In this document: piece after piece, positions 1 to 64,000 of the stretch
Numbering within the stretch: position 1 is the first letter of the stretch
Layout: every line of letters starts with the position of its first letter
Origin: Micromonospora acroterricola
GTDB taxonomy: Bacteria; Actinomycetota; Actinomycetes; Mycobacteriales; Micromonosporaceae
Direction: 5' to 3'
Length of the DNA stretch: 64,000 nt
Assembly: GCF_003172955.1 (NCBI RefSeq)
Contig: NZ_QGKR01000162.1
Location: 1 to 64,000 of the forward strand
Position numbers and translations under genes: made by a program
The notes under the pieces: generated by a model
Told to the model about the DNA's origin: nothing
What the model saw: the letters and a program-made list of their open reading frames with translations, nothing else
Databases searched by the model: none

Positions 1-15
1 AGATGTGTATAAGAG
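1..15. other. Probable Tn5/Nextera adapter remnant at the left edge
   Basis: The first 15 bases are identical to the first 15 bases of the 19-bp Tn5 mosaic end used in Nextera libraries (AGATGTGTATAAGAG); the following four bases differ at three positions. A 15-base exact match at the very edge is unlikely by chance and suggests an untrimmed adapter at a contig end. The GTG at position 5, which would open the first gene, lies inside it. Confidence 0.75.
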
Positions 16-3000
16 GCTGGCCGTCAACCAGTACGACGAGTGCTGTCCCGGCAACGCCTGCAGCCCCAACCGTCGCCAGTTCCTCACCCTCTCCCTCGGG
101 GTCGCCGCCGGCACCGTGCTGGCCGGCTCCCGGGCGGAGGCCGCCGCCGCCCTCGGCGTACCCGAGGAGCGGCTGATCGGTGTGCCCGTCGACAAGGAAC
201 TGCCACCCGGTTGGTCGGCCGATCTGTACCGCCGGGGCGAACCCACCAGCTACACGGGCCCGGACCTCCGCTGGCTCGGCATGCCCGTCGGAGGCGGTGC
301 CACGGGCCAGCTGTATCTCGGCGGCGACGGCCGGCTCTGGTGCTGGGACATCTTCAACCGGCCCGCGGCCGGCACCACCGACGCGGGCTACGCGAACCCG
401 CGGCAGCCCGCCTCGCCGATCCGGCACGGTTTCGCGCTGCGCACCCGCGCCGGGGGCCGGACCCAGACCCGGGCGCTGGACGCCGCCGGCTTCGACCAGG
501 TGCGCTTCACCGGGCAGTACCCGATCGGCCGCGTCCGGTACCGCGCCGAGGACGCCCCGGTCGAGGTGACCCTGGAGGCGTTCTCGCCGTTCGTGCCGCT
601 GTCGGTGGCGGACTCGACCCTGCCGGCCACCGTCCTGGCCTACACGCTGCGCAACACCTCGGACAGCGCCGTGGACGCCACCCTGCTGGGGTACGTGGAG
701 AACCCGGCCTGCCTGGACACCAGGACCCAACGCGGGATCACGCTGCGCTCGGCGGGTTTCGGCGACCGGTCGCTGCGCGGCGTCCAGTTCTCGGCCGCCG
801 AGCAGGTGGAGACAGGCGGCCGACCCGACGTCGTCTTCGAGGACTGGGAGCGGGACGGCTACGACGGCTGGACCGTCGAGGGCACCGCGTTCGGCGCCGG
901 CCCGGTGCTGGTCTCTGAGGCGCCGGACTACATGAAGCGCGGCGGGCCGCTCAACGCGACCGGACAGCGGTTCGTCACCTCGCACGACTTTCGCGGGGCC
1001 GACGGCGACATCGGCCGCGCCGACGCCGCTACCGGCAAGCTCATCAGCAGTGCGTTCACCATCGAGCGCAAGTCGGTCCGGCTCTCCGTCGGCGGCGGCA
1101 ACCACCCGGGGCAGATCTGCGTGAACGTGCGGGTCGGCGGCGCCGTGGTGGCCACCGCGACCGGCCGCGACGCCGAGTCGATGCAGACCGTGTTCCTGGA
1201 CGTCGCCGCGCACGAGGGAAAGTCCGCGGTCATCGAGATCGTCGACGCTCACGGCGGCGCCTGGGGCCACGTCAACTGTGACCGGATCGTGTTCACCGAC
1301 GTCGCACCGCGCCCGGACATCGTCTTCGAGGACTGGGAGCGGGACAGCTTCGAGGGCTGGACCGTCGAGGGCAGCGCGTTCGGCGCCGGTCCCGTGCTCG
1401 TCGCCGAGGTGCCCGACTACATGAAGCGCTTCGGTGACCTGGGTGTGACCGGGCAGCGGTTCGTGACGTCCCACGACTTCCGGGGCTCGGGCGGGGACGC
1501 GGGGCGGGCCGACGCCGCGACCGGCAAGCTGACCAGCCGGCCGTTCACGGTCGAGCGCCGATACGTCAACGTGGCCGTGGGTGGCGGCAGCCACCACGGG
1601 CAGACGTGCGTCAACCTGCTGATCGACGGCACGGTGGTGGCCAGCGTGGCCGGGCGCGACGCGGAGCCGGTGAGCATGGCGACGGTGAACCTCTCCGCGT
1701 ACCACGGCCGCACCGCGGTCGTCGAGATCGTGGACGCCGACACCGGCGGCTGGGGGCACGTCAACGTCGACCGCATCGTGTTCAGCGACGTGCCGACCGA
1801 CACCCGGCCGCTCGACCAGGTGCCCGACAACGGCACGCTCGTGCTCGCCGCGCTGGACGGGCGGGCGACCGTACGACCGTCGCTCGCCAGGTGGGCCGAC
1901 CTGGACGACGTGTTCGCGTCGGAGGACGGCCCCGCGGAGGTGGACGGCTCCCTTGGTGGGCAGGCCGGTTCCGTTGCCGTGCCGGTCCACCTGGCGCCCG
2001 GCCAGAGCCGGACGGTGCGGTTCGTGCTCGGCTGGCACTTCGGGGTGCCGGACCGGGTGTCGCTGGCGTTCCTGCGCGGCTCTGACACGCTCCGTCGGCA
2101 CTACGCCGGCCGGTTCGCCGACGCCCGGGCCGTGGTGCGGCACGTCGCCGACCACCTGGACCGGCTGGAAGCCGACACCCGCAGCTGGGTGGACACCTGG
2201 TACACCGACGCCACCCTGCCGCACTGGTTCCTGGAACGCACCCTCGCGCCCGCGTCCACGCTCGCCACCAGCACCTGCTACCTGTTCGACGACGGACGGT
2301 TCTACGGGTGGGAGGGCGTGTACTGCTGCCCGGGCACCTGCGAGCACGTGTGGAACTACGCCCAGTCGATCGCCCGGCTCTTCCCCCAGCTGGAACGCGA
2401 CACCCGCGGCCGGGTGGACCTCGGCATCGGTTTCCATCCCGACACGGGCCAGATCGGCAACCGCGCGGAGGCCGACATGAGCTGGGCCACCGACGGGCAG
2501 TGCGGCACGATCCTGCGTTGCTACCGGGAACACCTGACCGCGCCGGACGACACGTTCCTGCGGGCGAACTGGTCACGCCTGCGGCGGGCCCTGGAATGGA
2601 TCGTGGAGCACGACGCGGGGCCTGACGGCACAGTGGACGGTGCGCAGCCGAACACCCTCGACACGATCTGGTACGGCGAGATCGCCTGGATCACCGGGAT
2701 GTACGTGGCTGCCCTGCTGGCCGGCGCGGCGATGGCCGACGAGATGGGCCAGGCCGAGTTCGCCGGCCGGTGCCGGGCCCTCGCCGAATCGGGCAGCCGG
2801 CACCTGTCCACCGAGCTGTTCAACGGCGAGTACTTCATCCAGAAGGTGGATCCGGCGCACGCCGACGTGATCAACAGTAACCGCGGCTGTCACATCGACC
2901 AGCTCTTCGGGCAGAGTCTCGCCGGCCAGCTCGGGCTGCCGCGGGTGGTGCCGCAGGAGCAGGCGGTTAGCGCCCTGGCCAGTCTCTACCGGTACAACTT

Positions 3001-3700
3001 CACCCCGGACCAGGTCGCCTACCGGGAGGAGAGCGCCATCCCCGGCGGCCGCTGGTTCGCCATGGACCACGAGTACGGGATGCTGATGAGCACCTGGCCG
3101 CACGGGGGCGACGACACGGCCGCCGGGAACCCGGCCAGCTGGGCGGCGATGTACTTCAACGAGGTGTGGACCGGGCAGGAGTACCAGGTCGCGGCGCACA
3201 TGCTCCAGGAGGGCCTCGTCGAGGAGGGGCTGACGCTCACCCGGGCGGTGCACGACCGGTACGCGGCCGGGAAGCGCAATCCGTACAACGAGATCGAATG
3301 TGGTGACCACTACGCGCGCGCGATGGCCAGCCACGGCGTCTACCTCGCGGCGTGCGGTTTCGAGTACGACGGTCCCCGGGGTCACATCGGTTTCGCGCCC
3401 CGGATCGGCCCGGAGAGGTTCGCCGCCGCGTTCACCGCCGCCGAGGGATGGGGGCTCTTCCGGCAGGAGCGGCACGGTCGGCACCTCGCGGGCACCATCG
3501 AGGTCCGGTACGGCCGGCTCCGGGTGGCCAGCGTGGCGCTGGCGGTGAGCAGCGACCCCGCGACGGTGACGGTACGCCTGGGCAACCGTGCGCTGCCGGT
3601 CCGTGACTGCTCGTACCGGGACGGGCGTATTCTCGTGACGTTGAACGCCGAGGCGGTGGTAGGTCGGGGTGATGCCCTGCGGCTCACCGTCAACGGTTGA
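5..3700 (+). CDS. Tat-exported GH116-family glycoside hydrolase, 5' end uncertain
   Basis: This is a large exported glycoside hydrolase of the GH116 (GBA2-like) family. A twin-arginine signal is visible near the start (RRQFL at about residues 23-27, then a hydrophobic stretch ending near AGSRAEA), so it should be folded before export. An N-terminal GH116 beta-sandwich follows, interrupted by two near-identical modules at about residues 275-437 and 438-600. The alpha-helical catalytic domain is at about 700-1180. The segments CCPGTCEHVWNYAQ and PNTLDTIWYGEIAW correspond to the regions that carry the GH116 nucleophile Glu and acid/base Asp, by recollection of the family. Family members include glucosylceramidases, beta-glucosidases and an exo-beta-D-arabinofuranosidase. 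The substrate is not proved; the neighbours favour an arabinan. The start codon at 5 lies in adapter-like sequence, so the true N-terminus is unknown. It is followed 159 bp later by a LacI gene on the same strand. Confidence 0.85.
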   Translation: MYKRLAVNQYDECCPGNACSPNRRQFLTLSLGVAAGTVLAGSRAEAAAALGVPEERLIGVPVDKELPPGWSADLYRRGEPTSYTGPDLRWLGMPVGGGATGQLYLGGDGRLWCWDIFNRPAAGTTDAGYANPRQPASPIRHGFALRTRAGGRTQTRALDAAGFDQVRFTGQYPIGRVRYRAEDAPVEVTLEAFSPFVPLSVADSTLPATVLAYTLRNTSDSAVDATLLGYVENPACLDTRTQRGITLRSAGFGDRSLRGVQFSAAEQVETGGRPDVVFEDWERDGYDGWTVEGTAFGAGPVLVSEAPDYMKRGGPLNATGQRFVTSHDFRGADGDIGRADAATGKLISSAFTIERKSVRLSVGGGNHPGQICVNVRVGGAVVATATGRDAESMQTVFLDVAAHEGKSAVIEIVDAHGGAWGHVNCDRIVFTDVAPRPDIVFEDWERDSFEGWTVEGSAFGAGPVLVAEVPDYMKRFGDLGVTGQRFVTSHDFRGSGGDAGRADAATGKLTSRPFTVERRYVNVAVGGGSHHGQTCVNLLIDGTVVASVAGRDAEPVSMATVNLSAYHGRTAVVEIVDADTGGWGHVNVDRIVFSDVPTDTRPLDQVPDNGTLVLAALDGRATVRPSLARWADLDDVFASEDGPAEVDGSLGGQAGSVAVPVHLAPGQSRTVRFVLGWHFGVPDRVSLAFLRGSDTLRRHYAGRFADARAVVRHVADHLDRLEADTRSWVDTWYTDATLPHWFLERTLAPASTLATSTCYLFDDGRFYGWEGVYCCPGTCEHVWNYAQSIARLFPQLERDTRGRVDLGIGFHPDTGQIGNRAEADMSWATDGQCGTILRCYREHLTAPDDTFLRANWSRLRRALEWIVEHDAGPDGTVDGAQPNTLDTIWYGEIAWITGMYVAALLAGAAMADEMGQAEFAGRCRALAESGSRHLSTELFNGEYFIQKVDPAHADVINSNRGCHIDQLFGQSLAGQLGLPRVVPQEQAVSALASLYRYNFTPDQVAYREESAIPGGRWFAMDHEYGMLMSTWPHGGDDTAAGNPASWAAMYFNEVWTGQEYQVAAHMLQEGLVEEGLTLTRAVHDRYAAGKRNPYNEIECGDHYARAMASHGVYLAACGFEYDGPRGHIGFAPRIGPERFAAAFTAAEGWGLFRQERHGRHLAGTIEVRYGRLRVASVALAVSSDPATVTVRLGNRALPVRDCSYRDGRILVTLNAEAVVGRGDALRLTVNG
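827..1800 (+). repeat. Tandem duplicated 163-codon module inside the GH116 gene
   Basis: Two copies of a segment start with GTCTTCGAGGACTGGGAG at 833 and 1322, an offset of 489 bp (163 codons). The protein copies share VFEDWERD, GWTVEG, AFGAGPVLV, DYMKR, TGQRFVTSHDFRG, GRADAATGKL and WGHVN. The pattern resembles the beta-sandwich module often attached to GH32 enzymes and other secreted hydrolases, so a carbohydrate-binding or spacer role is likely. The high identity points to a recent duplication. Confidence 0.85.
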
Positions 3701-3859
3701 CCGCGGCAGGCCCGATCGACGACCGCGTCGGCGCCATAGACCGGCGGGTAGCACCCGTAACGGTTCGGTCACTACCCACCCGTAGGATGCCGGGTTCCGG
3801 CACCGGCTGGGCGACCGGGCCGAAGCACAGCATCAGGAGAGTCGAGCGAACGGAGGCGA

Positions 3860-4858
3860 ATGGCGACGATCTATGACGTGGCGCGGCAGGCTCAGGTCTC
3901 GCCCGCCACGGTGTCACGGGTGCTGAACGGGCGGACCACGGTCGATCCGGCGATGGCCGCGCGGGTGCAGCAGGCGATGCAGGACCTCGACTACCGCCCC
4001 AACGCCGTCGCCCGCAACCTGCGCCTGAGTCAGACAAGCCTCTGGGCGGTCATCATCTCCGACATCGGAAACCCCTTCTTCACCTCGATGGTGCGAGGGG
4101 TCGAGGACGTCGCGCAGGGCGCCGGCTACTCGGTGGTCCTGTGCAACAGCGACGAGGATCCGGAGAAGGAGTCCCGGTACATCGCCGCGGCCCTGGCCGA
4201 GCGGATGGCGGGTGTCATCATCTCCACGTCGGGCCGACCGACCGTCATCAACCGGCTCGTCGAGGCGCGCATCCCGGTCGTGGCCATCGACCGCCAGCTG
4301 CGCGGCGTCAACATCGACACCGTGCTCGTCGACAACGTGCAGGGCGCCGAGATGGCGACCACGCACCTGCTCGACAACGGCTACCAGCGGGTCGCCTGCA
4401 TCACCGGTCCACGTCGGATCTCCACCGCCGCCCAGCGGCTCCGCGGCTACCAGCGCGCGTTGCGGTCGCACGACCGGGAGACGACCGACAACCTGGTGCG
4501 GTACGCGGACTTCCGCGAAGAGGGTGGCTACCGGGCCATGGCCTCGCTGCTCGACAGCGACAACCCGCCCGACAGCGTCTTCGCGACGAACAACCTGATG
4601 ACCGTCGGCGCCGTCGAGTGCCTCGTCGACCGCGGGGTCAGGGTGCCGGCCGAGTTCGGGGTGGTCGGGTTCGACGACATACCCTGGGCCCACCTGGTCA
4701 GGCCGTCGCTGAGCACCGTCTCCCAGCCGACGTACGACCTGGGGCGGGCGGCCGCGGTGCTGCTCACCGAACGGATCGCCAACCCGGCGCGACCGCCGTC
4801 GACCGTCACCCTCAGCACGGGCCTCCAGGTACGCGAAAGCTCCAGCCGCCCGCGCTGA
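3860..4858 (+). CDS. LacI-family transcriptional regulator
   Basis: A typical full-length LacI/GalR repressor of 332 aa. Residues 3-22 form the helix-turn-helix (TIYDVARQAQVSPATVSRVL) followed by the hinge helix region YRPNAVARNLR. A periplasmic-binding-protein-like effector domain fills the rest (IGNPFFTSMVRGVE, VLVDNVQGAE, VVGFDDIPWA). The ATG at 3860 is chosen because GGAGG at 3852-3856 is well spaced and the HTH begins directly after it. It lies between the GH116 gene and the convergent isomerase/kinase operon. The palindromic sites upstream of the kinase (8243-8256) and the GH172 gene (13884-13897) have the CG-centred form used by this family, so it is the likely local sugar-responsive regulator. 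That link is inferred. Confidence 0.93.
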   Translation: MATIYDVARQAQVSPATVSRVLNGRTTVDPAMAARVQQAMQDLDYRPNAVARNLRLSQTSLWAVIISDIGNPFFTSMVRGVEDVAQGAGYSVVLCNSDEDPEKESRYIAAALAERMAGVIISTSGRPTVINRLVEARIPVVAIDRQLRGVNIDTVLVDNVQGAEMATTHLLDNGYQRVACITGPRRISTAAQRLRGYQRALRSHDRETTDNLVRYADFREEGGYRAMASLLDSDNPPDSVFATNNLMTVGAVECLVDRGVRVPAEFGVVGFDDIPWAHLVRPSLSTVSQPTYDLGRAAAVLLTERIANPARPPSTVTLSTGLQVRESSSRPR

Positions 4859-4924
4859 ACCTCGTAGCCGGCGGGCCCACTGCCGCCGCTGTCGGAGCCG
4901 GCGGCCGGGCCGCCCGCGGTGGGG

Positions 4925-4945
4925 GCCGGGGAGCCCGCCCCCGGC
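4925..4945. terminator. Hairpin between convergent genes
   Basis: GCCGGGG at 4925-4931 pairs perfectly with CCCCGGC at 4939-4945 around a 7-nt loop. It lies between the LacI stop and the isomerase stop, where it could end transcription from both sides. There is no clear T-run, which is common in high-GC actinomycetes. Confidence 0.45.
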
Positions 4946-5058
4946 ACACCGTCAGGCTCCCCGTCCGTGTTCCACCGGCTCCGATCCGCAGTGCCGGCGG
5001 TCTCGCCGTCACTCGGGTGAGCCACCCGCAACGGTGCAGGACCGACCGGCCTGAGCCG

Positions 5059-6693
5059 TCAGAGGTTGACCTCACCGCAGAGGTGCACCCGGACGCCGAG
5101 CTCGGCGAACATGGCCGCCTTGACGCGCAGCGCCTTGTCGGCGGTCGCCGCGTCCGGCGCGTAGGCGACGTTGACGTGGTTGGCCTTGTGCCGTGCCATC
5201 AGCTGGTCCCGGTCGACCCCGTGCAGGACGGCGTGCATGATCGGCCACTGCGGGGTGGTGGCGTCCAACCGGCGCTGGGTCTCGTCGGCCGGCAGCTCGA
5301 CGACGGTGCCCCGGCCCAGGTCCACGTGCAGCACGCCGTCCATGATGAACACCCGGGACCAGACGATCTCCCCCGGCTTCGACACCCCGCTCAGGGTGCC
5401 CCCACCGAGCGGGAAGAACATCGGCGGCTGCCGCATGCTGTACGACCTGTCGTAGCCACCGTTGTGTGACGCCGGCACCGAGCCGGAGATCTCGAAGACC
5501 CAGACGAAGTCGTCGCCGTACCGCTCGCCCCACCGGATGTCGTGCAGCGTCGTCGCCGGGTCGAGGCCCATCGCCGTCCAGATCCGGTTGGTCACGAGCG
5601 AGTCGACCGCCACCCCCTCGTCGACCTCGTTGAAGTGCGGCAGCGGCGCCCCCGGGTACAGCTCGCGGCTCCCGTCGCGGCTGAGCACCGGCGGCCGCTG
5701 GACGTTGTTCAGCAGGCCCTCGGCGAGGTCGCTGGCCGGTACGACGTCCTTCAGGCCCTGCTGGTACTGGATTCCCACCGCGTCCAGGCCGTAGTCGTCG
5801 GAGATGCGCAGGGCGGCGACGTACATCTTGAACTGGCTGAGCAGCTGCGCCTCGGTCAGCTCGCTGGCCTCGTCGGCGCCCACGTGAAAGGTCATGCCGG
5901 CGTCGTCCAGCCACCGGCGGACCGCTCGGGCCTCGTCGTCGGAGACGCGCGCCATCTCGGCGACCAGCGCGCTCTGCGACAGCCGCTCCTTGTAGATGCC
6001 GAGCGGATTGATCAACTCGTCGTCGAAGATCGCGTTGTACATCCCCATGCACCCCTCGTCGAAGACGCCGATGATGGCCTTCTCCGTCGCGAGCTGGCCG
6101 GCCAGCGACCGGCCCAGCGCGACCTCCGGGTCGTCGGGCAGGGCGGGCAGGTCACGTACGTGACTGGTGTCGTGGCGCAGCTGGCCCGTCTCGAGCCAGG
6201 TCCGCAGCCCGCCGACCGCCCACTCGTCGGTGAAGTCCCGGCTCCACAGCGCGGAGTGCGGGACGCCGGCCTTGGTGAGGCTCGCGGTGAGGTTGAGCAG
6301 GCCGACCAGGCCGGGGAACTCGCCGCTCCAGTTCGCCACGATGAGGATCGGCCCCCGGTGGCTGCGCAGCCCGGCCAGGACGTGGTGGCTGTACTGCCAG
6401 ACGGCCTCGACCACGATCAGTGGCGCGTCGGCGGGGATCTGCTTGAAGACCTCGATGCCCGCGCGCTGGCTGTCGATGAAGCCGTGTCCCTTGCCCGGAT
6501 CGACGCGGTGCCCGCGCTCGACCTTCCAGCCGAGCGCGTTGACCGCCGCGGTGAGGTCGGCCTCCAGCTGCTGCTGCGTGGGCCAGCACGTGACGTTCGC
6601 GCTGAGCCGGAGATCGCCGCTGGCGACCGTGTAGACGGTGCCGGGTGCCACCGACGGCGGGTTGGCGGGCACGGGCAGCGTGTAACTGGTCAT
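5059..6693 (-). CDS. L-fucose/D-arabinose isomerase-like sugar isomerase
   Basis: A 544-aa protein resembling the FucI/AraA-type aldose-ketose isomerases, cytoplasmic Mn-dependent enzymes. Recognisable segments are VVEAVWQYSHHVLAGLR, GPILIVANWSGEFPGL in the N-terminal fold and DEGCMGMYNAIFDD in the middle, where metal ligands (Glu and Asp) are expected. L-fucose isomerases commonly also isomerise D-arabinose to D-ribulose. It is the second gene of an operon: its ATG overlaps the stop of the upstream FGGY kinase by 4 bp (6690-6693), so the two are translationally coupled. No fuculose-phosphate aldolase gene is nearby, which fits a pentose route better than a fucose route. The exact substrate is inferred. 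Confidence 0.75.
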   Translation of the reverse strand: MTSYTLPVPANPPSVAPGTVYTVASGDLRLSANVTCWPTQQQLEADLTAAVNALGWKVERGHRVDPGKGHGFIDSQRAGIEVFKQIPADAPLIVVEAVWQYSHHVLAGLRSHRGPILIVANWSGEFPGLVGLLNLTASLTKAGVPHSALWSRDFTDEWAVGGLRTWLETGQLRHDTSHVRDLPALPDDPEVALGRSLAGQLATEKAIIGVFDEGCMGMYNAIFDDELINPLGIYKERLSQSALVAEMARVSDDEARAVRRWLDDAGMTFHVGADEASELTEAQLLSQFKMYVAALRISDDYGLDAVGIQYQQGLKDVVPASDLAEGLLNNVQRPPVLSRDGSRELYPGAPLPHFNEVDEGVAVDSLVTNRIWTAMGLDPATTLHDIRWGERYGDDFVWVFEISGSVPASHNGGYDRSYSMRQPPMFFPLGGGTLSGVSKPGEIVWSRVFIMDGVLHVDLGRGTVVELPADETQRRLDATTPQWPIMHAVLHGVDRDQLMARHKANHVNVAYAPDAATADKALRVKAAMFAELGVRVHLCGEVNL

Positions 6694-8228
6694 GGGGCGA
6701 CTCCTTCGGTGCGTTGCTGTTCACTGGCGTCCGTCCGAGCGGCGGCCAGGAAACGGATCTGACGTGCGGCGAGCGCGTGAGCGACCCGCTTGCTACTCGT
6801 GTACAGCTCGCGATAGAGCCCGTAGAGCTCGTCGTAGTCGGCGGCGAACTCGGCCCGTGGCTCGCAGACCTCCGTGACGGGGTTCCACGCCTCGATCGAG
6901 ACGGTCCACCCTGTCTGCGCGGCCAGGAACGCCGCGCCGTAGCTGGCGCCGATGGTCTGTGCGGGGATCACCTGGGCGCGTCCGGTGACGTCGGAGACGA
7001 TCTGGGTCCAGAGCCCGCCCCGGGTGCCCCCGCCGACGGCGACGACGCGCCGGATGTCACCGCCGCTCGCCTCGATGGTCTCGATGTTGTGGCGTACACC
7101 GAGGCCGGTCGCCTCGAGCGCGGCGCGGTAGAGGTCACCGCGGTCGTGCGAGATGGTGAGGCCGGCGAGGATGCCGCGGGCCTGCGGATCCAGGATCGGC
7201 GTACGTTCGCCGGCGAAGTACGGCAGCATGAGCAGCCCTCGGGCGCCCGGGCCCGAGGCCTCGGCGAGGCGGAGCAGCTCGGGATAGTCCGGCGAACCGA
7301 ACAGCTCCCGCAGCCACGCCGTGATCGCTCCGGACGTCGCCAGACCACCTGCGAGGTTGCGGGTCCCGGGCAGGGCGCCGACGGTCCCCCACAGCGACGG
7401 GTCGGTGACCCGGGCCGCGACCGTGTGGACCAGGAACATCGTCGTGCCGTACATCAGCATGAGGTCACCGACGCCCTGAGCGCCGACGCTGATCGCCTCC
7501 GACCAGGCGTCGATGGTCCCGGTGATCACGGGGACGCCCGGCGGCAGTCCGGTCACCGCCGCCGCCTGGGCCGTCACCCGGCCCGCCACGTCCCCGGGCC
7601 AGCGCAGCGGAGGCAGGACCAGCCCGGGGGCGATCTCGGCCGCCCACGGGTCGTACCAGTCGTGGCCGTCGGTGTCGTACAGCGGCGTGCACTGGCTCGC
7701 CGAGTGGTGGTCCAGCACGTACTCGTCGGTGAGCTTGACGGCGAGCCACGAACTGGGCATGAAGAGCCGACGGGCGCGCCGGTAGACGTCCGGCTCGTTG
7801 TCGGCGACCCAGGCCACCTTCGCGCCCGCTGCCTGGCTGGACAGGGCCGAGCCGCACCGACGGAGGATCTCGTCCGCGCCCAACCGCTCGTTGAGCCGGG
7901 TTATCTGATCGGTCGAGCGGGTGTCGATGCCGTACAGAATGGCCGGGCGGAGGGGGATGTTCGCGGCGTCGGTGAGCAGGACGCACGGGCCCATGCCGCT
8001 CACCCCGACCGCGACGACCTCGGCGTCGCCGGGCGCCAGCAGGTCGCCGGTGAGCGAGACGAACTCCTGCCACCAGACGTCGGCGTCCATCTCGACCCAG
8101 CCGGGCCGTGGCCGGCTCACCTCGTGGGTCCGGGTGGACGACCGCAGGACGCGGCCGTCGACGTCGACGAGCACGCCCTTGCTGCTCGATGTGCCGATGT
8201 CCACGCCGAGGACAGCCGCGACCTTCAT
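6690..8228 (-). CDS. FGGY-family pentulose kinase (ribulokinase/xylulokinase-like)
   Basis: A 512-aa cytoplasmic sugar kinase of the FGGY family. The N-terminal phosphate-binding motif is GVDIGTSSSKGVLVD (about residues 8-22). The second ATPase-fold half carries VVAVGGGTRGGLWTQI and IGASYGAAFLAA, the usual ATP-binding segments of xylulose/ribulose kinases. Length is normal for the family. It is the first gene of a two-gene operon with the FucI-like isomerase, sharing a 4-bp ATGA overlap. The isomerase product would be its substrate: D-ribulose if the aldose is D-arabinose, giving D-ribulose 5-phosphate for the pentose phosphate pathway. A LacI-type palindrome sits only 15 bp upstream of its start. 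Xylulokinase is the main alternative name. Confidence 0.88.
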   Translation of the reverse strand: MKVAAVLGVDIGTSSSKGVLVDVDGRVLRSSTRTHEVSRPRPGWVEMDADVWWQEFVSLTGDLLAPGDAEVVAVGVSGMGPCVLLTDAANIPLRPAILYGIDTRSTDQITRLNERLGADEILRRCGSALSSQAAGAKVAWVADNEPDVYRRARRLFMPSSWLAVKLTDEYVLDHHSASQCTPLYDTDGHDWYDPWAAEIAPGLVLPPLRWPGDVAGRVTAQAAAVTGLPPGVPVITGTIDAWSEAISVGAQGVGDLMLMYGTTMFLVHTVAARVTDPSLWGTVGALPGTRNLAGGLATSGAITAWLRELFGSPDYPELLRLAEASGPGARGLLMLPYFAGERTPILDPQARGILAGLTISHDRGDLYRAALEATGLGVRHNIETIEASGGDIRRVVAVGGGTRGGLWTQIVSDVTGRAQVIPAQTIGASYGAAFLAAQTGWTVSIEAWNPVTEVCEPRAEFAADYDELYGLYRELYTSSKRVAHALAARQIRFLAAARTDASEQQRTEGVAP

Positions 8229-8242
8229 GGCGCCACTGTTCC

Positions 8243-8256
8243 AGCAATCGATTTCC
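8243..8256. promoter_or_regulatory. LacI-type operator upstream of the kinase/isomerase operon
   Basis: AGCAATCGATTTCC is a near-palindrome centred on ATCGAT and is the exact reverse complement of the site at 13884-13897. It lies 15 bp upstream of the kinase start codon, where a repressor could block transcription. CG-centred palindromes of this kind are typical LacI-family operators in actinomycetes. Confidence 0.65.
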
Positions 8257-8435
8257 GAATCAAGGCCGAGCGCTCACGTTTTCTCTCCGGCCGCCGACGC
8301 CCGGCCGAACCCTCGTCGACCCAGACCCGGGCCTGAGAAGGTGCTCGAGCGCCGAGCGGCCCAGTCGGTCAGGCCGTCTCCGGTCGTCGGCAGCGGCTCG
8401 GACGCTCGACCGCCTCCGCCAGCCACTGACTCGGC

Positions 8436-14207
<5,772 letters not shown>

Positions 14208-14237
14208 GTGGAGCCGACAGCAGGCGATTGGGGCGGC

Positions 14238-14915
14238 GTGACCGGTTCGCAGCGGTTGACACGACTCCTGGCCGTGATCGCCGGCGCCCTGTGCGGGCTC
14301 ACCGCGTGCACCGGCGAACCCGACCCGCCGCGGGCCCCGACAACGCCGGCGCCGTCCGCGTCGACAGCAGCCAGCCCGACCTGGCCGCCACCGCGCCCGA
14401 CCATCAGAACGAGCGAGGAGGCGTGCGGCGGCTCGACCTTCAACCCGCGAGCGGTGCGTCCCTACAACCCGGACGGTCCGGCCTACGCCGGGGCCCCCAT
14501 CCACCTGACGGCACTCTTCGTCATGCACCCGTATGCCTCTCGGGAGCTGGAGTCAGAGCTGCCTGGCGAGTGGCAGCCGCAGTGGCAGCCGGGCATGTAC
14601 CCGGAACAGCACACTCAGCTCGTCGCCTGCGAGTACTTCGACGATGAATATCCGAGCAAGAAGGTCGAAACGTGCACCTACACCACCAGCACCGGCGGAA
14701 AGAAAACCGCCGAGCTGCGGTCGGCGCGCTTCATCTACCGCATCTTCGAGGCCAGGACAGGTAAGCAGGTCGGCCGCTTCACGTTGCTGGGCAGAGTCAA
14801 CTCCTGTCCGGCGATCGCCTACGGCGCGGCGGGTGGGGTGTACTACCAACTGGTGCTCACCGAGGAACTCACGGCCAAACTCCGTCCCCTCGTCATGGCC
14901 CGCCGACCGGGCTAG
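14238..14915 (+). CDS. Putative lipoprotein, function unknown
   Basis: A short positively charged start, a hydrophobic segment and a lipobox (CGLTAC) predict a lipid-anchored extracellular protein. A threonine/proline-rich linker of about 35 residues follows. The folded part contains SFNPRAVRPYNPDGPAYAG-like text after an early CGG motif and several cysteines (LVACEYF, VETCTYT, VNSCPAI), probably disulfide-bonded. I chose the GTG at 14238 because it gives a normal 23-residue signal; the frame is open from a GTG at 14208. I recognise no family. The composition is typical of actinobacterial lipoproteins annotated as hypothetical. Confidence 0.7.
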   Translation: MTGSQRLTRLLAVIAGALCGLTACTGEPDPPRAPTTPAPSASTAASPTWPPPRPTIRTSEEACGGSTFNPRAVRPYNPDGPAYAGAPIHLTALFVMHPYASRELESELPGEWQPQWQPGMYPEQHTQLVACEYFDDEYPSKKVETCTYTTSTGGKKTAELRSARFIYRIFEARTGKQVGRFTLLGRVNSCPAIAYGAAGGVYYQLVLTEELTAKLRPLVMARRPG

Positions 14916-14985
14916 CGTCGCCGGTCCGAGCTGATCGCGTGGACAAGAGATACGCGGCGCACCGAGTCGGTCGGCCCTTCTCCTG

Positions 14986-15055
14986 CCCTCCGAACTCAGG
15001 CGGTAGAGCGCCGGATTGACGATCGGGAGGTTCCCGGTTCGACGACCCCGGAGGG
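14986..15055 (+). pseudogene. Degenerate tRNA-like sequence (tRNA-Val(GAC)-like)
   Basis: CCCTCCG at 14986-14992 pairs perfectly with CGGAGGG at 15049-15055, forming a 7-bp acceptor-like stem. Between them are a D-arm-like CTCAGGCGGTAGAGC, an anticodon-arm-like stem with loop TTGACGA (anticodon GAC) and a TTCGA T-loop motif. The T stem does not pair properly, the anticodon stem has one mismatch, and the usual T at position 8 is missing. It reads as a decayed tRNA rather than a working gene. Confidence 0.4.
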
Positions 15056-15066
15056 GACGCGCTGCT

Positions 15067-15336
15067 TCACCGTCCCTGGGACCGGCCCTGGGTGGCTCCT
15101 TCGGAGCGGTTGGCCTGCCCGGCCTGGCTGACATCACCTGTCGCCCCGGCTCCGCCGGTTCCGGTGCGCCCGGCGGCTTTGCGACGCCGTGCCGCCGCGG
15201 CTCCGGCCGCTCCCGCCGCGAGCAGCGCCGCCATCAGTGGCCATGGAGTACGACGACGAGCCACGACTTTCTGCTTCTTCGGAGCACGACGACGAGCCGC
15301 GTCCTGTTGCCTCTTCAGAAACCTCTGCGCTCTCAT
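15067..15336 (-). CDS. Small basic single-pass membrane protein, hypothetical
   Basis: An 89-aa product with a very basic N-terminus (RRRAPKKQKVVARRR), one alanine-rich hydrophobic segment (WPLMAALLAAGAAGAAAA) followed by RRRK, and a glycine/glutamine-rich polar tail. This layout resembles small actinobacterial membrane proteins of unknown role. No motif identifies a function. Low-complexity composition means it could be a chance reading frame. Confidence 0.4.
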   Translation of the reverse strand: MRAQRFLKRQQDAARRRAPKKQKVVARRRTPWPLMAALLAAGAAGAAAARRRKAAGRTGTGGAGATGDVSQAGQANRSEGATQGRSQGR

Positions 15337-15511
15337 TTCCTCATTGTCGGCACCCTGGCCGGCCCGGGTGCCGAAATCGACGCCTGCGACTGGTAACCGG
15401 CCGTGGGACTGTCCGGCCGCTCGCCGGCACCCCGTCGACCCTCAACGCCGGCCCTGCGGGGCCTAGCGGTATGCGGCACACCCTCTCAAGCATCCTAGGA
15501 GGATGTGCTGA

Positions 15512-15676
15512 TCCGGCGTGCCGGCAGGGCGACATCCATGTGAAGCCGAGGCTCCTGGCGAGATCATCGAGCGAGGCGATCACGAGGAGTTGATGGTGCT
15601 CGGCGGCCGGTACGCCGCGCTGGTGCGGCGGCAGACCCGCACCCGGCACGAAGGGCGTCGGGGTCGGTGCCACTGA
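15512..15676 (+). pseudogene. Remnant of an ABC transporter ATP-binding protein C-terminus
   Basis: The reading frame ending at the TGA at 15674 encodes GEIIERGDHEELMVLGGRYA followed by ALVRRQ. This is the characteristic C-terminal end of exporter-type ABC ATPases (consensus like IVERGTHEELLALGGRYAALVRRQ). The frame is closed by an upstream stop at 15509-15511, so only about 54 codons remain, and no Walker A, signature or Walker B motif is present. It is a truncated relic that ends next to the convergent flavin monooxygenase gene. Confidence 0.55.
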
Positions 15677-15705
15677 TCACGCGGGCACCTTCGTGGTGGT
15701 GGGTA

Positions 15706-17124
15706 TCAGCTGCCGCAGCAGCCGCCGGCCTGACCGTCGGCGGGGGCGGCGTCGAGGGTGACCAGGTTCAACGGTGCGGACAGCAGGCCCCCGGAGATGC
15801 CGGTGGCGAGTCCACGCGCTGCCGGTTCGGCGGTGGGCGCCGGCCCACAGCAGCTGTCGCCGGTGGCGGAGTCCGCGGGGTTGCTGTTGCAGACGCCGGT
15901 CTCGGGCAGGTCGAGCTGCACGTCGCGGGCGGCGGTCCAGTCCCCGGCGAGGGCCGCGACGACGGAACGGACCTGCTCGTAGCCGGTGGCCATCAGGAAC
16001 GTCGGCGCCCGGCCGTAGGACTTCATGCCGACGGCGTAGTAGCCGGCCTCCGGGTGGGCGAGTTCGTCGACACCGTGCGGGGGCACGGTGCCGCAGGAGT
16101 GCTCGTTGGGGTCGATCAGCGGCGCGAGGGCTCGGGTGGCGCCCAGCACCGGGTCGAGGTCGAGGCGCAGCTCGGCGGCGATCGAGTGGTCGGGGCGGAA
16201 GCCCGTCGCGGCAACGATCCGATCCACGGTGACCGACTCTTCGCTGGCGTCCGCATGCCGCACGACGACGGTCACCCGCCCGTCCGTCGGGGTGAGCGCG
16301 TGCACGGAGAAGCCGGTGAGCAGCCGGATGCGGCCGGCGTCGACGTGCGCGCGCAGCCGCGCGCCGAGGGCACCGCGGGCGGGCAGCGCGTCCGCGTCGC
16401 CGCCGCCGTACGTACGCGCCGGGGAGGCGGTCCGGATCGCCCAGGTCACCTCGGTGCCCGGCGTGGTGGCGGCCAGTTCGGCCAGGGACAGCAGCGTGTT
16501 CGCGGCCGAGTGGCCGGCCCCGACGACGAGGCTGTGCCGGCCGGCGAAACGGTCCCGGGCCGCGCCGAGAACGTCGGGCAGCGCGTGCTCCAGGAACGCA
16601 GCGACAGTGGTCTCGCCGCGGGCGGGCAGGCCGGACGCGCCCAGGACATTCGGGGTGCCCCAGGTGCCGGACGCGTCGATCACCGCGCGGGCGAGGAGTT
16701 CGTCGCCGTCGGCGAGGCGAATCAGGAACGGTGTGGACTCACGGCCAGCGGTGCGCAGCCGGTCCCGGCCCAGGCGGCTGATCGCCTCGACCCGGGCGCC
16801 GTAGCGCAGGTGCGGCTTGAGTTGCGGCAGCTCCGCGAGGGGCTGGAGGTAGTCGCCGACCAGCTCCGCTCCGCTGGGCAGGGCCTCCAGGTCGGGGACG
16901 ACCCAGCCCGCCTCGTCGAGGATCCGGCGGGCGGCCGGGTCGATGTTGTAGCGCCACGGGGAGAAGACCCGCACGTGGCCCCACTGCCGCACGGCGGCGC
17001 CGGGGGTGTCGGCGGCTTCGAGGACGGTGAAGGCGATGCCCCGCTCGTGCAGGTGCGCGGCGGCGGCCAGGCCGACCGGGCCGGCGCCGATGACCACGAC
17101 GGGCAGCTGGTTCAGGGTGCTCAT
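15706..17124 (-). CDS. ArsO-like FAD/NAD(P)-binding monooxygenase in arsenic cluster
   Basis: A 472-aa flavoprotein with an N-terminal FAD dinucleotide fold (VVVIGAGPVGLAAAAHL, about residues 9-25) and a second nucleotide-binding motif (VVGAGHSAANTLLSL, about 200). DRIVAATGFRPD is the usual third flavoprotein segment. Related proteins in ars clusters are called ArsO or thioredoxin-reductase-like. The C-terminal 50 residues are unusual, with GVCNSNP, DSCCGPAP and a terminal GGCCGS; paired cysteines of this sort could bind arsenite or another soft metal. It is last in a minus-strand operon after the 48-codon ORF and the acetyltransferase. A role in arsenic metabolism is inferred from context and from the cysteine tail. 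Confidence 0.8.
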   Translation of the reverse strand: MSTLNQLPVVVIGAGPVGLAAAAHLHERGIAFTVLEAADTPGAAVRQWGHVRVFSPWRYNIDPAARRILDEAGWVVPDLEALPSGAELVGDYLQPLAELPQLKPHLRYGARVEAISRLGRDRLRTAGRESTPFLIRLADGDELLARAVIDASGTWGTPNVLGASGLPARGETTVAAFLEHALPDVLGAARDRFAGRHSLVVGAGHSAANTLLSLAELAATTPGTEVTWAIRTASPARTYGGGDADALPARGALGARLRAHVDAGRIRLLTGFSVHALTPTDGRVTVVVRHADASEESVTVDRIVAATGFRPDHSIAAELRLDLDPVLGATRALAPLIDPNEHSCGTVPPHGVDELAHPEAGYYAVGMKSYGRAPTFLMATGYEQVRSVVAALAGDWTAARDVQLDLPETGVCNSNPADSATGDSCCGPAPTAEPAARGLATGISGGLLSAPLNLVTLDAAPADGQAGGCCGS

Positions 17125-17199
17125 CAGTCAAACTCCTTGTGTTGAAGATTGTCGAATCAAGTCGGCGGACGGGGCCCGCGCGCGAGGGGCCAGGGTTGG

Positions 17200-17697
17200 T
17201 CAGGTGACGACGGGACTGCGGCGCTCGAGCAGCACGACGTCGCGCCAGCGTCCGTGGTGGCGACCAACCCGCTCGCGTACGCCGATGACACGGAAGCCGG
17301 CCCGCTCGTGCACGGTGAGGCTGGCGGCGTTCTCGGGGAAGACCCCGGACTGGATGGTCCAGATGCCGGCGGCTTCGGTGGAGGCGATCAGCGTGTCCAG
17401 CAGCAGCCGGGCGACGCCGCGGCCCTGCGCGGCGGGGTCGACATAGACGGAGTGCTCGACCACGCCGGCGTAGACCGTGCGGCCCGAGGTGGGCGCCACA
17501 GCGATCCAGCCGACCACCGTGTTGTTCCCGTCGACCGCCACGAAGCGGTGCGCGGGCAGCTTCGCCGCGTCGAACGCCGCCCAGGTGGGTGCCGTCGTCT
17601 CGAAGCTGGCGTCGCCCGCGTCGAGTCCGGCCTGGTAGATCGCCAGGACCCGGTCGGCGTCGTCGTCCCGCAGGGGGCGCACCGTGATGTCGGCCAT
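17200..17697 (-). CDS. GNAT N-acetyltransferase, ArsN1/phosphinothricin-acetyltransferase-like
   Basis: A 165-aa GNAT enzyme using acetyl-CoA. Signatures of the phosphinothricin/arsinothricin acetyltransferase subgroup are visible: FETTAPTW near residue 33, VEHSVYVDPAAQGRGVARLL (the acetyl-CoA-binding A motif, about 80-99) and HERAGFRVIGVRERVGRHHG near 130. In ars operons such genes (arsN1) detoxify arsinothricin by N-acetylation, which fits the arsR/arsC neighbours. Its ATG shares one base with the stop of the upstream 48-codon ORF (TGATG), indicating coupling. The substrate could also be phosphinothricin, methionine sulfoximine or another amine. Confidence 0.85.
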   Translation of the reverse strand: MADITVRPLRDDDADRVLAIYQAGLDAGDASFETTAPTWAAFDAAKLPAHRFVAVDGNNTVVGWIAVAPTSGRTVYAGVVEHSVYVDPAAQGRGVARLLLDTLIASTEAAGIWTIQSGVFPENAASLTVHERAGFRVIGVRERVGRHHGRWRDVVLLERRSPVVT

Positions 17698-17843
17698 CAG
17701 CAGGCTCCGTTCGGGTGGGGGGCGGGTCGGCCCATGACGACGTCCGCGGCGGAGGGGAAGCAGTCGACGCAGGCGTCGTTGATCCGGTAGTGGCGGGCAG
17801 TGCCGACCGGCTCGACGAGGACGAGGCCTCTTCTGGAGAACAT
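17697..17843 (-). CDS. 48-aa cysteine-containing ORF coupled to the ArsN-like gene
   Basis: A short frame from ATG at 17843 to TGA at 17697 encodes a 48-residue protein (MFSRRGLVLVEPVGTARHYR start, then INDACVDCFPSAADVV, ending NGAC). It has three cysteines in a CxxC plus a final C arrangement, suitable for metal or arsenite binding. It is first in the minus-strand arsenic operon, preceded by a purine-rich GGGAAGGGG, and its stop overlaps the acetyltransferase ATG by one base. The coupling and the sensible composition argue that it is translated. No family is recognised. Confidence 0.6.
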   Translation of the reverse strand: MFSRRGLVLVEPVGTARHYRINDACVDCFPSAADVVMGRPAPHPNGAC

Positions 17844-17927
17844 GACGGCCCCTTCCCAGGACGCCTGTCTTGACGCCTGTCTAAGCAGAGAGTTGCACGC
17901 TGATTAGAAGGATGTCAACCTAGAGGA
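17844..17927. promoter_or_regulatory. Divergent ars promoter region with 11-bp direct repeats
   Basis: An 84-bp region separates the minus-strand operon from arsR. GACGCCTGTCT occurs at 17860-17870 and again at 17872-17882. Next to arsR lies GATTAGAAGGATGTCAACC (17901-17919), a partly dyad-like AT-richer stretch of the type bound by ArsR repressors. Both operons are probably controlled from here by ArsR. Confidence 0.5.
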
Positions 17928-18305
17928 ATGTCGAAGCAAGGCCGGCCTCTCGCCCTCGTGGATCTGACCGCAGACACGCCATGCTGCCCACCACTGGCTC
18001 AGCGCCGGGTGCCGGCCGAAACCGCCGCAGTGCTTGCTCCGGCGTTCAAGGCCCTGGGCGACCCGGTGCGACTGCAGCTGATGTCGATGATCGCCTCGGC
18101 GGAGGGCGGGGAGGCGTGCGTCTGCGACCTCACTCCCGCCTTCGACCTCACCGGGCCGACCATCTCGCATCACCTCAAGACGCTGCGCGAGGCCGGTCTC
18201 GTCGACGCCGAGCGGCGCGGGACGTGGGTCTACTACCGCGCCCGCCCGGCCATCCTGCGCCAGCTCGCCGCGCTGCTCTCGGTCGAACCGATCCCCGCCG
18301 CGTAG
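17928..18305 (+). CDS. arsR: ArsR-family arsenite-responsive repressor
   Basis: A 125-aa winged-helix repressor. ACVCDLTPAF carries the CVC-type arsenite site in the recognition-helix region (about residues 63-72), followed by TGPTISHHLKTLREAGLV (DNA recognition helix) and the wing RRGTWVYYR. A further CC pair near residue 19 (DTPCCPPL) may add ligands, as in actinobacterial ArsR proteins. It reads divergently from the flavin monooxygenase/acetyltransferase operon and in the same direction as the MIP channel and arsC. Binding of As(III) should release it from the shared intergenic region. Confidence 0.92.
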   Translation: MSKQGRPLALVDLTADTPCCPPLAQRRVPAETAAVLAPAFKALGDPVRLQLMSMIASAEGGEACVCDLTPAFDLTGPTISHHLKTLREAGLVDAERRGTWVYYRARPAILRQLAALLSVEPIPAA

Positions 18306-18503
18306 GCCACCGCCGGCGCCGCAGCCCTCGGGCAGAGCGCGGGGCCGCGTTCGCCGACCTCGCCGCCCGCGTCGACCGCGTCGCACCCGTCATCACCCCG
18401 CCATGAGTCCGGGGAGATCGCCATGACCGACACCAGCGCGCCACCCACCTGAACGTCGCCGTGAACCGGTGGATCACCGCACCCGGCCCACACCCTCACC
18501 GCA
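18306..18503. other. Gap between arsR and the channel gene; possible relic
   Basis: A 198-bp gap. It contains an ATG frame at 18423 reading MTDTSAPPT before a stop. That resembles the usual beginning of ACR3 arsenite exporters, but is far too short to judge. No intact gene is seen. Confidence 0.3.
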
Positions 18504-19268
18504 ATGGGAGAGAACAGTCTGATGACCATCGCACTCCGGCGGCGCCTGCTGGCCGAGTTCACCGGCACCGCGCTGCTGGTCACCGCCGTGGTCGGCTCCG
18601 GCATCATGGCCACCACCCTCTCCCCCGACGACGTCGGCCTCCAGCTGCTGGAGAACTCGGTCGCCACCGCGTTCGCTCTCGGCGCCCTGATCCTGATCTT
18701 CGGGCCGGTCTCCGGGGCGCACCTCAACCCGGTCGTCTCCGTCGCGGACTGGTTCCTCGGCCGCAGCGCCGGCACCGGCCTCACCGGCCGTGACCTCGCC
18801 GGTTACGTCGCAGCCCAGACCCTCGGGGCGATCGGCGGGTCGATCCTCGCCAACCTCATGTTCGACCTGGCCGCCGTCGACTTCGCCGCCAAGGACCGCG
18901 CGGCGGGACACCTGTGGCTCGGCGAGGTCGTCGCCACCACCGGACTGATCCTGCTGATCTTCGCCCTCGCCCGCTCCGGCCGCGCGCCGGTCGCGCCCGC
19001 CGCCGTGGGCGCCTACATCGGCGCGGCCTACTGGTTCACCTCGTCCACCTCGTTCGCGAACCCGGCCGTCACGATCGGGCGGGCGTTCACCGACACCTTC
19101 GCCGGGATCTCTCCCGCCTCCGTACCCGGCTTCGTCGCCGCCCAGCTCGTCGGCCTCGCCGTCGGTATCTGTCTTCTGACCGCCCTTCACCCCGACGCGG
19201 GGACGGCCGCCGACCAGGTTGTCGCCCCGACGGGCGAGCGCGATCCGGTGCTCGGCCATCGTCCATGA
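18504..19268 (+). CDS. MIP/aquaglyceroporin-family channel, probable arsenite channel
   Basis: A 254-aa protein with six hydrophobic segments and two half-helix NPA-type motifs: SGAHLNPVV (NPA changed to NPV, about residue 72) and FANPAVTIGR (about 182). This is the major intrinsic protein fold. In some ars operons an aquaglyceroporin replaces the arsenite pump and lets As(III) made by ArsC leave down its gradient, as described for AqpS of Sinorhizobium. Position between arsR and arsC supports that role here. The first ATG (18504) or MTIALRRR at 18522 could be the start. Its stop overlaps the ATG of a 53-aa ORF by 4 bp. Confidence 0.87.
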   Translation: MGENSLMTIALRRRLLAEFTGTALLVTAVVGSGIMATTLSPDDVGLQLLENSVATAFALGALILIFGPVSGAHLNPVVSVADWFLGRSAGTGLTGRDLAGYVAAQTLGAIGGSILANLMFDLAAVDFAAKDRAAGHLWLGEVVATTGLILLIFALARSGRAPVAPAAVGAYIGAAYWFTSSTSFANPAVTIGRAFTDTFAGISPASVPGFVAAQLVGLAVGICLLTALHPDAGTAADQVVAPTGERDPVLGHRP

Positions 19269-19426
19269 GCAACAGACGTCGGAGCGGCAGGGCGCACCGG
19301 AGCCTGGTCGCCGGCCGCTACCAGCTGCTCGACCGCGACAGCGACCCCGCCAGCACCCTGCCAGCGATTCCTGAGCTGGCGCCGGTCAACCGGCCCCGCG
19401 ACCCGTACCGCAAGAGAGGCTCCTGA
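19265..19426 (+). CDS. 53-aa basic ORF coupled to both the channel and arsC
   Basis: ATG at 19265 overlaps the channel stop (ATGA) and TGA at 19424-19426 overlaps the arsC ATG (TGATG). The product is 53 aa, starts MSNRRRSGRAHRSLVAGRYQ and ends in a proline/arginine-rich tail (NRPRDPYRKRGS). It exactly fills the space between the two genes with typical operon junctions, and provides a GAGAGG ribosome binding site for arsC. There are no cysteines and no recognised family. It may be a real small protein or only a translational bridge. Confidence 0.5.
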   Translation: MSNRRRSGRAHRSLVAGRYQLLDRDSDPASTLPAIPELAPVNRPRDPYRKRGS

Positions 19427-19857
19427 TGTCCGACAAGCCCAGCGTGCTGTTCGTCTGCGTGCACAACGCCGGCCGCTCCCAGATGGCAGCCGGGTGGCTG
19501 CGGCACCTCGCCGGGGACACCGTCGAGGTCCGCTCCGCCGGCTCCGCCCCGGCCGAAACAGTCAACCCCGCCGCGGTGCAGGCCATGCGGGAGGTCGGCA
19601 TCGACATCACGGACCAGACGCCAAAGCTCCTCGAGTACGCGACCGCCGAGTCGTCGGACGTCATCGTGACCATGGGCTGCGGCGACGCCTGTCCGGTCTT
19701 CCCCGGGAAGCGCTACGAGGACTGGAAGCTCGACGACCCGGCCGGCAGGGGCGTCGAGTCCGTCCGCCCCATTCGCGACGAGATCCGCACCCGGGTGGAG
19801 AGGCTCCTCGCCGAACTCATCCCGGGTCATCCGACCACGGGCCCGACCCGGGCATAA
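19426..19857 (+). CDS. arsC: Arsenate reductase, LMW-PTP type
   Basis: A 143-aa arsenate reductase of the low-molecular-weight phosphatase fold. VLFVCVHNAGRSQMAAGWL (about residues 8-26) contains the P-loop with the nucleophilic Cys. TMGCGDACPVFPGKRYEDWK (about 84-103) carries the two further cysteines of the thioredoxin- or mycothiol-linked redox relay, and KLDDPAG supplies the general acid Asp. It reduces arsenate to arsenite in the cytoplasm, which the upstream channel could then release. The ATG overlaps the preceding small ORF stop. Confidence 0.93.
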   Translation: MSDKPSVLFVCVHNAGRSQMAAGWLRHLAGDTVEVRSAGSAPAETVNPAAVQAMREVGIDITDQTPKLLEYATAESSDVIVTMGCGDACPVFPGKRYEDWKLDDPAGRGVESVRPIRDEIRTRVERLLAELIPGHPTTGPTRA

Positions 19858-19952
19858 CGCTCGGAGAGTGCGTGGATCTTGCGGCGCGCGACGAGGGTGA
19901 GCGCCGGCACAGTTCTTTGGCGGTCGTTCCAGTTAGCCCGTACGGTGGGCGC

Positions 19953-20534
19953 ATGGCCCGTACCCGGGAGTTCGACTTTGACGCGACGGTGGCCGCCGCC
20001 ATGGAGGCCTTCCGGCGCAATGGCTACGAGGGGACCTCGATCCGCGACCTGACCAAGGCGACCGGCCTGGGCAGCGGCTCGATCTATGCCGCCTTCGGCA
20101 GCAAGGAAGGGCTGTACCTGGCCGCGCTCGACCTCTACCGGCAGCGGTACGCGGCGCCACTGATCGACATGCTGCGCTCGGGCAACGACGCCCGGGAGGT
20201 GATCCGCGAGGTTTTTGTCGGTGCGGTGGATGAGATCGCGCGGGACGGGAAACGCCTGGCATGTCTGATCGTCGGCGCCACCGTCGAGCGGGCCCGCGAC
20301 GACCTGCGGGTTGCCGAGCGGCTCCGGTCGACGACTCGATCGCTGGAGTCCGCCCTCTTCGACGTGCTCGCCGAGGGACAGCTCCGCGGTCAGATCGCCG
20401 CCGACCGCAGTGCCACCGACCTTGCCACCTTCCTGGTGACCAGCCTCCAGGGCCTGCGGGTGATGGGCGGGATCAACGCCGACCGGGCCACCCTGATGCG
20501 TTCCGCCGAGGTCGCGCTGAGTTGCCTGGACTGA
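19953..20534 (+). CDS. TetR/AcrR-family transcriptional regulator
   Basis: A 193-aa TetR-type repressor. The N-terminal HTH is clear: FRRNGYEGTSIRDLTKATGL then GSGSIYAAFGSKEGLYLAAL (about residues 15-55). The C-terminal ligand domain resembles those of regulators next to oxidoreductases. The ATG at 19953 begins MARTREFDFD. An imperfect palindrome (GCCCGTACGGTGGGC, 19936-19950) sits right before the start and may be an autoregulatory site. It precedes, on the same strand, the Gfo/Idh/MocA gene and two MDR genes, which it may control. Confidence 0.9.
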   Translation: MARTREFDFDATVAAAMEAFRRNGYEGTSIRDLTKATGLGSGSIYAAFGSKEGLYLAALDLYRQRYAAPLIDMLRSGNDAREVIREVFVGAVDEIARDGKRLACLIVGATVERARDDLRVAERLRSTTRSLESALFDVLAEGQLRGQIAADRSATDLATFLVTSLQGLRVMGGINADRATLMRSAEVALSCLD

Positions 20535-20612
20535 CCGGTCCCGGACCGGTGCGGCCCTTTGTCGTATCCAGATACTGTAACGAACGCTCAAGATAATTTC
20601 GGAGGAAGAGGA

Positions 20613-21707
20613 ATGACACCGACAGGCGTAGGCATCATCGGGCCGGGCGCGTGGGCGTCGGTCTCACACATCCCGGTGATCGCGGCGTCGCCGGCGTTCG
20701 AACTGCGTGCGGTCAGCACGTCCCGCCGTAGCTCGGCGGAGGCTGCGGCGGCCAAGCACGGGGTGCCCGGATACGACGACCACCGCCGCCTTCTCGCCGA
20801 CCCCCGGGTCGATGTGGTGGTCGTCGCGGTGCAGGTCGCCCAGCATTTCGAGCTGATCTCCGCGGCGCTCGAGGCGGGCAAGATGGTCTACAGCGAGTGG
20901 CCGCTCGCCAACGGCCTGGCCGAAGCGGAGCGCCTCGCCGAACTGGCCCGCCAGGCCGGCGTCCGTACCGTGGTCGGCCTCCAGGGACGCTACGCCCCCG
21001 AGGTCGAGCACGCCGCGGACCTGGTTCGCGACGGGTACGTCGGCGAGGTGCTCGGCACCACCCTGGTCGGCTCCGGCATGGTCTGGGGCGGCGAGGTGGC
21101 CAGCCACAGTCAGGCCTACTGGTTCGACAACGCCAACGGCGCCACCCCGCTCACCTCCGCCACGCTGCACGCCCTCGACCCGCTGCACTTCGTACTCGGC
21201 GAGTTCGACACGGTCGCGGCCAACCTCGTGGTGGGGCGCAAGGAGGCGACCGTCACCGAGGACGGCAGCAGGATCCCGGTCACGGTGCCCGATCAGGTCG
21301 CCCTGATCGGCACGCTCACCTCCGGTGCGGCCGCCTCGGTCTTCTATCGGGGCGGCGCGTCACGCGGCGACAACCTCCGATGGGAGATCAACGGCACCGA
21401 CGGCGACCTCGTTCTGACCGCGGCCTGGGGCAACATGCAAGTCGCCCAGCTCGCCCTCGCCGGTGGCCGCGGCGCGGACACCACCGCCACCACCATCGAC
21501 GTTCCCACGTCCTATTCGGACGGGATCCCCACCGGCCTGGCCCAGACCCCGGCCGGAAGCGTTGCGCGGCTCTACGCGCAGCTGGCGCGCGACCTGGCCG
21601 ACGGCACCCACACCGTGCCCGACTTCGAGCACGCCCTCAGCCGGCACCGCCTCATCGACGCCGTCGAGCGCGCCTCGGCCACCGGCGTCGCCCAGTCCCT
21701 GAAGTGA
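20613..21707 (+). CDS. Gfo/Idh/MocA-family oxidoreductase
   Basis: A 364-aa NAD(P)-dependent oxidoreductase. The N-terminal Rossmann fold shows GVGIIGPGAWASVSHIP (about 4-20) and the family's second signature region VYSEWPLANGLAEAE (about 91-105), where EKP is replaced by EWP. That means the usual catalytic Lys is absent, although such variants occur in the family. The start at 20613 is set by GGAGG at 20601-20605; the longer open frame upstream runs through promoter sequence. A strong hairpin follows the stop. Substrate unknown. Confidence 0.85.
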   Translation: MTPTGVGIIGPGAWASVSHIPVIAASPAFELRAVSTSRRSSAEAAAAKHGVPGYDDHRRLLADPRVDVVVVAVQVAQHFELISAALEAGKMVYSEWPLANGLAEAERLAELARQAGVRTVVGLQGRYAPEVEHAADLVRDGYVGEVLGTTLVGSGMVWGGEVASHSQAYWFDNANGATPLTSATLHALDPLHFVLGEFDTVAANLVVGRKEATVTEDGSRIPVTVPDQVALIGTLTSGAAASVFYRGGASRGDNLRWEINGTDGDLVLTAAWGNMQVAQLALAGGRGADTTATTIDVPTSYSDGIPTGLAQTPAGSVARLYAQLARDLADGTHTVPDFEHALSRHRLIDAVERASATGVAQSLK

Positions 21708-21714
21708 CCGACCC

Positions 21715-21742
21715 GCGGCCGGCGCTCTCGGGCGCCGGCCGC
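21715..21742 (+). terminator. Strong hairpin after the Gfo/Idh/MocA gene
   Basis: GCGGCCGGCGC at 21715-21725 pairs perfectly with GCGCCGGCCGC at 21732-21742 around a 6-nt loop. This 11-bp GC stem lies directly after the oxidoreductase stop and before the next gene, so it likely ends or attenuates transcription. Confidence 0.65.
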
Positions 21743-21764
21743 CCGGCCAGATGGAGTCAATGAC

Positions 21765-22724
21765 GTGAGAGCGATAGGGCTGCTGCGCCACGGCGGACCC
21801 GAGGTGCTGGAGGTCGTCGAGCGGCCGACCCCGCACGCCGGACCGGGCGAGGTCCGGATCCGGGTACGCGCCGCAACCGTCAACCCGGCCGACACCCTGA
21901 TCCGGGCCGGCGTCACGCCCATCCGGCAACGCGGAACGGAACCGGTCATCCCCGGCCTGGACGTCGCCGGGACCATCGACGAGATCGGCCCCGGCACCAA
22001 TTCCCGCCTCGCCGTCGGCAACCGCGTGATGGCCATGGTCAACCCCACCCGCCCGGCCGGCGGCGGGTACGCCGAATGGGTCGTGCTCCCCGAGTCGTGG
22101 GTCGTCCCGGCGCCGGCCGGGGCGAGTCACGCCGAGGCGGCCACGCTGCCGATGAACGGGCTCACCGCCCTGCACGCCCTCGCCCAGCTACGCCTGACCG
22201 AGGGCAGCACCCTCGCCGTCACCGGCGCGGTCGGGGCGGTCGGCGGCTTCGCCGTACAACTGGCCACGGCCGCCGGGCACCGCGTGCTGGCCGACGCCGC
22301 CCCACAGGACGCCGACCTCGTCGCGTCGCTGGGCGCCGACCGCACCGTCGCCCGCGGACCCGGGGTCGCCGATCGCTTCCGCGCGCTCACCGCCGACGGC
22401 GTCGACGGGGTCGTCGACACCGCGATCATCGGCGCCCCGCTGCTCACGGCCATTCGCCGCGGCGGCTCCCTGGCGTACGTACGCGGCGGGGCGGACCACC
22501 CGGCGTTCGAGCGGACGGCCGCGACGCGCGGCGTGACCCTCGTCCACGCGTACGTGCACGACTACGACGGGCGACGCGACAAACTCGACCTGCTCCGCCG
22601 GCTCGCCGACGAAGGACGGCTCAGCCTCCGGGTCGCCGACACCTTTTCGCCCGAGCACGCGGCGCGAGCCCATCGGCTCCTGGCGGCGGGCGGCGTCCGG
22701 GGCCGACTGGTCATCGAGTGGTGA
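21765..22724 (+). CDS. MDR-family NADP-dependent oxidoreductase (quinone oxidoreductase-like)
   Basis: A 319-aa zinc-independent medium-chain dehydrogenase/reductase. The GroES-like N-terminal half (residues 1-120) reads RAIGLLRHGGPEVLEVVERP and NPADTLIRAG. The cofactor half contains LAVTGAVGAVGGFAVQLATA (about 147-166), the Rossmann glycine motif in its quinone-oxidoreductase form. The catalytic-zinc cysteines of alcohol dehydrogenases are missing. GTG at 21765 is the only sensible start. It probably reduces quinones or enones; the true substrate is unknown. Confidence 0.87.
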   Translation: MRAIGLLRHGGPEVLEVVERPTPHAGPGEVRIRVRAATVNPADTLIRAGVTPIRQRGTEPVIPGLDVAGTIDEIGPGTNSRLAVGNRVMAMVNPTRPAGGGYAEWVVLPESWVVPAPAGASHAEAATLPMNGLTALHALAQLRLTEGSTLAVTGAVGAVGGFAVQLATAAGHRVLADAAPQDADLVASLGADRTVARGPGVADRFRALTADGVDGVVDTAIIGAPLLTAIRRGGSLAYVRGGADHPAFERTAATRGVTLVHAYVHDYDGRRDKLDLLRRLADEGRLSLRVADTFSPEHAARAHRLLAAGGVRGRLVIEW

Positions 22725-22831
22725 GTTCGCTGTCGAGCGGGTCGCCACGGAACCTGACCGGGATCGCGTCGCGGTGCCGGGACACATCCATCAGTTGCAC
22801 TACATCAGAAACTGGAAGGCGAGGTAGCAAC

Positions 22832-23815
22832 ATGCGCGCGGTCATGCTCGAGGAATTCGGCGCCCCGCTCGTCCTAACGGAGATCGAAGAGCCGGTACCG
22901 GGTCCCGGACAGGTACTGGTCCGGGTCGCAGCGAGCGGTGTCAACCCGCTGGACATCAAGATCCGAGCTGGAAAGGCGGCCCACGCCCGGAATCACCCGC
23001 CGGCCGTGCTCGGTCTGGACCTGGCCGGTGTCGTGGTGGAGGTCGGCCCGGGGGTCACTGGCTTCGACTCCGGGGACGAGGTGTACGGACTGACCGGTGG
23101 CGTCGGTGATCTTCAGGGGTCGCTTGCCGAGTACGCGGCCGTGGACGCTCGGTTGCTCGCCCGCAAACCGGAGTCGCTGAGCCTGCGCGAGGCGGCGGCT
23201 CTGCCGCTGGCCGTCATCACCGCCTGGGAAGCGCTGGTGGACCGGGCGCGGGTCACGGCGGGCCAACAGGTGTTGGTGCACGGGGGTGCCGGCGGCGTCG
23301 GGCAGGTCGCCATCCAGGTCGCCCGCGCCCGGGGCGCTGAGGTCTTCGCCACGGGATCGACCCGGAGCCTGGAGACCATCGCTCGCCTCGGGGCGACTCC
23401 AATCGACTACACCACCACAGCGGTCGAGGACTATGTCACCGAGCACACCGGCGGCGAGGGCTTCGATGTGGTCCTGGACACCATCGGCGGCACCAGCCTC
23501 GACCTGTCGTTCACTGCGGTCCGCACCTATACCGGGCACGTCGTCAGCGTTCTGGGCTGGGGCACCCACAGCCTCGCGCCGCTGTCGTTCCGTGGTGCCA
23601 CCTACTCCGGGGTCTTCGCCCTGCTGCCGATGCTGACCGGTCAGGGCCGTGAGCACCATGGAGAGATTCTGCGCGAGGCCGCCGCCCTGGTTGACGAGGG
23701 AGCGTTGAAGCCGCGCGTCGATCCCCGGCGGTTCACCCTGGCCACCGTGGCCGACGCCCACGCCGCCGTGGAGAGCGGTGCCAGCGCCGGCAAAATGGTG
23801 ATCGACGTCGAGTGA
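22832..23815 (+). CDS. MDR-family zinc-binding-type alcohol dehydrogenase/quinone oxidoreductase
   Basis: A 327-aa paralogue-type MDR protein. MRAVMLEEFGAPLVLTEIEE opens the GroES-like domain, SGVNPLDIKIRAG matches the substrate loop, and VLVHGGAGGVGQVAIQVARA (about residues 147-166) is the nucleotide-binding motif. VVLDTIGG and a C-terminal ADAHAAVESGASAGKMVIDV are typical of zeta-crystallin-like quinone reductases. ATG at 22832 follows GGAAGGCGAGG at the usual distance. The 107-bp gap before it probably has its own promoter. Confidence 0.88.
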   Translation: MRAVMLEEFGAPLVLTEIEEPVPGPGQVLVRVAASGVNPLDIKIRAGKAAHARNHPPAVLGLDLAGVVVEVGPGVTGFDSGDEVYGLTGGVGDLQGSLAEYAAVDARLLARKPESLSLREAAALPLAVITAWEALVDRARVTAGQQVLVHGGAGGVGQVAIQVARARGAEVFATGSTRSLETIARLGATPIDYTTTAVEDYVTEHTGGEGFDVVLDTIGGTSLDLSFTAVRTYTGHVVSVLGWGTHSLAPLSFRGATYSGVFALLPMLTGQGREHHGEILREAAALVDEGALKPRVDPRRFTLATVADAHAAVESGASAGKMVIDVE

Positions 23816-23902
23816 TGAGGGACCTTCGCGCACGCCCCGCTGGTAGAGGACACCAGCCGTCCAGGCGATGAAGCAGGAGGGTCAGGCCCGTACGATGGGG
23901 CG

Positions 23903-24690
23903 ATGGACCCTGCGGGGGGGCCGCCGGCGATGCGGTACCGACTGCTCGGGCCGGTCGAGGTGTGGTCTCTCGCCGGGGAACGGCTGGCCCTCGGCACGCC
24001 GATGCAGGTGCGCCTGCTGGCCATCCTGATGTCCCAGCCGGGCACCGGGTGGTCGATCGACCAACTCGTCGACGAGCTGTGGCAGGGCCGCCCGCCGAAG
24101 ACGGCGGCCGGGCAACGTGAAGACCTATGTTTGGGCCTTACGCCGGTTGTTGCGGTCCCCGGGCTCCCCCGACCCCGCCATCCTCGCCGGGGCCACCGGC
24201 TACCGTCTCGTCCTCGACGCTCAGGCGACGGACGGCGTGGCCTTCGACGACCTGACCCAGCGCGGGCATCACGCACTGCGGCAGGGCCGTTGCTCGGATG
24301 CTCTGCGGGCGTTCGAGGCCGCGCTGGCGCTGTGGCGCGGGGAGCCGTTCGCGGGCCTTCCCGGATCGGGGGTGTTGCTCTCCGTCCGGGCGCGGCTCCA
24401 GGAACAGCGGTCGAGTCTGCTGGAGGAGGTCGCGGACCTCCGTCTGCGCGACGGACGGCACAACGAGCTGATCGAGCCGCTGCGGACACACATCGAGGGG
24501 GATCCGCTACGGGAGCGCCCATGGGGGCAACTGATGGTGGCCCTGGCCCGGGCCGGACGGCGCGCGGACGCGCTGGCGACGTACCGGCAGCTACGCCGAC
24601 TACTCCGCGACGAGGTGGGAGTCGAGCCCGGTCCGATCTCCAACACCTGCACAGCCGCATCCTGCGAGCCGTTGGCGATGGTCGGCCGGC
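23903..24690 (+). pseudogene. SARP/BTAD-family regulator broken by two frameshifts
   Basis: The start (ATG 23903, or 23930 reading MRYRLLGPVEVW) encodes the OmpR-like DNA-binding domain typical of SARP regulators (TPMQVRLLAILMSQPG, WSIDQLVDELWQGRPPKTAA). At about 24110 an extra G in a GGG run shifts the frame. NVKTYVWALRRLLRSPG and the BTAD helices (FDDLTQRGHHALRQG, ALALWRGEPFAGLPG, RRADALATYRQLRRLLRDEV) continue in the +1 frame. Near 24640 one missing base returns to the first frame, giving LQHLHSRILRA. After that nothing recognisable follows before the convergent amidase gene. SARPs activate secondary metabolism; this copy should not make a full protein unless the sequence contains errors. 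Confidence 0.75.
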
Positions 24691-24758
24691 TCGACACCGC
24701 CGCGGACCTGTCCGCGATGGTGGGCCCGCGCACGGCCGGACGGCCGTTCCTGCCCCGG

Positions 24759-25775
24759 TCAGCGGTGGGTCAGATAGTGGCGGGCCGTCTCACGCAGCCG
24801 GGCGTGGACCCCGTCGTACCCGCCGACCCCACCCAGGTAGCGCTTGTCCACCTTCGCCACCATCGTGTAGTTCGTGTCGCACACGTTGCCGACCGGAGCC
24901 TCACCGGCCTGGCTGACCAGTTGGTACGCGTCGAGCTGGTCCAGCCCGACCAGCTCGGCGGTCCAGGTGACCAGGTCGTGCTGGCTGATCCGGTAGGCGT
25001 CCTCCAGCGGACGGGCAGAGCCGGTGGACATCAGTGCGTCGTCCGACTCCAGCCGCGGCCACGGGGTGCCGACCCCCTTGACGACGTCCACCACAACCGT
25101 GGTGTTCATGGCCGCCTCGATGCCGGTGCCGCAGACCTCGCCATGACCCTGCCGGCAGTGCCCGTCGCCGAGGGCGAAGAGCGCTCCGGACACGTTCACG
25201 CCGAAATACGCGGTGACTCCGGCCCGCAGCTCCGGGGTGTCCATGTTGCCGCCGTGCGCGTCCGGGGTGATCGTCATCCGCGCCTCGAAGGCACCCGGCG
25301 CCACCCCCGCGGTGCCATGCATCGGATCCAGCGGCAGCGCCACGGTGTAGTCGCCCCGGCGTGCCCGGTACGTCGCCGTGCCGGCGGCGACGTCGACGTC
25401 GTACCGCCAGACCACCTCGTCCAGCGGGGGGTGCAGGGTCGCCGTGGTGTGGGTGCCGGTGAGGGCGCCGAAGTGCGGAAAGGTGGTGGACACGGCCCAG
25501 TCCCGGGCCGGCTCGATGGAGACGAAGTGCACGGCGAGGGTGTCCCCGGGCTCGGCCCCCTCGATGTGGATGGGCCCCGTCACCGGGTTGAGGTAAGGGA
25601 ACTGGCAGACCTGCGACGGCAGGTCGTCGGTGCTCCGGACCCGCCCGCCGAAGCAGTCCTCGGTGTACAGCTCGAGGATCGTGCCCGGGCGCACCCGGAG
25701 CACCGCCTCGCGCCCGCCGAAGGTGTAGGACAGCTCGTCCGGCTCCGGCCGGTACCTCACCACGTCGGTCTTCAC
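24759..25775 (-). CDS. Acetamidase/formamidase family protein
   Basis: A 338-aa FmdA/AmdA-type amidase that hydrolyses short amides such as formamide or acetamide to ammonia and the acid. Typical segments are ELYTEDCFGG, NPVTGPIHIEGAEPGDTLAV, GGNMDTPELRAG and GDGHCRQGHGEVCGTGIEAA, where metal and active-site residues lie. The GTG at 25775 overlaps the stop of the upstream permease gene by 4 bp, so the two are coupled and the permease probably brings in the amide or a related substrate. It is convergent with the broken SARP gene. Confidence 0.9.
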   Translation of the reverse strand: MKTDVVRYRPEPDELSYTFGGREAVLRVRPGTILELYTEDCFGGRVRSTDDLPSQVCQFPYLNPVTGPIHIEGAEPGDTLAVHFVSIEPARDWAVSTTFPHFGALTGTHTTATLHPPLDEVVWRYDVDVAAGTATYRARRGDYTVALPLDPMHGTAGVAPGAFEARMTITPDAHGGNMDTPELRAGVTAYFGVNVSGALFALGDGHCRQGHGEVCGTGIEAAMNTTVVVDVVKGVGTPWPRLESDDALMSTGSARPLEDAYRISQHDLVTWTAELVGLDQLDAYQLVSQAGEAPVGNVCDTNYTMVAKVDKRYLGGVGGYDGVHARLRETARHYLTHR

Positions 25776-27211
25776 TGCGGCTCCTTCACCGGCTCGTCGG
25801 TGCTGTCGTGGGGGACGTCGACGAGCGCGGGGAGCTCGGGACGCCGGCCCGTCAGGTAGGAGGTCAGCAGGACCAGCAGCCCGACGCCCAACCAGACGAA
25901 ACCGAGCACCTGGGCGGCGACCTTGGCGTTGATCACGACGTAGAGCAGGATCAGGAACCCGATCACCGGCACCACCAGATGCCGCAACCAGTCCCGGCTG
26001 CCGTTGCGCACGACGTAGTGGGTCACGACGGAGACGTGGAGCGCCAGGAACGCCGTCATGGCGCCGAAGTTGACCAGTGTGGACAGCAGAGAGATGCCGT
26101 CGTCCCGACTGGCCATGTAGAGGCCGAGCGCCAGGGAGATGGCGGCGACCAGCAGGGTGGCGTTGGTCGGCACCTTGTGTTTCGGGCTGATCCGGGCGAG
26201 GAAGCGCGGCATCTGCCGGTCGCGGGCCATCGCGTACAGCAGGCGGGAGGTCGCGGCCTGGGCGACCAGGGAGTTGGCGAAGCCCCAGGCGATCGCGGTG
26301 GCCAGGGCGGTCAGCCCGGCCAGCCAACCCCCGCCGGCCGCGCGCGCCGCGTCGTAGAACGCGGTTCCCTCGGCGTCGCCGTTGGCGAGCAGGCCGGCCG
26401 CGTCCGGCACCAGCAGGGCCGCGACCCACGTCTGCACGACGAACAGGGCACCGGCCAGCAGCAGCGCCGCGATCATCGCTCGGCCGATCTGCCGGGCCTC
26501 CTCGCGGCTCTCCTCGGCCAGCATGGAGATCCCGTCGAAGCCGAGGAAGGAGAGCACGGCGATCGACACCGCGCCGAAGACCAGCGGCCAGGAGAAGGTG
26601 TCCGCGTTGAACAGCGGCCCGAGCGAGAAGTCGGCGCCCTTGCCCTGCGCCAGCGCGGTCACGCCGACGACCAGGAAGATCACCAGGATGACCAACTCAG
26701 CGGCGAGCATCACCCGGTTGACCCGGGCGGTCATCTTGATGCCGAAGTAGTTGACGACGGTGTTGAGCACGACGAAGGCCGCCAGCCACGCCCACACCGG
26801 CACGCTGGGCACGAGGGAGTGCATGGCCACGCTGGCCACCAGGTAGAGCAGACCGGGCACGAGGACGTAGTCGAGCAGGATCACCCAGCCGGCGAGGAAG
26901 CCGACGGGCGGTGCGATGCCGCGACCGGTGTAGCTGTAGACAGAGCCGGCCATGGGGAACGCGCGGACCATCTGCGCGTACGACAGGGCGGTGAACATCA
27001 TCGCCACCATGCCGATGATGTAGGCCAGCGCGACCATGCCGCCGGAGCCGGCGTACACGCTCCCGAAGATGCCGAAGGGGGCGATCGGCACCATGAAGAT
27101 CAGTCCGTAGATGAGCAGGTCGGTGAAGCTGAGGGTCCGGCTCAGTTCCTGTCGGTAGCCGAACTGCTCGACCTGGGCGCCTGTCGCGGACGGGTCGGGA
27201 GGTTGAGTCAC
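25772..27211 (-). CDS. APC-superfamily amino acid/amide permease
   Basis: A 479-aa integral membrane protein with about 12 hydrophobic helices. The amino acid-polyamine-organocation family signature is present near TM1 and TM2 (YGLIFMVPIAPFGIFGSVYA), and FLGFDGISMLAEESREEAR is the conserved TM6-7 loop. It most resembles permeases annotated for amino acids, amines or urea/putrescine-type compounds. It leads an operon with the acetamidase/formamidase gene (4-bp overlap), which suggests uptake of an amide nitrogen source. Substrate is inferred. Confidence 0.92.
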   Translation of the reverse strand: MTQPPDPSATGAQVEQFGYRQELSRTLSFTDLLIYGLIFMVPIAPFGIFGSVYAGSGGMVALAYIIGMVAMMFTALSYAQMVRAFPMAGSVYSYTGRGIAPPVGFLAGWVILLDYVLVPGLLYLVASVAMHSLVPSVPVWAWLAAFVVLNTVVNYFGIKMTARVNRVMLAAELVILVIFLVVGVTALAQGKGADFSLGPLFNADTFSWPLVFGAVSIAVLSFLGFDGISMLAEESREEARQIGRAMIAALLLAGALFVVQTWVAALLVPDAAGLLANGDAEGTAFYDAARAAGGGWLAGLTALATAIAWGFANSLVAQAATSRLLYAMARDRQMPRFLARISPKHKVPTNATLLVAAISLALGLYMASRDDGISLLSTLVNFGAMTAFLALHVSVVTHYVVRNGSRDWLRHLVVPVIGFLILLYVVINAKVAAQVLGFVWLGVGLLVLLTSYLTGRRPELPALVDVPHDSTDEPVKEPQ

Positions 27212-27363
27212 GGCACGCCTCCTTGGTCTGATAAGGCCGAACGTTAGCCCAGCTATCGACGGACAGCTAGATCCATGTGCCTGGATCGAAGGAATCGCGA
27301 CGTCACGAGCCGGAAATGGTCGGGCTTGACTGTCTGGCGTCGAGCCTGGGGTGCACGGACGAC

Positions 27364-27942
27364 TCAGACATGCAGGGTGGGCCGGTAGATGAGCTCCTGG
27401 GAGCGGCCGTCGAGTGTCCGGCTCTCCAGCAGCTCCAGGTCGAAGTCGGCCGCCCCCTGGAAGATCGGCTCTGTCCCGGTCTGACCGGTGATCACCGGGA
27501 AGAGCGTCACCTGGACGAAGTCGACGAGACCGGCGGCCATCAGCGCGCGATTCAACGACAGGCTGCCGTGCGATCGCAAGGGCACCTCGGACTCCTTCTT
27601 GAGCCGGGCGACGACCTCGACTGCGTCACCGCTCGCGACGGTCGCGTCCGGCCAGTCGAGGGGTCCGTCCAGCGTGCGCGACACCACCGTCGCCGGGAGG
27701 TTCCTCATCCGGGTGACCCAGGCGTCACGAACCTCGGACTCCTCGGTGCTCGCTGCCAGCATCCGCGCGAACACCCGGTACGTGCCGGCCCCGAAGACCA
27801 TGCGCTGTTCCTCGCTGTACACGGCGAGGCGGTGCGCAAGCAATTCGGGGCCTTGCTTACCCCAGTAGCCGCCCCAGTTGCCGCTGGTGGTGCCGAAGCC
27901 ATCGAGGCTGGAAAAGACGTCGAAGGTGTAGGTGGCGGTCAT
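27364..27942 (-). CDS. Dihydrofolate-reductase-like (RibD C-terminal domain) protein
   Basis: A 192-aa protein of the RibD C-terminal/DHFR-like fold, common in actinomycetes. MTATYTFDVFSSLDGFGTTS at the N-terminus and LRSHGSLSLNRALMAAGLVD in the second half match the family's NADPH-binding architecture. The start at 27942 is preferred over an in-frame ATG 12 bp upstream, because it has GGAGAG at the correct distance and overlaps the sigma factor stop (ATGA, 27939-27942). Translational coupling to an ECF sigma gene implies a shared function. The substrate is unknown. Confidence 0.85.
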   Translation of the reverse strand: MTATYTFDVFSSLDGFGTTSGNWGGYWGKQGPELLAHRLAVYSEEQRMVFGAGTYRVFARMLAASTEESEVRDAWVTRMRNLPATVVSRTLDGPLDWPDATVASGDAVEVVARLKKESEVPLRSHGSLSLNRALMAAGLVDFVQVTLFPVITGQTGTEPIFQGAADFDLELLESRTLDGRSQELIYRPTLHV

Positions 27943-29138
27943 GGTGCTCTCCATTCACGTGTGAGTTCGGTACGACGAGTCCGCAGGTGGGCCCGCTCGG
28001 TCTCGTTGGTGGCCAGTGCCATGGCCTGGTCGTAGGCGGCTCGGGCGTCTGCGTCGCGTCCGAGCCGGGCCAGCAGTTCGGCCCGGGTGGCGGGCAGCCG
28101 GTGGTAGCCCGGGAGATCGACGTCCTCCAACGCGGCGAGGGCTACCGCCGGTCCGTGCACCTCGGCGACGGCGACCGCACGGTTGAGCGCGACGATCGGG
28201 GTCGGCGCGAGCGCGAGGAGCTGGTCGTAGAGCGCCAGGACCTGCGGCCAGTCGGTGGCGGCGCCGTCGGTGTGCACCGCGCTGATCGCGGCCTGGATCT
28301 GGTACGGGCCGGGCCGGTTACGCCGCAGACAACGGCGGACCAGGTCGTGACCCTCGGCGATGAGTGTCCGGTTCCACAACGACCGGTCCTGGTCGGCCAG
28401 CAGCACCAGTTCGCCGGCCGGGTCGAGCCGGGCCGGTCGGCGCGCCTCGGTCAGCAGCAGCAGGGCGAGCAGGCCGAGGACCTCGGGCTCGTCGGGCATC
28501 AACGCGGCGAGCTCGCGGGCGAGCCGGATCGCCTCGGTGCACAGGTCCGTTCTGATCAGCGGTCCGGCGGTGGACGTGTAGCCCTCGTTGAACATCAGGT
28601 AGAGCACGGTGAGCACGGGCGGCAGCCGGTCCGGCAGCTCGTGTTCGGCTGGTACCCGGTAAGGGATGCCGGCGTCGCGAATCTTCTTCTTGGCGCGCAC
28701 GATTCGCTGGGCGACGGTCGCCTCCTGGATGAGGTAGGCCCGGGCGATCTCCGGTACGTCGAGGCCGCCGAGCAGGCGGAGCGTGAGGGCGGTCCGCGCG
28801 TCGGGAGCGAGCGCCGGGTGGCAGCAGGTGAAGATGAGTCGCAGCTGGTCGTCTTTCACCGGTCCCACCTCCTGGGGCTCGTCCGGTTGGTGCAGCAGCA
28901 GGGCTTGGGCGTGCCGGGCCTCGCGGGTCGACTCCCGGCGGAGCCGGTCGACGGCCCGGTTGCGTGCGGTGGTCACGATCCAGGCGCCCGGGTTCGGCGG
29001 CGGGGTCTGCCACTTCTGCAGCGCCGTGGTGAACGCGTCCTGGACCGCCTCCTCGGCGAGGTTGATGTCACCGAGAAGGCGGGCCAGGGTGGCGACGCAG
29101 CGGCCGTACTCCGCGCGGTAGATGCTCGCCAGGTCCAT
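27939..29138 (-). CDS. ECF RNA polymerase sigma factor, ECF42-type with C-terminal extension
   Basis: A 399-aa sigma factor. Region 2 is at about residues 5-70 (AEYGRCVATLARLLGDINLA, AVQDAFTTALQKW, IVTTARNRAVDRLRRES) and region 4 around 120-175 (LTLRLLGGLDVPEIARAYL, ATVAQRIVRAKKKIRDAGIP). The long C-terminal helical extension (LYLMFNEGYTSTAG to the end) is the hallmark of the ECF42 group, thought to regulate activity in place of an anti-sigma factor. The start at 29138 (MDLASIYRAEYG) matches the family. The upstream neighbour is the YCII/DGPF protein that characteristically accompanies ECF42. Confidence 0.93.
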   Translation of the reverse strand: MDLASIYRAEYGRCVATLARLLGDINLAEEAVQDAFTTALQKWQTPPPNPGAWIVTTARNRAVDRLRRESTREARHAQALLLHQPDEPQEVGPVKDDQLRLIFTCCHPALAPDARTALTLRLLGGLDVPEIARAYLIQEATVAQRIVRAKKKIRDAGIPYRVPAEHELPDRLPPVLTVLYLMFNEGYTSTAGPLIRTDLCTEAIRLARELAALMPDEPEVLGLLALLLLTEARRPARLDPAGELVLLADQDRSLWNRTLIAEGHDLVRRCLRRNRPGPYQIQAAISAVHTDGAATDWPQVLALYDQLLALAPTPIVALNRAVAVAEVHGPAVALAALEDVDLPGYHRLPATRAELLARLGRDADARAAYDQAMALATNETERAHLRTRRTELTREWRAP

Positions 29139-29158
29139 GTCGGGTGCCCGGCTCCTGT

Positions 29159-29512
29159 TCAGGCCTGGGACAGGTCGTCGAAGGGGCGCACCTCGACCGG
29201 GCCGCAGGCCGCCGCGCACTTCTCGGCCCAGGCCAGCGCCTGGTCCAGGTCCGCGCACTTGATGACCCAGAATCCGGCGATGTGCTCCTTCGTCTCGGCG
29301 AACGGCCCATCACTCATGGTGGTGGTGCCGTTCTCGATCCGGACGACGGTGGCGCTGTCCGGCGACAGGAGCCCTCCGGCGAAGACCCAGACACCCGCGG
29401 CCTGCATCTCTTCGCCGATCCGATCGGTCTCCCTGAACATGGTCTGCATCTCCTCGTCAGACGGCGCCGGTGCGCCCTCGACGAAATGCACGGAAAGCAG
29501 GTACTGCTTCAT
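29159..29512 (-). CDS. YCII/DGPF-domain protein partnered with ECF42 sigma
   Basis: A 117-aa YCII-related protein. The DGPF motif is present as SDGPFAETKEHIAGFW (about residues 67-82), and KQYLLSVHFVEG opens the ferredoxin-like fold. Genes of this type sit beside ECF42 sigma factors and are frequent targets or co-regulated partners. Spacing to the sigma gene is 20 bp. Biochemical activity is unknown; the His-Asp pair of true YciI enzymes is not obvious. Confidence 0.92.
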   Translation of the reverse strand: MKQYLLSVHFVEGAPAPSDEEMQTMFRETDRIGEEMQAAGVWVFAGGLLSPDSATVVRIENGTTTMSDGPFAETKEHIAGFWVIKCADLDQALAWAEKCAAACGPVEVRPFDDLSQA

Positions 29513-29550
29513 GACGGTCCTCCGGTAGCTCGATGTGGGATGGCGACAGG

Positions 29551-29964
29551 TCAGGCGGCCAGGCGGCGCGCGACGGCGGGGATCACGATCGCGGCCGCGA
29601 CCAGGTGGGTGAGCATCAGCAGAGCCTTGGTGGCCACCCCGGCGTCGGCGATCACGTCGGGCACCAGCGACAGGACGGTCAGCACCACCGTCGTGCGGAC
29701 GAACGCGCGCCGCGGACGCCGGGCGAAACGGGACAGCAGCGCGGCGATGACCACGCCGATCAGCGAGAAGGCAGCGGTCAGCACGCCGAACCCCGTCACC
29801 GGAATCGGGGCGCCGCCCATGTCGAGGCTGATCCCCGCCGCGTGGCCGGCGGCGGCGACAGCCATGGTGGCGCCGCTCGCGGCAACCGTCGCGATGACAC
29901 CGGCCCGGGTCAGCGCACCGAAGGTCGAAGTGGTGGCGTGGGTCGCGTTCACAGTGGTGGTCAT
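29551..29964 (-). CDS. DUF6069-family four-helix membrane protein
   Basis: A 137-aa protein with four hydrophobic segments (GVIATVAASGATMAVAAAG, TGFGVLTAAFSLIGVVIAAL, TTVVLTVLSLVPDVIA, ALLMLTHLVAAAIVIPAVAR). The LSLVPD and LTHLVAAAIVIPA patterns identify DUF6069. The start at 29964 has GGAGGGCACG just before it. It lies upstream of the YCII/ECF42 operon on the same strand, 38 bp away, so it probably belongs to the same unit. A paralogue near 62.7-63.2 kb is also beside an ECF sigma gene. Function unknown. Confidence 0.85.
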   Translation of the reverse strand: MTTTVNATHATTSTFGALTRAGVIATVAASGATMAVAAAGHAAGISLDMGGAPIPVTGFGVLTAAFSLIGVVIAALLSRFARRPRRAFVRTTVVLTVLSLVPDVIADAGVATKALLMLTHLVAAAIVIPAVARRLAA

Positions 29965-30482
29965 CGTGCCCTCCAGTGGGTGTACGGCCCGTCTCTGTGC
30001 CGGGCTCTCACCAGGGCTACGAAAAGGACCAGCCCCAATCGACAGGCACGCCCACATCTTTTCGAAGATATTCGAGCCGGGTACATGGAGGCAGTCTCCA
30101 GGCATAGCGGACGAACCGCGACGATACGCCGGTGACGCTCCCAGCTTCAATGAGCGCGCGGCGCGACCCCGACCTCCACCTCCTCCGCGTGGCCGCGTCG
30201 CCTTGCCGCACGATCATGTACGCGTTCATCGCCAGTCCCAGCACAGGCCGCCTTGGATCCCGAGTATGCGACGCGATGCGCTTCGTGCACCTGGCGTGCA
30301 CCCTGTGGCGGCAGATCAGTGCGGATCGACGTCACTGGCCATCGCATCGTCGCCGCGAGCGGGCGCTCGGCGCGTGCCCGCTCGTCGGTGGGAGGCCCTC
30401 GCGGCACCACACCAGAAACCGGCCAGGCGTCGGCACGGGTTGAACACGACCGGGGAGGGAACATCGGCCGAGCCGGGCCCGA
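29965..30482. other. Intergenic region with hairpin at 30356-30384
   Basis: A 518-bp gap between two minus-strand genes. Its right part contains the hairpin annotated as a terminator; its left part should carry the promoter of the DUF6069/ECF42 unit. I saw no gene, tRNA or mobile element in it. Confidence 0.5.
30356..30384 (-). terminator. Hairpin downstream of the DUF2569-like gene
   Basis: CGAGCGGGC at 30356-30364 pairs perfectly with GCCCGCTCG at 30376-30384 around an 11-nt loop. It lies about 100 bp after the stop of the DUF2569-like gene and before the DUF6069 promoter region. Confidence 0.5.
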
Positions 30483-30986
30483 TCAGAGAAGGGAACGTGT
30501 CAACGTCCGCTTCACTCGCGTCGAGTTCGCGAAGTAGACAATGCCCACGATGCTCGGCACGGAGTCGATGACCGTGCCGACCGGTGACTTCATTCCCAGG
30601 ACGTTCCAGGCCACGAGACAGCCGATCGAGATCGCGCAATACAGGTAGTTGTGGACGATCGCGGCCCGACGCCTGGTGCAGATCAGCCACAACAGAACGA
30701 GGATGTAGACGGCGAGGAAGCTGTTCGTCACCACGTAAAAGACGATGTGGCTCTCAGGCCCGAGGTCCGTCATCCCCACCAGGGACGGGTTCGCGTCGAT
30801 GACCAGGGTCGCGATGGTCAGACCGATTCCGTGGATGAGCAGCAGCACAAGAACCACCACGTACCCGACGAGGAGGCCCCTGAGGCGCGGGGCCGACGAT
30901 CGGGCCGGTACCTGCGCCGCGGCATCCTCGCTCGCGTGATCGTGGTGGAGCGAGCCCTGACCGCGTGGTTGTTCGACAGGTATCAC
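30483..30986 (-). CDS. DUF2569-like membrane protein
   Basis: A 167-aa protein with four predicted membrane segments (GYVVVLVLLLIHGIGLTIAT, FYVVTNSFLAVYILVLLWLI, YLYCAISIGCLVAWNVLG, SVPSIVGIVYFANS). The closing YFANSTRVKRTL resembles the conserved end of DUF2569 proteins. The GTG at 30986 is the first possible start; the N-terminal 35 residues are polar. It stands alone on the minus strand. Function unknown. Confidence 0.7.
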   Translation of the reverse strand: MIPVEQPRGQGSLHHDHASEDAAAQVPARSSAPRLRGLLVGYVVVLVLLLIHGIGLTIATLVIDANPSLVGMTDLGPESHIVFYVVTNSFLAVYILVLLWLICTRRRAAIVHNYLYCAISIGCLVAWNVLGMKSPVGTVIDSVPSIVGIVYFANSTRVKRTLTRSLL

Positions 30987-31076
30987 GGCCTTGACGGTAT
31001 GGGCCGATACCCCAGCGCACCATGGTGCTAACCCTCGTATCCGACGTCGGGCTAACCCGACCTGGCCAGGTGGCCT

Positions 31077-31192
31077 GGGATCACCGTCGCCGGCATCCGG
31101 CCGACGTACACAATCCAGAACTCACGGGTATCCCGTACCTGGGCGGCATCGACAACAGGCCGCCCACCACCATCGCGATCCACAGCGGCGAA
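31077..31192 (-). pseudogene. Truncated copy of the YcxB-like gene
   Basis: Bases 31081-31142 match 36862-36923 with about two differences, and 31146-31192 match the region starting at 37063 nearly as well. The copy has lost about 139 bp between the two blocks, and its 5' and 3' ends. The minus-strand reading still contains QVRDTREFWIVYVGRMPATV identical to the intact gene. It lies about 5.7 kb from the intact gene in the same orientation, so it is a duplicated and decayed fragment. Confidence 0.75.
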
Positions 31193-31344
31193 TCCTGCCC
31201 GCCGCAGTCGACCACGAGCCGGCCCTTCCGAGCCGAGGTGATGGCGCCTCAGCGATTGTCCGATCCGCATACTCGGATGGAATCGCTGGCCGGTGGGCCG
31301 GATAGGGTGAGATCGTTCTGCCGTCGATCGCGCTGGGAGACGAC

Positions 31345-31635
31345 ATGTGGTGGTCGGGCGTTGGCATCCTGGCGATCGTCTTTCCCGCCGCCACAGTCGC
31401 CGCGGGTTACCAGATCGGCGGCTATCCCGGCGTACCCTGCGGCTTCTTCGTGGCCGGCATCGCGACGTGGTTCGTCGGGCGCCGGATCAACCGCACCGAA
31501 GACCGGATGATCTACCACAACGAGCACCGCTTGTACTCGATCCCCATGCAGTACTGGGCGTTCCTCTGGATGTTCCTCGCGCTGACGCAGACCGTCCTAG
31601 GGCTCCTGGGAAAGGCGGGCTGGCAGCAGGAGTGA
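31345..31635 (+). CDS. Small membrane protein, hypothetical
   Basis: A 96-aa protein with hydrophobic segments at about residues 3-22, 29-45 and 68-87 (GILAIVFPAATVAAGY, GFFVAGIATWFVG, YWAFLWMFLALTQTVLGLLG). A short polar loop contains NRTEDRMIYHNEH. The ATG at 31345 has GGGAG upstream. Good start, balanced composition and hydrophobic pattern argue for a real gene. No known family. Confidence 0.65.
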   Translation: MWWSGVGILAIVFPAATVAAGYQIGGYPGVPCGFFVAGIATWFVGRRINRTEDRMIYHNEHRLYSIPMQYWAFLWMFLALTQTVLGLLGKAGWQQE

Positions 31636-31815
31636 CGGTTGCTTGCCGCCCCACCTCGGCGATCGCGCGGCGTCCGACAGCTCACGGTCCTGGCCCGGTG
31701 CACTGGGTCTGATTTCCTGCGCCCGAGGCGACCCCTATTGCTACTCATCGATTCGTGGTAGAAATCCTTCGTGCGCACGGGTTTCGAGCTAGATTTTCTT
31801 CGGAGGGAGGCCACG

Positions 31816-33075
31816 ATGAGAAGCATTGCCGGTTGGCTGGTGGGTCTCACCGTTGCCGCTGGGCTCGTGGCACCGGCGGCCCCGATTGCTGTGGCCGCGA
31901 CGCCCCCGCAGGCATCGGCCTCTGTGACGCTGTCGGCCGCCGGGCCGCAACCCGGCACCTTCACCGGCCGGGGATTCGACACCTGCACCGCCCCGTCACA
32001 GGCTGCGATGGACGCGTGGCGGGCCAGCTCGCCCTACGGCGCGATCGGCATCTACATCAGCGGGGCCAGCCGCTCCTGTGCCCAGCCCAACCTCACCGCG
32101 ACCTGGGTGGCCAACCAGACGAGCAACGGATGGCGGCTGATCCCCATCGAACTGGGATACCAGGCGCCGTGCGGTACCCGCACACCGAAGATGTCCGCCG
32201 ATCCCACCACCGCCCGGTCACAGGGCGTCTCCGCGGCGAACAGCGCCGCGAATGCCGCCCAGGCACTGGGCATCGGCAGTGCGAGCACCATCTACAACGA
32301 CATCGAGCAGTACCCGTCGAACACGTCGTGCCGAGCCGCCGTGCTGTCGTTCCTGTCCGGCTGGGTCGAGCAGTTGCACGCACGCGGTTACCTCGCCGGC
32401 ATGTACTCCAGCGGCTCGTCCGGCATCAAGGATGTCTGCGACGCGTACGGCAACCCGGCCTACACGCGGCTCGACCAGATCTGGATCGCCTGGTGGAACG
32501 GGGTGGCCGACACGGACGCCGGAAGTTACTGCGCCGATGCCTACTACGCGAACCACCAGCGCCTGCACCAGTACGCCGGCGACGTCACCGAGACGTGGGG
32601 CGGCGTGACGATGAACATCGACCGCAACTACCTCGACGTGGCAGTCGCCCAGACCCCACCGCAGCAGTGGACCGCAACCATCGACAACAGCACCGCGGAC
32701 GGGTTCACCGCGAGCATCGCCTGGGGCACGTCGACCTACTCCGGCCAACGGTTCGGCACCGACTACCGCTTCGCCAACCCGTTGTCCTCCAGCGACGTCG
32801 CCTGGTACCGGTCGACCATCCCGGCGACCGGAAGCTACGAGATCTCGGTCTGGTACCCGGCCGACGCCGGCTACAACAACCAGACGCCCTATCTCGTGGC
32901 GACCACCACCGGGAACAGGTCCGTGGCCGTCAACCAGCGGATCAACGGCGGTCGGTGGGTCTCCATCGGCGTGTTCACCCTCGCCGCGGGCACCGGCAAC
33001 AAGGTCGGCGTGAGCCGCTGGACCGCCGGCACCGGAATCGTGGTCGCCGACGCGGTGCGGATCACCCGGGTCTGA
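31816..33075 (+). CDS. Secreted DUF1906 (glycoside-hydrolase-like) protein with C-terminal beta-sandwich domain
   Basis: A 419-aa exported protein. The signal peptide covers about residues 1-27 (GWLVGLTVAAGLVAPAAPIAV). DUF1906 follows: GRGFDTCTAPSQAAMDAW, GIYISGASRSC, WRLIPIELGYQ, IYNDIEQYP and AWWNG are the barrel strands and acidic residues shared with Rv2525c-like proteins, which resemble GH25 lysozyme folds. The last 130 residues (WTATIDNSTADGF, YEISVWYPADAGYNNQTPY, GTGIVVADAVRITRV) match the golvesin/xanthan-lyase C-terminal-like domain, probably for polysaccharide binding. ATG at 31816 is fixed by GGAGGGAGG at 31802-31810. A cell-wall target is plausible but unproved. Confidence 0.85.
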   Translation: MRSIAGWLVGLTVAAGLVAPAAPIAVAATPPQASASVTLSAAGPQPGTFTGRGFDTCTAPSQAAMDAWRASSPYGAIGIYISGASRSCAQPNLTATWVANQTSNGWRLIPIELGYQAPCGTRTPKMSADPTTARSQGVSAANSAANAAQALGIGSASTIYNDIEQYPSNTSCRAAVLSFLSGWVEQLHARGYLAGMYSSGSSGIKDVCDAYGNPAYTRLDQIWIAWWNGVADTDAGSYCADAYYANHQRLHQYAGDVTETWGGVTMNIDRNYLDVAVAQTPPQQWTATIDNSTADGFTASIAWGTSTYSGQRFGTDYRFANPLSSSDVAWYRSTIPATGSYEISVWYPADAGYNNQTPYLVATTTGNRSVAVNQRINGGRWVSIGVFTLAAGTGNKVGVSRWTAGTGIVVADAVRITRV

Positions 33076-33261
33076 AGTCGCTCGCTGGCGGGCACGGGAC
33101 GCGCCGTTCAGGGCGGCTGCTCCCATCAGGAGGGGATTCCTGCAAGGTACCCGGCTGCGGCGGACCAGTCCGCCTGTGTCAAAGGCGGCAGCTCCACGCC
33201 CGCCGACACCAGCGCCTCCTGCCATCCTTTGATGCGGCCGGCGCTGTCGAACCAGCCCGGG

Positions 33262-33294
33262 GGGGCGGACTCGGTCGTGCACCGAGCCCGCCCC
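33262..33294. terminator. Bidirectional terminator between convergent genes
   Basis: GGGGCGGACTCGGT (33262-33275) pairs with ACCGAGCCCGCCCC (33281-33294) around a 5-nt loop with a single A-C mismatch. It lies between the DUF1906 gene and the convergent GH62 gene and should stop transcription from both sides. Confidence 0.75.
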
Positions 33295-33348
33295 GCACCG
33301 TCTACCGGTTCCGCGACGTCGCTGCCCGCGACGCCCGGGGGCCTCGCA

Positions 33349-34872
33349 TCAACGCTGGAGTGTGAGCAGACCCGGCCGGTACGGCAGGAGGCCGTAGTCC
33401 CCGCCGGAGTTGGGCGAACGTCCCTGGTAGAGCAACTGCAGGTTGCAGGGATCCACGGTCATGGTCTGGTCGGCGTTGCCGCGGATCAGTTCGCCGTGGC
33501 TGATGTCGTTGGTCCAGGTGGCGCCACTGTTGGCCTTGCCGGCGAAGGGATTGCTCTCGGTCGCGGCCTGCGGCGTCCACGAGCCGCCCAGGCTGGTGGC
33601 CGTGAACGAGCGGAAGTAGCGACCCTGCGCGCCGATCGCCTCGACGAGCATGAGGTAGCGGCTCTGGCCCTGGAGCTTGTAGACCTGAACGGCTTCGAAC
33701 AGATTGTTCGTCGTGTCACTCATGATCACCGTCGACGTTGAGCCGAAACTGCCCGGGAAATTCCCGATGGGCATGCTGGCCCGGTAGATCTTGCCGTTGT
33801 CCCCGGCGAAGAAGAGGTACATGTTCGTGCTGTCACCGATGAGCGCCTGGTCGATGGGTCCCGTGCCGGAGCCGGAGATGCTTCCGGAGAAGAGCACCTG
33901 CTCCGACGACCAGCCGTTCGCATTGGTGGGGTCGCTCGACGTCCGGTAGGAGAAGGCGGTGCCACCCCACTGATAGGCGAGCACCCAGATGTTCCTCGGG
34001 GCGAAGTAGAACAGCGAGGGCGCAACGGTGGAGAAAGACATGGTGTTCTGGCTGGCTGAGGCCATGTCGGACCAGTTCGTGAAGAGGCCGAAGTTCATCG
34101 AACCCCACCTCGTCCCGGTGTCGTGCGTCGTCGCGTAGACGATGTGCCTGCCGTTGTAGGGGGCGTAGGTGAAGTCCTTCAGCGAGACCCACCCCGACTT
34201 CGGGTTCGCCAGGGAGCCCGTCGATGTCCAGCGGTACGTCGACGGCAGAGCGCACGTGCCCGGCGGCGGCGTCGTGGGGTCACCGCCGCCGTCGACGCGG
34301 ACGAGTTGCCACTGCTGGTTGCTGCCGTTCCAGTCGTCGTACTGAACGATGTTCCCGCCGTCGGCGGTCGACGCGCCCTGCACCTCCACCACCTTGCTGC
34401 TGTTCCGGTTGATCAAGCGGACGTAGCCACCGTCGGAGTCGGCCAATCGGAACTGCTGGTTGGTCCCGTTGCCGTCGCTCCACTGCACGATGCTCGCGCC
34501 GTTGGCCGTCGAGAAGTTGTGGACGTCCAGCACCTTGCCCGACAGCCGCGACTTCAACCGGTAGTAGCCACCATCCGAATCCACGAACTGCCACTGCTGC
34601 TGGTTGCCGTTGTTGCGCGCCCACTGCGTGATCCGCGCACCGTCGTTGGTCGCCAGGTTGTACACGTCCAACGCCTTGCCACTGTTCCGATTCACCAGCA
34701 CGTACCACGCGCTCGTGTCGACCGTCGCCGCGGCGGCGGGCGTCGACACCACCGCCGCGGCGGCACCCCCGACCACCACCGTCATCACGCCAGCGGCGAC
34801 GACCCGGAGCAACCACCCACGACGCCGCGACGGCGGCGGCGCGATTGTTGGAGACCTACCCAAGGCAGACAT
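33349..34872 (-). CDS. Secreted GH62 alpha-L-arabinofuranosidase with CBM13
   Basis: A 507-aa exported enzyme that removes arabinose side chains from arabinoxylan or arabinan. A signal segment covers about residues 17-49 (hydrophobic run after [14 protein letters not shown]). A ricin-type CBM13 of three repeats ([24 protein letters not shown], the QxW motif) occupies about 53-195, followed by a GDPTTPPPG linker. The GH62 catalytic domain begins [40 protein letters not shown] and LFEAVQVYK hold the expected catalytic Asp, Asp and Glu. ATG at 34872 follows AGGAGGATC. Two LacI-type palindromes lie upstream. Confidence 0.93.
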
Positions 34873-34959
34873 GATCCTCCTCCACATGACCAAGAGCCGA
34901 ACGGTCTACCCGAAGACGGGAGCACCGCGAGGGCGCGGCTGGGCGCAGGCGTCGGACAG

Positions 34960-34975
34960 TTGTCAGCGCTAACAA
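34960..34975. promoter_or_regulatory. LacI-type operator upstream of GH62
   Basis: TTGTCAGCGCTAACAA is a 16-bp palindrome with one mismatched pair, centred on GC, 88 bp upstream of the GH62 start. Operators of this AGCGCT-core type are common for LacI-family regulators of polysaccharide hydrolases in actinomycetes. It differs from the ATCGAT-core sites of the first locus, so a different regulator is expected. Confidence 0.6.
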
Positions 34976-35067
34976 GACGTCTGCATGCCCCAGCGCACGC
35001 CTGATTCCAGGTCGACGAAGCAGGCTTGCCCGGTAAGCCGCAGGTGTCGTCGTCCTTAGCCATCGAC

Positions 35068-35081
35068 TGTGAGCGATAACA
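35068..35081. promoter_or_regulatory. Second operator-like palindrome upstream of GH62
   Basis: TGTGAGCGATAACA is an imperfect 14-bp palindrome (two mismatched pairs) that resembles the classical lac operator half sites. It lies about 200 bp upstream of GH62 and 93 bp from the first site. It could be an auxiliary operator or serve the divergent gene. Confidence 0.4.
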
Positions 35082-35441
35082 TGCCGTTCGTCAAGTCGTC
35101 ACGCCCCGGGCCAACAATCGATGATCGTCGTTCTTAGCGAACGACAACTCACGCCCAGGCAACCGCACCAGGTGCCGCAGGGCGGGCTGCCACGAGCACA
35201 ACCATCCCCCGGCCCGCCCATTGCCAACAGCGTGGAGCGCGCGACTGACGAGTGACAACCACTGCCTACGTCCGGCTCCAGCCGGCCATCGTGGCCGAGG
35301 TCGAAACGACGCAGCCCGGAGTACGGCCGCTGGCGCCACCCATCGAATCCTGACGATGCTATGTTCGATCGTCATCGACTTCGCCTCGTACGCCGCGTGC
35401 CTTCGACAGCCAGCATCGACAACCTACCGACGGGGGAGATC

Positions 35442-36743
35442 ATGACGAGCCGCGACCACACACGCCGTGCCATCTGGTCACGCACCATTCCGGCAGCCAT
35501 CGCGCTCGGTTCGCTGGTCGCGTCCACGATGACCGGGCCGGCGCCCCTCGCCGCAGCCGCGACCTCCGGCACCAGCCCCGCCAATCCGGTGGTCACCTGG
35601 GACCTCAACGCCCAGACGGCGATCTGGGACGTCGCGGCTCAGCAACCGAACGAGCAGGTGCGCAGCTTCGCGATGGTGAGCGGAGCCGTCTACGACGCGC
35701 TGAACGCGATCGCCGGCACCCCGTACCAGCCGTACCTCGCCGCACCGCCGTCGAGCGGGACCGAGTCGGCGGACGCTGCCGTCGCCGCCGCCGCCCACGA
35801 CGTACTCGCCGCCCTCTTCCCCGGTCAGCAGGAGCGGCTTCGGGCACAGTACGACGCGGCTCTCGCCGCGATTCCGGACGGGCGGTCGAAGCAGGGCGGC
35901 AAGACGATCGGGGCACGAGCCGCGGCCGCGATGGTCGCCGCACGGCAGGACGACGGCGCGTTCGGGGACCAGCAGTGGAGGAACGGGACACGGCCCGGAC
36001 AGTGGCGACCCACGCCGCCGCTGTTCCTGTCCCAGGGCGCATGGACCGGACACATGCGGCCGTTTCTCATCCCCCGTGCGTCGATGTTCCGCACGCCCGA
36101 GCCGCCACGATTGACCGGCAACACCTACACCCGCGATCTCAACGAGGTGAAGGAGGTCGGCTCGGCGACGAGCACCGTGCGTACCCGGGACCAGACGGAG
36201 GCCGCGATCTGGTGGCACGACCGGCGTTCCGCCTCCTGGGAGATCAAACGCCAGCTCGCCACCACCCAACAGCTGGACGCCCTGCAGACCGCGCGCTTCT
36301 TCGCGATGACCGACCTCATCGTGGCCGACTCGGGAGTGGCGTGCTTCAGCCAGAAGGACTTCTGGAGCTACTGGCGTCCGGTCACGGCGATCCAACGGGC
36401 CGACACGGACGGCAACCCGAGGACGACCGCCGACCCAGGCTGGCAGTCGTTGCTCGTCACGCCGCCCTTCCCCGAGTACCCCTCCGGCCACGCCTGCGGC
36501 ACCGGTGCGCGGATGTCGCTGTACCAACACTTCTTCGGCCGAGACGACATCGCGTTCAGCGGATCCAGCGTCGACTCCGGCACGACGAGGCAATTCACCA
36601 GCTTTTCGCAAGCGCTCGACGAGCTCATCGGCGCGCGCGTCTGGGGCGGCGTCCACTTCCGCGCTGCTGACGTCGAGGGGGCGAAACTCGGCGAGGAGGT
36701 CTACCGCTACGCGGTCCGGCACTACTTCCGCCCCCTGAGGTAG
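35442..36743 (+). CDS. Secreted vanadium-haloperoxidase/PAP2-family protein
   Basis: A 433-aa protein of the vanadium haloperoxidase/PAP2 phosphatase superfamily. An export signal is likely at about residues 1-41 (RRAIWSRTIPAAIALGSLVA then LAAAA). The three metal/phosphate-binding segments are present: FWSYWRPVTAIQRAD (K/R motif), PPFPEYPSGHACGTG (SGH motif) and ARVWGGVHFRAADVEG (R-x5-H motif). Proteins of this bacterial group are usually annotated as vanadium-dependent haloperoxidases, but most are untested and may be phosphatases. ATG at 35442 follows GGGGGAG. It is divergent from the GH62 gene. Confidence 0.87.
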   Translation: MTSRDHTRRAIWSRTIPAAIALGSLVASTMTGPAPLAAAATSGTSPANPVVTWDLNAQTAIWDVAAQQPNEQVRSFAMVSGAVYDALNAIAGTPYQPYLAAPPSSGTESADAAVAAAAHDVLAALFPGQQERLRAQYDAALAAIPDGRSKQGGKTIGARAAAAMVAARQDDGAFGDQQWRNGTRPGQWRPTPPLFLSQGAWTGHMRPFLIPRASMFRTPEPPRLTGNTYTRDLNEVKEVGSATSTVRTRDQTEAAIWWHDRRSASWEIKRQLATTQQLDALQTARFFAMTDLIVADSGVACFSQKDFWSYWRPVTAIQRADTDGNPRTTADPGWQSLLVTPPFPEYPSGHACGTGARMSLYQHFFGRDDIAFSGSSVDSGTTRQFTSFSQALDELIGARVWGGVHFRAADVEGAKLGEEVYRYAVRHYFRPLR

Positions 36744-36778
36744 CCTCCCGGCCGTCCTGTGAGCGCGTGGCACCGCGT

Positions 36779-37276
36779 TCACCGACGTTTGAGCAACCCA
36801 CGTTTGGCCATGAAGGCACGCAACGTCTCGGCATCCTCGGCGGACATCAACCAGCGTGGGATCACCGTCGCCGGCATCCGGCCGACGTACACGATCCAGA
36901 ACTCACGGGTATCGCGTACCTGGTCGACCCCGTCCCAGGCGATGCCACCGGACTCCGAGCCGCTGCGCATCATGATGTTGTCATCGGTGATGTCGTAGCC
37001 GCCCTCGACTGCGTAGCGACCGGAGCGGCGCCGGGCGCGCAGACGCACCCACGGCCAATACAGCATCGACAGCAGGCCACCCACGACCATCGCCATCCAC
37101 AGCGGCGAAACCTGCTCGCCCCACGCGAACCCCCGCGACACGGCCAGACCAATCGCCCCGACCGCCGCCAGCACCGCCCCGACATAGCCGTACCGGCGCA
37201 GCCGAACACTGCCGAGCGCAGCCGCCACGCGGCCGGGGTAGGCAGGATCGGCTGGGACGTCAAAACGGATGTGCAC
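36779..37276 (-). CDS. YcxB-like membrane protein
   Basis: A 165-aa protein with two membrane helices (YGYVGAVLAAVGAIGLAVSR and SPLWMAMVVGGLLSMLYWPW). A C-terminal PH-like part follows (YDITDDNIMMRSGSESGGIA, WDGVDQVRDTREFWIVYV, ATVIPRWLMSAEDAETLRAF). The W-x3-V-D-x-V-x-D-T pattern and the IP(R/K)-x2 motif are typical of YcxB-like proteins. GTG at 37276 gives a start at VHIRFDVPAD with the helix pair at the usual distance. A truncated copy lies at 31077-31192. Function unknown. Confidence 0.8.
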   Translation of the reverse strand: MHIRFDVPADPAYPGRVAAALGSVRLRRYGYVGAVLAAVGAIGLAVSRGFAWGEQVSPLWMAMVVGGLLSMLYWPWVRLRARRRSGRYAVEGGYDITDDNIMMRSGSESGGIAWDGVDQVRDTREFWIVYVGRMPATVIPRWLMSAEDAETLRAFMAKRGLLKRR

Positions 37277-37649
37277 GCCAGAACGATAGTGCCCGTACCG
37301 TCTCGGCCAGGTGTGCCGGGCGCCGATAGGGCAAGCGTTTAGGTCTTGTAGCCATGGCAGGGCGGTGACGGTCGCGCAGTCCAGGGCTGTGGCATTCGGC
37401 CTGACCGGATGCCTGTGGTCTTGCCGCGCTGCTCGTGCGAGGCCCTGGAGCGGGTGTCCGGACGGGCGTCTGTCGCGCTGGTGCCAGTGACGGCTGCGCC
37501 GACGGCCAGCACGCCCAGATGCGGGCCGGCGGCGCGGGCTTCCTGCGGAATGACACACGGGCGGATCCCTCGTACCCCTTTACGGACTGGCGGCGCTCGC
37601 CGCGGCCCGGGCTGTCTTTGGCCGGGGCCTGACAGGCTAGTTTGCTCGG
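37277..37649. other. Intergenic region with no supported gene
   Basis: A 373-bp gap between divergent genes, so promoters for both are expected here. Reading frames across it have low-complexity arginine/proline composition and no start with a ribosome binding site. I saw no RNA gene or repeat. Confidence 0.5.
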
Positions 37650-38090
37650 ATGAGTCTCCTCGATGACGTCGCGAGGCGTGACAGTTGGCGATGCTGGGTG
37701 TGCGACGAGCCGGTCGACGCCGACATGTCGGTGAACGACCCGCGTGGTCCCAGCGTCGACAGCCGTACCGCCGACAAGAAGGCCAAGGTCGCCGAGCGAC
37801 TCGCCCACCGTGCCTGCAACACCCGCAAGGGCGCGGTCAAGGTGGTCATCGCCTGGCCGGACCGTCTGCACGTGGTGGAGCCCGCGCCGCTGATCACCGT
37901 CGCCGAGCGACTCGAACGCAAGGGTGGCCGTGAGCTGGTCGCCCGCTGCCCGAGCAGGAAGGACGCCCAGGAGGCGGCGGACTGGCTGGTCGACCGGTTC
38001 TCCCGGCTGGTGCCCGGACTGCCGGTGACCGCGAGCGTCGAGGCAGGCGGCGGACAGTACCTCGTCGCCCTGGCCACCGGCCGCCGCTGA
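37650..38090 (+). CDS. Hypothetical protein with degenerate HNH-like zinc motif
   Basis: A 146-aa protein. The first 60 residues contain WRCWVCDEPVD and LAHRACNTRKG, the two cysteine/histidine clusters that frame an HNH nuclease zinc-binding fold. The central catalytic His-bearing segment (DH-like) is absent, with VDSRTADKK in its place, so it may bind nucleic acid or zinc without cutting. The C-terminal part (SRKDAQEAADWLVDRFSRLV) is helical. ATG at 37650. A strong hairpin follows the stop. Confidence 0.65.
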   Translation: MSLLDDVARRDSWRCWVCDEPVDADMSVNDPRGPSVDSRTADKKAKVAERLAHRACNTRKGAVKVVIAWPDRLHVVEPAPLITVAERLERKGGRELVARCPSRKDAQEAADWLVDRFSRLVPGLPVTASVEAGGGQYLVALATGRR

Positions 38091-38096
38091 CCGGTG

Positions 38097-38130
38097 GCCC
38101 TGGGCCGGCGGGCCGCCGCCGACCCAGGGC
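38097..38130 (+). terminator. Hairpin after the HNH-like gene
   Basis: GCCCTGGG (38097-38104) pairs with CCCAGGGC (38123-38130), and the interior GGCGG/GCCGC can extend the stem. It lies 7 bp after the stop codon, consistent with an intrinsic terminator lacking a T-run. Confidence 0.55.
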
Positions 38131-38353
38131 AGCCCGGACCCGAGCCACCACCAGCGCCGCTGCACGCCCGCCGCTCACAGTGTTGTGACGGCAGCGAGCG
38201 GTTCGCGCGTTCTCGGCGGCAGGTCGGGGCGATGCGGGGACAGCGTTGACGGCGGGGCCCGCCGTCTCGCCGAGTGAGGTTTTCGGTGGCTGGCCTGCGT
38301 GGCGAACCGGGTTGAGTGGCTCGCTGTCGTACCCAGCTGTGAGGCTTCGGGTC

Positions 38354-38998
38354 ATGGCGACTTTCGTTCTGATCCACGGCGGCGGGAGCAGCGCCTGGGA
38401 CTGGCATCTTCTGGTCCCTGAGCTGGCCAGCCGCGACCACGACGTGGTGGTGCCGGAATTGCCGATCGAGGACAGATCGGCGGGGTTCGTCGAGTTCCGC
38501 GAAACGGTCGTCACGGGGGTCGGCGACCGGAGCGACCTTGTGGTCGTCGGACATTCGTATGGTGCGTTCACCGCGCTGCTGATCGCCGACAGGCTGCCTG
38601 TTCGGCTGATCGTCCTGCTCACTCCGATGGTCCCGGAGCCCGGTGAGAGACCCGCGGACTGGTGGGGCAACACCGGTTACCGCGGCGCGGAAGGGCTCAG
38701 TGAGGAGCAGCAGTTCTACAACGGTGTGCCGGCAGCGATCGTCGCGGAGGCAGCGGCGCACAGCCGGGAGCAGGTCAGCGCGGAGTAGAACGAGCCGTGG
38801 CCTCTGGACGCCTGGCCGGACGTGCCGACGAAGGTCCTCATCGCCCGCGACGACCGGTTCTTCCCGGCGGACTTCCAGCGCCGGGTGGCCGCCGACCGGC
38901 TCGGCGCCGCCCCGGACGAGATCGACGGAGGCCACTCAGTGGCACTCAGCCACCCGAAGCAACTGGCCGACCAGCTGACCACGTACCTGCTGGGCTGA
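38354..38998 (+). pseudogene. Alpha/beta hydrolase interrupted by an in-frame amber codon
   Basis: The frame from ATG 38354 encodes an alpha/beta hydrolase: FVLIHGGGSSAWDWH (oxyanion region), VVVGHSYGAFTA (nucleophile elbow, Ser) and LLTPMVPEPGERPADWWGN. TAG at 38786-38788 stops it after residue 144. The same frame then continues without further stops for 69 codons to TGA at 38996: NEPWPLDAWPD, VLIARDDRFFP with the triad Asp and GGHSVALSHPKQLAD with the triad His. The intact downstream half implies one recent nonsense change (for example from CAG or TGG) or a base-call error. Without readthrough the product lacks two triad residues. Confidence 0.8.
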
Positions 38999-39101
38999 CG
39001 GCGTTCGCACGCCCCTCCCCCAGCAACGGACGCTCAGCGTCTCGGCGCAGAGGTGGCCAGCGCCATATGGGTTCCGGTGACCGTGCAGGAGAATCCTTGA
39101 T

Positions 39102-39584
39102 GTGCTGAATCTGCGTACTGTCACGATCGACGACTGGCCGTTGTGGCGGGAGGTCCGCCTCGCGGCGCTCGCCGAGGCACCACACGCCTTCAAGTCTCGG
39201 CTCGCCGAATGGCACAGCGGTGGTGAGGAGCGGTGGCGTTCGCGCCTGGAGATGCCGGGCAGCTACAACATCGTTGCGTTGCTCGACGACCAAGCCGTTG
39301 GCATGGCTGCTGGCGTTCCCGGTGACAACGGCATCAGCGAGCTGAGGTCCGTGTGGGTTGGTCCCAAGGCTCGGGGGCGCGGTGTTGGGGACCAGCTGAT
39401 AGCGGCCGTCGAGACCTGGGCCCTACGGTCGGACGCTAGGACGTTGAAGCTCGCGGTGATCCCGGGCAACGAAGCCGCCATCGCCCTCTATCGACGCAAC
39501 GGTTTCGTCGTCACCGGAGAGCTCGGGAGCCTGTTGTCCGACGGTGTGACCAGGGAACAGCTCATGGAGAAAGCGCTGCGCTGA
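39102..39584 (+). CDS. GNAT-family N-acetyltransferase
   Basis: A 160-aa acetyltransferase. ELRSVWVGPKARGRGVGDQL (about residues 80-99) is the acetyl-CoA pyrophosphate loop (R-G-x-G-V-G), and GNEAAIALYRRNGFVVTGE (about 122-140) is motif B. The N-terminal LRTVTIDDWPLWREVRLAAL is the usual first strand and helix. GTG at 39102 is taken as start. Substrate unknown. Confidence 0.9.
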   Translation: MLNLRTVTIDDWPLWREVRLAALAEAPHAFKSRLAEWHSGGEERWRSRLEMPGSYNIVALLDDQAVGMAAGVPGDNGISELRSVWVGPKARGRGVGDQLIAAVETWALRSDARTLKLAVIPGNEAAIALYRRNGFVVTGELGSLLSDGVTREQLMEKALR

Positions 39585-39648
39585 CAGGGACAACGCAGCG
39601 GCGGCGGGAGCCGAATGGTGGGCTGGAGACCCATGGGATCATGACGGA

Positions 39649-41268
39649 ATGTCGACCCAGCATGACGCCGGTGACGCTCGGGCGACCGACCGGGCTGGAG
39701 ATCCAGACCGTGGTGGTTCATGGGGAGTTCTGCGGAGGCTCGGTTCGGCCGGCGGGCCTTTCGGCTTGCGGCGCTCCGGTCTGGTGTTCCTGACCTGCCT
39801 GGCGCTGGTGGGCGGACTCTCCGTGGCGGCTACCGTCCGGATCGGTTCGGCACCGGTCGAGAGAGCGGAGCAGGGCGTGGCCGAGGAGAGCGCGGTCGAG
39901 GTCACCTACTGCGCGGGGTGGGATCCGGGGAGCCGGAAGCCCGTCGGGGTGATGGGTGTGGACGGGGCGCGCAAGCGCGATTCGGCCGGCGAGCCCTACG
40001 CGGTGCTGCTCACCGCCAACGCCCGACCGAGGGGGCTGCTGCAGATTGACTGGGGGCGACACTACCTGGGCCTGTTCCTGTTCGACGAGCACGGCCGCCG
40101 CGACCGTGCCTATGACTACCGGGAGCTCGAGCCGGGCCTGCTCGATCTGCGCCAGTACGAACAGTGGCGCTACGCGTCTGCGGACGAGCCGGAATTCCCC
40201 GAGCGGGGCTGGCACTTCACCCTCACGACGCGGCCGGACGGTGACACCGCGGACGTGCAGCTGGACCATGGCGGCCTTTTCCAGACGAGCCACGACATGC
40301 CGGAGCGGCACCGCACGCTGCGCAGGGCCGCGTTCGGCGACTGGACGGCGTACGCGGACGGCGGGATGCTCGGTTTCGGACGTCGTGCGGGGGGCGCCGG
40401 CGACGTGGCGCTCGTACCCGCCAGGCTCAAGGAAGACGAGGGGCATCGGGAGGCCGCAACGCCGCTGTGGAGGGCTCCGTCGGGCATGCGGCCCCGCTAT
40501 CTGGAGGCGCTGTTCACCCCGGGCAGCCGGTTCTCTGACACCGAGTTCGGCGTCGCGATCGTTACCGAGCCCCAATCCGCCGGGGTGCTGCGCGTGCCTA
40601 CCGGCGCGGTGATCGCCGCCGACCCCGGCACCCTCAGCAGCCGTGATGAGCCGTACACGGCAATGGTCCCGGTGGGAGACCACCCTGTGCTGATCGCCGG
40701 CATGCGGTGGGAGAGCGAAGGCTGGAACGAGACGACCGCCGCCGTGCTGCGGATCCTCGACAAGCCCACCGCGAGCTGGGAGCTCGCGGTCCGTCCCGGG
40801 CAGGACACACGGCTGCTCGGCGACGACGAGTTCTACGGCTTCGGAGTGGACAGCGGCATGGGCGCATTCCTGGACGCGTCAGGGCGGGATGCCCTGGCCG
40901 CGGCGTACGAGCACCGGCAGCAGAGCGACTCCCCTGACGATGACACGGCGACGGAGGTCGGCGACCCGGCCACCGGCACGAATCTGATCGCCTATCCGAG
41001 CGGGAGAGGCGACGGCTCCTACCCGGTCTGGATCGGCCGCACCGCCGCCGGCGAGGTCACCTGTCTGGTGGCCGACATGCTCGTCCTCCACGACGTCAAG
41101 TCCCTGCCGCCCACCGCACCCGACACCACCGCCTTCCTCACCCCCACCCCGACGGGCAGCGGCGGGCGGCCGGAGCCGAAGCCGACAGACCCCGAGGCAA
41201 CCGCCGGGTTCCTGGCCGCCGTTGCTGCCAGCATCGCGGGGAAGAAGGAGCAGGTCGGCCGTCGCTGA
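39649..41268 (+). CDS. DUF4241-containing membrane-anchored protein
   Basis: A 539-aa protein. A positively charged N-terminus precedes one hydrophobic segment (LVFLTCLALVGGLSVAATV, about residues 45-63), so the bulk is probably extracellular. The last 200 residues carry the DUF4241 pattern: VGDHPVLIAGMRWESEGWNE, WELAVRPGQD, FYGFGVDSGMGAFLDAS and NLIAYPSGRGDGSYPVWIGR. DUF4241 appears in predicted immunity and surface proteins, but no activity is established. The region between (residues 70-330) is not recognised. ATG at 39649. Confidence 0.78.
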   Translation: MSTQHDAGDARATDRAGDPDRGGSWGVLRRLGSAGGPFGLRRSGLVFLTCLALVGGLSVAATVRIGSAPVERAEQGVAEESAVEVTYCAGWDPGSRKPVGVMGVDGARKRDSAGEPYAVLLTANARPRGLLQIDWGRHYLGLFLFDEHGRRDRAYDYRELEPGLLDLRQYEQWRYASADEPEFPERGWHFTLTTRPDGDTADVQLDHGGLFQTSHDMPERHRTLRRAAFGDWTAYADGGMLGFGRRAGGAGDVALVPARLKEDEGHREAATPLWRAPSGMRPRYLEALFTPGSRFSDTEFGVAIVTEPQSAGVLRVPTGAVIAADPGTLSSRDEPYTAMVPVGDHPVLIAGMRWESEGWNETTAAVLRILDKPTASWELAVRPGQDTRLLGDDEFYGFGVDSGMGAFLDASGRDALAAAYEHRQQSDSPDDDTATEVGDPATGTNLIAYPSGRGDGSYPVWIGRTAAGEVTCLVADMLVLHDVKSLPPTAPDTTAFLTPTPTGSGGRPEPKPTDPEATAGFLAAVAASIAGKKEQVGRR

Positions 41269-41279
41269 CGCGTGTCCGG

Positions 41280-41310
41280 GGCCTGGCGGAGCCGCTGGCA
41301 GGTCCAGGCC
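41280..41310. terminator. Possible hairpin between convergent DUF4241 and DUF1737 genes
   Basis: GGCCTGG at 41280-41286 pairs with CCAGGCC at 41304-41310 with a 17-nt loop that can pair further. It sits just after the DUF4241 stop. The remaining gap to 41493 shows nothing else. Confidence 0.3.
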
Positions 41311-41493
41311 GAATCGTGCCCGTCCGCCCCTGCTGATCCGACCGGACGAAGAGGTCCTGACACCGGCCTTCGGCATGTACCCCGCCGGTCATCGTGCGGG
41401 CCCGATCTCCTCATCGGGGCAGGACCGCGCGTCGGGCGCTGCCGTTCCCCGTCACGTACCGTGACGCTCGGTCGGCGACCATGAGCGTCCGCC

Positions 41494-41706
41494 CTACCTG
41501 GGGCTGCCCTCGGCCGGCTCGGGCCGGGCGAAGTTTGGCAGGACCAACGCTTGGGCGGCGATGACGCGTTCCCCATTGAAGGCCAGCGCGGGTGAGCCGT
41601 GCAGCCGGTAGCCCTGGTTGAGGAGACCGCTGACGCGGGCGCAGAAGTCAGCGTCATCGGGTCCGGTGACAAGGCGGTAGCCGAGCGGCTCAGAATGATC
41701 TGACAC
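41494..41706 (-). CDS. DUF1737-domain small protein
   Basis: A 70-aa protein reading SDHSEPLGYRLVTGPDDADF after the start, then CARVSGLLNQGYRLHGSPAL and a short C-terminal strand with AQALVLPN. The YRLVTGPDD, LNQGY-x-LHGSPA pattern is diagnostic for DUF1737, a small cytoplasmic family of unknown role. GTG at 41706 is chosen because the domain begins directly after it. Confidence 0.8.
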   Translation of the reverse strand: MSDHSEPLGYRLVTGPDDADFCARVSGLLNQGYRLHGSPALAFNGERVIAAQALVLPNFARPEPAEGSPR

Positions 41707-41923
41707 CGTCGCATTGTGCCGCTCGGTCGTGCCTGAGCAACAGTCGTGGCCACCAGCCCGTCGTGCTCGGGCGCCGCCAGCCGCGATCAGTACACCTGAC
41801 CTTCGTCGACGCCCAGGCCAACGGTGAGGCAATGCGCCCGGAAGCTGTCCGAACGCATTGACATCGACAGGGTCGCATCCGGCCGTCTTCAACCGGTGGC
41901 GTCGACCGCGATCAGTTTCCTGA

Positions 41924-42211
41924 TCAGAAGGGGGGTGCGTCCTCGCCCATCAGCGCCAGCACGACGCCTCCCTTCCCACTCTTGAGGCCCTGGACCACGA
42001 CCTTGCCGGTGCTGCCGTCCGGCAGTTCCAACGTAAAGGTCTTCCCGACCGCGTTTTTGGGGCCATTGCCGGCACTGTTGGCAGGTCGGAAGTCACCTGC
42101 CCACGGCGGCGTCCCACCCTTGCGGGCGGGCTCGGCGAAGAGAGCGGCGGTGCCGGGGGTCCTGGTGCCGTCCGAGGAGAGGAGCACTGAGGCGCTGCGA
42201 TAGGTAGCCAT
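41924..42211 (-). CDS. Hypothetical 95-aa protein
   Basis: A 95-aa product starting MATYRSASVLLSSDGTRTPG. The second half has KTFTLELPDGSTGKVVVQGL and ends GEDAPPF, which looks like a small beta-rich domain. The start at 42211 is the first ATG that excludes an arginine-rich non-coding-like stretch. No family recognised, but the composition is that of a soluble protein and it is probably real. Confidence 0.55.
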   Translation of the reverse strand: MATYRSASVLLSSDGTRTPGTAALFAEPARKGGTPPWAGDFRPANSAGNGPKNAVGKTFTLELPDGSTGKVVVQGLKSGKGGVVLALMGEDAPPF

Positions 42212-42444
42212 ATGCGGCAAGGGTATCCTGGATTGCGCTCGTTCGCGCCATGACAACTGCCCCATAACGCGAACGGCCGCGGGGAGCGACCGACGTCCCG
42301 GCGCCGCGTCCGCACGTGCCCGCAAGCGGCTACGCGCCGCCCTCGACGCCCCCAACACCGACGGCGGCCTGTACTTCGACTCGCGTGCCTGGGTCGTCAC
42401 CGCACGCCGTCGTCACCGAACACTGGGCGGTAGCAACGGCTCGG
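42212..42444. other. Short gap with a possible coding relic
   Basis: A 233-bp gap. On the + strand a frame around 42310-42420 reads ARKRLRAALDAPNTDGGLYF and then SRAWVVTARRRHR, which looks protein-like but has no start and runs out. It may be a relic; I cannot name it. Confidence 0.25.
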
Positions 42445-43056
42445 TCAGGCCTCCGCCCGTCCGATGTGGGCGGACGCGGAGTGAGCCTGCAGGAGCCCCT
42501 CGACTCCGCGCAGGAAGGTGTCGGTTACCAGCACCGGGTCGAACAGGCAGCCGGCGGCCATGGCGCCGTCGCGCAGCATGACGAAGTGCCGGGCGGCGGG
42601 CTCGGCGGGCGCTTCCCCGACGTGCGCCAGCAGTTCTGTGACGGTGTCCAGGAACCATTGGCGGTGGGCGAGCACCGCCTGGTGCACCGGGTGACCGGGG
42701 TCGGGATACTCGGCGACGGCGTTGAGGAAGGCGCATCCGCGGAAGCCCGGGGACTGGATACTTTCGGCGATGGACCTGCTGAGGGCCCGGAGGGTGTCGG
42801 CCGCCGGCAGGCCGGCGGCGACAGCGTCGTTCGCCTGGCCGCGCATGGCTTCGTCGACCTGGCGCAGGTAGGCGACGACGAGTTCTTCTTTGCCGGGAAA
42901 GTGCCTGTAGAGAGTGGCCCGGGTCACTTGCGCTTCCGCGACGATCCGGTCGATGCCTACGGAGTGGATCCCCTCCGCGTAGAAGACCCTTATCGCCGTG
43001 TTGAGCAGCCGCGACCGCGCTTCGGACGGTCGGCTCTCGGATTCGCTGCGCACCAT
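42445..43056 (-). CDS. TetR-family repressor
   Basis: A 203-aa TetR regulator. The HTH is at about residues 18-58: LLNTAIRVFYAEGIHSVGID and VTRATLYRHFPGKEELVVAY. The C-terminal domain (GFRGCAFLNAVAEYPDPGHP) resembles regulators that carry a TetR_C ligand pocket of the YcdC/KstR2-like type. ATG at 43056 gives MVRSESESR. Upstream on the other strand is a membrane protein gene, and two near-identical palindromes lie in the gap, so it very probably represses that gene and itself. Confidence 0.92.
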   Translation of the reverse strand: MVRSESESRPSEARSRLLNTAIRVFYAEGIHSVGIDRIVAEAQVTRATLYRHFPGKEELVVAYLRQVDEAMRGQANDAVAAGLPAADTLRALSRSIAESIQSPGFRGCAFLNAVAEYPDPGHPVHQAVLAHRQWFLDTVTELLAHVGEAPAEPAARHFVMLRDGAMAAGCLFDPVLVTDTFLRGVEGLLQAHSASAHIGRAEA

Positions 43057-43075
43057 GGTGACCAGTCTAGCGGAT

Positions 43076-43089
43076 AGAACGTTCGGTCT
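43076..43089. promoter_or_regulatory. TetR operator site 1
   Basis: AGAACGTTCGGTCT is an imperfect inverted repeat centred on AACGTTCG, 20 bp upstream of the tetR start. It overlaps TTGACA at 43089-43094. It differs from site 2 by one base. Confidence 0.7.
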
Positions 43090-43126
43090 TGACAAGTTCA
43101 ACGGGTACTGTCATCGTGACCGCGAC

Positions 43127-43140
43127 AGAACGTTCGTTCT
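43127..43140. promoter_or_regulatory. TetR operator site 2
   Basis: AGAACGTTCGTTCT, one base different from site 1 and 51 bp away, lies 15 bp before the GTG start of the divergent membrane protein gene. Its position also rules out earlier start codons for that gene. Confidence 0.7.
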
Positions 43141-43154
43141 ACCTAAGGACCATC

Positions 43155-43715
43155 GTGACCACCCTTGCTGCACCCGGCATCTTCTCGACGACGGCGTCCG
43201 CCCTGCGGCGGCTGTACTTCGTCCGCTTCGCCTTCGCCATCGTCTGGGCCCTCGTGATGCTCACCACCGCCTCGGAGCTCGGTCCGCTCGCCGTCACACT
43301 GCTCGTGCTGTACCCGCTGTTCGACGTGGCGGCCGCGGTCATCGACGCTCGCTCGTCGCGTGGCACCGGGTCGCCTGTCCTCTTGTACGTGAACATCGCG
43401 GTCAGCCTGCTCACCGCCATCGGCGTGGCCATCGCCAGCACGTCCGGTATCCCGTCGGTCCTGCGCGTGTGGGGCGCTTGGGCGATCGTGGCGGGGCTGG
43501 TCCAGCTCATCGTGGGTGTCACCCGTCGCGAGATGGGCGGACAGTGGCCGATGATCATCAGCGGCGCCATCTCCGTACTTGCCGGCGGTTCGTTCGTCGT
43601 GATGGCCGGCGCGGACGACCCCACGCTGACCAACGCGGCCGGCTACGCCATCCCCGGCGGCATCTTCTTCCTCATCTCGGCCTTCCGCCTCGGCCGCGCC
43701 GCAAAGGGCAACTGA
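43155..43715 (+). CDS. DUF308-like multi-pass membrane protein
   Basis: A 186-aa protein with about six hydrophobic helices (FVRFAFAIVWALVMLTTA, LAVTLLVLYPLFDVAAAVID, VLLYVNIAVSLLTAIGVAIA, VWGAWAIVAGLVQLIVGVTR, PMIISGAISVLAGGSFVVMA, YAIPGGIFFLISAFRL). The paired-helix organisation resembles DUF308/HdeD-like proteins. GTG at 43155 is used because the TetR operator ends at 43140. It is probably repressed by the divergent TetR protein. Substrate or role unknown. Confidence 0.78.
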   Translation: MTTLAAPGIFSTTASALRRLYFVRFAFAIVWALVMLTTASELGPLAVTLLVLYPLFDVAAAVIDARSSRGTGSPVLLYVNIAVSLLTAIGVAIASTSGIPSVLRVWGAWAIVAGLVQLIVGVTRREMGGQWPMIISGAISVLAGGSFVVMAGADDPTLTNAAGYAIPGGIFFLISAFRLGRAAKGN

Positions 43716-43829
43716 CATGGACAGCAACCTACGACGCCTTCGTCATCGCAGCGCCCGGTCGAACCTGACGTCCGCTGGCACGGCGGCCCGACGATAAATC
43801 CGGCAATCTCGTAAAAACCGGCGCATTAG

Positions 43830-45716
43830 GTGCGTAACGTGCCGGACATGCTCTTTCGCACCTGGCGTAACTTGTTGCTCACAGCGCTCGGGATGGGCGT
43901 GCTCGCCGGCGCCGGTCAGCTCGGCATTGCGTTCAGCTTCGGCATCATCCAGCTCACCGGCGCCTCCACCGACGCCGCCGTCAACCAGTGGCCTGCCCAG
44001 CTCGTCTGGGTGGGCTGGTTCGCGGCACACGCCGCCGTAGCCGGCACCGTCGTCACCGCACGCCTGGCCCGCCGGTACGGGGTGCTGGGGAGCACGGGCA
44101 GTTTGGTGGCCGTCGGCGCCGCCGCCGCGCTGGGCGCCACTGTCGTGGCGCCGCTCTGCGTCCGCCCGGCCCAGGCCGCCGAGCGCTTCTCTGTGGACCC
44201 GATCTGGGCCGTCGGCATCTGCGCGACCCTCGGCGCGCTGGTCGGCGCGGGTGCCGCGATCGCCGCGCTGGTGAAGCCCCCGCTCGGCTGGAACATGGCG
44301 GCGGTGGGTGGCGTGGTCTGGCTGCTGGCGCTCGTCTCGGTCGTCCCGTCGCTCGCAACCGCCGGGCCATTGCCCGCCGTACGGCTCGGTGTGCTGGAGC
44401 CGGCCGGGTTCGACGCCGACGCGGCACACCGGCAGGCGATCCTGATTCTGCCGGCGGTGGCCCTGCTCATCGGCGCGGCGACCGGCGGGCTGGCCCGCTG
44501 GCGCGGGCATCCGCCGCTGGTCAACGGCGCGACCGGCATGGCCGGCACGGTGCTGGTCGCGTTCACCTACCTGGCCGCCGGTCCCGGCGACGCCGTCGAC
44601 CGGTACCAGATCACGCCGTACTACGCCGCGCTGCTCGCCGTCGCCGCCGGTGTGCTCGGCTCGGCCGCCGCCGCGTTGTTCCGCTTGCCGCTCCTGCGGC
44701 GCGCCGCCGAAGCGCGGGTCGTCGAGCCGACCGACATCGTCCGTCCGCTGTCCGCCGGCCCCGCCGTGCCGCAGGCCATGACGCCGGCCGCTGGTGGTAC
44801 GACCGACGAGCCGCAGCTCGTCGACCTGGCCGGCACGGGGCTGGTCGCCGGCGCGACCGCGGCGATCCTCCCGACCGCAGCCGAACCGCTGGGCTTCGGT
44901 GCGCCGGCTGGCGACCGGGACGCCAGCGTCGTACCGGCCCAGCCCGCGACGCGGACCGCCGCGCTGGCCGAGACCGTCGCATCGGCCGCACCCGCCGACC
45001 TCGCCGCACCCGCCGACAGCGACGCAGCGGCCGACCTCGACGACAGCCCGGAGACATCGGAACCGGCCTGCGCGACGGCGGCCCACCTTCCCGCGGGACC
45101 CGGCGGGGACGGCTCCGGGACGGCGGAGGCGGAGGCCGACAACACCGAATTCGACGCGACACCGCACGACGGGGCACTCGTCGCCCCAGGGACCCGCCGG
45201 ATGTACCAGCCGCCGAAAACTGACCGGACGCCGGTTCAGGCTTCCTGGCTGGTCGTTCCGGCGCGGCGGGTGCCGCCCTCGACCGAGCCCGCTCCGGGCG
45301 CCGAGGCGACCCACTCGGCCGGCACGCAGGAGAGGCTCGAACCGGCGCTCCCACCTCGGCACCGGCCGCCCCTGCCCAACCTGAACCAGGCCGCGAACTG
45401 GGACGCTCTCGCGACCGCCCAACGCGCGGCGCGCCCGCTCACGACCGACGCCGCGCCGGCCGCCCCGGCATCCGTGGTCGAGGCGGGACGGGCCAGCCGG
45501 CAGGCCAGCGGCCGGCTGGGCCTGTTCCGGCGCAACAGGTCGCGGGCCGACGGTGACGGCGCGGGCACCCCCGCGGACGGCGAGCCGCTGCCGAGGCAGG
45601 ACGCGGAGTTCGTCGACTGGGTGACCCGGCTGGGCAAGCCGGTGGCGGACAGCGAGCCGGATCAGGAGAGCTCTCGCCGGTCACTCCACTCCACCGGCCG
45701 CCAACACGGCGACTGA
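43830..45716 (+). CDS. Large membrane protein with long disordered C-terminal tail
   Basis: A 628-aa protein. The first 290 residues hold about eight hydrophobic segments (LLLTALGMGVLAGAGQLGIA, LVWVGWFAAHAAVAGTVV, SLVAVGAAAALGATVVAPL, GICATLGALVGAGAAIAAL, PAVALLIGAATGGLAR, YYAALLAVAAGVLGSAAAAL). The remaining 330 residues are rich in Ala, Pro, Asp and Glu, probably disordered and cytoplasmic. They end with a more ordered patch, DAEFVDWVTRLGKPVAD, which looks like a short conserved interaction motif. No family is recognised. GTG at 43830 or ATG at 43848 could start it. Confidence 0.75.
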   Translation: MRNVPDMLFRTWRNLLLTALGMGVLAGAGQLGIAFSFGIIQLTGASTDAAVNQWPAQLVWVGWFAAHAAVAGTVVTARLARRYGVLGSTGSLVAVGAAAALGATVVAPLCVRPAQAAERFSVDPIWAVGICATLGALVGAGAAIAALVKPPLGWNMAAVGGVVWLLALVSVVPSLATAGPLPAVRLGVLEPAGFDADAAHRQAILILPAVALLIGAATGGLARWRGHPPLVNGATGMAGTVLVAFTYLAAGPGDAVDRYQITPYYAALLAVAAGVLGSAAAALFRLPLLRRAAEARVVEPTDIVRPLSAGPAVPQAMTPAAGGTTDEPQLVDLAGTGLVAGATAAILPTAAEPLGFGAPAGDRDASVVPAQPATRTAALAETVASAAPADLAAPADSDAAADLDDSPETSEPACATAAHLPAGPGGDGSGTAEAEADNTEFDATPHDGALVAPGTRRMYQPPKTDRTPVQASWLVVPARRVPPSTEPAPGAEATHSAGTQERLEPALPPRHRPPLPNLNQAANWDALATAQRAARPLTTDAAPAAPASVVEAGRASRQASGRLGLFRRNRSRADGDGAGTPADGEPLPRQDAEFVDWVTRLGKPVADSEPDQESSRRSLHSTGRQHGD

Positions 45717-45895
45717 CCTCCACTGTCAGGCCCGCGCTGACCCCCAACCACCGCAAGCCATGCGACGGCGGGCAACTACCGCGCTGGAGGCACGACACCA
45801 AGGGACTGCCCCGGATCTGGTCGACGGTCGGCTGAGACCCGCTCTGAGCGGGGGTCGGCCCCTCGATTACGGTGACCGTGAATGGGGGGTGGGCC

Positions 45896-47113
45896 ATGGC
45901 GCCGGAGGTGTCGCCGCGAAGGGCCAGGGCTGTGCTCGTCGCGCTGTCCCTCGCCGCGTTCGCGTTCATCACGACCGAGCTGCTGCCCGTCGGCCTGCTG
46001 ACCCACATCGCACCCGATCTCGACCGGTCCCGCTCGCAGGTGGGCCTGCTGGTCAGCGGGTACGCCGTCGTGGTCGTGCTGGCGTCCGTGCCGCTGGCCC
46101 GGCTGACCCAGCGGATACCCCGGCGTCAACTGCTCGGCGTCACGATGCTCCTGTTCACCGCCGCGAACGCCACCGCCGCGTTCGCGCCGACGTACGCCGT
46201 GCTGGCCGGCTCCCGCGTCGTGACCGCCCTCGCCCAGGCGTTGTTCTGGTCCATCGCCACGGCGACCGTGACCGGGCCCTTCCCGGTCGCGGTGCGCGGC
46301 CGGGTGGTGGCGCTGTTCTCGACCGGGGCGACGCTCGCCCCGGTGCTCGGCGTACCCCTCGGCACCTGGCTCGGGCAGCAGGCTGGTTGGCGCGTGGCGT
46401 TCGCGGTGCTGGCCGGGGTCGGTCTGGCGATCGCCGCCGCGGTGCTCGTCCTCCTTCCCTCCTATCCCCCGGCCGCTGGTGGCGCCGCCCGGGGCACCGC
46501 ACCGAACGGGCGCCGTTTCGGCCTGCTGCTGATCGCGACCGCCCTCGGCATCGGCGGCTTCATGACCCTGCAGACCTACGTCACACCGTTCCTGCTCGAC
46601 GTCAGCGGCTTCGCCGACGCGGTGCTGGCGCCGCTGCTGTTCGTCTCCGGCTTGGCCGGCGTCGTTGGCACCCTGGCCGCAGTCCGGACCCTGGACACCC
46701 GGCCGATCGCTTCCCTGCTGGCGCCGCTGAGCATCGGCACAGCCTCGCTGTTCGGCCTGTACGCGCTCGGCGCGCTCCGGCCCGGCGCGGTCGCACTCCT
46801 CGCCGGGGTCGGCCTCGCCTACGCGGCGTTCGGCTCCGCCGTGCAGAACCGGATGCTGCACCTGGCTCCGGGCAGCACCGACATCGCGTCGGCCGGCGTC
46901 AGCACCGCCTTCAACGCCGGCATCGCCGGCGGATCGCTGCTCGGCGGTGCCCTCCTGCCCACCTCGGGGGCACGCCCGCTGGCACTCGTCGGCGGGCTGC
47001 TGACGCTGCTCGCCCTCACGCTGCTCGCCCTGGACGCGCGGCGGGGCCGCGCCGCCGGGCCAGCGCCGACCGCCGCCCGTCCCCCCACCCGCCCGCTGAC
47101 CCGACAAGGCTGA
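45896..47113 (+). CDS. MFS transporter, drug/sugar efflux (AraJ/Cmx-like)
   Basis: A 405-aa major facilitator with 12 predicted helices. The first signature is FITTELLPVGLLTHIAPDL, typical of the drug:H+ antiporter-1 sugar-efflux/chloramphenicol-resistance group, and VPLARLTQRIPRRQLLG is the motif A loop between TM2 and TM3. GVPLGTWLGQQAGWRVAF is motif C-like in TM5. ATG at 45896 is preferred over a GTG 24 bp upstream since a G-rich ribosome binding site precedes it. Substrate unknown. Confidence 0.88.
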   Translation: MAPEVSPRRARAVLVALSLAAFAFITTELLPVGLLTHIAPDLDRSRSQVGLLVSGYAVVVVLASVPLARLTQRIPRRQLLGVTMLLFTAANATAAFAPTYAVLAGSRVVTALAQALFWSIATATVTGPFPVAVRGRVVALFSTGATLAPVLGVPLGTWLGQQAGWRVAFAVLAGVGLAIAAAVLVLLPSYPPAAGGAARGTAPNGRRFGLLLIATALGIGGFMTLQTYVTPFLLDVSGFADAVLAPLLFVSGLAGVVGTLAAVRTLDTRPIASLLAPLSIGTASLFGLYALGALRPGAVALLAGVGLAYAAFGSAVQNRMLHLAPGSTDIASAGVSTAFNAGIAGGSLLGGALLPTSGARPLALVGGLLTLLALTLLALDARRGRAAGPAPTAARPPTRPLTRQG

Positions 47114-47259
47114 TCACCCGACTCCGGGACGCCAGCACCCACCACCTCGACAGCGACTGGGACGCCCGACCGAGGCAGTGGCGCCTGGGCGGTGCCGTCG
47201 TGGTCAAGCTCCGGGTACGGCGGCACAATCCGACGACCCACGCCGGGTGACGTGCGTGC

Positions 47260-47694
47260 TCAGGACGAGCGGAGCTGTTCGCGGAGCCAGGCCCGTTCAG
47301 GGTTCACGACAGCCTGACCGCCGAGCACGACGGTGGGCACGGTCTCGTTGCCGCCGGCCACCGCCCGGACGGCGGCAGCACCCGCCGGGTCGTGCCAGAT
47401 GTCCACCCAGTGCGCCCGCCGGGCGAGCCGGCCAAGGGAGAACCGGAGCTGGAGGCAGTAGCGACAGCCGGGGCGCCAGTACACGATTGGCCGGCCGTCC
47501 GCCGCGCTGGCCCGCTGCGCTCCGGCGGCGTCCACCGAGCGGGGGAAGGCCCACGGCGACAGCAGCAGCGCCAGCGCCAAGAAGATCAGCAGTTCGGCGG
47601 CGCCGACGGCGGGCAGACCGTCGGCCAGTTGCGCCACCGCCACCAGCACACCGCACGCCGCCATCAGGATCGTCAGAGTCCATCGCCGCAGCAC
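47260..47694 (-). CDS. Glutaredoxin-domain membrane protein
   Basis: About 144 aa. Two N-terminal helices (WTLTILMAACGVLVAVAQL and GAAELLIFLALALLLSPWAF) are followed by a glutaredoxin fold with the redox motif WRPGCRYCLQLR (CxxC), DIWHDPAGAAAVR, and the cis-proline segment ETVPTVVLGG. This arrangement matches actinobacterial mycoredoxin-like membrane proteins. GTG at 47694 is a likely start; a longer frame opens upstream. It probably reduces a thiol-disulfide partner at the membrane. Confidence 0.83.
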   Translation of the reverse strand: MLRRWTLTILMAACGVLVAVAQLADGLPAVGAAELLIFLALALLLSPWAFPRSVDAAGAQRASAADGRPIVYWRPGCRYCLQLRFSLGRLARRAHWVDIWHDPAGAAAVRAVAGGNETVPTVVLGGQAVVNPERAWLREQLRSS

Positions 47695-47910
47695 GCCGGG
47701 GACCCTACCGCCAGATACGCGGATGGCCGTCTTCCCTCGCCACCCACGACCCACGACGTGTCCCGCATCATCGACCGGACCTGGCAGTAGCGCAGTCAGC
47801 CCCGAGGCGCGCCAGGGCGCGCGACAGGGTGGCTGACCACGAATCGAGCCGAACTCGACAATTCGTCCCTTAGGTTACTGCGCAGGAGGCTGTCGAGACC
47901 GGGAGGCGAC

Positions 47911-49758
47911 GTGGAGAGCTATCCGGCGATCGAGGATCACGGGCTCATCGGCGACCTGCAGACCGCCGCGCTGGTGACGTGCGACGGAACGATCGACTGG
48001 TTCTGCGCGCCGCGCTTCGACTCGCCGAGCATCTTCGCCGCAGTGCTGGACCGCGAGCGGGGCGGCTACTTTCGCATCGCCCCGCACGACGTCCGGTACG
48101 TCACCAAGCAGCTCTACCTGCCCGGCACTCCGATCCTGATCACCCGGTTCATCAGCGCGGACGGCGTCGCCGAGGTGATGGACTTCATGCCGGTCACCGG
48201 CGAACGGGCCACTGATGTCCACCGCCTGGTCCGCATCGTCAACATGGTCCGGGGCAGCATGCGGTTCCGGGTGGAGTGCCGGCCCCGGTTCGACTACGCC
48301 CGGGAGAAGCACGAACTGGAGCGCCACCGCAACGGGTACGTCTTCCGCAGCCGGTCAGCGGCGCTCACCTTCCACCCGGTCGACCCGGTGCGGCAACTGA
48401 TGTCGCAGGGAGGCGACGTCCGCCTGGAGGACGGCGACCTGGTCGCGTACGGCACCCTGAACGAGGGTGACACCGGCGGGGTGGTCCTGGAGACGGTTGG
48501 CACGGAGCCACGGATCATCCCGGCGGCAGAGGTGCAGGGGATGTTCGAGTGGACCCGCGACTACTGGCGGCGCTGGCTCGAGCGCTCCCGCTACACCGGG
48601 CGGTGGCGGGAGATGGTCGAGCGGTCGGCCATCACGCTGAAGCTCATGACGTACGCGCCGACCGGCGCGATGATCGCCGCGCCCACCGCCGCGCTACCCG
48701 AGCTGGTCGGCGGCACCCGCAACTGGGACTACCGCTACACCTGGGTACGCGACACGTCGTTCTCGGTGCACGCGCTGCTCGGCCTCGGCTTCACCGAGGA
48801 GGTCAGCCGATACATGGACTGGCTGGACGAGCGGATCCGCGAGGCCGGTGACCACCAGGACCCACTGAAGATCATGTATCGGGTGGACGGCTCCTCCGAC
48901 CTGCACGAGGAGATTCTCGACCACCTGGAGGGCTACCGCGGCTCCCGCCCGGTGCGGATCGGCAACGGCGCCGCCGACCAGCTCCAACTCGACATCCACG
49001 GCGAGGCCCTCTACGCCATGCATCTCGCCGACGAACAGGGCATCCGCGTCTCGCACCAGGTGTGGAAGAGCACCGTGCGACTCGTCGACTGGCTCTGCCA
49101 CCACTGGGACCAGGCCGACGCCGGCATCTGGGAGAGCCGCCACCACCCCCGCAACTACACCTTCGGCCGGGTGATGTCCTGGGTCGCGCTGGACCGGGCC
49201 ATCCGCCTGGCCACCCGCACCGGCCGCCCCGGCGACATCACCTGCTGGACCGAGCAACGCAACCAGATCTACAACCAGGTCATGGCCCGCGGATACCACC
49301 ATGGACGCGGCAGCTTCGTGCAGGCGTACGACGAGAACGTGCTGGACGCGGCGCTGCTCGCCATGCCGGCGGTCGGCTTCGTGACCCCGAGCGACCCCCT
49401 CTGGCGGTCCACCTTGAACGCGATCGAGCGCGAACTGGTCTCCGACAGCCTGGTGCACCGGTACGACCCGGTCCACTCCCCCGACGGCCTTCCCGGGCAC
49501 GAGGGCACCTTCAACATGTGCACGTTCTGGTACGTCGAGGCGCTGGCCCGCACCGGTCGCCTGGACGACGCCCGACTCACCTTCGAGAAGATGTTCACCT
49601 TCAGCAACCACCTCGGCCTCTACGCCGAGGAGATCGCCGCGACCGGTGAGCAGATCGGCAACTACCCACAGGCGTTCAGCCACCTCTCCCTGATCAACTC
49701 GGCACTGGCGCTGAACGACCTGCTCGACGTCGAGGCCGACGCCCGGCGCCGCCAGTAG
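47911..49758 (+). CDS. GH15-family trehalase/glucoamylase-like hydrolase
   Basis: A 615-aa cytoplasmic enzyme of the GH15 family. The N-terminal beta-sandwich (SYPAIEDHGLIGDLQTAALV, DGTIDWFCAPRFDSPSIF) and the (alpha/alpha)6 barrel are both present. RNWDYRYTWVRDTSFSVHAL, DAGIWESRHHPRNYTFGRVM (general acid Glu) and EEIAATGEQIGNYPQAFSHL (general base Glu) match the catalytic segments. Actinobacterial members of this subgroup have been shown to be trehalases, so trehalose is the first guess; glucoamylase is the annotation alternative. No signal peptide. GTG at 47911. It stands alone. Confidence 0.92.
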   Translation: MESYPAIEDHGLIGDLQTAALVTCDGTIDWFCAPRFDSPSIFAAVLDRERGGYFRIAPHDVRYVTKQLYLPGTPILITRFISADGVAEVMDFMPVTGERATDVHRLVRIVNMVRGSMRFRVECRPRFDYAREKHELERHRNGYVFRSRSAALTFHPVDPVRQLMSQGGDVRLEDGDLVAYGTLNEGDTGGVVLETVGTEPRIIPAAEVQGMFEWTRDYWRRWLERSRYTGRWREMVERSAITLKLMTYAPTGAMIAAPTAALPELVGGTRNWDYRYTWVRDTSFSVHALLGLGFTEEVSRYMDWLDERIREAGDHQDPLKIMYRVDGSSDLHEEILDHLEGYRGSRPVRIGNGAADQLQLDIHGEALYAMHLADEQGIRVSHQVWKSTVRLVDWLCHHWDQADAGIWESRHHPRNYTFGRVMSWVALDRAIRLATRTGRPGDITCWTEQRNQIYNQVMARGYHHGRGSFVQAYDENVLDAALLAMPAVGFVTPSDPLWRSTLNAIERELVSDSLVHRYDPVHSPDGLPGHEGTFNMCTFWYVEALARTGRLDDARLTFEKMFTFSNHLGLYAEEIAATGEQIGNYPQAFSHLSLINSALALNDLLDVEADARRRQ

Positions 49759-50089
49759 AGCGGCCAGGCGCACCGCCCACGGACGTCGGCATGAGCTGAC
49801 GGCCTTTGTCGAGGAATGCATCGGACCGTGAGGCGGCAGGCTCGTCGATGTGCTGCGCCGGCGAAACCGGACCACCCGAGGCGTACTCTCGGACGGCGCC
49901 CGCCGTAGCCCAGAACGGGGATGCCCACCTGCTCGGCGGTGACGAGTTCGTGGCGGCCGGCGGAGGTGGTCGCCGCCGCAGCATGGTCATCGGCTCAACA
50001 GGCAGACACAGGGATTGCACATGTCCCATCATCATGATCAGTGGGAACAAACGGCCCAGCAGCGCGCTCTCGTCCAGGGAAGGTGACCC
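49759..50089. other. Intergenic region without a supported gene
   Basis: A 331-bp gap. It probably holds the promoter of the following SDR gene, whose ribosome binding site is GGGAAGGTGACCC. The frames across the gap are not protein-like. Confidence 0.5.
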
Positions 50090-50869
50090 GTGTCTTCACT
50101 CGCACTCGTCACCGGTGCGTCCTCAGGAATCGGCAAAGCGTTCGCTGAGCGTCTGGCCGCCGACGGCTACGACCTGGTCGTCGTCGGGAGGCGGCGGGAT
50201 CGGCTGGAAGCACTCGCGGCTGCACTGCCTGACGTCGAGGTGCGCATCGTTGCCAGCGACTTGTCCACCGATGACGGTATCGACGAGGTGGCTGGGCTGT
50301 GCGCAAGCGAGCCGCTGACGATGCTTGTCAACAACGCCGGCGTCGCGCACTACATGCCGATGACGGAGCTGCCCGCCGAGAAGGCGCGGGAGCTGGTCCA
50401 CGTCAAGGTCGTCGCGCCGACCATGCTGACCCGCGCGGCGCTGCCCGGCATGGTCACACGCGGCGTAGGAACGATTGTGAACGTCGCCGGCATGATCGCC
50501 TTTTCGGGACCCGCACCGGCGTCCCAGATGCCACGTCGTGCCGTCTATGCCGGAACGCTGGCCCACACGGTCGCCATGTCGCAGACCCTGCACGCCGAGC
50601 TGGAGGGTACCGGTGTGAATGTGCATGTCGTCTGTCCCGGCGTCGTGGCCACCGAATTCCACGAGGTCCAGGGGATGGACCTTTCTGCTGTGCCCCGGAT
50701 GTCCGCGGAGGACGTCGTTGCCGCTGCTCTGGCTGGCATCGAACTCGGCGAAGTCGTCAGTGCCCCCAGCGTCGAGGATTACAGCCTCCTCGAGACCGTG
50801 TTCAGTGCGGACCTCGCCGCGTTTGCGGCCCAGAGCCCGCAACTCGCGTCTCGTTACCGGGCAATCTGA
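50090..50869 (+). CDS. Short-chain dehydrogenase/reductase with substituted catalytic Lys
   Basis: A 259-aa SDR with a normal cofactor half: ALVTGASSGIGKAFAERLAA (about residues 4-23) and VNNAGVAHY. The expected YxxxK motif reads VYAGTLAHT, so the catalytic lysine is replaced by leucine (codon CTG). The serine-bearing strand (IVNVAGMIAFSG) is otherwise usual. Loss of Lys normally abolishes or strongly weakens SDR catalysis, so the protein may be inactive, act as a binding protein, or be decaying. GTG at 50090. Confidence 0.85.
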   Translation: MSSLALVTGASSGIGKAFAERLAADGYDLVVVGRRRDRLEALAAALPDVEVRIVASDLSTDDGIDEVAGLCASEPLTMLVNNAGVAHYMPMTELPAEKARELVHVKVVAPTMLTRAALPGMVTRGVGTIVNVAGMIAFSGPAPASQMPRRAVYAGTLAHTVAMSQTLHAELEGTGVNVHVVCPGVVATEFHEVQGMDLSAVPRMSAEDVVAAALAGIELGEVVSAPSVEDYSLLETVFSADLAAFAAQSPQLASRYRAI

Positions 50870-50959
50870 GCCAGCGGACCGAACGATCGGCCAGTTGCCT
50901 GAGCCCGCCAGCCCGGCGCGGTATCCGACGGGGCACCACGGGCCGCTGACAGTCGGTCG

Positions 50960-52165
50960 CTACAGCGGCGACGAGGGCTGCTCGGCGGGGCGGCCGCGGG
51001 TTCGGAGCGTATCGGTCAGGGCGATGAGGACGAGCACCACTGCGGCCGTGACCAGTACCGCCAGTTGCGGCAGCACGGACGCGATCGGGATCATCGCTGT
51101 CAGCACCAGCGTCCCGACCAGATGGGGGACGGGCAGCCGCGCGAAAACCTCGTACTCCGCCCAGCTGCGTGCGAGGAGGAACAGCGCCGGTCCGCCGAGC
51201 ATGATGACCACCAAGGGCAGTTCGCTCCGGTCGGTGGGGTGCGCGATGACCAGCTCGAATCCGACCGCGGTGGTCATCACCGCGGCCACCGTCACCAGAT
51301 GTGTGTAGGTCGCCGACTCACCGAGTCGGGCCGGGGACCGCGCGTCACGGATCGCCTCGGGCAACATGCGGCCCGCGCGGTGAAAGTAGATCCGCCAGAG
51401 CAGCACGGTAACCGCGAATGCGGTCGTGAAGGAGGCGACCTCGCCGGGGGTGAGCTGCCTGGTGCTGGCGGTCAAGCCGATGACCAGGACCGCTTCGCCG
51501 AGGGCGATCAGGAACACCTGCTGGTAGCGCTCCACCAGATGCTCTCCGCTGATCACCCACTGGTTCACCCGGGAGGCTCCGAGCCAGGGTATCGGCCAGC
51601 CGGCGGCAAACCCCACGTATTCGATACCCAACGCGCCTGCCCAGAGGACGAGACGGACTGGTTGGCTCACCACAGCACCGACAAGCCACGGCAGTGCGGC
51701 GACCGCCGACCAGATCGTGATCCGGGTGGTCACCTTGCGTCGCGGATGGTCGCGTAACGCCAGGGTGAGCGCGAGTGGGCGGCCAAGCTGGATCGTCACA
51801 TAGGCGCCGGCGAAGACGACGGCTCGATGCCCGGACGCGTCGGGCATCGTTATGGCCAGCACCAGGGTGCCGAACATGACGACGATCACCAACACCTGGA
51901 CCAACGTCTGCTCGGGGTCGTACAGGCTGGTCACCCAGGCCGCCAACATCCAGATCAGCCAGAGCACCAGGAAGAAGAACAACGTCTCGGCCGCACCCCG
52001 CAGCACGTCGCGCTCGGGTTCGGCCGCGGTCACCTCCGTGATCAGCCCTTGCGCGACCTGAGTGAGAGCGAAGACGAAGACCAGATCGAAGAAGAGCTCA
52101 AGGAACGCCGCCCGGTGTGACCCACGGGGATTTCGCAGCAGTCGCCCCGCCCACACGTCCGACAT
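50960..52165 (-). CDS. Low temperature requirement protein A (LtrA) family membrane protein
   Basis: A 401-aa protein with about 11-12 membrane helices. The N-terminal signature RGSHRAAFLELFFDLVFVFA (about residues 13-32) and the later SGEHLVERYQQVFLIALGEA are diagnostic of the LtrA family. The exact function is unknown; the first member was linked to growth of Listeria at low temperature. ATG at 52165 starts MSDVWAGRLLRNP. It is convergent with the SDR gene. Confidence 0.92.
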   Translation of the reverse strand: MSDVWAGRLLRNPRGSHRAAFLELFFDLVFVFALTQVAQGLITEVTAAEPERDVLRGAAETLFFFLVLWLIWMLAAWVTSLYDPEQTLVQVLVIVVMFGTLVLAITMPDASGHRAVVFAGAYVTIQLGRPLALTLALRDHPRRKVTTRITIWSAVAALPWLVGAVVSQPVRLVLWAGALGIEYVGFAAGWPIPWLGASRVNQWVISGEHLVERYQQVFLIALGEAVLVIGLTASTRQLTPGEVASFTTAFAVTVLLWRIYFHRAGRMLPEAIRDARSPARLGESATYTHLVTVAAVMTTAVGFELVIAHPTDRSELPLVVIMLGGPALFLLARSWAEYEVFARLPVPHLVGTLVLTAMIPIASVLPQLAVLVTAAVVLVLIALTDTLRTRGRPAEQPSSPL

Positions 52166-52310
52166 CCCCGCCAGCCTCCCGATAGTCAACGACCCCAGGG
52201 ACGCCGCGTTGCGCAGTCGCCGCCCTGCCGACGGCTGACAGCCCGATACGCTGTGTTCGCACCGGCCCGTCCGCGCGGCGATCCACGCCGGGTGCAGGTC
52301 AGATCGCGGA

Positions 52311-52371
52311 GCCGTTGCCCGGCCTCGGACTCTGCGGCGACGATGCCGACTCCCACCGCGAGGGCAACGGC
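52311..52371. repeat. 10-bp inverted repeat between ltrA-type and LigD-PE genes
   Basis: GCCGTTGCCC at 52311-52320 and GGGCAACGGC at 52362-52371 are perfect inverted repeats with a 41-nt interior. They lie in the 263-bp gap between two minus-strand genes and could be a terminator-like or regulatory stem. No gene is supported in the gap. Confidence 0.4.
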
Positions 52372-52428
52372 GGCACTCTGGTGATGCCCGTGAACAATTG
52401 GTCGGGACGGACGGACCTCGGGAGACTT

Positions 52429-52794
52429 CTAACTGCGCTCGTCCGGCGGCTGCTCTTTCGTCAGGTGGAGCAGCCACCCCTCGCCGGTGCGGATGAGCGC
52501 GTACCGCCTGCGGCCGGTACGGCCCTGCAACGTGAACAGCATCCGGCGGTCGGTACGGTCGTGCTCCTCCCACGTGCCAATGTCGGCGATCGACTTGTCG
52601 GCGTCCTCATAGGTGAGGTGGTCGAGGTGGTGATCCGGCACGGCGATCGCGAGCCGGTTGTCGCTGGGACTGTCCGGCAGGCCACGAGGAACCGCCCAGG
52701 AGCGCAGCACACCATTCTCCTCCAGCCGCAGGTCAAAGTGCGGTCGTGGTTTGCGGTGGTGGTGCAAGACGAAGGCCCGTGCCACTCTTCCCAT
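52429..52794 (-). CDS. Stand-alone LigD 3'-phosphoesterase-domain protein
   Basis: A 121-aa protein matching the phosphoesterase (PE) domain of bacterial DNA ligase D: FVLHHHRKPRPHFDLRLEEN and VLRSWAVPRGLPDSPSDNRL near the N-terminus, and a later WEEHDRTDRRMLFTLQG. The PE domain removes 3'-ribonucleotides or 3'-phosphates during non-homologous end joining and uses Mn2+ with His/Asp ligands, here HHHRKPRPHFD. It is shorter than a full PE domain and has no ligase or polymerase domain attached, and no Ku or LigD gene is seen nearby. ATG at 52794. Confidence 0.85.
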   Translation of the reverse strand: MGRVARAFVLHHHRKPRPHFDLRLEENGVLRSWAVPRGLPDSPSDNRLAIAVPDHHLDHLTYEDADKSIADIGTWEEHDRTDRRMLFTLQGRTGRRRYALIRTGEGWLLHLTKEQPPDERS

Positions 52795-52973
52795 TGTCGG
52801 CGCCCTCCGACCGTCCCGCCCGTCAACACCTAAGCTGGCTGGCCATGTTCGTCACCCTCCACCGGGTCCGCCGCCAGATCCACTGAACCAGAGGCGTAGA
52901 TCCGCGCCGCTGGATCGGGCAAGGGGGCGTGAGGACCGATTGACCGACATGGGTACGCGGCCGAAGTGGCTTC

Positions 52974-54152
52974 TCAGGCGACGGCGGTGGCCATCCGGCG
53001 TACCGCCTCGGTGATCAACTCCGGTGCGGTAGCCAAATTCAGCCGGACGTGGCCGCCGCCGCCGGTGCCGAACGCCAAACCGGAGTTGAGCGCCACCTGG
53101 CCACGGTCGAGGAACACGGTGGCGGGGTCGTCGCCGAGGCCCAGGGCGCGGCAGTCGAGCCAGGCGAGATAGGTGGCCTGACCGGGACGGTAACGGATAG
53201 CCGGCAGGTGCTCGGCGAGCAGCGCGGCGAGGAGCCGACGGTTGTCGTCCAGGCCGGTCAACAAGGCGTCGAGCCACTCGCCGCCGTCGCGGAAGGCTGC
53301 GGTGTGGGCGATCACGCCGAGGTGGCTGGTGCTGACGCTGACGTCGACGGGAACGCGGGCGAGGTCCCCGGCCGCGGCCGGGCCGGCGATGAGGAGCGCA
53401 CCGCGCAGGCCCGCCAGGTTCCACCCCTTGGAGGCGGACATCAGCGACAGGCCGTTCTCCGCGCCGGGCACCGAGAGGTACGGCACGAACCGCCCTCCCC
53501 CAACCACCACCGGAGCGTGGATCTCGTCGGCGACCACCCGCACCCCGTGCCGCTCGGCCAGACTGGCGACGGCGGCCAACTCGTCCGCGGTGTGCAGGAC
53601 CCCTGTCGGGTTGTGCGGGTTGCACAGCAGGTACGCCGCTGGCCGCCCACCGGCCCGCGCCTGCCGGAACGCGTCCTCCAGTGCGCCGAGGTCGATCCGC
53701 AGGTCCTCGCCGAGCGGCGCCTCCACGATCCGGCGGCCGGCGTGCGCCACGAACTCGTAGAACGGCGGGTAGACCGGGCAGTTGACGACCACCGCGTCCC
53801 CCGGCTCGGTCACCACCCGCAGCGCCTCGATGACGCCGTGCATCACGTCGGGCACCAGCGCGGTGCGCTCCACGGCCAGCCCGTCCCAACCCCACCGCCG
53901 CCGGGCGAACTCCGCCAGGGCCTGCGGGTACGCCGTGCCGGCGGTGTAGCCGGTGTCGCCGCGCGCGACGGCGTCGGTGATCGCCCGCGCGACCGGCTCG
54001 GCCAGCGGCACGTCCATCTCCGCCACCCAGAGCGGCAGCACGTCGTCGGGGTACTCCCGCCACTTGAGGCTCGTCCGCTGGCGGAGCTGGTCGATCGTGA
54101 GCTGGCGAAGGGGATTCACCGCGTTTCGGGCACCACCAAGCAGGCCACTCAT
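52974..54152 (-). CDS. PLP-dependent aminotransferase class I/II, MalY/PatB-type C-S lyase
   Basis: A 392-aa enzyme of PLP fold type [21 protein letters not shown] near residue 43 and [20 protein letters not shown] are characteristic of the MalY/PatB cystathionine beta-lyase group. [31 protein letters not shown] (Asp for the pyridine nitrogen) and [16 protein letters not shown] (Schiff-base Lys) form the active site. It probably cleaves cystathionine or other cysteine S-conjugates. ATG at 54152. Standing alone on the minus strand, divergent from the next gene. Confidence 0.92.
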
Positions 54153-54321
54153 GGCTGAAGCCTATTCCGCTCCGGCCCGCGCCGACCGTTGGAGGCCGTG
54201 ACGCTGTTGCGGCAGACCGGTCCGCAGGACCTCGACCTCGCCCGTCGCCCAGGCTGACGGACGGCAAAACGTGTGGCAGGGTGGCGAGGCGTGGAAACCT
54301 CGACGTTCGGGGAGGGTGACC

Positions 54322-55119
54322 ATGGGCGCCTGGGGCCCTGGCCTGTTCTCTGACGACACGGCATGCGATGTGCGTGACGAGTACCGCGAAATGCTCGAAG
54401 ACGGCTTGGACGACCACGAGGCCACCCGACGCATCCTCGACTCATACGCTGAGGTGCTCGGCGACCCGGACGAGGCGACATCAATCTGGCTGCCATTAGC
54501 CGTCACCCAGTCCAAGCTCGGCCGCCTCGACGCCACGATTCGCGACCGCGCCATCGCCGTCATCGACAGCTCAGCCGACCTGGCGAGATGGTCGGACAAC
54601 CCTCGCCTTGCCGCCAAGCGCCGGGACGTCCTCGAGAAGGTCCGCGCGCAGCTGGCCGGCCCGCAGCCGCAGCGCAAGAAGGTGCGCCGGCCCCGCCGAC
54701 ACGTCACCGACCTGCAACCGGGCGACGTGCTCAGCTACCGCGCCGCCAACGGCAGCCTGGTTCTTCTGCGAGTAGCCCGTGTCGACGACGACCGGCACTC
54801 CGTCGCACCCGTCCTCGTCGCCCTCGACTTCACCGGCAGTCGCATGCCGCCCCAACCCGACCTCGACGGCCTCGCTGACCAGCCCGAAACGCCATTCCGG
54901 CTCGACGGACGGCAACTGCCGTCCTGGGCGTTCGCCAGCTGGCGCGTTGCCGTCAACAACCGGGTCAACTACGACGACGCCGGGCTGGAACGGGCTGGAA
55001 GCACCATCGCCCGTCCAGGCGACCCAACATTCGACACCAGGACCTACACGACCTGGCAGCTCCTGCAACGCGGGCTGGAGCGCAACCTCGCCGACATGCC
55101 CACGACGCCAGAGCCGTAA
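54322..55119 (+). CDS. DUF4259-like hypothetical protein
   Basis: A 265-aa protein. It begins MGAWGPGLFSDDTACDVRDE, matching the conserved start of DUF4259 proteins, followed by a helical region (DEATSIWLPLAVTQSKLGRL). The second half has a beta-strand domain (LQPGDVLSYRAANGSLVLLR) and a tail unlike any family I know. The ATG at 54322 has GGGAGGGTG before it. Convergent with the L,D-transpeptidase gene. Confidence 0.75.
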   Translation: MGAWGPGLFSDDTACDVRDEYREMLEDGLDDHEATRRILDSYAEVLGDPDEATSIWLPLAVTQSKLGRLDATIRDRAIAVIDSSADLARWSDNPRLAAKRRDVLEKVRAQLAGPQPQRKKVRRPRRHVTDLQPGDVLSYRAANGSLVLLRVARVDDDRHSVAPVLVALDFTGSRMPPQPDLDGLADQPETPFRLDGRQLPSWAFASWRVAVNNRVNYDDAGLERAGSTIARPGDPTFDTRTYTTWQLLQRGLERNLADMPTTPEP

Positions 55120-55140
55120 CGCCTACCAGCCTCGGGGCGG

Positions 55141-56048
55141 TCAGTAACGGCCGAGGTTCTGGCTGGGCGCCATCACGATGCGTGGAGAGGCGTCCGGATC
55201 GAGCCACTCCAGTACCCGGAGCAGGTTGGACTGCGCCAACGACACACAGCCAGCGGTACCGCCGCTCCCCATGACGTGCAGGAAGATGCCGCTGCCGCGG
55301 GCCGGGGTGGCTGCCCTCACCGGAATGTTGTAGTTGATGACCGCGAAGTAGTTGTACTGCGGCACGGTCTGCCACAACGCCTCGCTGTAACCGCCCGGGT
55401 TCGTGCCATGCACAAAGCTGTTGTACGTGGACGAGCTGGGATTCTCATCCCAGTAGTCGTTCGTCTCAAGCTGGTGGTAGCTGTACTTGACGCCGGGGTT
55501 GGCGTGCACGCCGTACATGGTGGAGCCGAAGCCGTAGACGCCTGTGGGCGTCGTCGGGACGCCCTCCACGTGGCTGTCGCTGAATCCCTTGGTGCCGATC
55601 CGCGCGCTCATCACCCCGAGCTTCGGCCGCCACTCGCCGTTCACCTTCTCGAACGTCTCGAGGGACGCGACGCTCGTGCCGTAGCCGCTGCTGTGGACGA
55701 CGATGAGCTGGCGGGTGCTGGCCGGAATGGTGTGTAGCCGGGAGGCGATGTTGCTCTCTGCGGCCGGCGTCGCGGCCTTGCTCGTCGGGACGTGCGACGG
55801 CGACCGGCTGAGAGACGGTTTCGTGGACCGACTCGCCGAAGGCGACGGGGACCGGCTAGCCGACGGCGATGAGGAGGGACTTGCGGAGTCAGTCGGTTCG
55901 GGGCGGCGGTCACCGAGATATCGGCCGGAGTCGACCCGGCGTCCACCGTGTCGGTCCGGTCCGGACTTGCGCAGGACGTGAGTCCGAGCCCGCCGAGCAG
56001 CGCCACCGCGATGGCACCGGACCCTACCCGCCTGAACGGCGTTGGCAT
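55141..56048 (-). pseudogene. L,D-transpeptidase-like lipoprotein with a -1 frameshift
   Basis: The start at 56048 encodes a lipoprotein signal (MPTPFRRVGSGAIAVALLGG then LGLTSC) and ISVTAAPN. Near 55895-55905 the frame must shift by one base to continue into PTDSASPSSSPSAS, a serine/proline-rich linker. The catalytic domain then follows: GTSVASLETFEKVNGEWRPK, HVEGVPTTPTGVYGFGSTMY and IFLHVMGSGGTAGCVSLAQ, the HxxG...GCVSL motif with the nucleophilic Cys of YkuD-type enzymes. Such proteins cross-link peptidoglycan outside the membrane. One lost G in a GC run would explain the break; a real mutation or a base-call error are both possible. Confidence 0.78.
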
Positions 56049-56212
56049 TCCTACTCCTCCAATGGTTCTTGATGTCCGCCAGCCCCCGCTCGTGCGGCCG
56101 GAAGGCGACCGCGACTGAGGGGTGGCTCTTGCCGCGAAGTTGTCTGGGGGCCGGCCGCTGGATCGCACGGACCATCGCCAGCCCGAGGTGCCCCGGGCGG
56201 GTGGCTACCCGC

Positions 56213-57115
56213 TCAGCTCTGGGGAACCAGGCCGGCGTCGACCACGTACTCCCCGCCGTGCACGGCCTCGAACTCGCCGCTGGCGACGAGCAGGGTGGGC
56301 TCGAACTGGTACGACGTCACCATGTCCGAGTCGGTGGCGTCGTCACCGACGTCGGCGACGGTCCGGCCGTACGCGCCGGACGCTTCCAGCCAGACCGAGT
56401 ACAGAAGCTCAGTGCGGGCGGTAATCGACCACGTTCCGTCCGGGTTGACGGCGGCAGAGCCGCCGCCGACGGCCCGCCCCTGCCGAACGCCCAGACGCAC
56501 GTTCAACACGCCGTCCGGGCCTCCGGCTATCGCCGGCTCACCCTCCTCGCGCTGCCCGTCCCGGTCCAGGTCGTACCAGACCGTGCCGCGGATAACGCAG
56601 GTGCCGGAGATCGCAACCGTGACGGAGCCGGTGTTGTTGTCGGTGTTCGCCTCCCGCCTCTGCGGGACGATGGTCGTGGTGATCGGCACAGCGCTGCCCG
56701 GCGTCGCGCCGGCCACGACGAACGGCACGTGCAGCCGGATGGCCCGACCGCCAGCCGCCAGTTCCGGGTACGCGCACGTGTAGCTCGTCGTGCTCGCCAC
56801 CGCGCAGGCCCAGCCGCTGTCAGTGCCGGAAGGGCTCGTCGTCCGTAGCCCCGAGGGCACCGAGACAGTGACGCTGACCGGGTCCGACCCGCCAGCGCCG
56901 TAGTTCCGGACGTCGATCTCTGCGTTGAAGGTCTCGCCCTCCGCAGGGTTCAGCACGTCGGTCATCATGAGGTCGACGGCCAGATCGGGCTGCAGTTTCC
57001 CGGCCGCCACCGCGTCGGCCGGAGCGAGCACCGCCGCGCCCCCGACAAGGGCGAGGGCGGTGAGCGAGCTGGAGAAGGTACGTCGAATCGAGCGGGACAG
57101 GGAACGAGGTCGCAT
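56213..57115 (-). CDS. Secreted protein with DUF11-like and SdrD_B-like domains
   Basis: A 300-aa exported protein. Signal peptide at about residues 1-38 (RRTFSSSLTALALVGGAAVL then ADAVAAGK). Residues 40-170 form a DUF11/conserved-repeat-like beta-sandwich (VDLMMTDVLNPAEGETFNAE, VSVPSGLRTTSPSG, TTTIVPQRREANTDNNTG). Residues 180-300 resemble an SdrD_B/Cna-B domain beginning GTVWYDLDRDGQREEGEPAI. There is no LPxTG sorting signal, so it is probably released or loosely wall-bound. ATG at 57115 has GAGGAACCT upstream. Confidence 0.8.
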   Translation of the reverse strand: MRPRSLSRSIRRTFSSSLTALALVGGAAVLAPADAVAAGKLQPDLAVDLMMTDVLNPAEGETFNAEIDVRNYGAGGSDPVSVTVSVPSGLRTTSPSGTDSGWACAVASTTSYTCAYPELAAGGRAIRLHVPFVVAGATPGSAVPITTTIVPQRREANTDNNTGSVTVAISGTCVIRGTVWYDLDRDGQREEGEPAIAGGPDGVLNVRLGVRQGRAVGGGSAAVNPDGTWSITARTELLYSVWLEASGAYGRTVADVGDDATDSDMVTSYQFEPTLLVASGEFEAVHGGEYVVDAGLVPQS

Positions 57116-57342
57116 AGGTTCCTCAGGTCGCAGGTGACGACCCTCGCGAAGGGCAAGGGACGCCCTGGAGATCAACTGGCTCCACTCATCCGGCGTCGTC
57201 GGTCTGGCCGGCGTTACATATGAGGGACAGCGCTCGCCGGATGGAGAGCATCGTCGGCGACGGGGGGACGACTCGGGCGAGCTCCGGCCGCCATCGTTGA
57301 TGTCAACGAGTGATGTCAGCCGCTGCTGTCGGCTCCCCTGCC

Positions 57343-57600
57343 GGCATGACCGTGCACTCCGACAGGGGCAGTCGATTCCGGTCCCGCAAAGTACGTCAAA
57401 GCGTTGGGGCGTAACGGCCTGGTCGGCTCGATGGGCCGCGGCGGCACCTGCGGTGACAACGCCGCGATGGAGTCGTTCTCCGCCCTGCCGCAACGCGACG
57501 TCCTGGAGCGGCAACGCTGGACCACCCGGATCGAACGGACCTACCACCGCCGACGACGCCAACGACGCCTCGGCCGACTCACACCGATCGCATTGAGACG
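57343..57600 (+). mobile_element. Decayed 3' remnant of an IS3-type transposase
   Basis: The sequence encodes GMTVHSDRGSRFRSRK (second catalytic Asp region of IS3-type DDE transposases). After a one-base insertion it reads YVKALGRNGLVGSMGRGGTC then GDNAAMESF (catalytic Glu region). RWTTR is then joined directly to [20 protein letters not shown], with the usual 10-12 residue spacer deleted. The first catalytic Asp half and the left end are missing. It cannot transpose. Confidence 0.75.
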
Positions 57601-58001
57601 GTCAAAAGGCCCGCACACGCGGCCTGAACCACCCAACCCCGCGAGTCAACCAAACTCGGTGCGTCCACCACCTCTTTCGTCTTGAATTCCACCATTCGCG
57701 AGGTCATCGGGGTGAGAAGATCGCCCCGGTTCACCGTTCCACCCTTCCGGGTGACGGCCCCTGACTGATCATCCGTGAGCGATTGGCTGATCGGAGTCGT
57801 CTCGCTGCCTCCTTGATACGACTTTCATTGACTTTCATGTAACCCACCCCCCAACTGGCCGCCATTCCAGACCGCTACTTCGGCCCCAACGGCCCTTCGC
57901 CACTAGCCCGCGCCGAGAATAGGTGGCAGTCTCTAGGTCACAAGATCTCCTGTTCCATCCTTTGCGTGATTTCACGCATCCACCACTCATCGGAGGCATT
58001 C
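57601..58001. other. Non-coding region after the IS remnant with leader of the Cys-rich ORF
   Basis: About 400 bp with no supported gene. It contains a 10-bp direct repeat, TGACTTTCAT-like, at about 57822-57840 and ends with GGAGG at 57992-57996, the ribosome binding site of the cysteine-rich ORF. Base composition is less GC-rich than its neighbours. Confidence 0.4.
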
Positions 58002-58115
58002 ATGTCGTGTGCGTGTGTCAAGGCCGGCCGGTCGAAGTGCGCGTGGTGCAAGGAGGCCGAGAAGATGGGCCGCCCCGCCTCGGGGCACAACTGCCAGTGG
58101 GGCCGTTGCTCCTGA
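58002..58115 (+). CDS. 37-aa cysteine-rich peptide
   Basis: ATG at 58002 opens a 37-codon frame ending at TGA 58113-58115. It has a near-ideal ribosome binding site, GGAGG, ending five bases before the ATG. The peptide starts MSCACVKAGRSKCAWCKEAE and ends GHNCQWGRCS, with six cysteines (positions 3, 5, 13, 16, 31, 36) plus one His. CxC and CxxC spacing suggests a small metal-binding (metallothionein- or zinc-ribbon-like) protein; a modified-peptide precursor is less likely, since no maturation gene is seen nearby. No family recognised. Confidence 0.6.
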   Translation: MSCACVKAGRSKCAWCKEAEKMGRPASGHNCQWGRCS

Positions 58116-58196
58116 GTTGACACGTTGATCACCGCCTGGCCCGTTCAAGCGATCTGGCGGACAGGCGGTGGACACTCTCCCGGAAGGTTGTTGGTG

Positions 58197-58706
58197 ATGA
58201 ACGTACTGGGGAACCCCGCGTTTTCGCAGTTGTTGGACTCGGCGCCGACCCTCGGCCGGGAACGGCGGCAAAACCTCGACTGGGACGTGTACGGCGAGGC
58301 ATTGAACGACGCCGGCTTCTCGTTGACCGACGTGCGCACGTTGAGCTGGGCGAGGTTCAGCGAGGTCGGCGTAGGCGCCTTGACCGAAGGGACCTCGCTG
58401 ATCGCCGTCTTCAACAACGGCATCTTCGAGAGTCTCGGCAAAAGGCGACTAATGAGCCGCAGCCCGAAGTACCGCGCCATCGACTTTGAACAAGTGGCGG
58501 GATACGGCGACGTGGACCACGTTGTCGAGCACCACAGGATCTTCAAGTACTGCATCGAGTTTCAGGGTGCCGGCAGCATCCTGCTGGGTCGCCTCGAGTG
58601 GCACGTCCAAGGCAAGCGGTTTGGGGACAACCGACAGGAGATCATGGCCACGGCCCGTGAGAGGGACCGCGTCCTGTCGGTCATCAACGAGATTTCGGGA
58701 AACTAG
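58197..58706 (+). CDS. Hypothetical 169-aa protein, PH-like
   Basis: The product begins MNVLGNPAFSQLLDSAPTLG and has GTSLIAVFNNGIFESLGKRR, YRAIDFEQVAGYGDVDHVVE and a C-terminal helix (ATARERDRVLSVINEIS). Two beta-rich halves followed by a helix resemble a pleckstrin-homology-like fold, but this is only a structural impression. The ATG at 58197 was chosen because the upstream frame reads as non-coding. It follows the cysteine-rich ORF by 81 bp. Confidence 0.65.
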   Translation: MNVLGNPAFSQLLDSAPTLGRERRQNLDWDVYGEALNDAGFSLTDVRTLSWARFSEVGVGALTEGTSLIAVFNNGIFESLGKRRLMSRSPKYRAIDFEQVAGYGDVDHVVEHHRIFKYCIEFQGAGSILLGRLEWHVQGKRFGDNRQEIMATARERDRVLSVINEISGN

Positions 58707-58977
58707 CACCCACGCCGTTCAGTGGCTCAAGCGACAGTGCTGAGAGATCCGACCTACCAGGTGGGGCGTGGGCCGCGATGCAGTCAATGTCATGGAGGCT
58801 ATTGTCATTAGCGCTGATTCGACGGCACCGGGCATACGGAGACATGGTGTCACTATTGGCTCTGCTAGACAGGCGCTCACACACGGAGCAAAGATTGGAG
58901 AATCGGGGAGGGGAAAAAGTCTTCGTCACCACAGCCGCCCGCGCATCCGATTGCACGATAGAAAGATAGGCCCTCCG
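58707..58977. other. Gap with no supported gene
   Basis: A 271-bp stretch of lower GC content between two hypothetical genes. No ribosome binding site with an adjoining frame, no hairpin and no repeat was found. Confidence 0.4.
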
Positions 58978-59415
58978 ATGTTCCAGCTTGATATCGATCG
59001 CAGCGCCCGGGGCGCACCGGTGGAAACACTGCATAAAATCGTCGGCGGCTGGGGACTCGTGATCACCGTGCAGAGCTCCGGCGATCTTGAGGCCATCATA
59101 GGCGCCATCGTCGGGGCGGCACCGCGCCTTTCCGAAGATCACGAAGTGCGAGCTGACGGCTTGATCGTGAGCCGCGTAGGCTATTACCGCATCTTTTGGG
59201 GTGCCGTGAGATATCCCGCCGGAAGCCTGGCCATCCTGGCTCCGCTGCCGTTACACGAGAACCAAGACCCACGGGATTGGATCCGGCACTTCAGGATCGA
59301 AGTGCTCGATCCAATCCAAGCCCTGTCACACCAAGGCTATGCAGTAGGCGGGGGCGGAGACGGAATGGTGACTGAACGCGAGTTTTGTCAAGCGTTCAAG
59401 ACCGCCTACGTGTGA
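58978..59415 (+). CDS. Hypothetical 145-aa protein
   Basis: The product starts MFQLDIDRSARGAPVETLHK and contains GYYRIFWGAVRYPAGSLAIL, PRDWIRHFRIEVLDPIQALS and a C-terminal helix (TEREFCQAFKTAYV). Mixed hydrophobic and charged composition suggests a real soluble protein. Codon choice is less GC-biased than in the neighbours, as in the two genes before it, which may mark a transferred block. No family recognised. Confidence 0.6.
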   Translation: MFQLDIDRSARGAPVETLHKIVGGWGLVITVQSSGDLEAIIGAIVGAAPRLSEDHEVRADGLIVSRVGYYRIFWGAVRYPAGSLAILAPLPLHENQDPRDWIRHFRIEVLDPIQALSHQGYAVGGGGDGMVTEREFCQAFKTAYV

Positions 59416-59486
59416 GTACGTGCTCGACAGGGCTACAGCGTCGCGCACGGGCCGTTCATGGCATCGCATCCCCTCGTGAACCGCGG

Positions 59487-60443
59487 TCAGAATGTGGCGA
59501 TCGGGTTGACCGGGCTGCCGGACGTACCGGCGAAGCGAACCGGCGCGACTGCGAGGTGGAAGTCCCACTGGCCGAGTTCGGCAGCCGTCGTCGCGCACGC
59601 CTCCAGGTCGCAGTTGTCGAGCAGCCACAGACCCATCGCGACGAGGCTCACGGCGTGCACCGGCATCAACACGTCTTCGTACCCCGACGGCTGAACGTCC
59701 TGGGGGGTGTCGGCGCCGATCAGCGCGACCTCGCGTTCCCGCAGCCACGGCAGGCAGGAGGCATGCCAGCCGGCCTGCGTGAAACCGCTGGCCGCACCGG
59801 CCTCGTGCCGCGCGCGGCCATAGCCGGTCCGCAGGAGTACCGCATCGCCGGCGCGCACCCGCACACCCTGCCGACGCTCGGCCTCCTCGAGATCGTCGGG
59901 AAACACACCCTGCCCCGGTTCCAACCACGGCACATCGCGGACCCGCGCGATGTCCAGCAGGACACCACGCGTGATGATCCCATTCGCCGCCGCCGTGACG
60001 GCCGCCCACGCCGATCCCGTTGCGGCGTCGACCAGCGAGTGCGACCGCCCGTTGTACATCCTGCCGTCCCAGAAGATGTGGCACGGCGAGTCGACGTGGG
60101 TGATCGTGTTGCCGTGGAACATGATGCCGAGCCGCTCGTTTGAAAAGCCCCAGCGCCGGTCGGCGTGGAAGGCGGCCACGGGCATGTTCTCGGCACCGGG
60201 CATGTCGGCGGCGCACGGGCACGTCGTCGTCGACCGCTCCATGTCGTCCGGTACGGCAACCTCCCAGGCGCAGGACACGCTCCTGCCGTGGCGCACGGCC
60301 CGCGCCGCCGCCAGCCGGACGTCGTCGGTGATGTGGTTCAGGGTCCCGAGCTCGTCGTCGTCGCCCCACCGTCCCCAGTTCGACAGCGTGTTGAAGTAGC
60401 CGAGCACGTCGTCCTGTGTGGGCATTGGTCGCCCTGTCGTCAT
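59487..60443 (-). CDS. Cyclase family protein (kynurenine-formamidase-like metal hydrolase)
   Basis: A 318-aa member of the cyclase (PF04199-type) family. The metal-binding motif HxxTHxDxPxH appears as HGNTITHVDSPCHIFWDG at about residues 104-121. WGRWGDDDELGTLNHITDD near the N-terminus and VHAVSLVAMGLWLLDNCDLE near the C-terminus are typical of the longer bacterial cyclase-like proteins of about 310-330 aa. These enzymes hydrolyse amide or lactone bonds with a divalent metal. ATG at 60443. The DUF1028 gene lies upstream on the same strand, 204 bp away. Confidence 0.9.
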   Translation of the reverse strand: MTTGRPMPTQDDVLGYFNTLSNWGRWGDDDELGTLNHITDDVRLAAARAVRHGRSVSCAWEVAVPDDMERSTTTCPCAADMPGAENMPVAAFHADRRWGFSNERLGIMFHGNTITHVDSPCHIFWDGRMYNGRSHSLVDAATGSAWAAVTAAANGIITRGVLLDIARVRDVPWLEPGQGVFPDDLEEAERRQGVRVRAGDAVLLRTGYGRARHEAGAASGFTQAGWHASCLPWLREREVALIGADTPQDVQPSGYEDVLMPVHAVSLVAMGLWLLDNCDLEACATTAAELGQWDFHLAVAPVRFAGTSGSPVNPIATF

Positions 60444-60647
60444 CCCAGCATCGACTCCTCCGTCACGCGATTCGAGGCACCGCAGGTAGGCTATCCCGCC
60501 GCTGTATCGAAGACCGCAATGACTGGTCGGGGCCACCCCGCCGTTGCCGCATCTCATCAACGGGGTTGTCACCCAGGCGACGGTCAGACGTTGAAGCGGA
60601 TCCAAGAGTCGCTGTCCGGCCACCAGCCAACCTCATTCGACGCCTGC

Positions 60648-61394
60648 TCACAGGCCGTCGTGGGTTGCCAGAGTTGGCTGGTTGTCGACGTGTGACGGCG
60701 TCTTGTGCCCCATCTGCACCCCGAGCGCCTGCCGGGCGGCCTCGCCCATCGGGTCGTCGCGGGTGGGCAGCCGCTGGATGGTCGGCAGCACCTCCTCCTG
60801 GAAGACACCGTGCAGCCGGCGCAGTTCCCGCGCCGGATGCTCGGCATCGTCGACCCGCACGTCCCAGAGCGGGTACGGCTGATCCCCGACCACCGTCACA
60901 TGCGCCGACCGTGCGCCGTCCCGGTCACCGCCGGTCTCCTCGCCGGCCTCGATGGCCAGCACGAGTCGCTCCGCCAGGTCGAATTCCCGACCGTCCTCGA
61001 ACACCCGGACGATCTCCGCGAGGGTTTCCGGGCCCACCAGGCGGTTGCCCTGCACCGCGTAACCCGGCCCGGTGCGGTGCCCCGCCCAGTCCTTCGTACG
61101 GGAGCCGGTGAAGGCGTGCGAGCGACCCTGGCGGTCGACCATGCCGACCTGCCGCACCTCCCGACCCGGGTCGCGGGCCAGCAGCTCGGTCAGGACGTCC
61201 TGGGGCGAGCGGCCCTCGCCGAGCAGCGGCAGGCCGTCGTAGGCCAGGAACGGGTTCGGGGTGGCCTGGGTCGCCACCGCACCACCGCCCGACTGGACGT
61301 GTACGACGAGCTTGCCGACCGCGGGCCTGGCCGTCAGGGCCCCCACCCCGAGCTGACCGGTTCGCGGACACCGCGCGGCGATCGAGAAGGTCAC
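60648..61394 (-). CDS. DUF1028 (Ntn-hydrolase-like) protein
   Basis: A 248-aa DUF1028 protein. It opens TFSIAARCPRTGQLGVGALT, the invariant start of the family, in which the Thr or Ser after Met is suspected to act as an Ntn-type nucleophile. GGGAVATQATPNPFLAYDGL and GYAVQGNRLVGPETLAEIVR also match. DUF1028 genes often sit beside RidA or amidohydrolase genes; here a cyclase-family gene follows. The GTG at 61394 is fixed by the family's start. Function unproved. Confidence 0.9.
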   Translation of the reverse strand: MTFSIAARCPRTGQLGVGALTARPAVGKLVVHVQSGGGAVATQATPNPFLAYDGLPLLGEGRSPQDVLTELLARDPGREVRQVGMVDRQGRSHAFTGSRTKDWAGHRTGPGYAVQGNRLVGPETLAEIVRVFEDGREFDLAERLVLAIEAGEETGGDRDGARSAHVTVVGDQPYPLWDVRVDDAEHPARELRRLHGVFQEEVLPTIQRLPTRDDPMGEAARQALGVQMGHKTPSHVDNQPTLATHDGL

Positions 61395-61588
61395 GGTTGG
61401 CAGGTACCCGCACGAACGCCCGACATGCCGGACCCCCGCCTCGGATGCTGTCGCCAGGACCTCCTCATGACGATGACGAGCGGCACGGTCGAGTTGGCAC
61501 GGACAGCTCTTCCGGGTGGTTGTTGCTCGCGGCCGGGCCTCTGCCGCATCAGGTCGGCGGCCTGTCCTGCCCGGCGTCATACTGGCGG

Positions 61589-62548
61589 TCAGCCCGGGGG
61601 TGGTCGATTCCTGCCTGCTTGTGCGACGCCCAGCCACTCGCCGAGCCGACTGCGGACCCGGCCGCGGCGATATCCGCCGTGCATCGCCCCGGTTGACGGT
61701 GGCTCGAACAGCGATCCCGACCCGGGTGCGGCCGTGGCCGGCTTGGTCACGAAAGTCGCGCTCCACCGGGCGACCAACGCCTCGGTGACACGCGGTGCCA
61801 TTCGGTGGGCGGACAGCGCGAGGTGTGAGACCACACCGGTTGTTGCCTGCCTGCGCGGGCGGCGGGCGCATGCGAGGATCTTGGCAGCGAGACGCTCCGG
61901 TGCGTACGCGGGCGGGATGGCTCGTAGTTGACGGCCCGAGTGGTTGGCGGCCCGCTCGAAGAACGGCGTGTCGACCGGACCGGGTAATACGAGACAGACC
62001 TGTATCCGAGGATGACGGGCGACCGCTTGCTGAAGGTTCAGGGCCAGTCCTCTGATGGCGAACTTGGTCATGGAGTAGAGCGGGACCAGCGGGTTCGGGA
62101 ACACAGACAGCAACGACCCGAGGAGCAGCAGGGTGCCGTGGCCCTGCGCCTGAAATGTAGCCATGGCGGCGCGGGAGCACAGCACGGTGCCGAATACGTT
62201 GGTGTCGACCAGCCGACGAATCTCGTCCACCGATTCGGAGCCCAGCGGCCCGGCAATGCCGACGGCTGCCGCTTCGACCCAGACGTCTATCTGCCCGAAC
62301 CGCTGCACCGCCAGTTGGGTCAACCGCTCGACGGCCACTGCATCTGCGATGTCGGTCGGCACAACCAGCACCTGCCCGCCTCGTGCTCGGCAGTCTTGTT
62401 CCACCTCCGCGAGCGCGTCTTGGCTGCGCGAGGCAAGTACCAACCTGGCCCCTTCGGCAGCGAACGCCAACGCGGTCGCGCGACCAATTCCACTCGACGC
62501 CCCCGTGATCAGCACCACGGCGTCACGGAACGTTCTACGCCTGACCAT
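61589..62548 (-). CDS. Short-chain dehydrogenase/reductase
   Basis: A 319-aa SDR with intact motifs: VVLITGASSGIGRATALAFA (about residues 11-30) for the cofactor and YSMTKF (YxxxK) near 160. The usual NNAG is AAAVG here. The length and the C-terminal extension (APGSGSLFEPPSTGAMHGGY) match the group of about 320-340 aa SDRs seen in soil bacteria. ATG at 62548 follows GGGAGGTGTG. Substrate unknown. Confidence 0.88.
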   Translation of the reverse strand: MVRRRTFRDAVVLITGASSGIGRATALAFAAEGARLVLASRSQDALAEVEQDCRARGGQVLVVPTDIADAVAVERLTQLAVQRFGQIDVWVEAAAVGIAGPLGSESVDEIRRLVDTNVFGTVLCSRAAMATFQAQGHGTLLLLGSLLSVFPNPLVPLYSMTKFAIRGLALNLQQAVARHPRIQVCLVLPGPVDTPFFERAANHSGRQLRAIPPAYAPERLAAKILACARRPRRQATTGVVSHLALSAHRMAPRVTEALVARWSATFVTKPATAAPGSGSLFEPPSTGAMHGGYRRGRVRSRLGEWLGVAQAGRNRPPPG

Positions 62549-62748
62549 CACACCTCCCGCGACGCGGCACAACGAGAACCTTTTACCCACGGGTGTGGCC
62601 CTCACTCCCGGGGCGCATCACGCTGCGTGCCGAGCCGCGGCAAAGCCGCCGGGAGCGCCGAGAGACACGTTGATCATCGTCGGCTGACTGCCGCCCTCTC
62701 GACACCGCGCGCACGCCCTTGCCGCGCCTTCGTCCCGTTGCGGGATCG

Positions 62749-63204
62749 TCAATCGGTCCGGCTGCGGAGGCTCCGCGCCAGGGTGGGGATCATCACCGTC
62801 GCAGGGACGAGGTGCAGCCCGAGGAGGGCGGCGGTGGTGGTGATGTTTGCCCCGGAGAGGAGGGGCGGGACCAACGAGATCGCGGTCAGCGACACTGCCG
62901 TCCACACGAATCGCTCGACGGGGCGAGCGCTCCAACGAAGAAGAGCGACGGCGATGACGATGCCCACGACCGAGAAGAAGCCGGTCACCACGGCGAACCC
63001 GGACAACGGGATCGTCTCGCCGCCATCGGGGACCTCGAAGTCGACGCCAACGGCCTGGGCGAGCGCAGCGGCGAGGGTCGTGGCCACCATCGCTGCGAGC
63101 GTGGCAATGAAGCCGGTGCCGGCGAGCCCGCGGAGTCGGTGGGTGTGGCTGGTCTGACCCGATGCCGGGCCTGCGACGACGCCGGTGTCATTCGTGCCGT
63201 TCAT
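62749..63204 (-). CDS. DUF6069-family membrane protein, second copy
   Basis: A 151-aa protein with four membrane helices (GTGFIATLAAMVATTLAAAL, LSGFAVVTGFFSVVGIVIAV, WTAVSLTAISLVPPLLSG, ALLGLHLVPATVMIPTLAR). The LTAISLVPP and LHLVPATVMIPTLAR patterns place it in DUF6069 with the copy at 29551-29964. It is downstream of the SigJ/SigG-type sigma gene on the same strand. Its start overlaps the end of the small cupin-like ORF by 17 bp, consistent with an operon. Confidence 0.83.
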   Translation of the reverse strand: MNGTNDTGVVAGPASGQTSHTHRLRGLAGTGFIATLAAMVATTLAAALAQAVGVDFEVPDGGETIPLSGFAVVTGFFSVVGIVIAVALLRWSARPVERFVWTAVSLTAISLVPPLLSGANITTTAALLGLHLVPATVMIPTLARSLRSRTD

Positions 63205-63496
63205 GTTGTTCCTCCATCATTCGGCAACTGGCGTACGAGGTGTGTTGACTGCATCTGACGGTCCTGGCCCTGCGGGTGACGATGCGCACCCTCGCCGTAC
63301 GACGGCCGGGGTTCCGCAGGGCGCGGACGCCAGTGCCGCGGAGCCAGAACCCGGCGCCGCGGCCGAGGACCGGCCCGGGCTCGCCGTCGCGCAGCTCCAG
63401 CTGCACCCGCCCACTGGTGACGACGCCGAACGCGTCGCACCACTCCGCCGCGACCACCGCGACACGCGCGCCACCGGGCAGCGCGAGCGTCCACAC
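63188..63496 (-). CDS. Small cupin-like ORF between sigma factor and DUF6069 genes
   Basis: A 102-aa frame whose GTG lies 5 bp after the sigma gene stop. Residues 20-75 (VVTSGRVQLELRDGEPGPVL, GFWLRGTGVRALRNPGRRTA) have the strand-turn pattern of a cupin. The last 25 residues are cysteine/histidine-containing and atypical, and overlap the next gene. It fits neatly into the operon, but the metal-binding His motifs of cupins are not clear. Confidence 0.5.
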   Translation of the reverse strand: MWTLALPGGARVAVVAAEWCDAFGVVTSGRVQLELRDGEPGPVLGRGAGFWLRGTGVRALRNPGRRTARVRIVTRRARTVRCSQHTSYASCRMMEEQHERHE

Positions 63497-63501
63497 CGGG
63501 A

Positions 63502-64000
63502 CTACTCCGTGCCGTCCGCCGGCAGGCGGTCCGGCAGCCCGAGCCGCGGGAACTGGTCGTCGTGAAAGATCACGATCTCGGTGATCGCTCCGCCGGTGAC
63601 GCGCAGGACGTCGATCGTCAGCGGCAGGTACGCGTCCTCGAGTTCGCGCCAGAGGTAGAAGGCGATGGCGGGCTGCCGGTTCACGGCGGTGAGGACGCCG
63701 CGCAGCTGCCCCATGCCCTCGAAGCCGTCCTCGATCCAGCTCTTCACCACCGTGTCACGGCCGACGTGCAGGCCGGGCGTGGGCGGCATCGAGTAGCGCA
63801 CGTCGTCCCGTAGCAGGACGGCGATCCTGTCGACGTCCGTGGCCACGCTGGCGTCGGTGAAGCGCCGCACCAGCTCGCGCGTCCCGGCGTCCTCCTCGCC
63901 GCCGGTCCAGTCCTGCCGCTCGGCGGGCAGGTGCTCCCGCATGCCGGCGCGGGCGCGCTGCAGCGCGCTGTTCACCGAGTTCACGGAGTCCCCGAGGAAC
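63502..64000 (-). CDS. ECF sigma factor with SnoaL-like C-terminal domain, truncated by the window edge
   Basis: Only the C-terminal part is present. VNSVNSALQRARAGMREHLP is the end of sigma region 4 (recognition helix) as found in SigG/SigJ-type ECF factors. A SnoaL-like (NTF2-fold) domain follows: RELVRRFTDASVATDVDRIA, DDVRYSMPPTPGLHVGRDTV and FYLWRELEDAYLPLTIDVLR. That fusion is typical of the large ECF factors which use the SnoaL domain for regulation. The gene continues to the right of position 64000. Downstream lie the cupin-like ORF and the DUF6069 gene. Confidence 0.88.
   Translation of the reverse strand, partial: FLGDSVNSVNSALQRARAGMREHLPAERQDWTGGEEDAGTRELVRRFTDASVATDVDRIAVLLRDDVRYSMPPTPGLHVGRDTVVKSWIEDGFEGMGQLRGVLTAVNRQPAIAFYLWRELEDAYLPLTIDVLRVTGGAITEIVIFHDDQFPRLGLPDRLPADGTE

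What the first reader, a model, noticed from the sequence alone, without database searches (positions are those of the whole stretch)
58002..58115. Unlisted 37-aa peptide with six cysteines and an ideal ribosome binding site
GGAGG five bases before the ATG, CxC and CxxC motifs and a His make a small metal-binding protein likely. It sits in a lower-GC block with two other unknown genes (58197-58706, 58978-59415), just after an IS remnant, so the block may be foreign. It is shorter than usual gene-calling cut-offs.
Basis: partly seen in the sequence, partly recalled or inferred. Interest (0 to 1): 0.6.

Follow-up and report, generated by a model that had tools for sequence, protein, structure and literature searches.

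The report
Conserved six-cysteine mini-protein of actinomycetes
A 37-residue gene, short enough to be overlooked, belongs to a real and strongly conserved but rare bacterial protein family with six fixed cysteines and a fixed histidine; it is probably a metal-holding mini-protein, and its job is unknown.

Summary
Window 58002-58115 encodes a 37-aa peptide behind GGAGG, and it is a real protein gene: congener G158 encodes the identical peptide with 12 coding differences, all synonymous third-position changes, while flanks beyond 15 bp upstream and 5 bp downstream are unrelated. I found 16 copies in 15 actinobacterial genomes; all six Cys and the His are invariant in the 15 distinct sequences. 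Pfam, NCBIfam, PHROGs, PDB sequences, phage, plasmid and viral-contig searches gave nothing credible. It is rare (2 of 160 genus genomes, 7 of 354 family genomes, own genome included), so probably an accessory, horizontally moving gene. It recurs beside uncharacterised families: an ~90-aa probable membrane protein, 'DUF-A', and the window's 169-aa protein. A Cys-responsive leader peptide is unlikely as a general role: the next gene is convergent in 9 of 14 loci, though co-directional in the window. Best reading: a cytosolic, basic mini-protein folded around zinc or another soft metal, serving as a small adaptor or regulator in accessory modules. Metal binding and function are inferred, not shown.

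The parts
58002..58115 (+). 37-aa six-cysteine mini-protein gene
57992..57996 (+). GGAGG ribosome binding site, five bases before the ATG; TCATCGGAGG is shared with G158 in otherwise unrelated upstream DNA
57963..57978 (.). Perfect inverted repeat TGCGTGA-TT-TCACGCA upstream of the gene; possible operator. Of the other 15 copies only L054 has perfect repeats with 7-base arms in its 120 upstream bases, of other sequence
58130..58170 (+). Inverted repeat / hairpin after the stop, terminator-like without U run; fold not better than shuffles (z -0.53)
58197..58706 (+). 169-aa protein of unknown family; its only homologue in the other 14 peptide-bearing genomes lies about 1 kb downstream of a peptide copy in G584 (about 41% identity)
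58978..59415 (+). 145-aa protein of unknown family; homologues (64-68% identity) in two congeners sit just downstream of a CHAT-TPR protein gene
57404..57685 (+). IS3-family transposase C-terminal remnant at the left edge of the low-GC block

Best explanation
Shown: 58002-58115 is a protein-coding gene under strong purifying selection, a member of a so far unnamed, rare, patchily spread actinobacterial family with the pattern M-x-C-A-C-x7-C-x-W-C-K-E-A, then after about 9 residues H-x-C-Q-x-G-x-C. Inferred: the product stays in the cytosol (no hydrophobic leader by eye), is basic, and folds as one mini-domain around zinc or another thiophilic ion held by the six cysteines and His29. It is carried between chromosomes as a single gene or with small accessory modules. 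Least certain: that it works as a metal-stabilised adaptor or regulator for neighbouring partners (the ~90-aa probable membrane protein, DUF-A, the 169-aa protein).
For: Identical protein with 12 of 12 synonymous differences in G158. 16 copies in 15 genomes; 6 Cys and His invariant in 15 of 15 distinct sequences, also outside the CxWCKEA stretch that seeded the genome scan. Non-homologous flanks and rarity argue for horizontal transfer. Membrane-protein gene ending less than 50 bp upstream in L049, L055 and L058, and 1.0-1.3 kb upstream on the same strand in L052. DUF-A occurs in 5 of 15 peptide genomes, in 4 of these within 3.6 kb of the peptide. The 169-aa protein occurs in 2 of 15, both times about 1 kb or less downstream. 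Model mean pLDDT 79. 2-3 acidic against 6-10 Lys/Arg/His residues per copy.
Against: No metal evidence; Foldseek finds no fold match and pTM is only 0.45. No partner is universal, and DUF-A occurs in 17 of 250 family genomes of which only 2 (G204, G244) have the peptide beside it. The partner families were picked because they were seen next to the peptide, and three of the four membrane-protein cases are Actinoplanes/Paractinoplanes. A weaker 169-aa homologue in G040 has no such peptide in the 15 kb fetched. One copy (G584a) has no Shine-Dalgarno-like run.
Confidence: 0.6

Rival explanations
1. A cysteine-responsive leader peptide (attenuator) whose translation controls the downstream gene, like the polycysteine short ORFs of mycobacteria.
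For: Short, Cys-rich, with an inverted repeat between it and the co-directional 169-aa gene in the window; the downstream gene is co-directional in 5 of 14 loci, the window among them. Cysteine-rich regulatory sORFs exist in mycobacteria (PMC9094748, passages seen, citing Canestrari et al. 2020, which I did not read).
Against: Downstream gene convergent in 9 of 14 loci with one called (crude gene caller, ORFs of 60 aa or more). Whole peptide conserved including W, K, E, A, H, Q and G while synonymous sites vary. Cysteine codons spread, not clustered. The window hairpin is no better than shuffles. No cysteine-metabolism gene recognised by eye among the neighbours listed.
Confidence: 0.03
2. A metallothionein-like buffer that soaks up copper, zinc or cadmium.
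For: Six Cys plus His in 37 residues with CxC and CxxC motifs.
Against: No Pfam metallothionein match (8 members scanned). Invariant Trp, Lys, Glu, Ala and Gln suggest one fixed fold. No metal-transport or metal-regulator gene recognised by eye among the neighbour families shared between loci.
Confidence: 0.12
3. A component of a defence, conflict or toxin-antitoxin type module (effector, antitoxin or regulator).
For: Patchy accessory gene. In L051 the BREX genes BrxC/PglY, PglZ and BrxD run divergently from 167 bp upstream. L052 has a RAMA-domain protein matching candidate PDC-S14, a sub-threshold integrase match and an Mrr-type nuclease. L057 has NB-ARC proteins and a sub-threshold SEFIR match, L055 an NB-ARC-TPR protein, L059 an HSP70 plus VWA pair at 7-10 kb.
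Against: Other loci lie among ordinary metabolic, regulator or NRPS-like genes by eye (G158, L049, L050, L053). No control for how often such genes lie near random actinomycete loci. PADLOC was run on 10 neighbours only, chosen as likely defence genes. Peptide not found in phages, plasmids or viral contigs.
Confidence: 0.2
4. A precursor of a modified or disulfide-bonded secreted peptide.
For: Short, Cys-rich, sporadic; one locus (L050) lies near NRPS-like genes by eye.
Against: No maturation enzyme or exporter recognised among neighbour families shared between loci (no dedicated search was made). No signal-like N-terminus by eye. Conservation covers the whole chain.
Confidence: 0.06

Closest known systems
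Bacterial metallothioneins (recalled: SmtA, PmtA, mycobacterial MymT)
   Same: Very small, Cys-rich, CxC and CxxC motifs
   Different: No profile match; fixed non-Cys residues suggesting a single fold
Cysteine-rich regulatory sORFs of mycobacteria (PMC9094748 passages; Canestrari et al. 2020 not read)
   Same: Short Cys-rich ORFs in actinobacteria
   Different: Ours is conserved as a whole protein and is followed by a convergent gene in 9 of 14 loci
Small structural zinc-finger or ribbon proteins (general, recalled); weak resemblance to the eL34 ribosomal protein (E 0.5)
   Same: CxxC plus further Cys/His in a short basic chain
   Different: E-value at chance level and over 14 residues only; no fold match

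Membership tests
Any named family in Pfam, NCBIfam or PHROGs | Profile match at a credible score | tested here: not met
   window peptide none; of 8 (Pfam, PHROGs) and 15 (NCBIfam) members scanned only weak hits (best E 0.011, PSI_integrin, one member)
Metallothionein | Match to a metallothionein profile | tested here: not met
   (Pfam only, 8 members)
Metallothionein | Binds several soft metal ions, metal-induced | not testable with these tools
   needs protein
Cys-responsive leader peptide | Lies upstream of and co-directional with a regulated gene | tested here: not met
   convergent in 9 of 14 loci; co-directional in 5, the window among them
Cys-responsive leader peptide | Regulation by cysteine supply | not testable with these tools
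   needs reporter assay
Small metal-binding (zinc-finger-like) protein | Invariant Cys/His set | tested here: met
   6 Cys and His29 in 15 of 15 distinct sequences
Small metal-binding (zinc-finger-like) protein | Known zinc-binding fold | tested here: inconclusive
   pLDDT 79, pTM 0.45, no Foldseek match
Small metal-binding (zinc-finger-like) protein | Binds metal | not testable with these tools
   needs protein
Anti-phage defence component | Physical association with defence genes above background | tested here: inconclusive
   no background control

The most novel reading that the evidence does not exclude
The family is the smallest part of an undescribed, horizontally moving actinobacterial system in which a 37-residue metal-bound mini-protein works with an ~90-aa membrane protein and interchangeable soluble partners (DUF-A, the 169-aa protein, DUF-B), possibly as a sensor or switch in cell defence or kin conflict.
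Probability: 0.2. Interest if true: 0.75.

Novelty: new variant of a known kind. Interest (0 to 1): 0.55.

Why it matters
It is a well-supported protein family, short enough to escape usual gene-calling cut-offs, with seven invariant potential metal ligands and recurrent uncharacterised neighbours in a phylum rich in antibiotic producers. It is a compact, directly testable target: metal content, NMR structure, partner binding.

Tried and rejected
Rejected: chance ORF (synonymous-only divergence). Plasmid hit H1 in Streptomyces sp. NBC_00513 (E 0.3): no such ORF there. Weak genome matches left out of the family: 17 other genomes at E 0.006-0.1 (none examined one by one; G015 recurs); six genomes at E 2e-5 to 0.003 (G654, G380, G475, G488, G624, G711), of which I looked at two (G654, G488) and neither reads as the peptide, and did not examine four. 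Leader peptide: see rivals. A downstream terminator hairpin as a family feature: 13 of 16 copies folded, 4 with z below -2.4, the window's not significant. The upstream inverted repeat as a family operator: not shared. A PH-like fold of the 169-aa protein was my early impression; the single-sequence model failed (pLDDT 35), so it is not claimed. A simple empty site: in G094 both flanks are present, about 15 kb apart and not in the order of a simple insertion. Rfam on 57500-59600: no match. Relatives of the 169-aa protein and of DUF-A in viral contigs: none confirmed; of these and DUF-B in plasmids: none. Literature (listings only unless said): no paper holds CACVKAG, WCKEAE or CAWCKEA; nothing in the listings looked like a description of this family; passages of one paper were seen. 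Limits: the viral-contig scan used one pattern, C[AM]WCKEA, and the genome-contig scan one, C[AMR]WCKEA[EV], so divergent members would be missed; the genome search scores only some first-look candidates per genome (up to 19-22).

Full report
Observation. The ORF at 58002-58115 reads as described: 37 residues, six cysteines, one histidine, GGAGG with five bases before the ATG. A Cys-rich short ORF by itself proves little in high-GC DNA: a crude scan lists 10 ORFs of 25-60 aa with six or more cysteines in this window, the peptide's frame among them, and about 8% of the window's 518 ATGs have as long a Shine-Dalgarno-like run. Conservation had to decide.

Conservation. Among 160 genomes of the same genus, two hold a full match, the window's own and G158; a third, partial match (G015, E 0.006, 39%) was not counted. 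G158 encodes the identical 37 residues. The aligned 134 bp are 88% identical, and nothing else in 20 kb around G158's copy matches the 64-kb window. All 12 coding differences are synonymous and at third positions. If changes fell at random on this sequence the chance would be 7e-9 to 7e-8; NG86 gives dN 0.0 and dS 0.85. The similarity runs from 15 bp before the ATG to 5 bp after the stop.

Family. In the family-level search 7 of 354 genomes match at E 0.003 or better, own genome included. In a class-level draw of 394, the window's genome and G584 (two copies) are clear matches and six weaker ones were left out. A phylum-level draw of 346 with the profile of A2 gives the window's genome only, at E 1e-4. 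A scan of the genome collection (84,980 species), seeded only by C[AMR]WCKEA[EV], gives 12 loci: Actinoplanes couchii, Streptomyces sp. H27-H5, Micromonospora pattaloongensis, Modestobacter, Saccharothrix deserti, a Patulibacter MAG, Actinoplanes sp. DH11, a Micrococcales MAG, Glycomyces salinus, Paractinoplanes deccanensis, Lentzea and Streptacidiphilus carbonis. Five of these are G202, G338, G244, G305 and G204 (contig lengths agree). In all, 16 copies in 15 genomes. The 15 distinct sequences keep C3, A4, C5, C13, W15, C16, K17, E18, A19, H29, C31, Q32, G34 and C36. The CxWCKEA part is biased by the seed, but C3, C5, H29, C31 and C36 are not, and the searches used no such seed. The window peptide is 84% identical to that of Actinoplanes couchii and 76% to a Streptomyces one, but 70% to that of Actinoplanes sp. 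DH11, which fits horizontal transfer, though 37 residues are few. A Shine-Dalgarno-like run of five or more bases precedes 10 of 16 copies; five copies have four, which 20-40% of ATGs in their loci also have, and one copy has two.

Known families. There is no credible match in Pfam, NCBIfam, PHROGs or the sequences of solved structures, in phage or plasmid records (the one plasmid hit is not an ORF) or, with one pattern, in viral contigs. The model from 11 sequences has mean pLDDT 79 and pTM 0.45, with two short helices; Foldseek finds nothing in the PDB.

Surroundings in the window. The gene lies in a low-GC block between an IS3-type remnant and a gene at 59448-60529 found in 47 of the other 159 genus genomes; the left flank (56200-57248) is found, in whole or part, in 18 (my count, which scored two places per genome). 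Within about 57.67-59.45 kb the only matches are the peptide in G158 and the 145-aa gene in G082 and G005. There the 145-aa gene follows a gene for a CHAT-TPR protein. This supports a composite, acquired block; a clean empty site was not found.

Partners. A simple gene caller plus homology searches show recurrent neighbours. First, an ~86-92 aa protein that looks like a membrane protein by eye ends less than 50 bp upstream in L049, L055 and L058 and lies 1.0-1.3 kb upstream on the same strand in L052; L060 is marginal (E 0.024). Second, DUF-A: present in 5 of 15 peptide genomes and in 4 of those within 3.6 kb, but also in 17 of 250 family genomes, where a pattern scan of the DUF-A loci (about 1.5 kb either side) showed only the peptides already known. 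In L055 and L058 the order is DUF-A, membrane protein, peptide. Third, the window's 169-aa protein: among the other 14 peptide genomes only G584 has it, about 1 kb downstream of one peptide copy and between its two copies; a weaker homologue in G040 has no peptide in the 15 kb fetched. DUF-B lies beside the peptide in G158 and 7.3 kb away in L060. Ten neighbours, these families among them, had no Pfam match at E 0.1. The families were chosen because they were seen next to the peptide, so the linkage is suggestive, not a blind test.

Defence-like surroundings exist in some loci: divergent BREX genes 167 bp away (L051), a RAMA/PDC-S14 protein and an Mrr nuclease (L052), NB-ARC proteins (L055, L057) and an HSP70-VWA pair (L059). 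Others look ordinary by eye, and no background rate was measured.

Mechanism. As a general role the leader-peptide idea fails on orientation: the next gene downstream is convergent in 9 of 14 loci, co-directional in 5, the window among them (crude gene calls), and whole-protein conservation does not fit a codon-counting role. Seven invariant potential ligands in 37 residues, no hydrophobic N-terminus by eye, a basic chain and fixed W, K, E, A and Q residues favour a cytosolic metal-held mini-domain. I hold the protein gene near certain, metal binding about three in four, and an adaptor or regulator role with its neighbours about one in three; these odds are judgement.

Noticed in passing
window 58978-59415; L101:6147-6581; L102:6655-7092: A 145-aa unknown protein in the window has homologues in two congeners directly downstream of a CHAT-TPR (caspase-like domain) protein gene; in the window it lies without that partner.
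   Followed up: partly
L046:8128-8235 and 11400-11510: Genome G584 carries two diverged copies of the mini-protein in opposite orientation about 3.2 kb apart, flanking the 169-aa homologue, near a TrwC-type relaxase gene.
   Followed up: partly
L051:1989-9834: BREX genes (BrxD, PglZ, BrxC/PglY) run divergently from 167 bp upstream of the mini-protein gene in Micromonospora pattaloongensis.
   Followed up: partly
L051:10240, L052:9067, L060:4653, L026:8884: Four neighbours start with a similar MGLFSR/MSFFAR N-terminus, and two more with MGLxDH, among 227 ORFs called; perhaps a shared targeting start.
   Followed up: no
window 57963-57978: Perfect inverted repeat TGCGTGA-TT-TCACGCA just upstream of the ribosome binding site, possibly an operator; this sequence was not seen upstream of the other copies.
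   Followed up: partly
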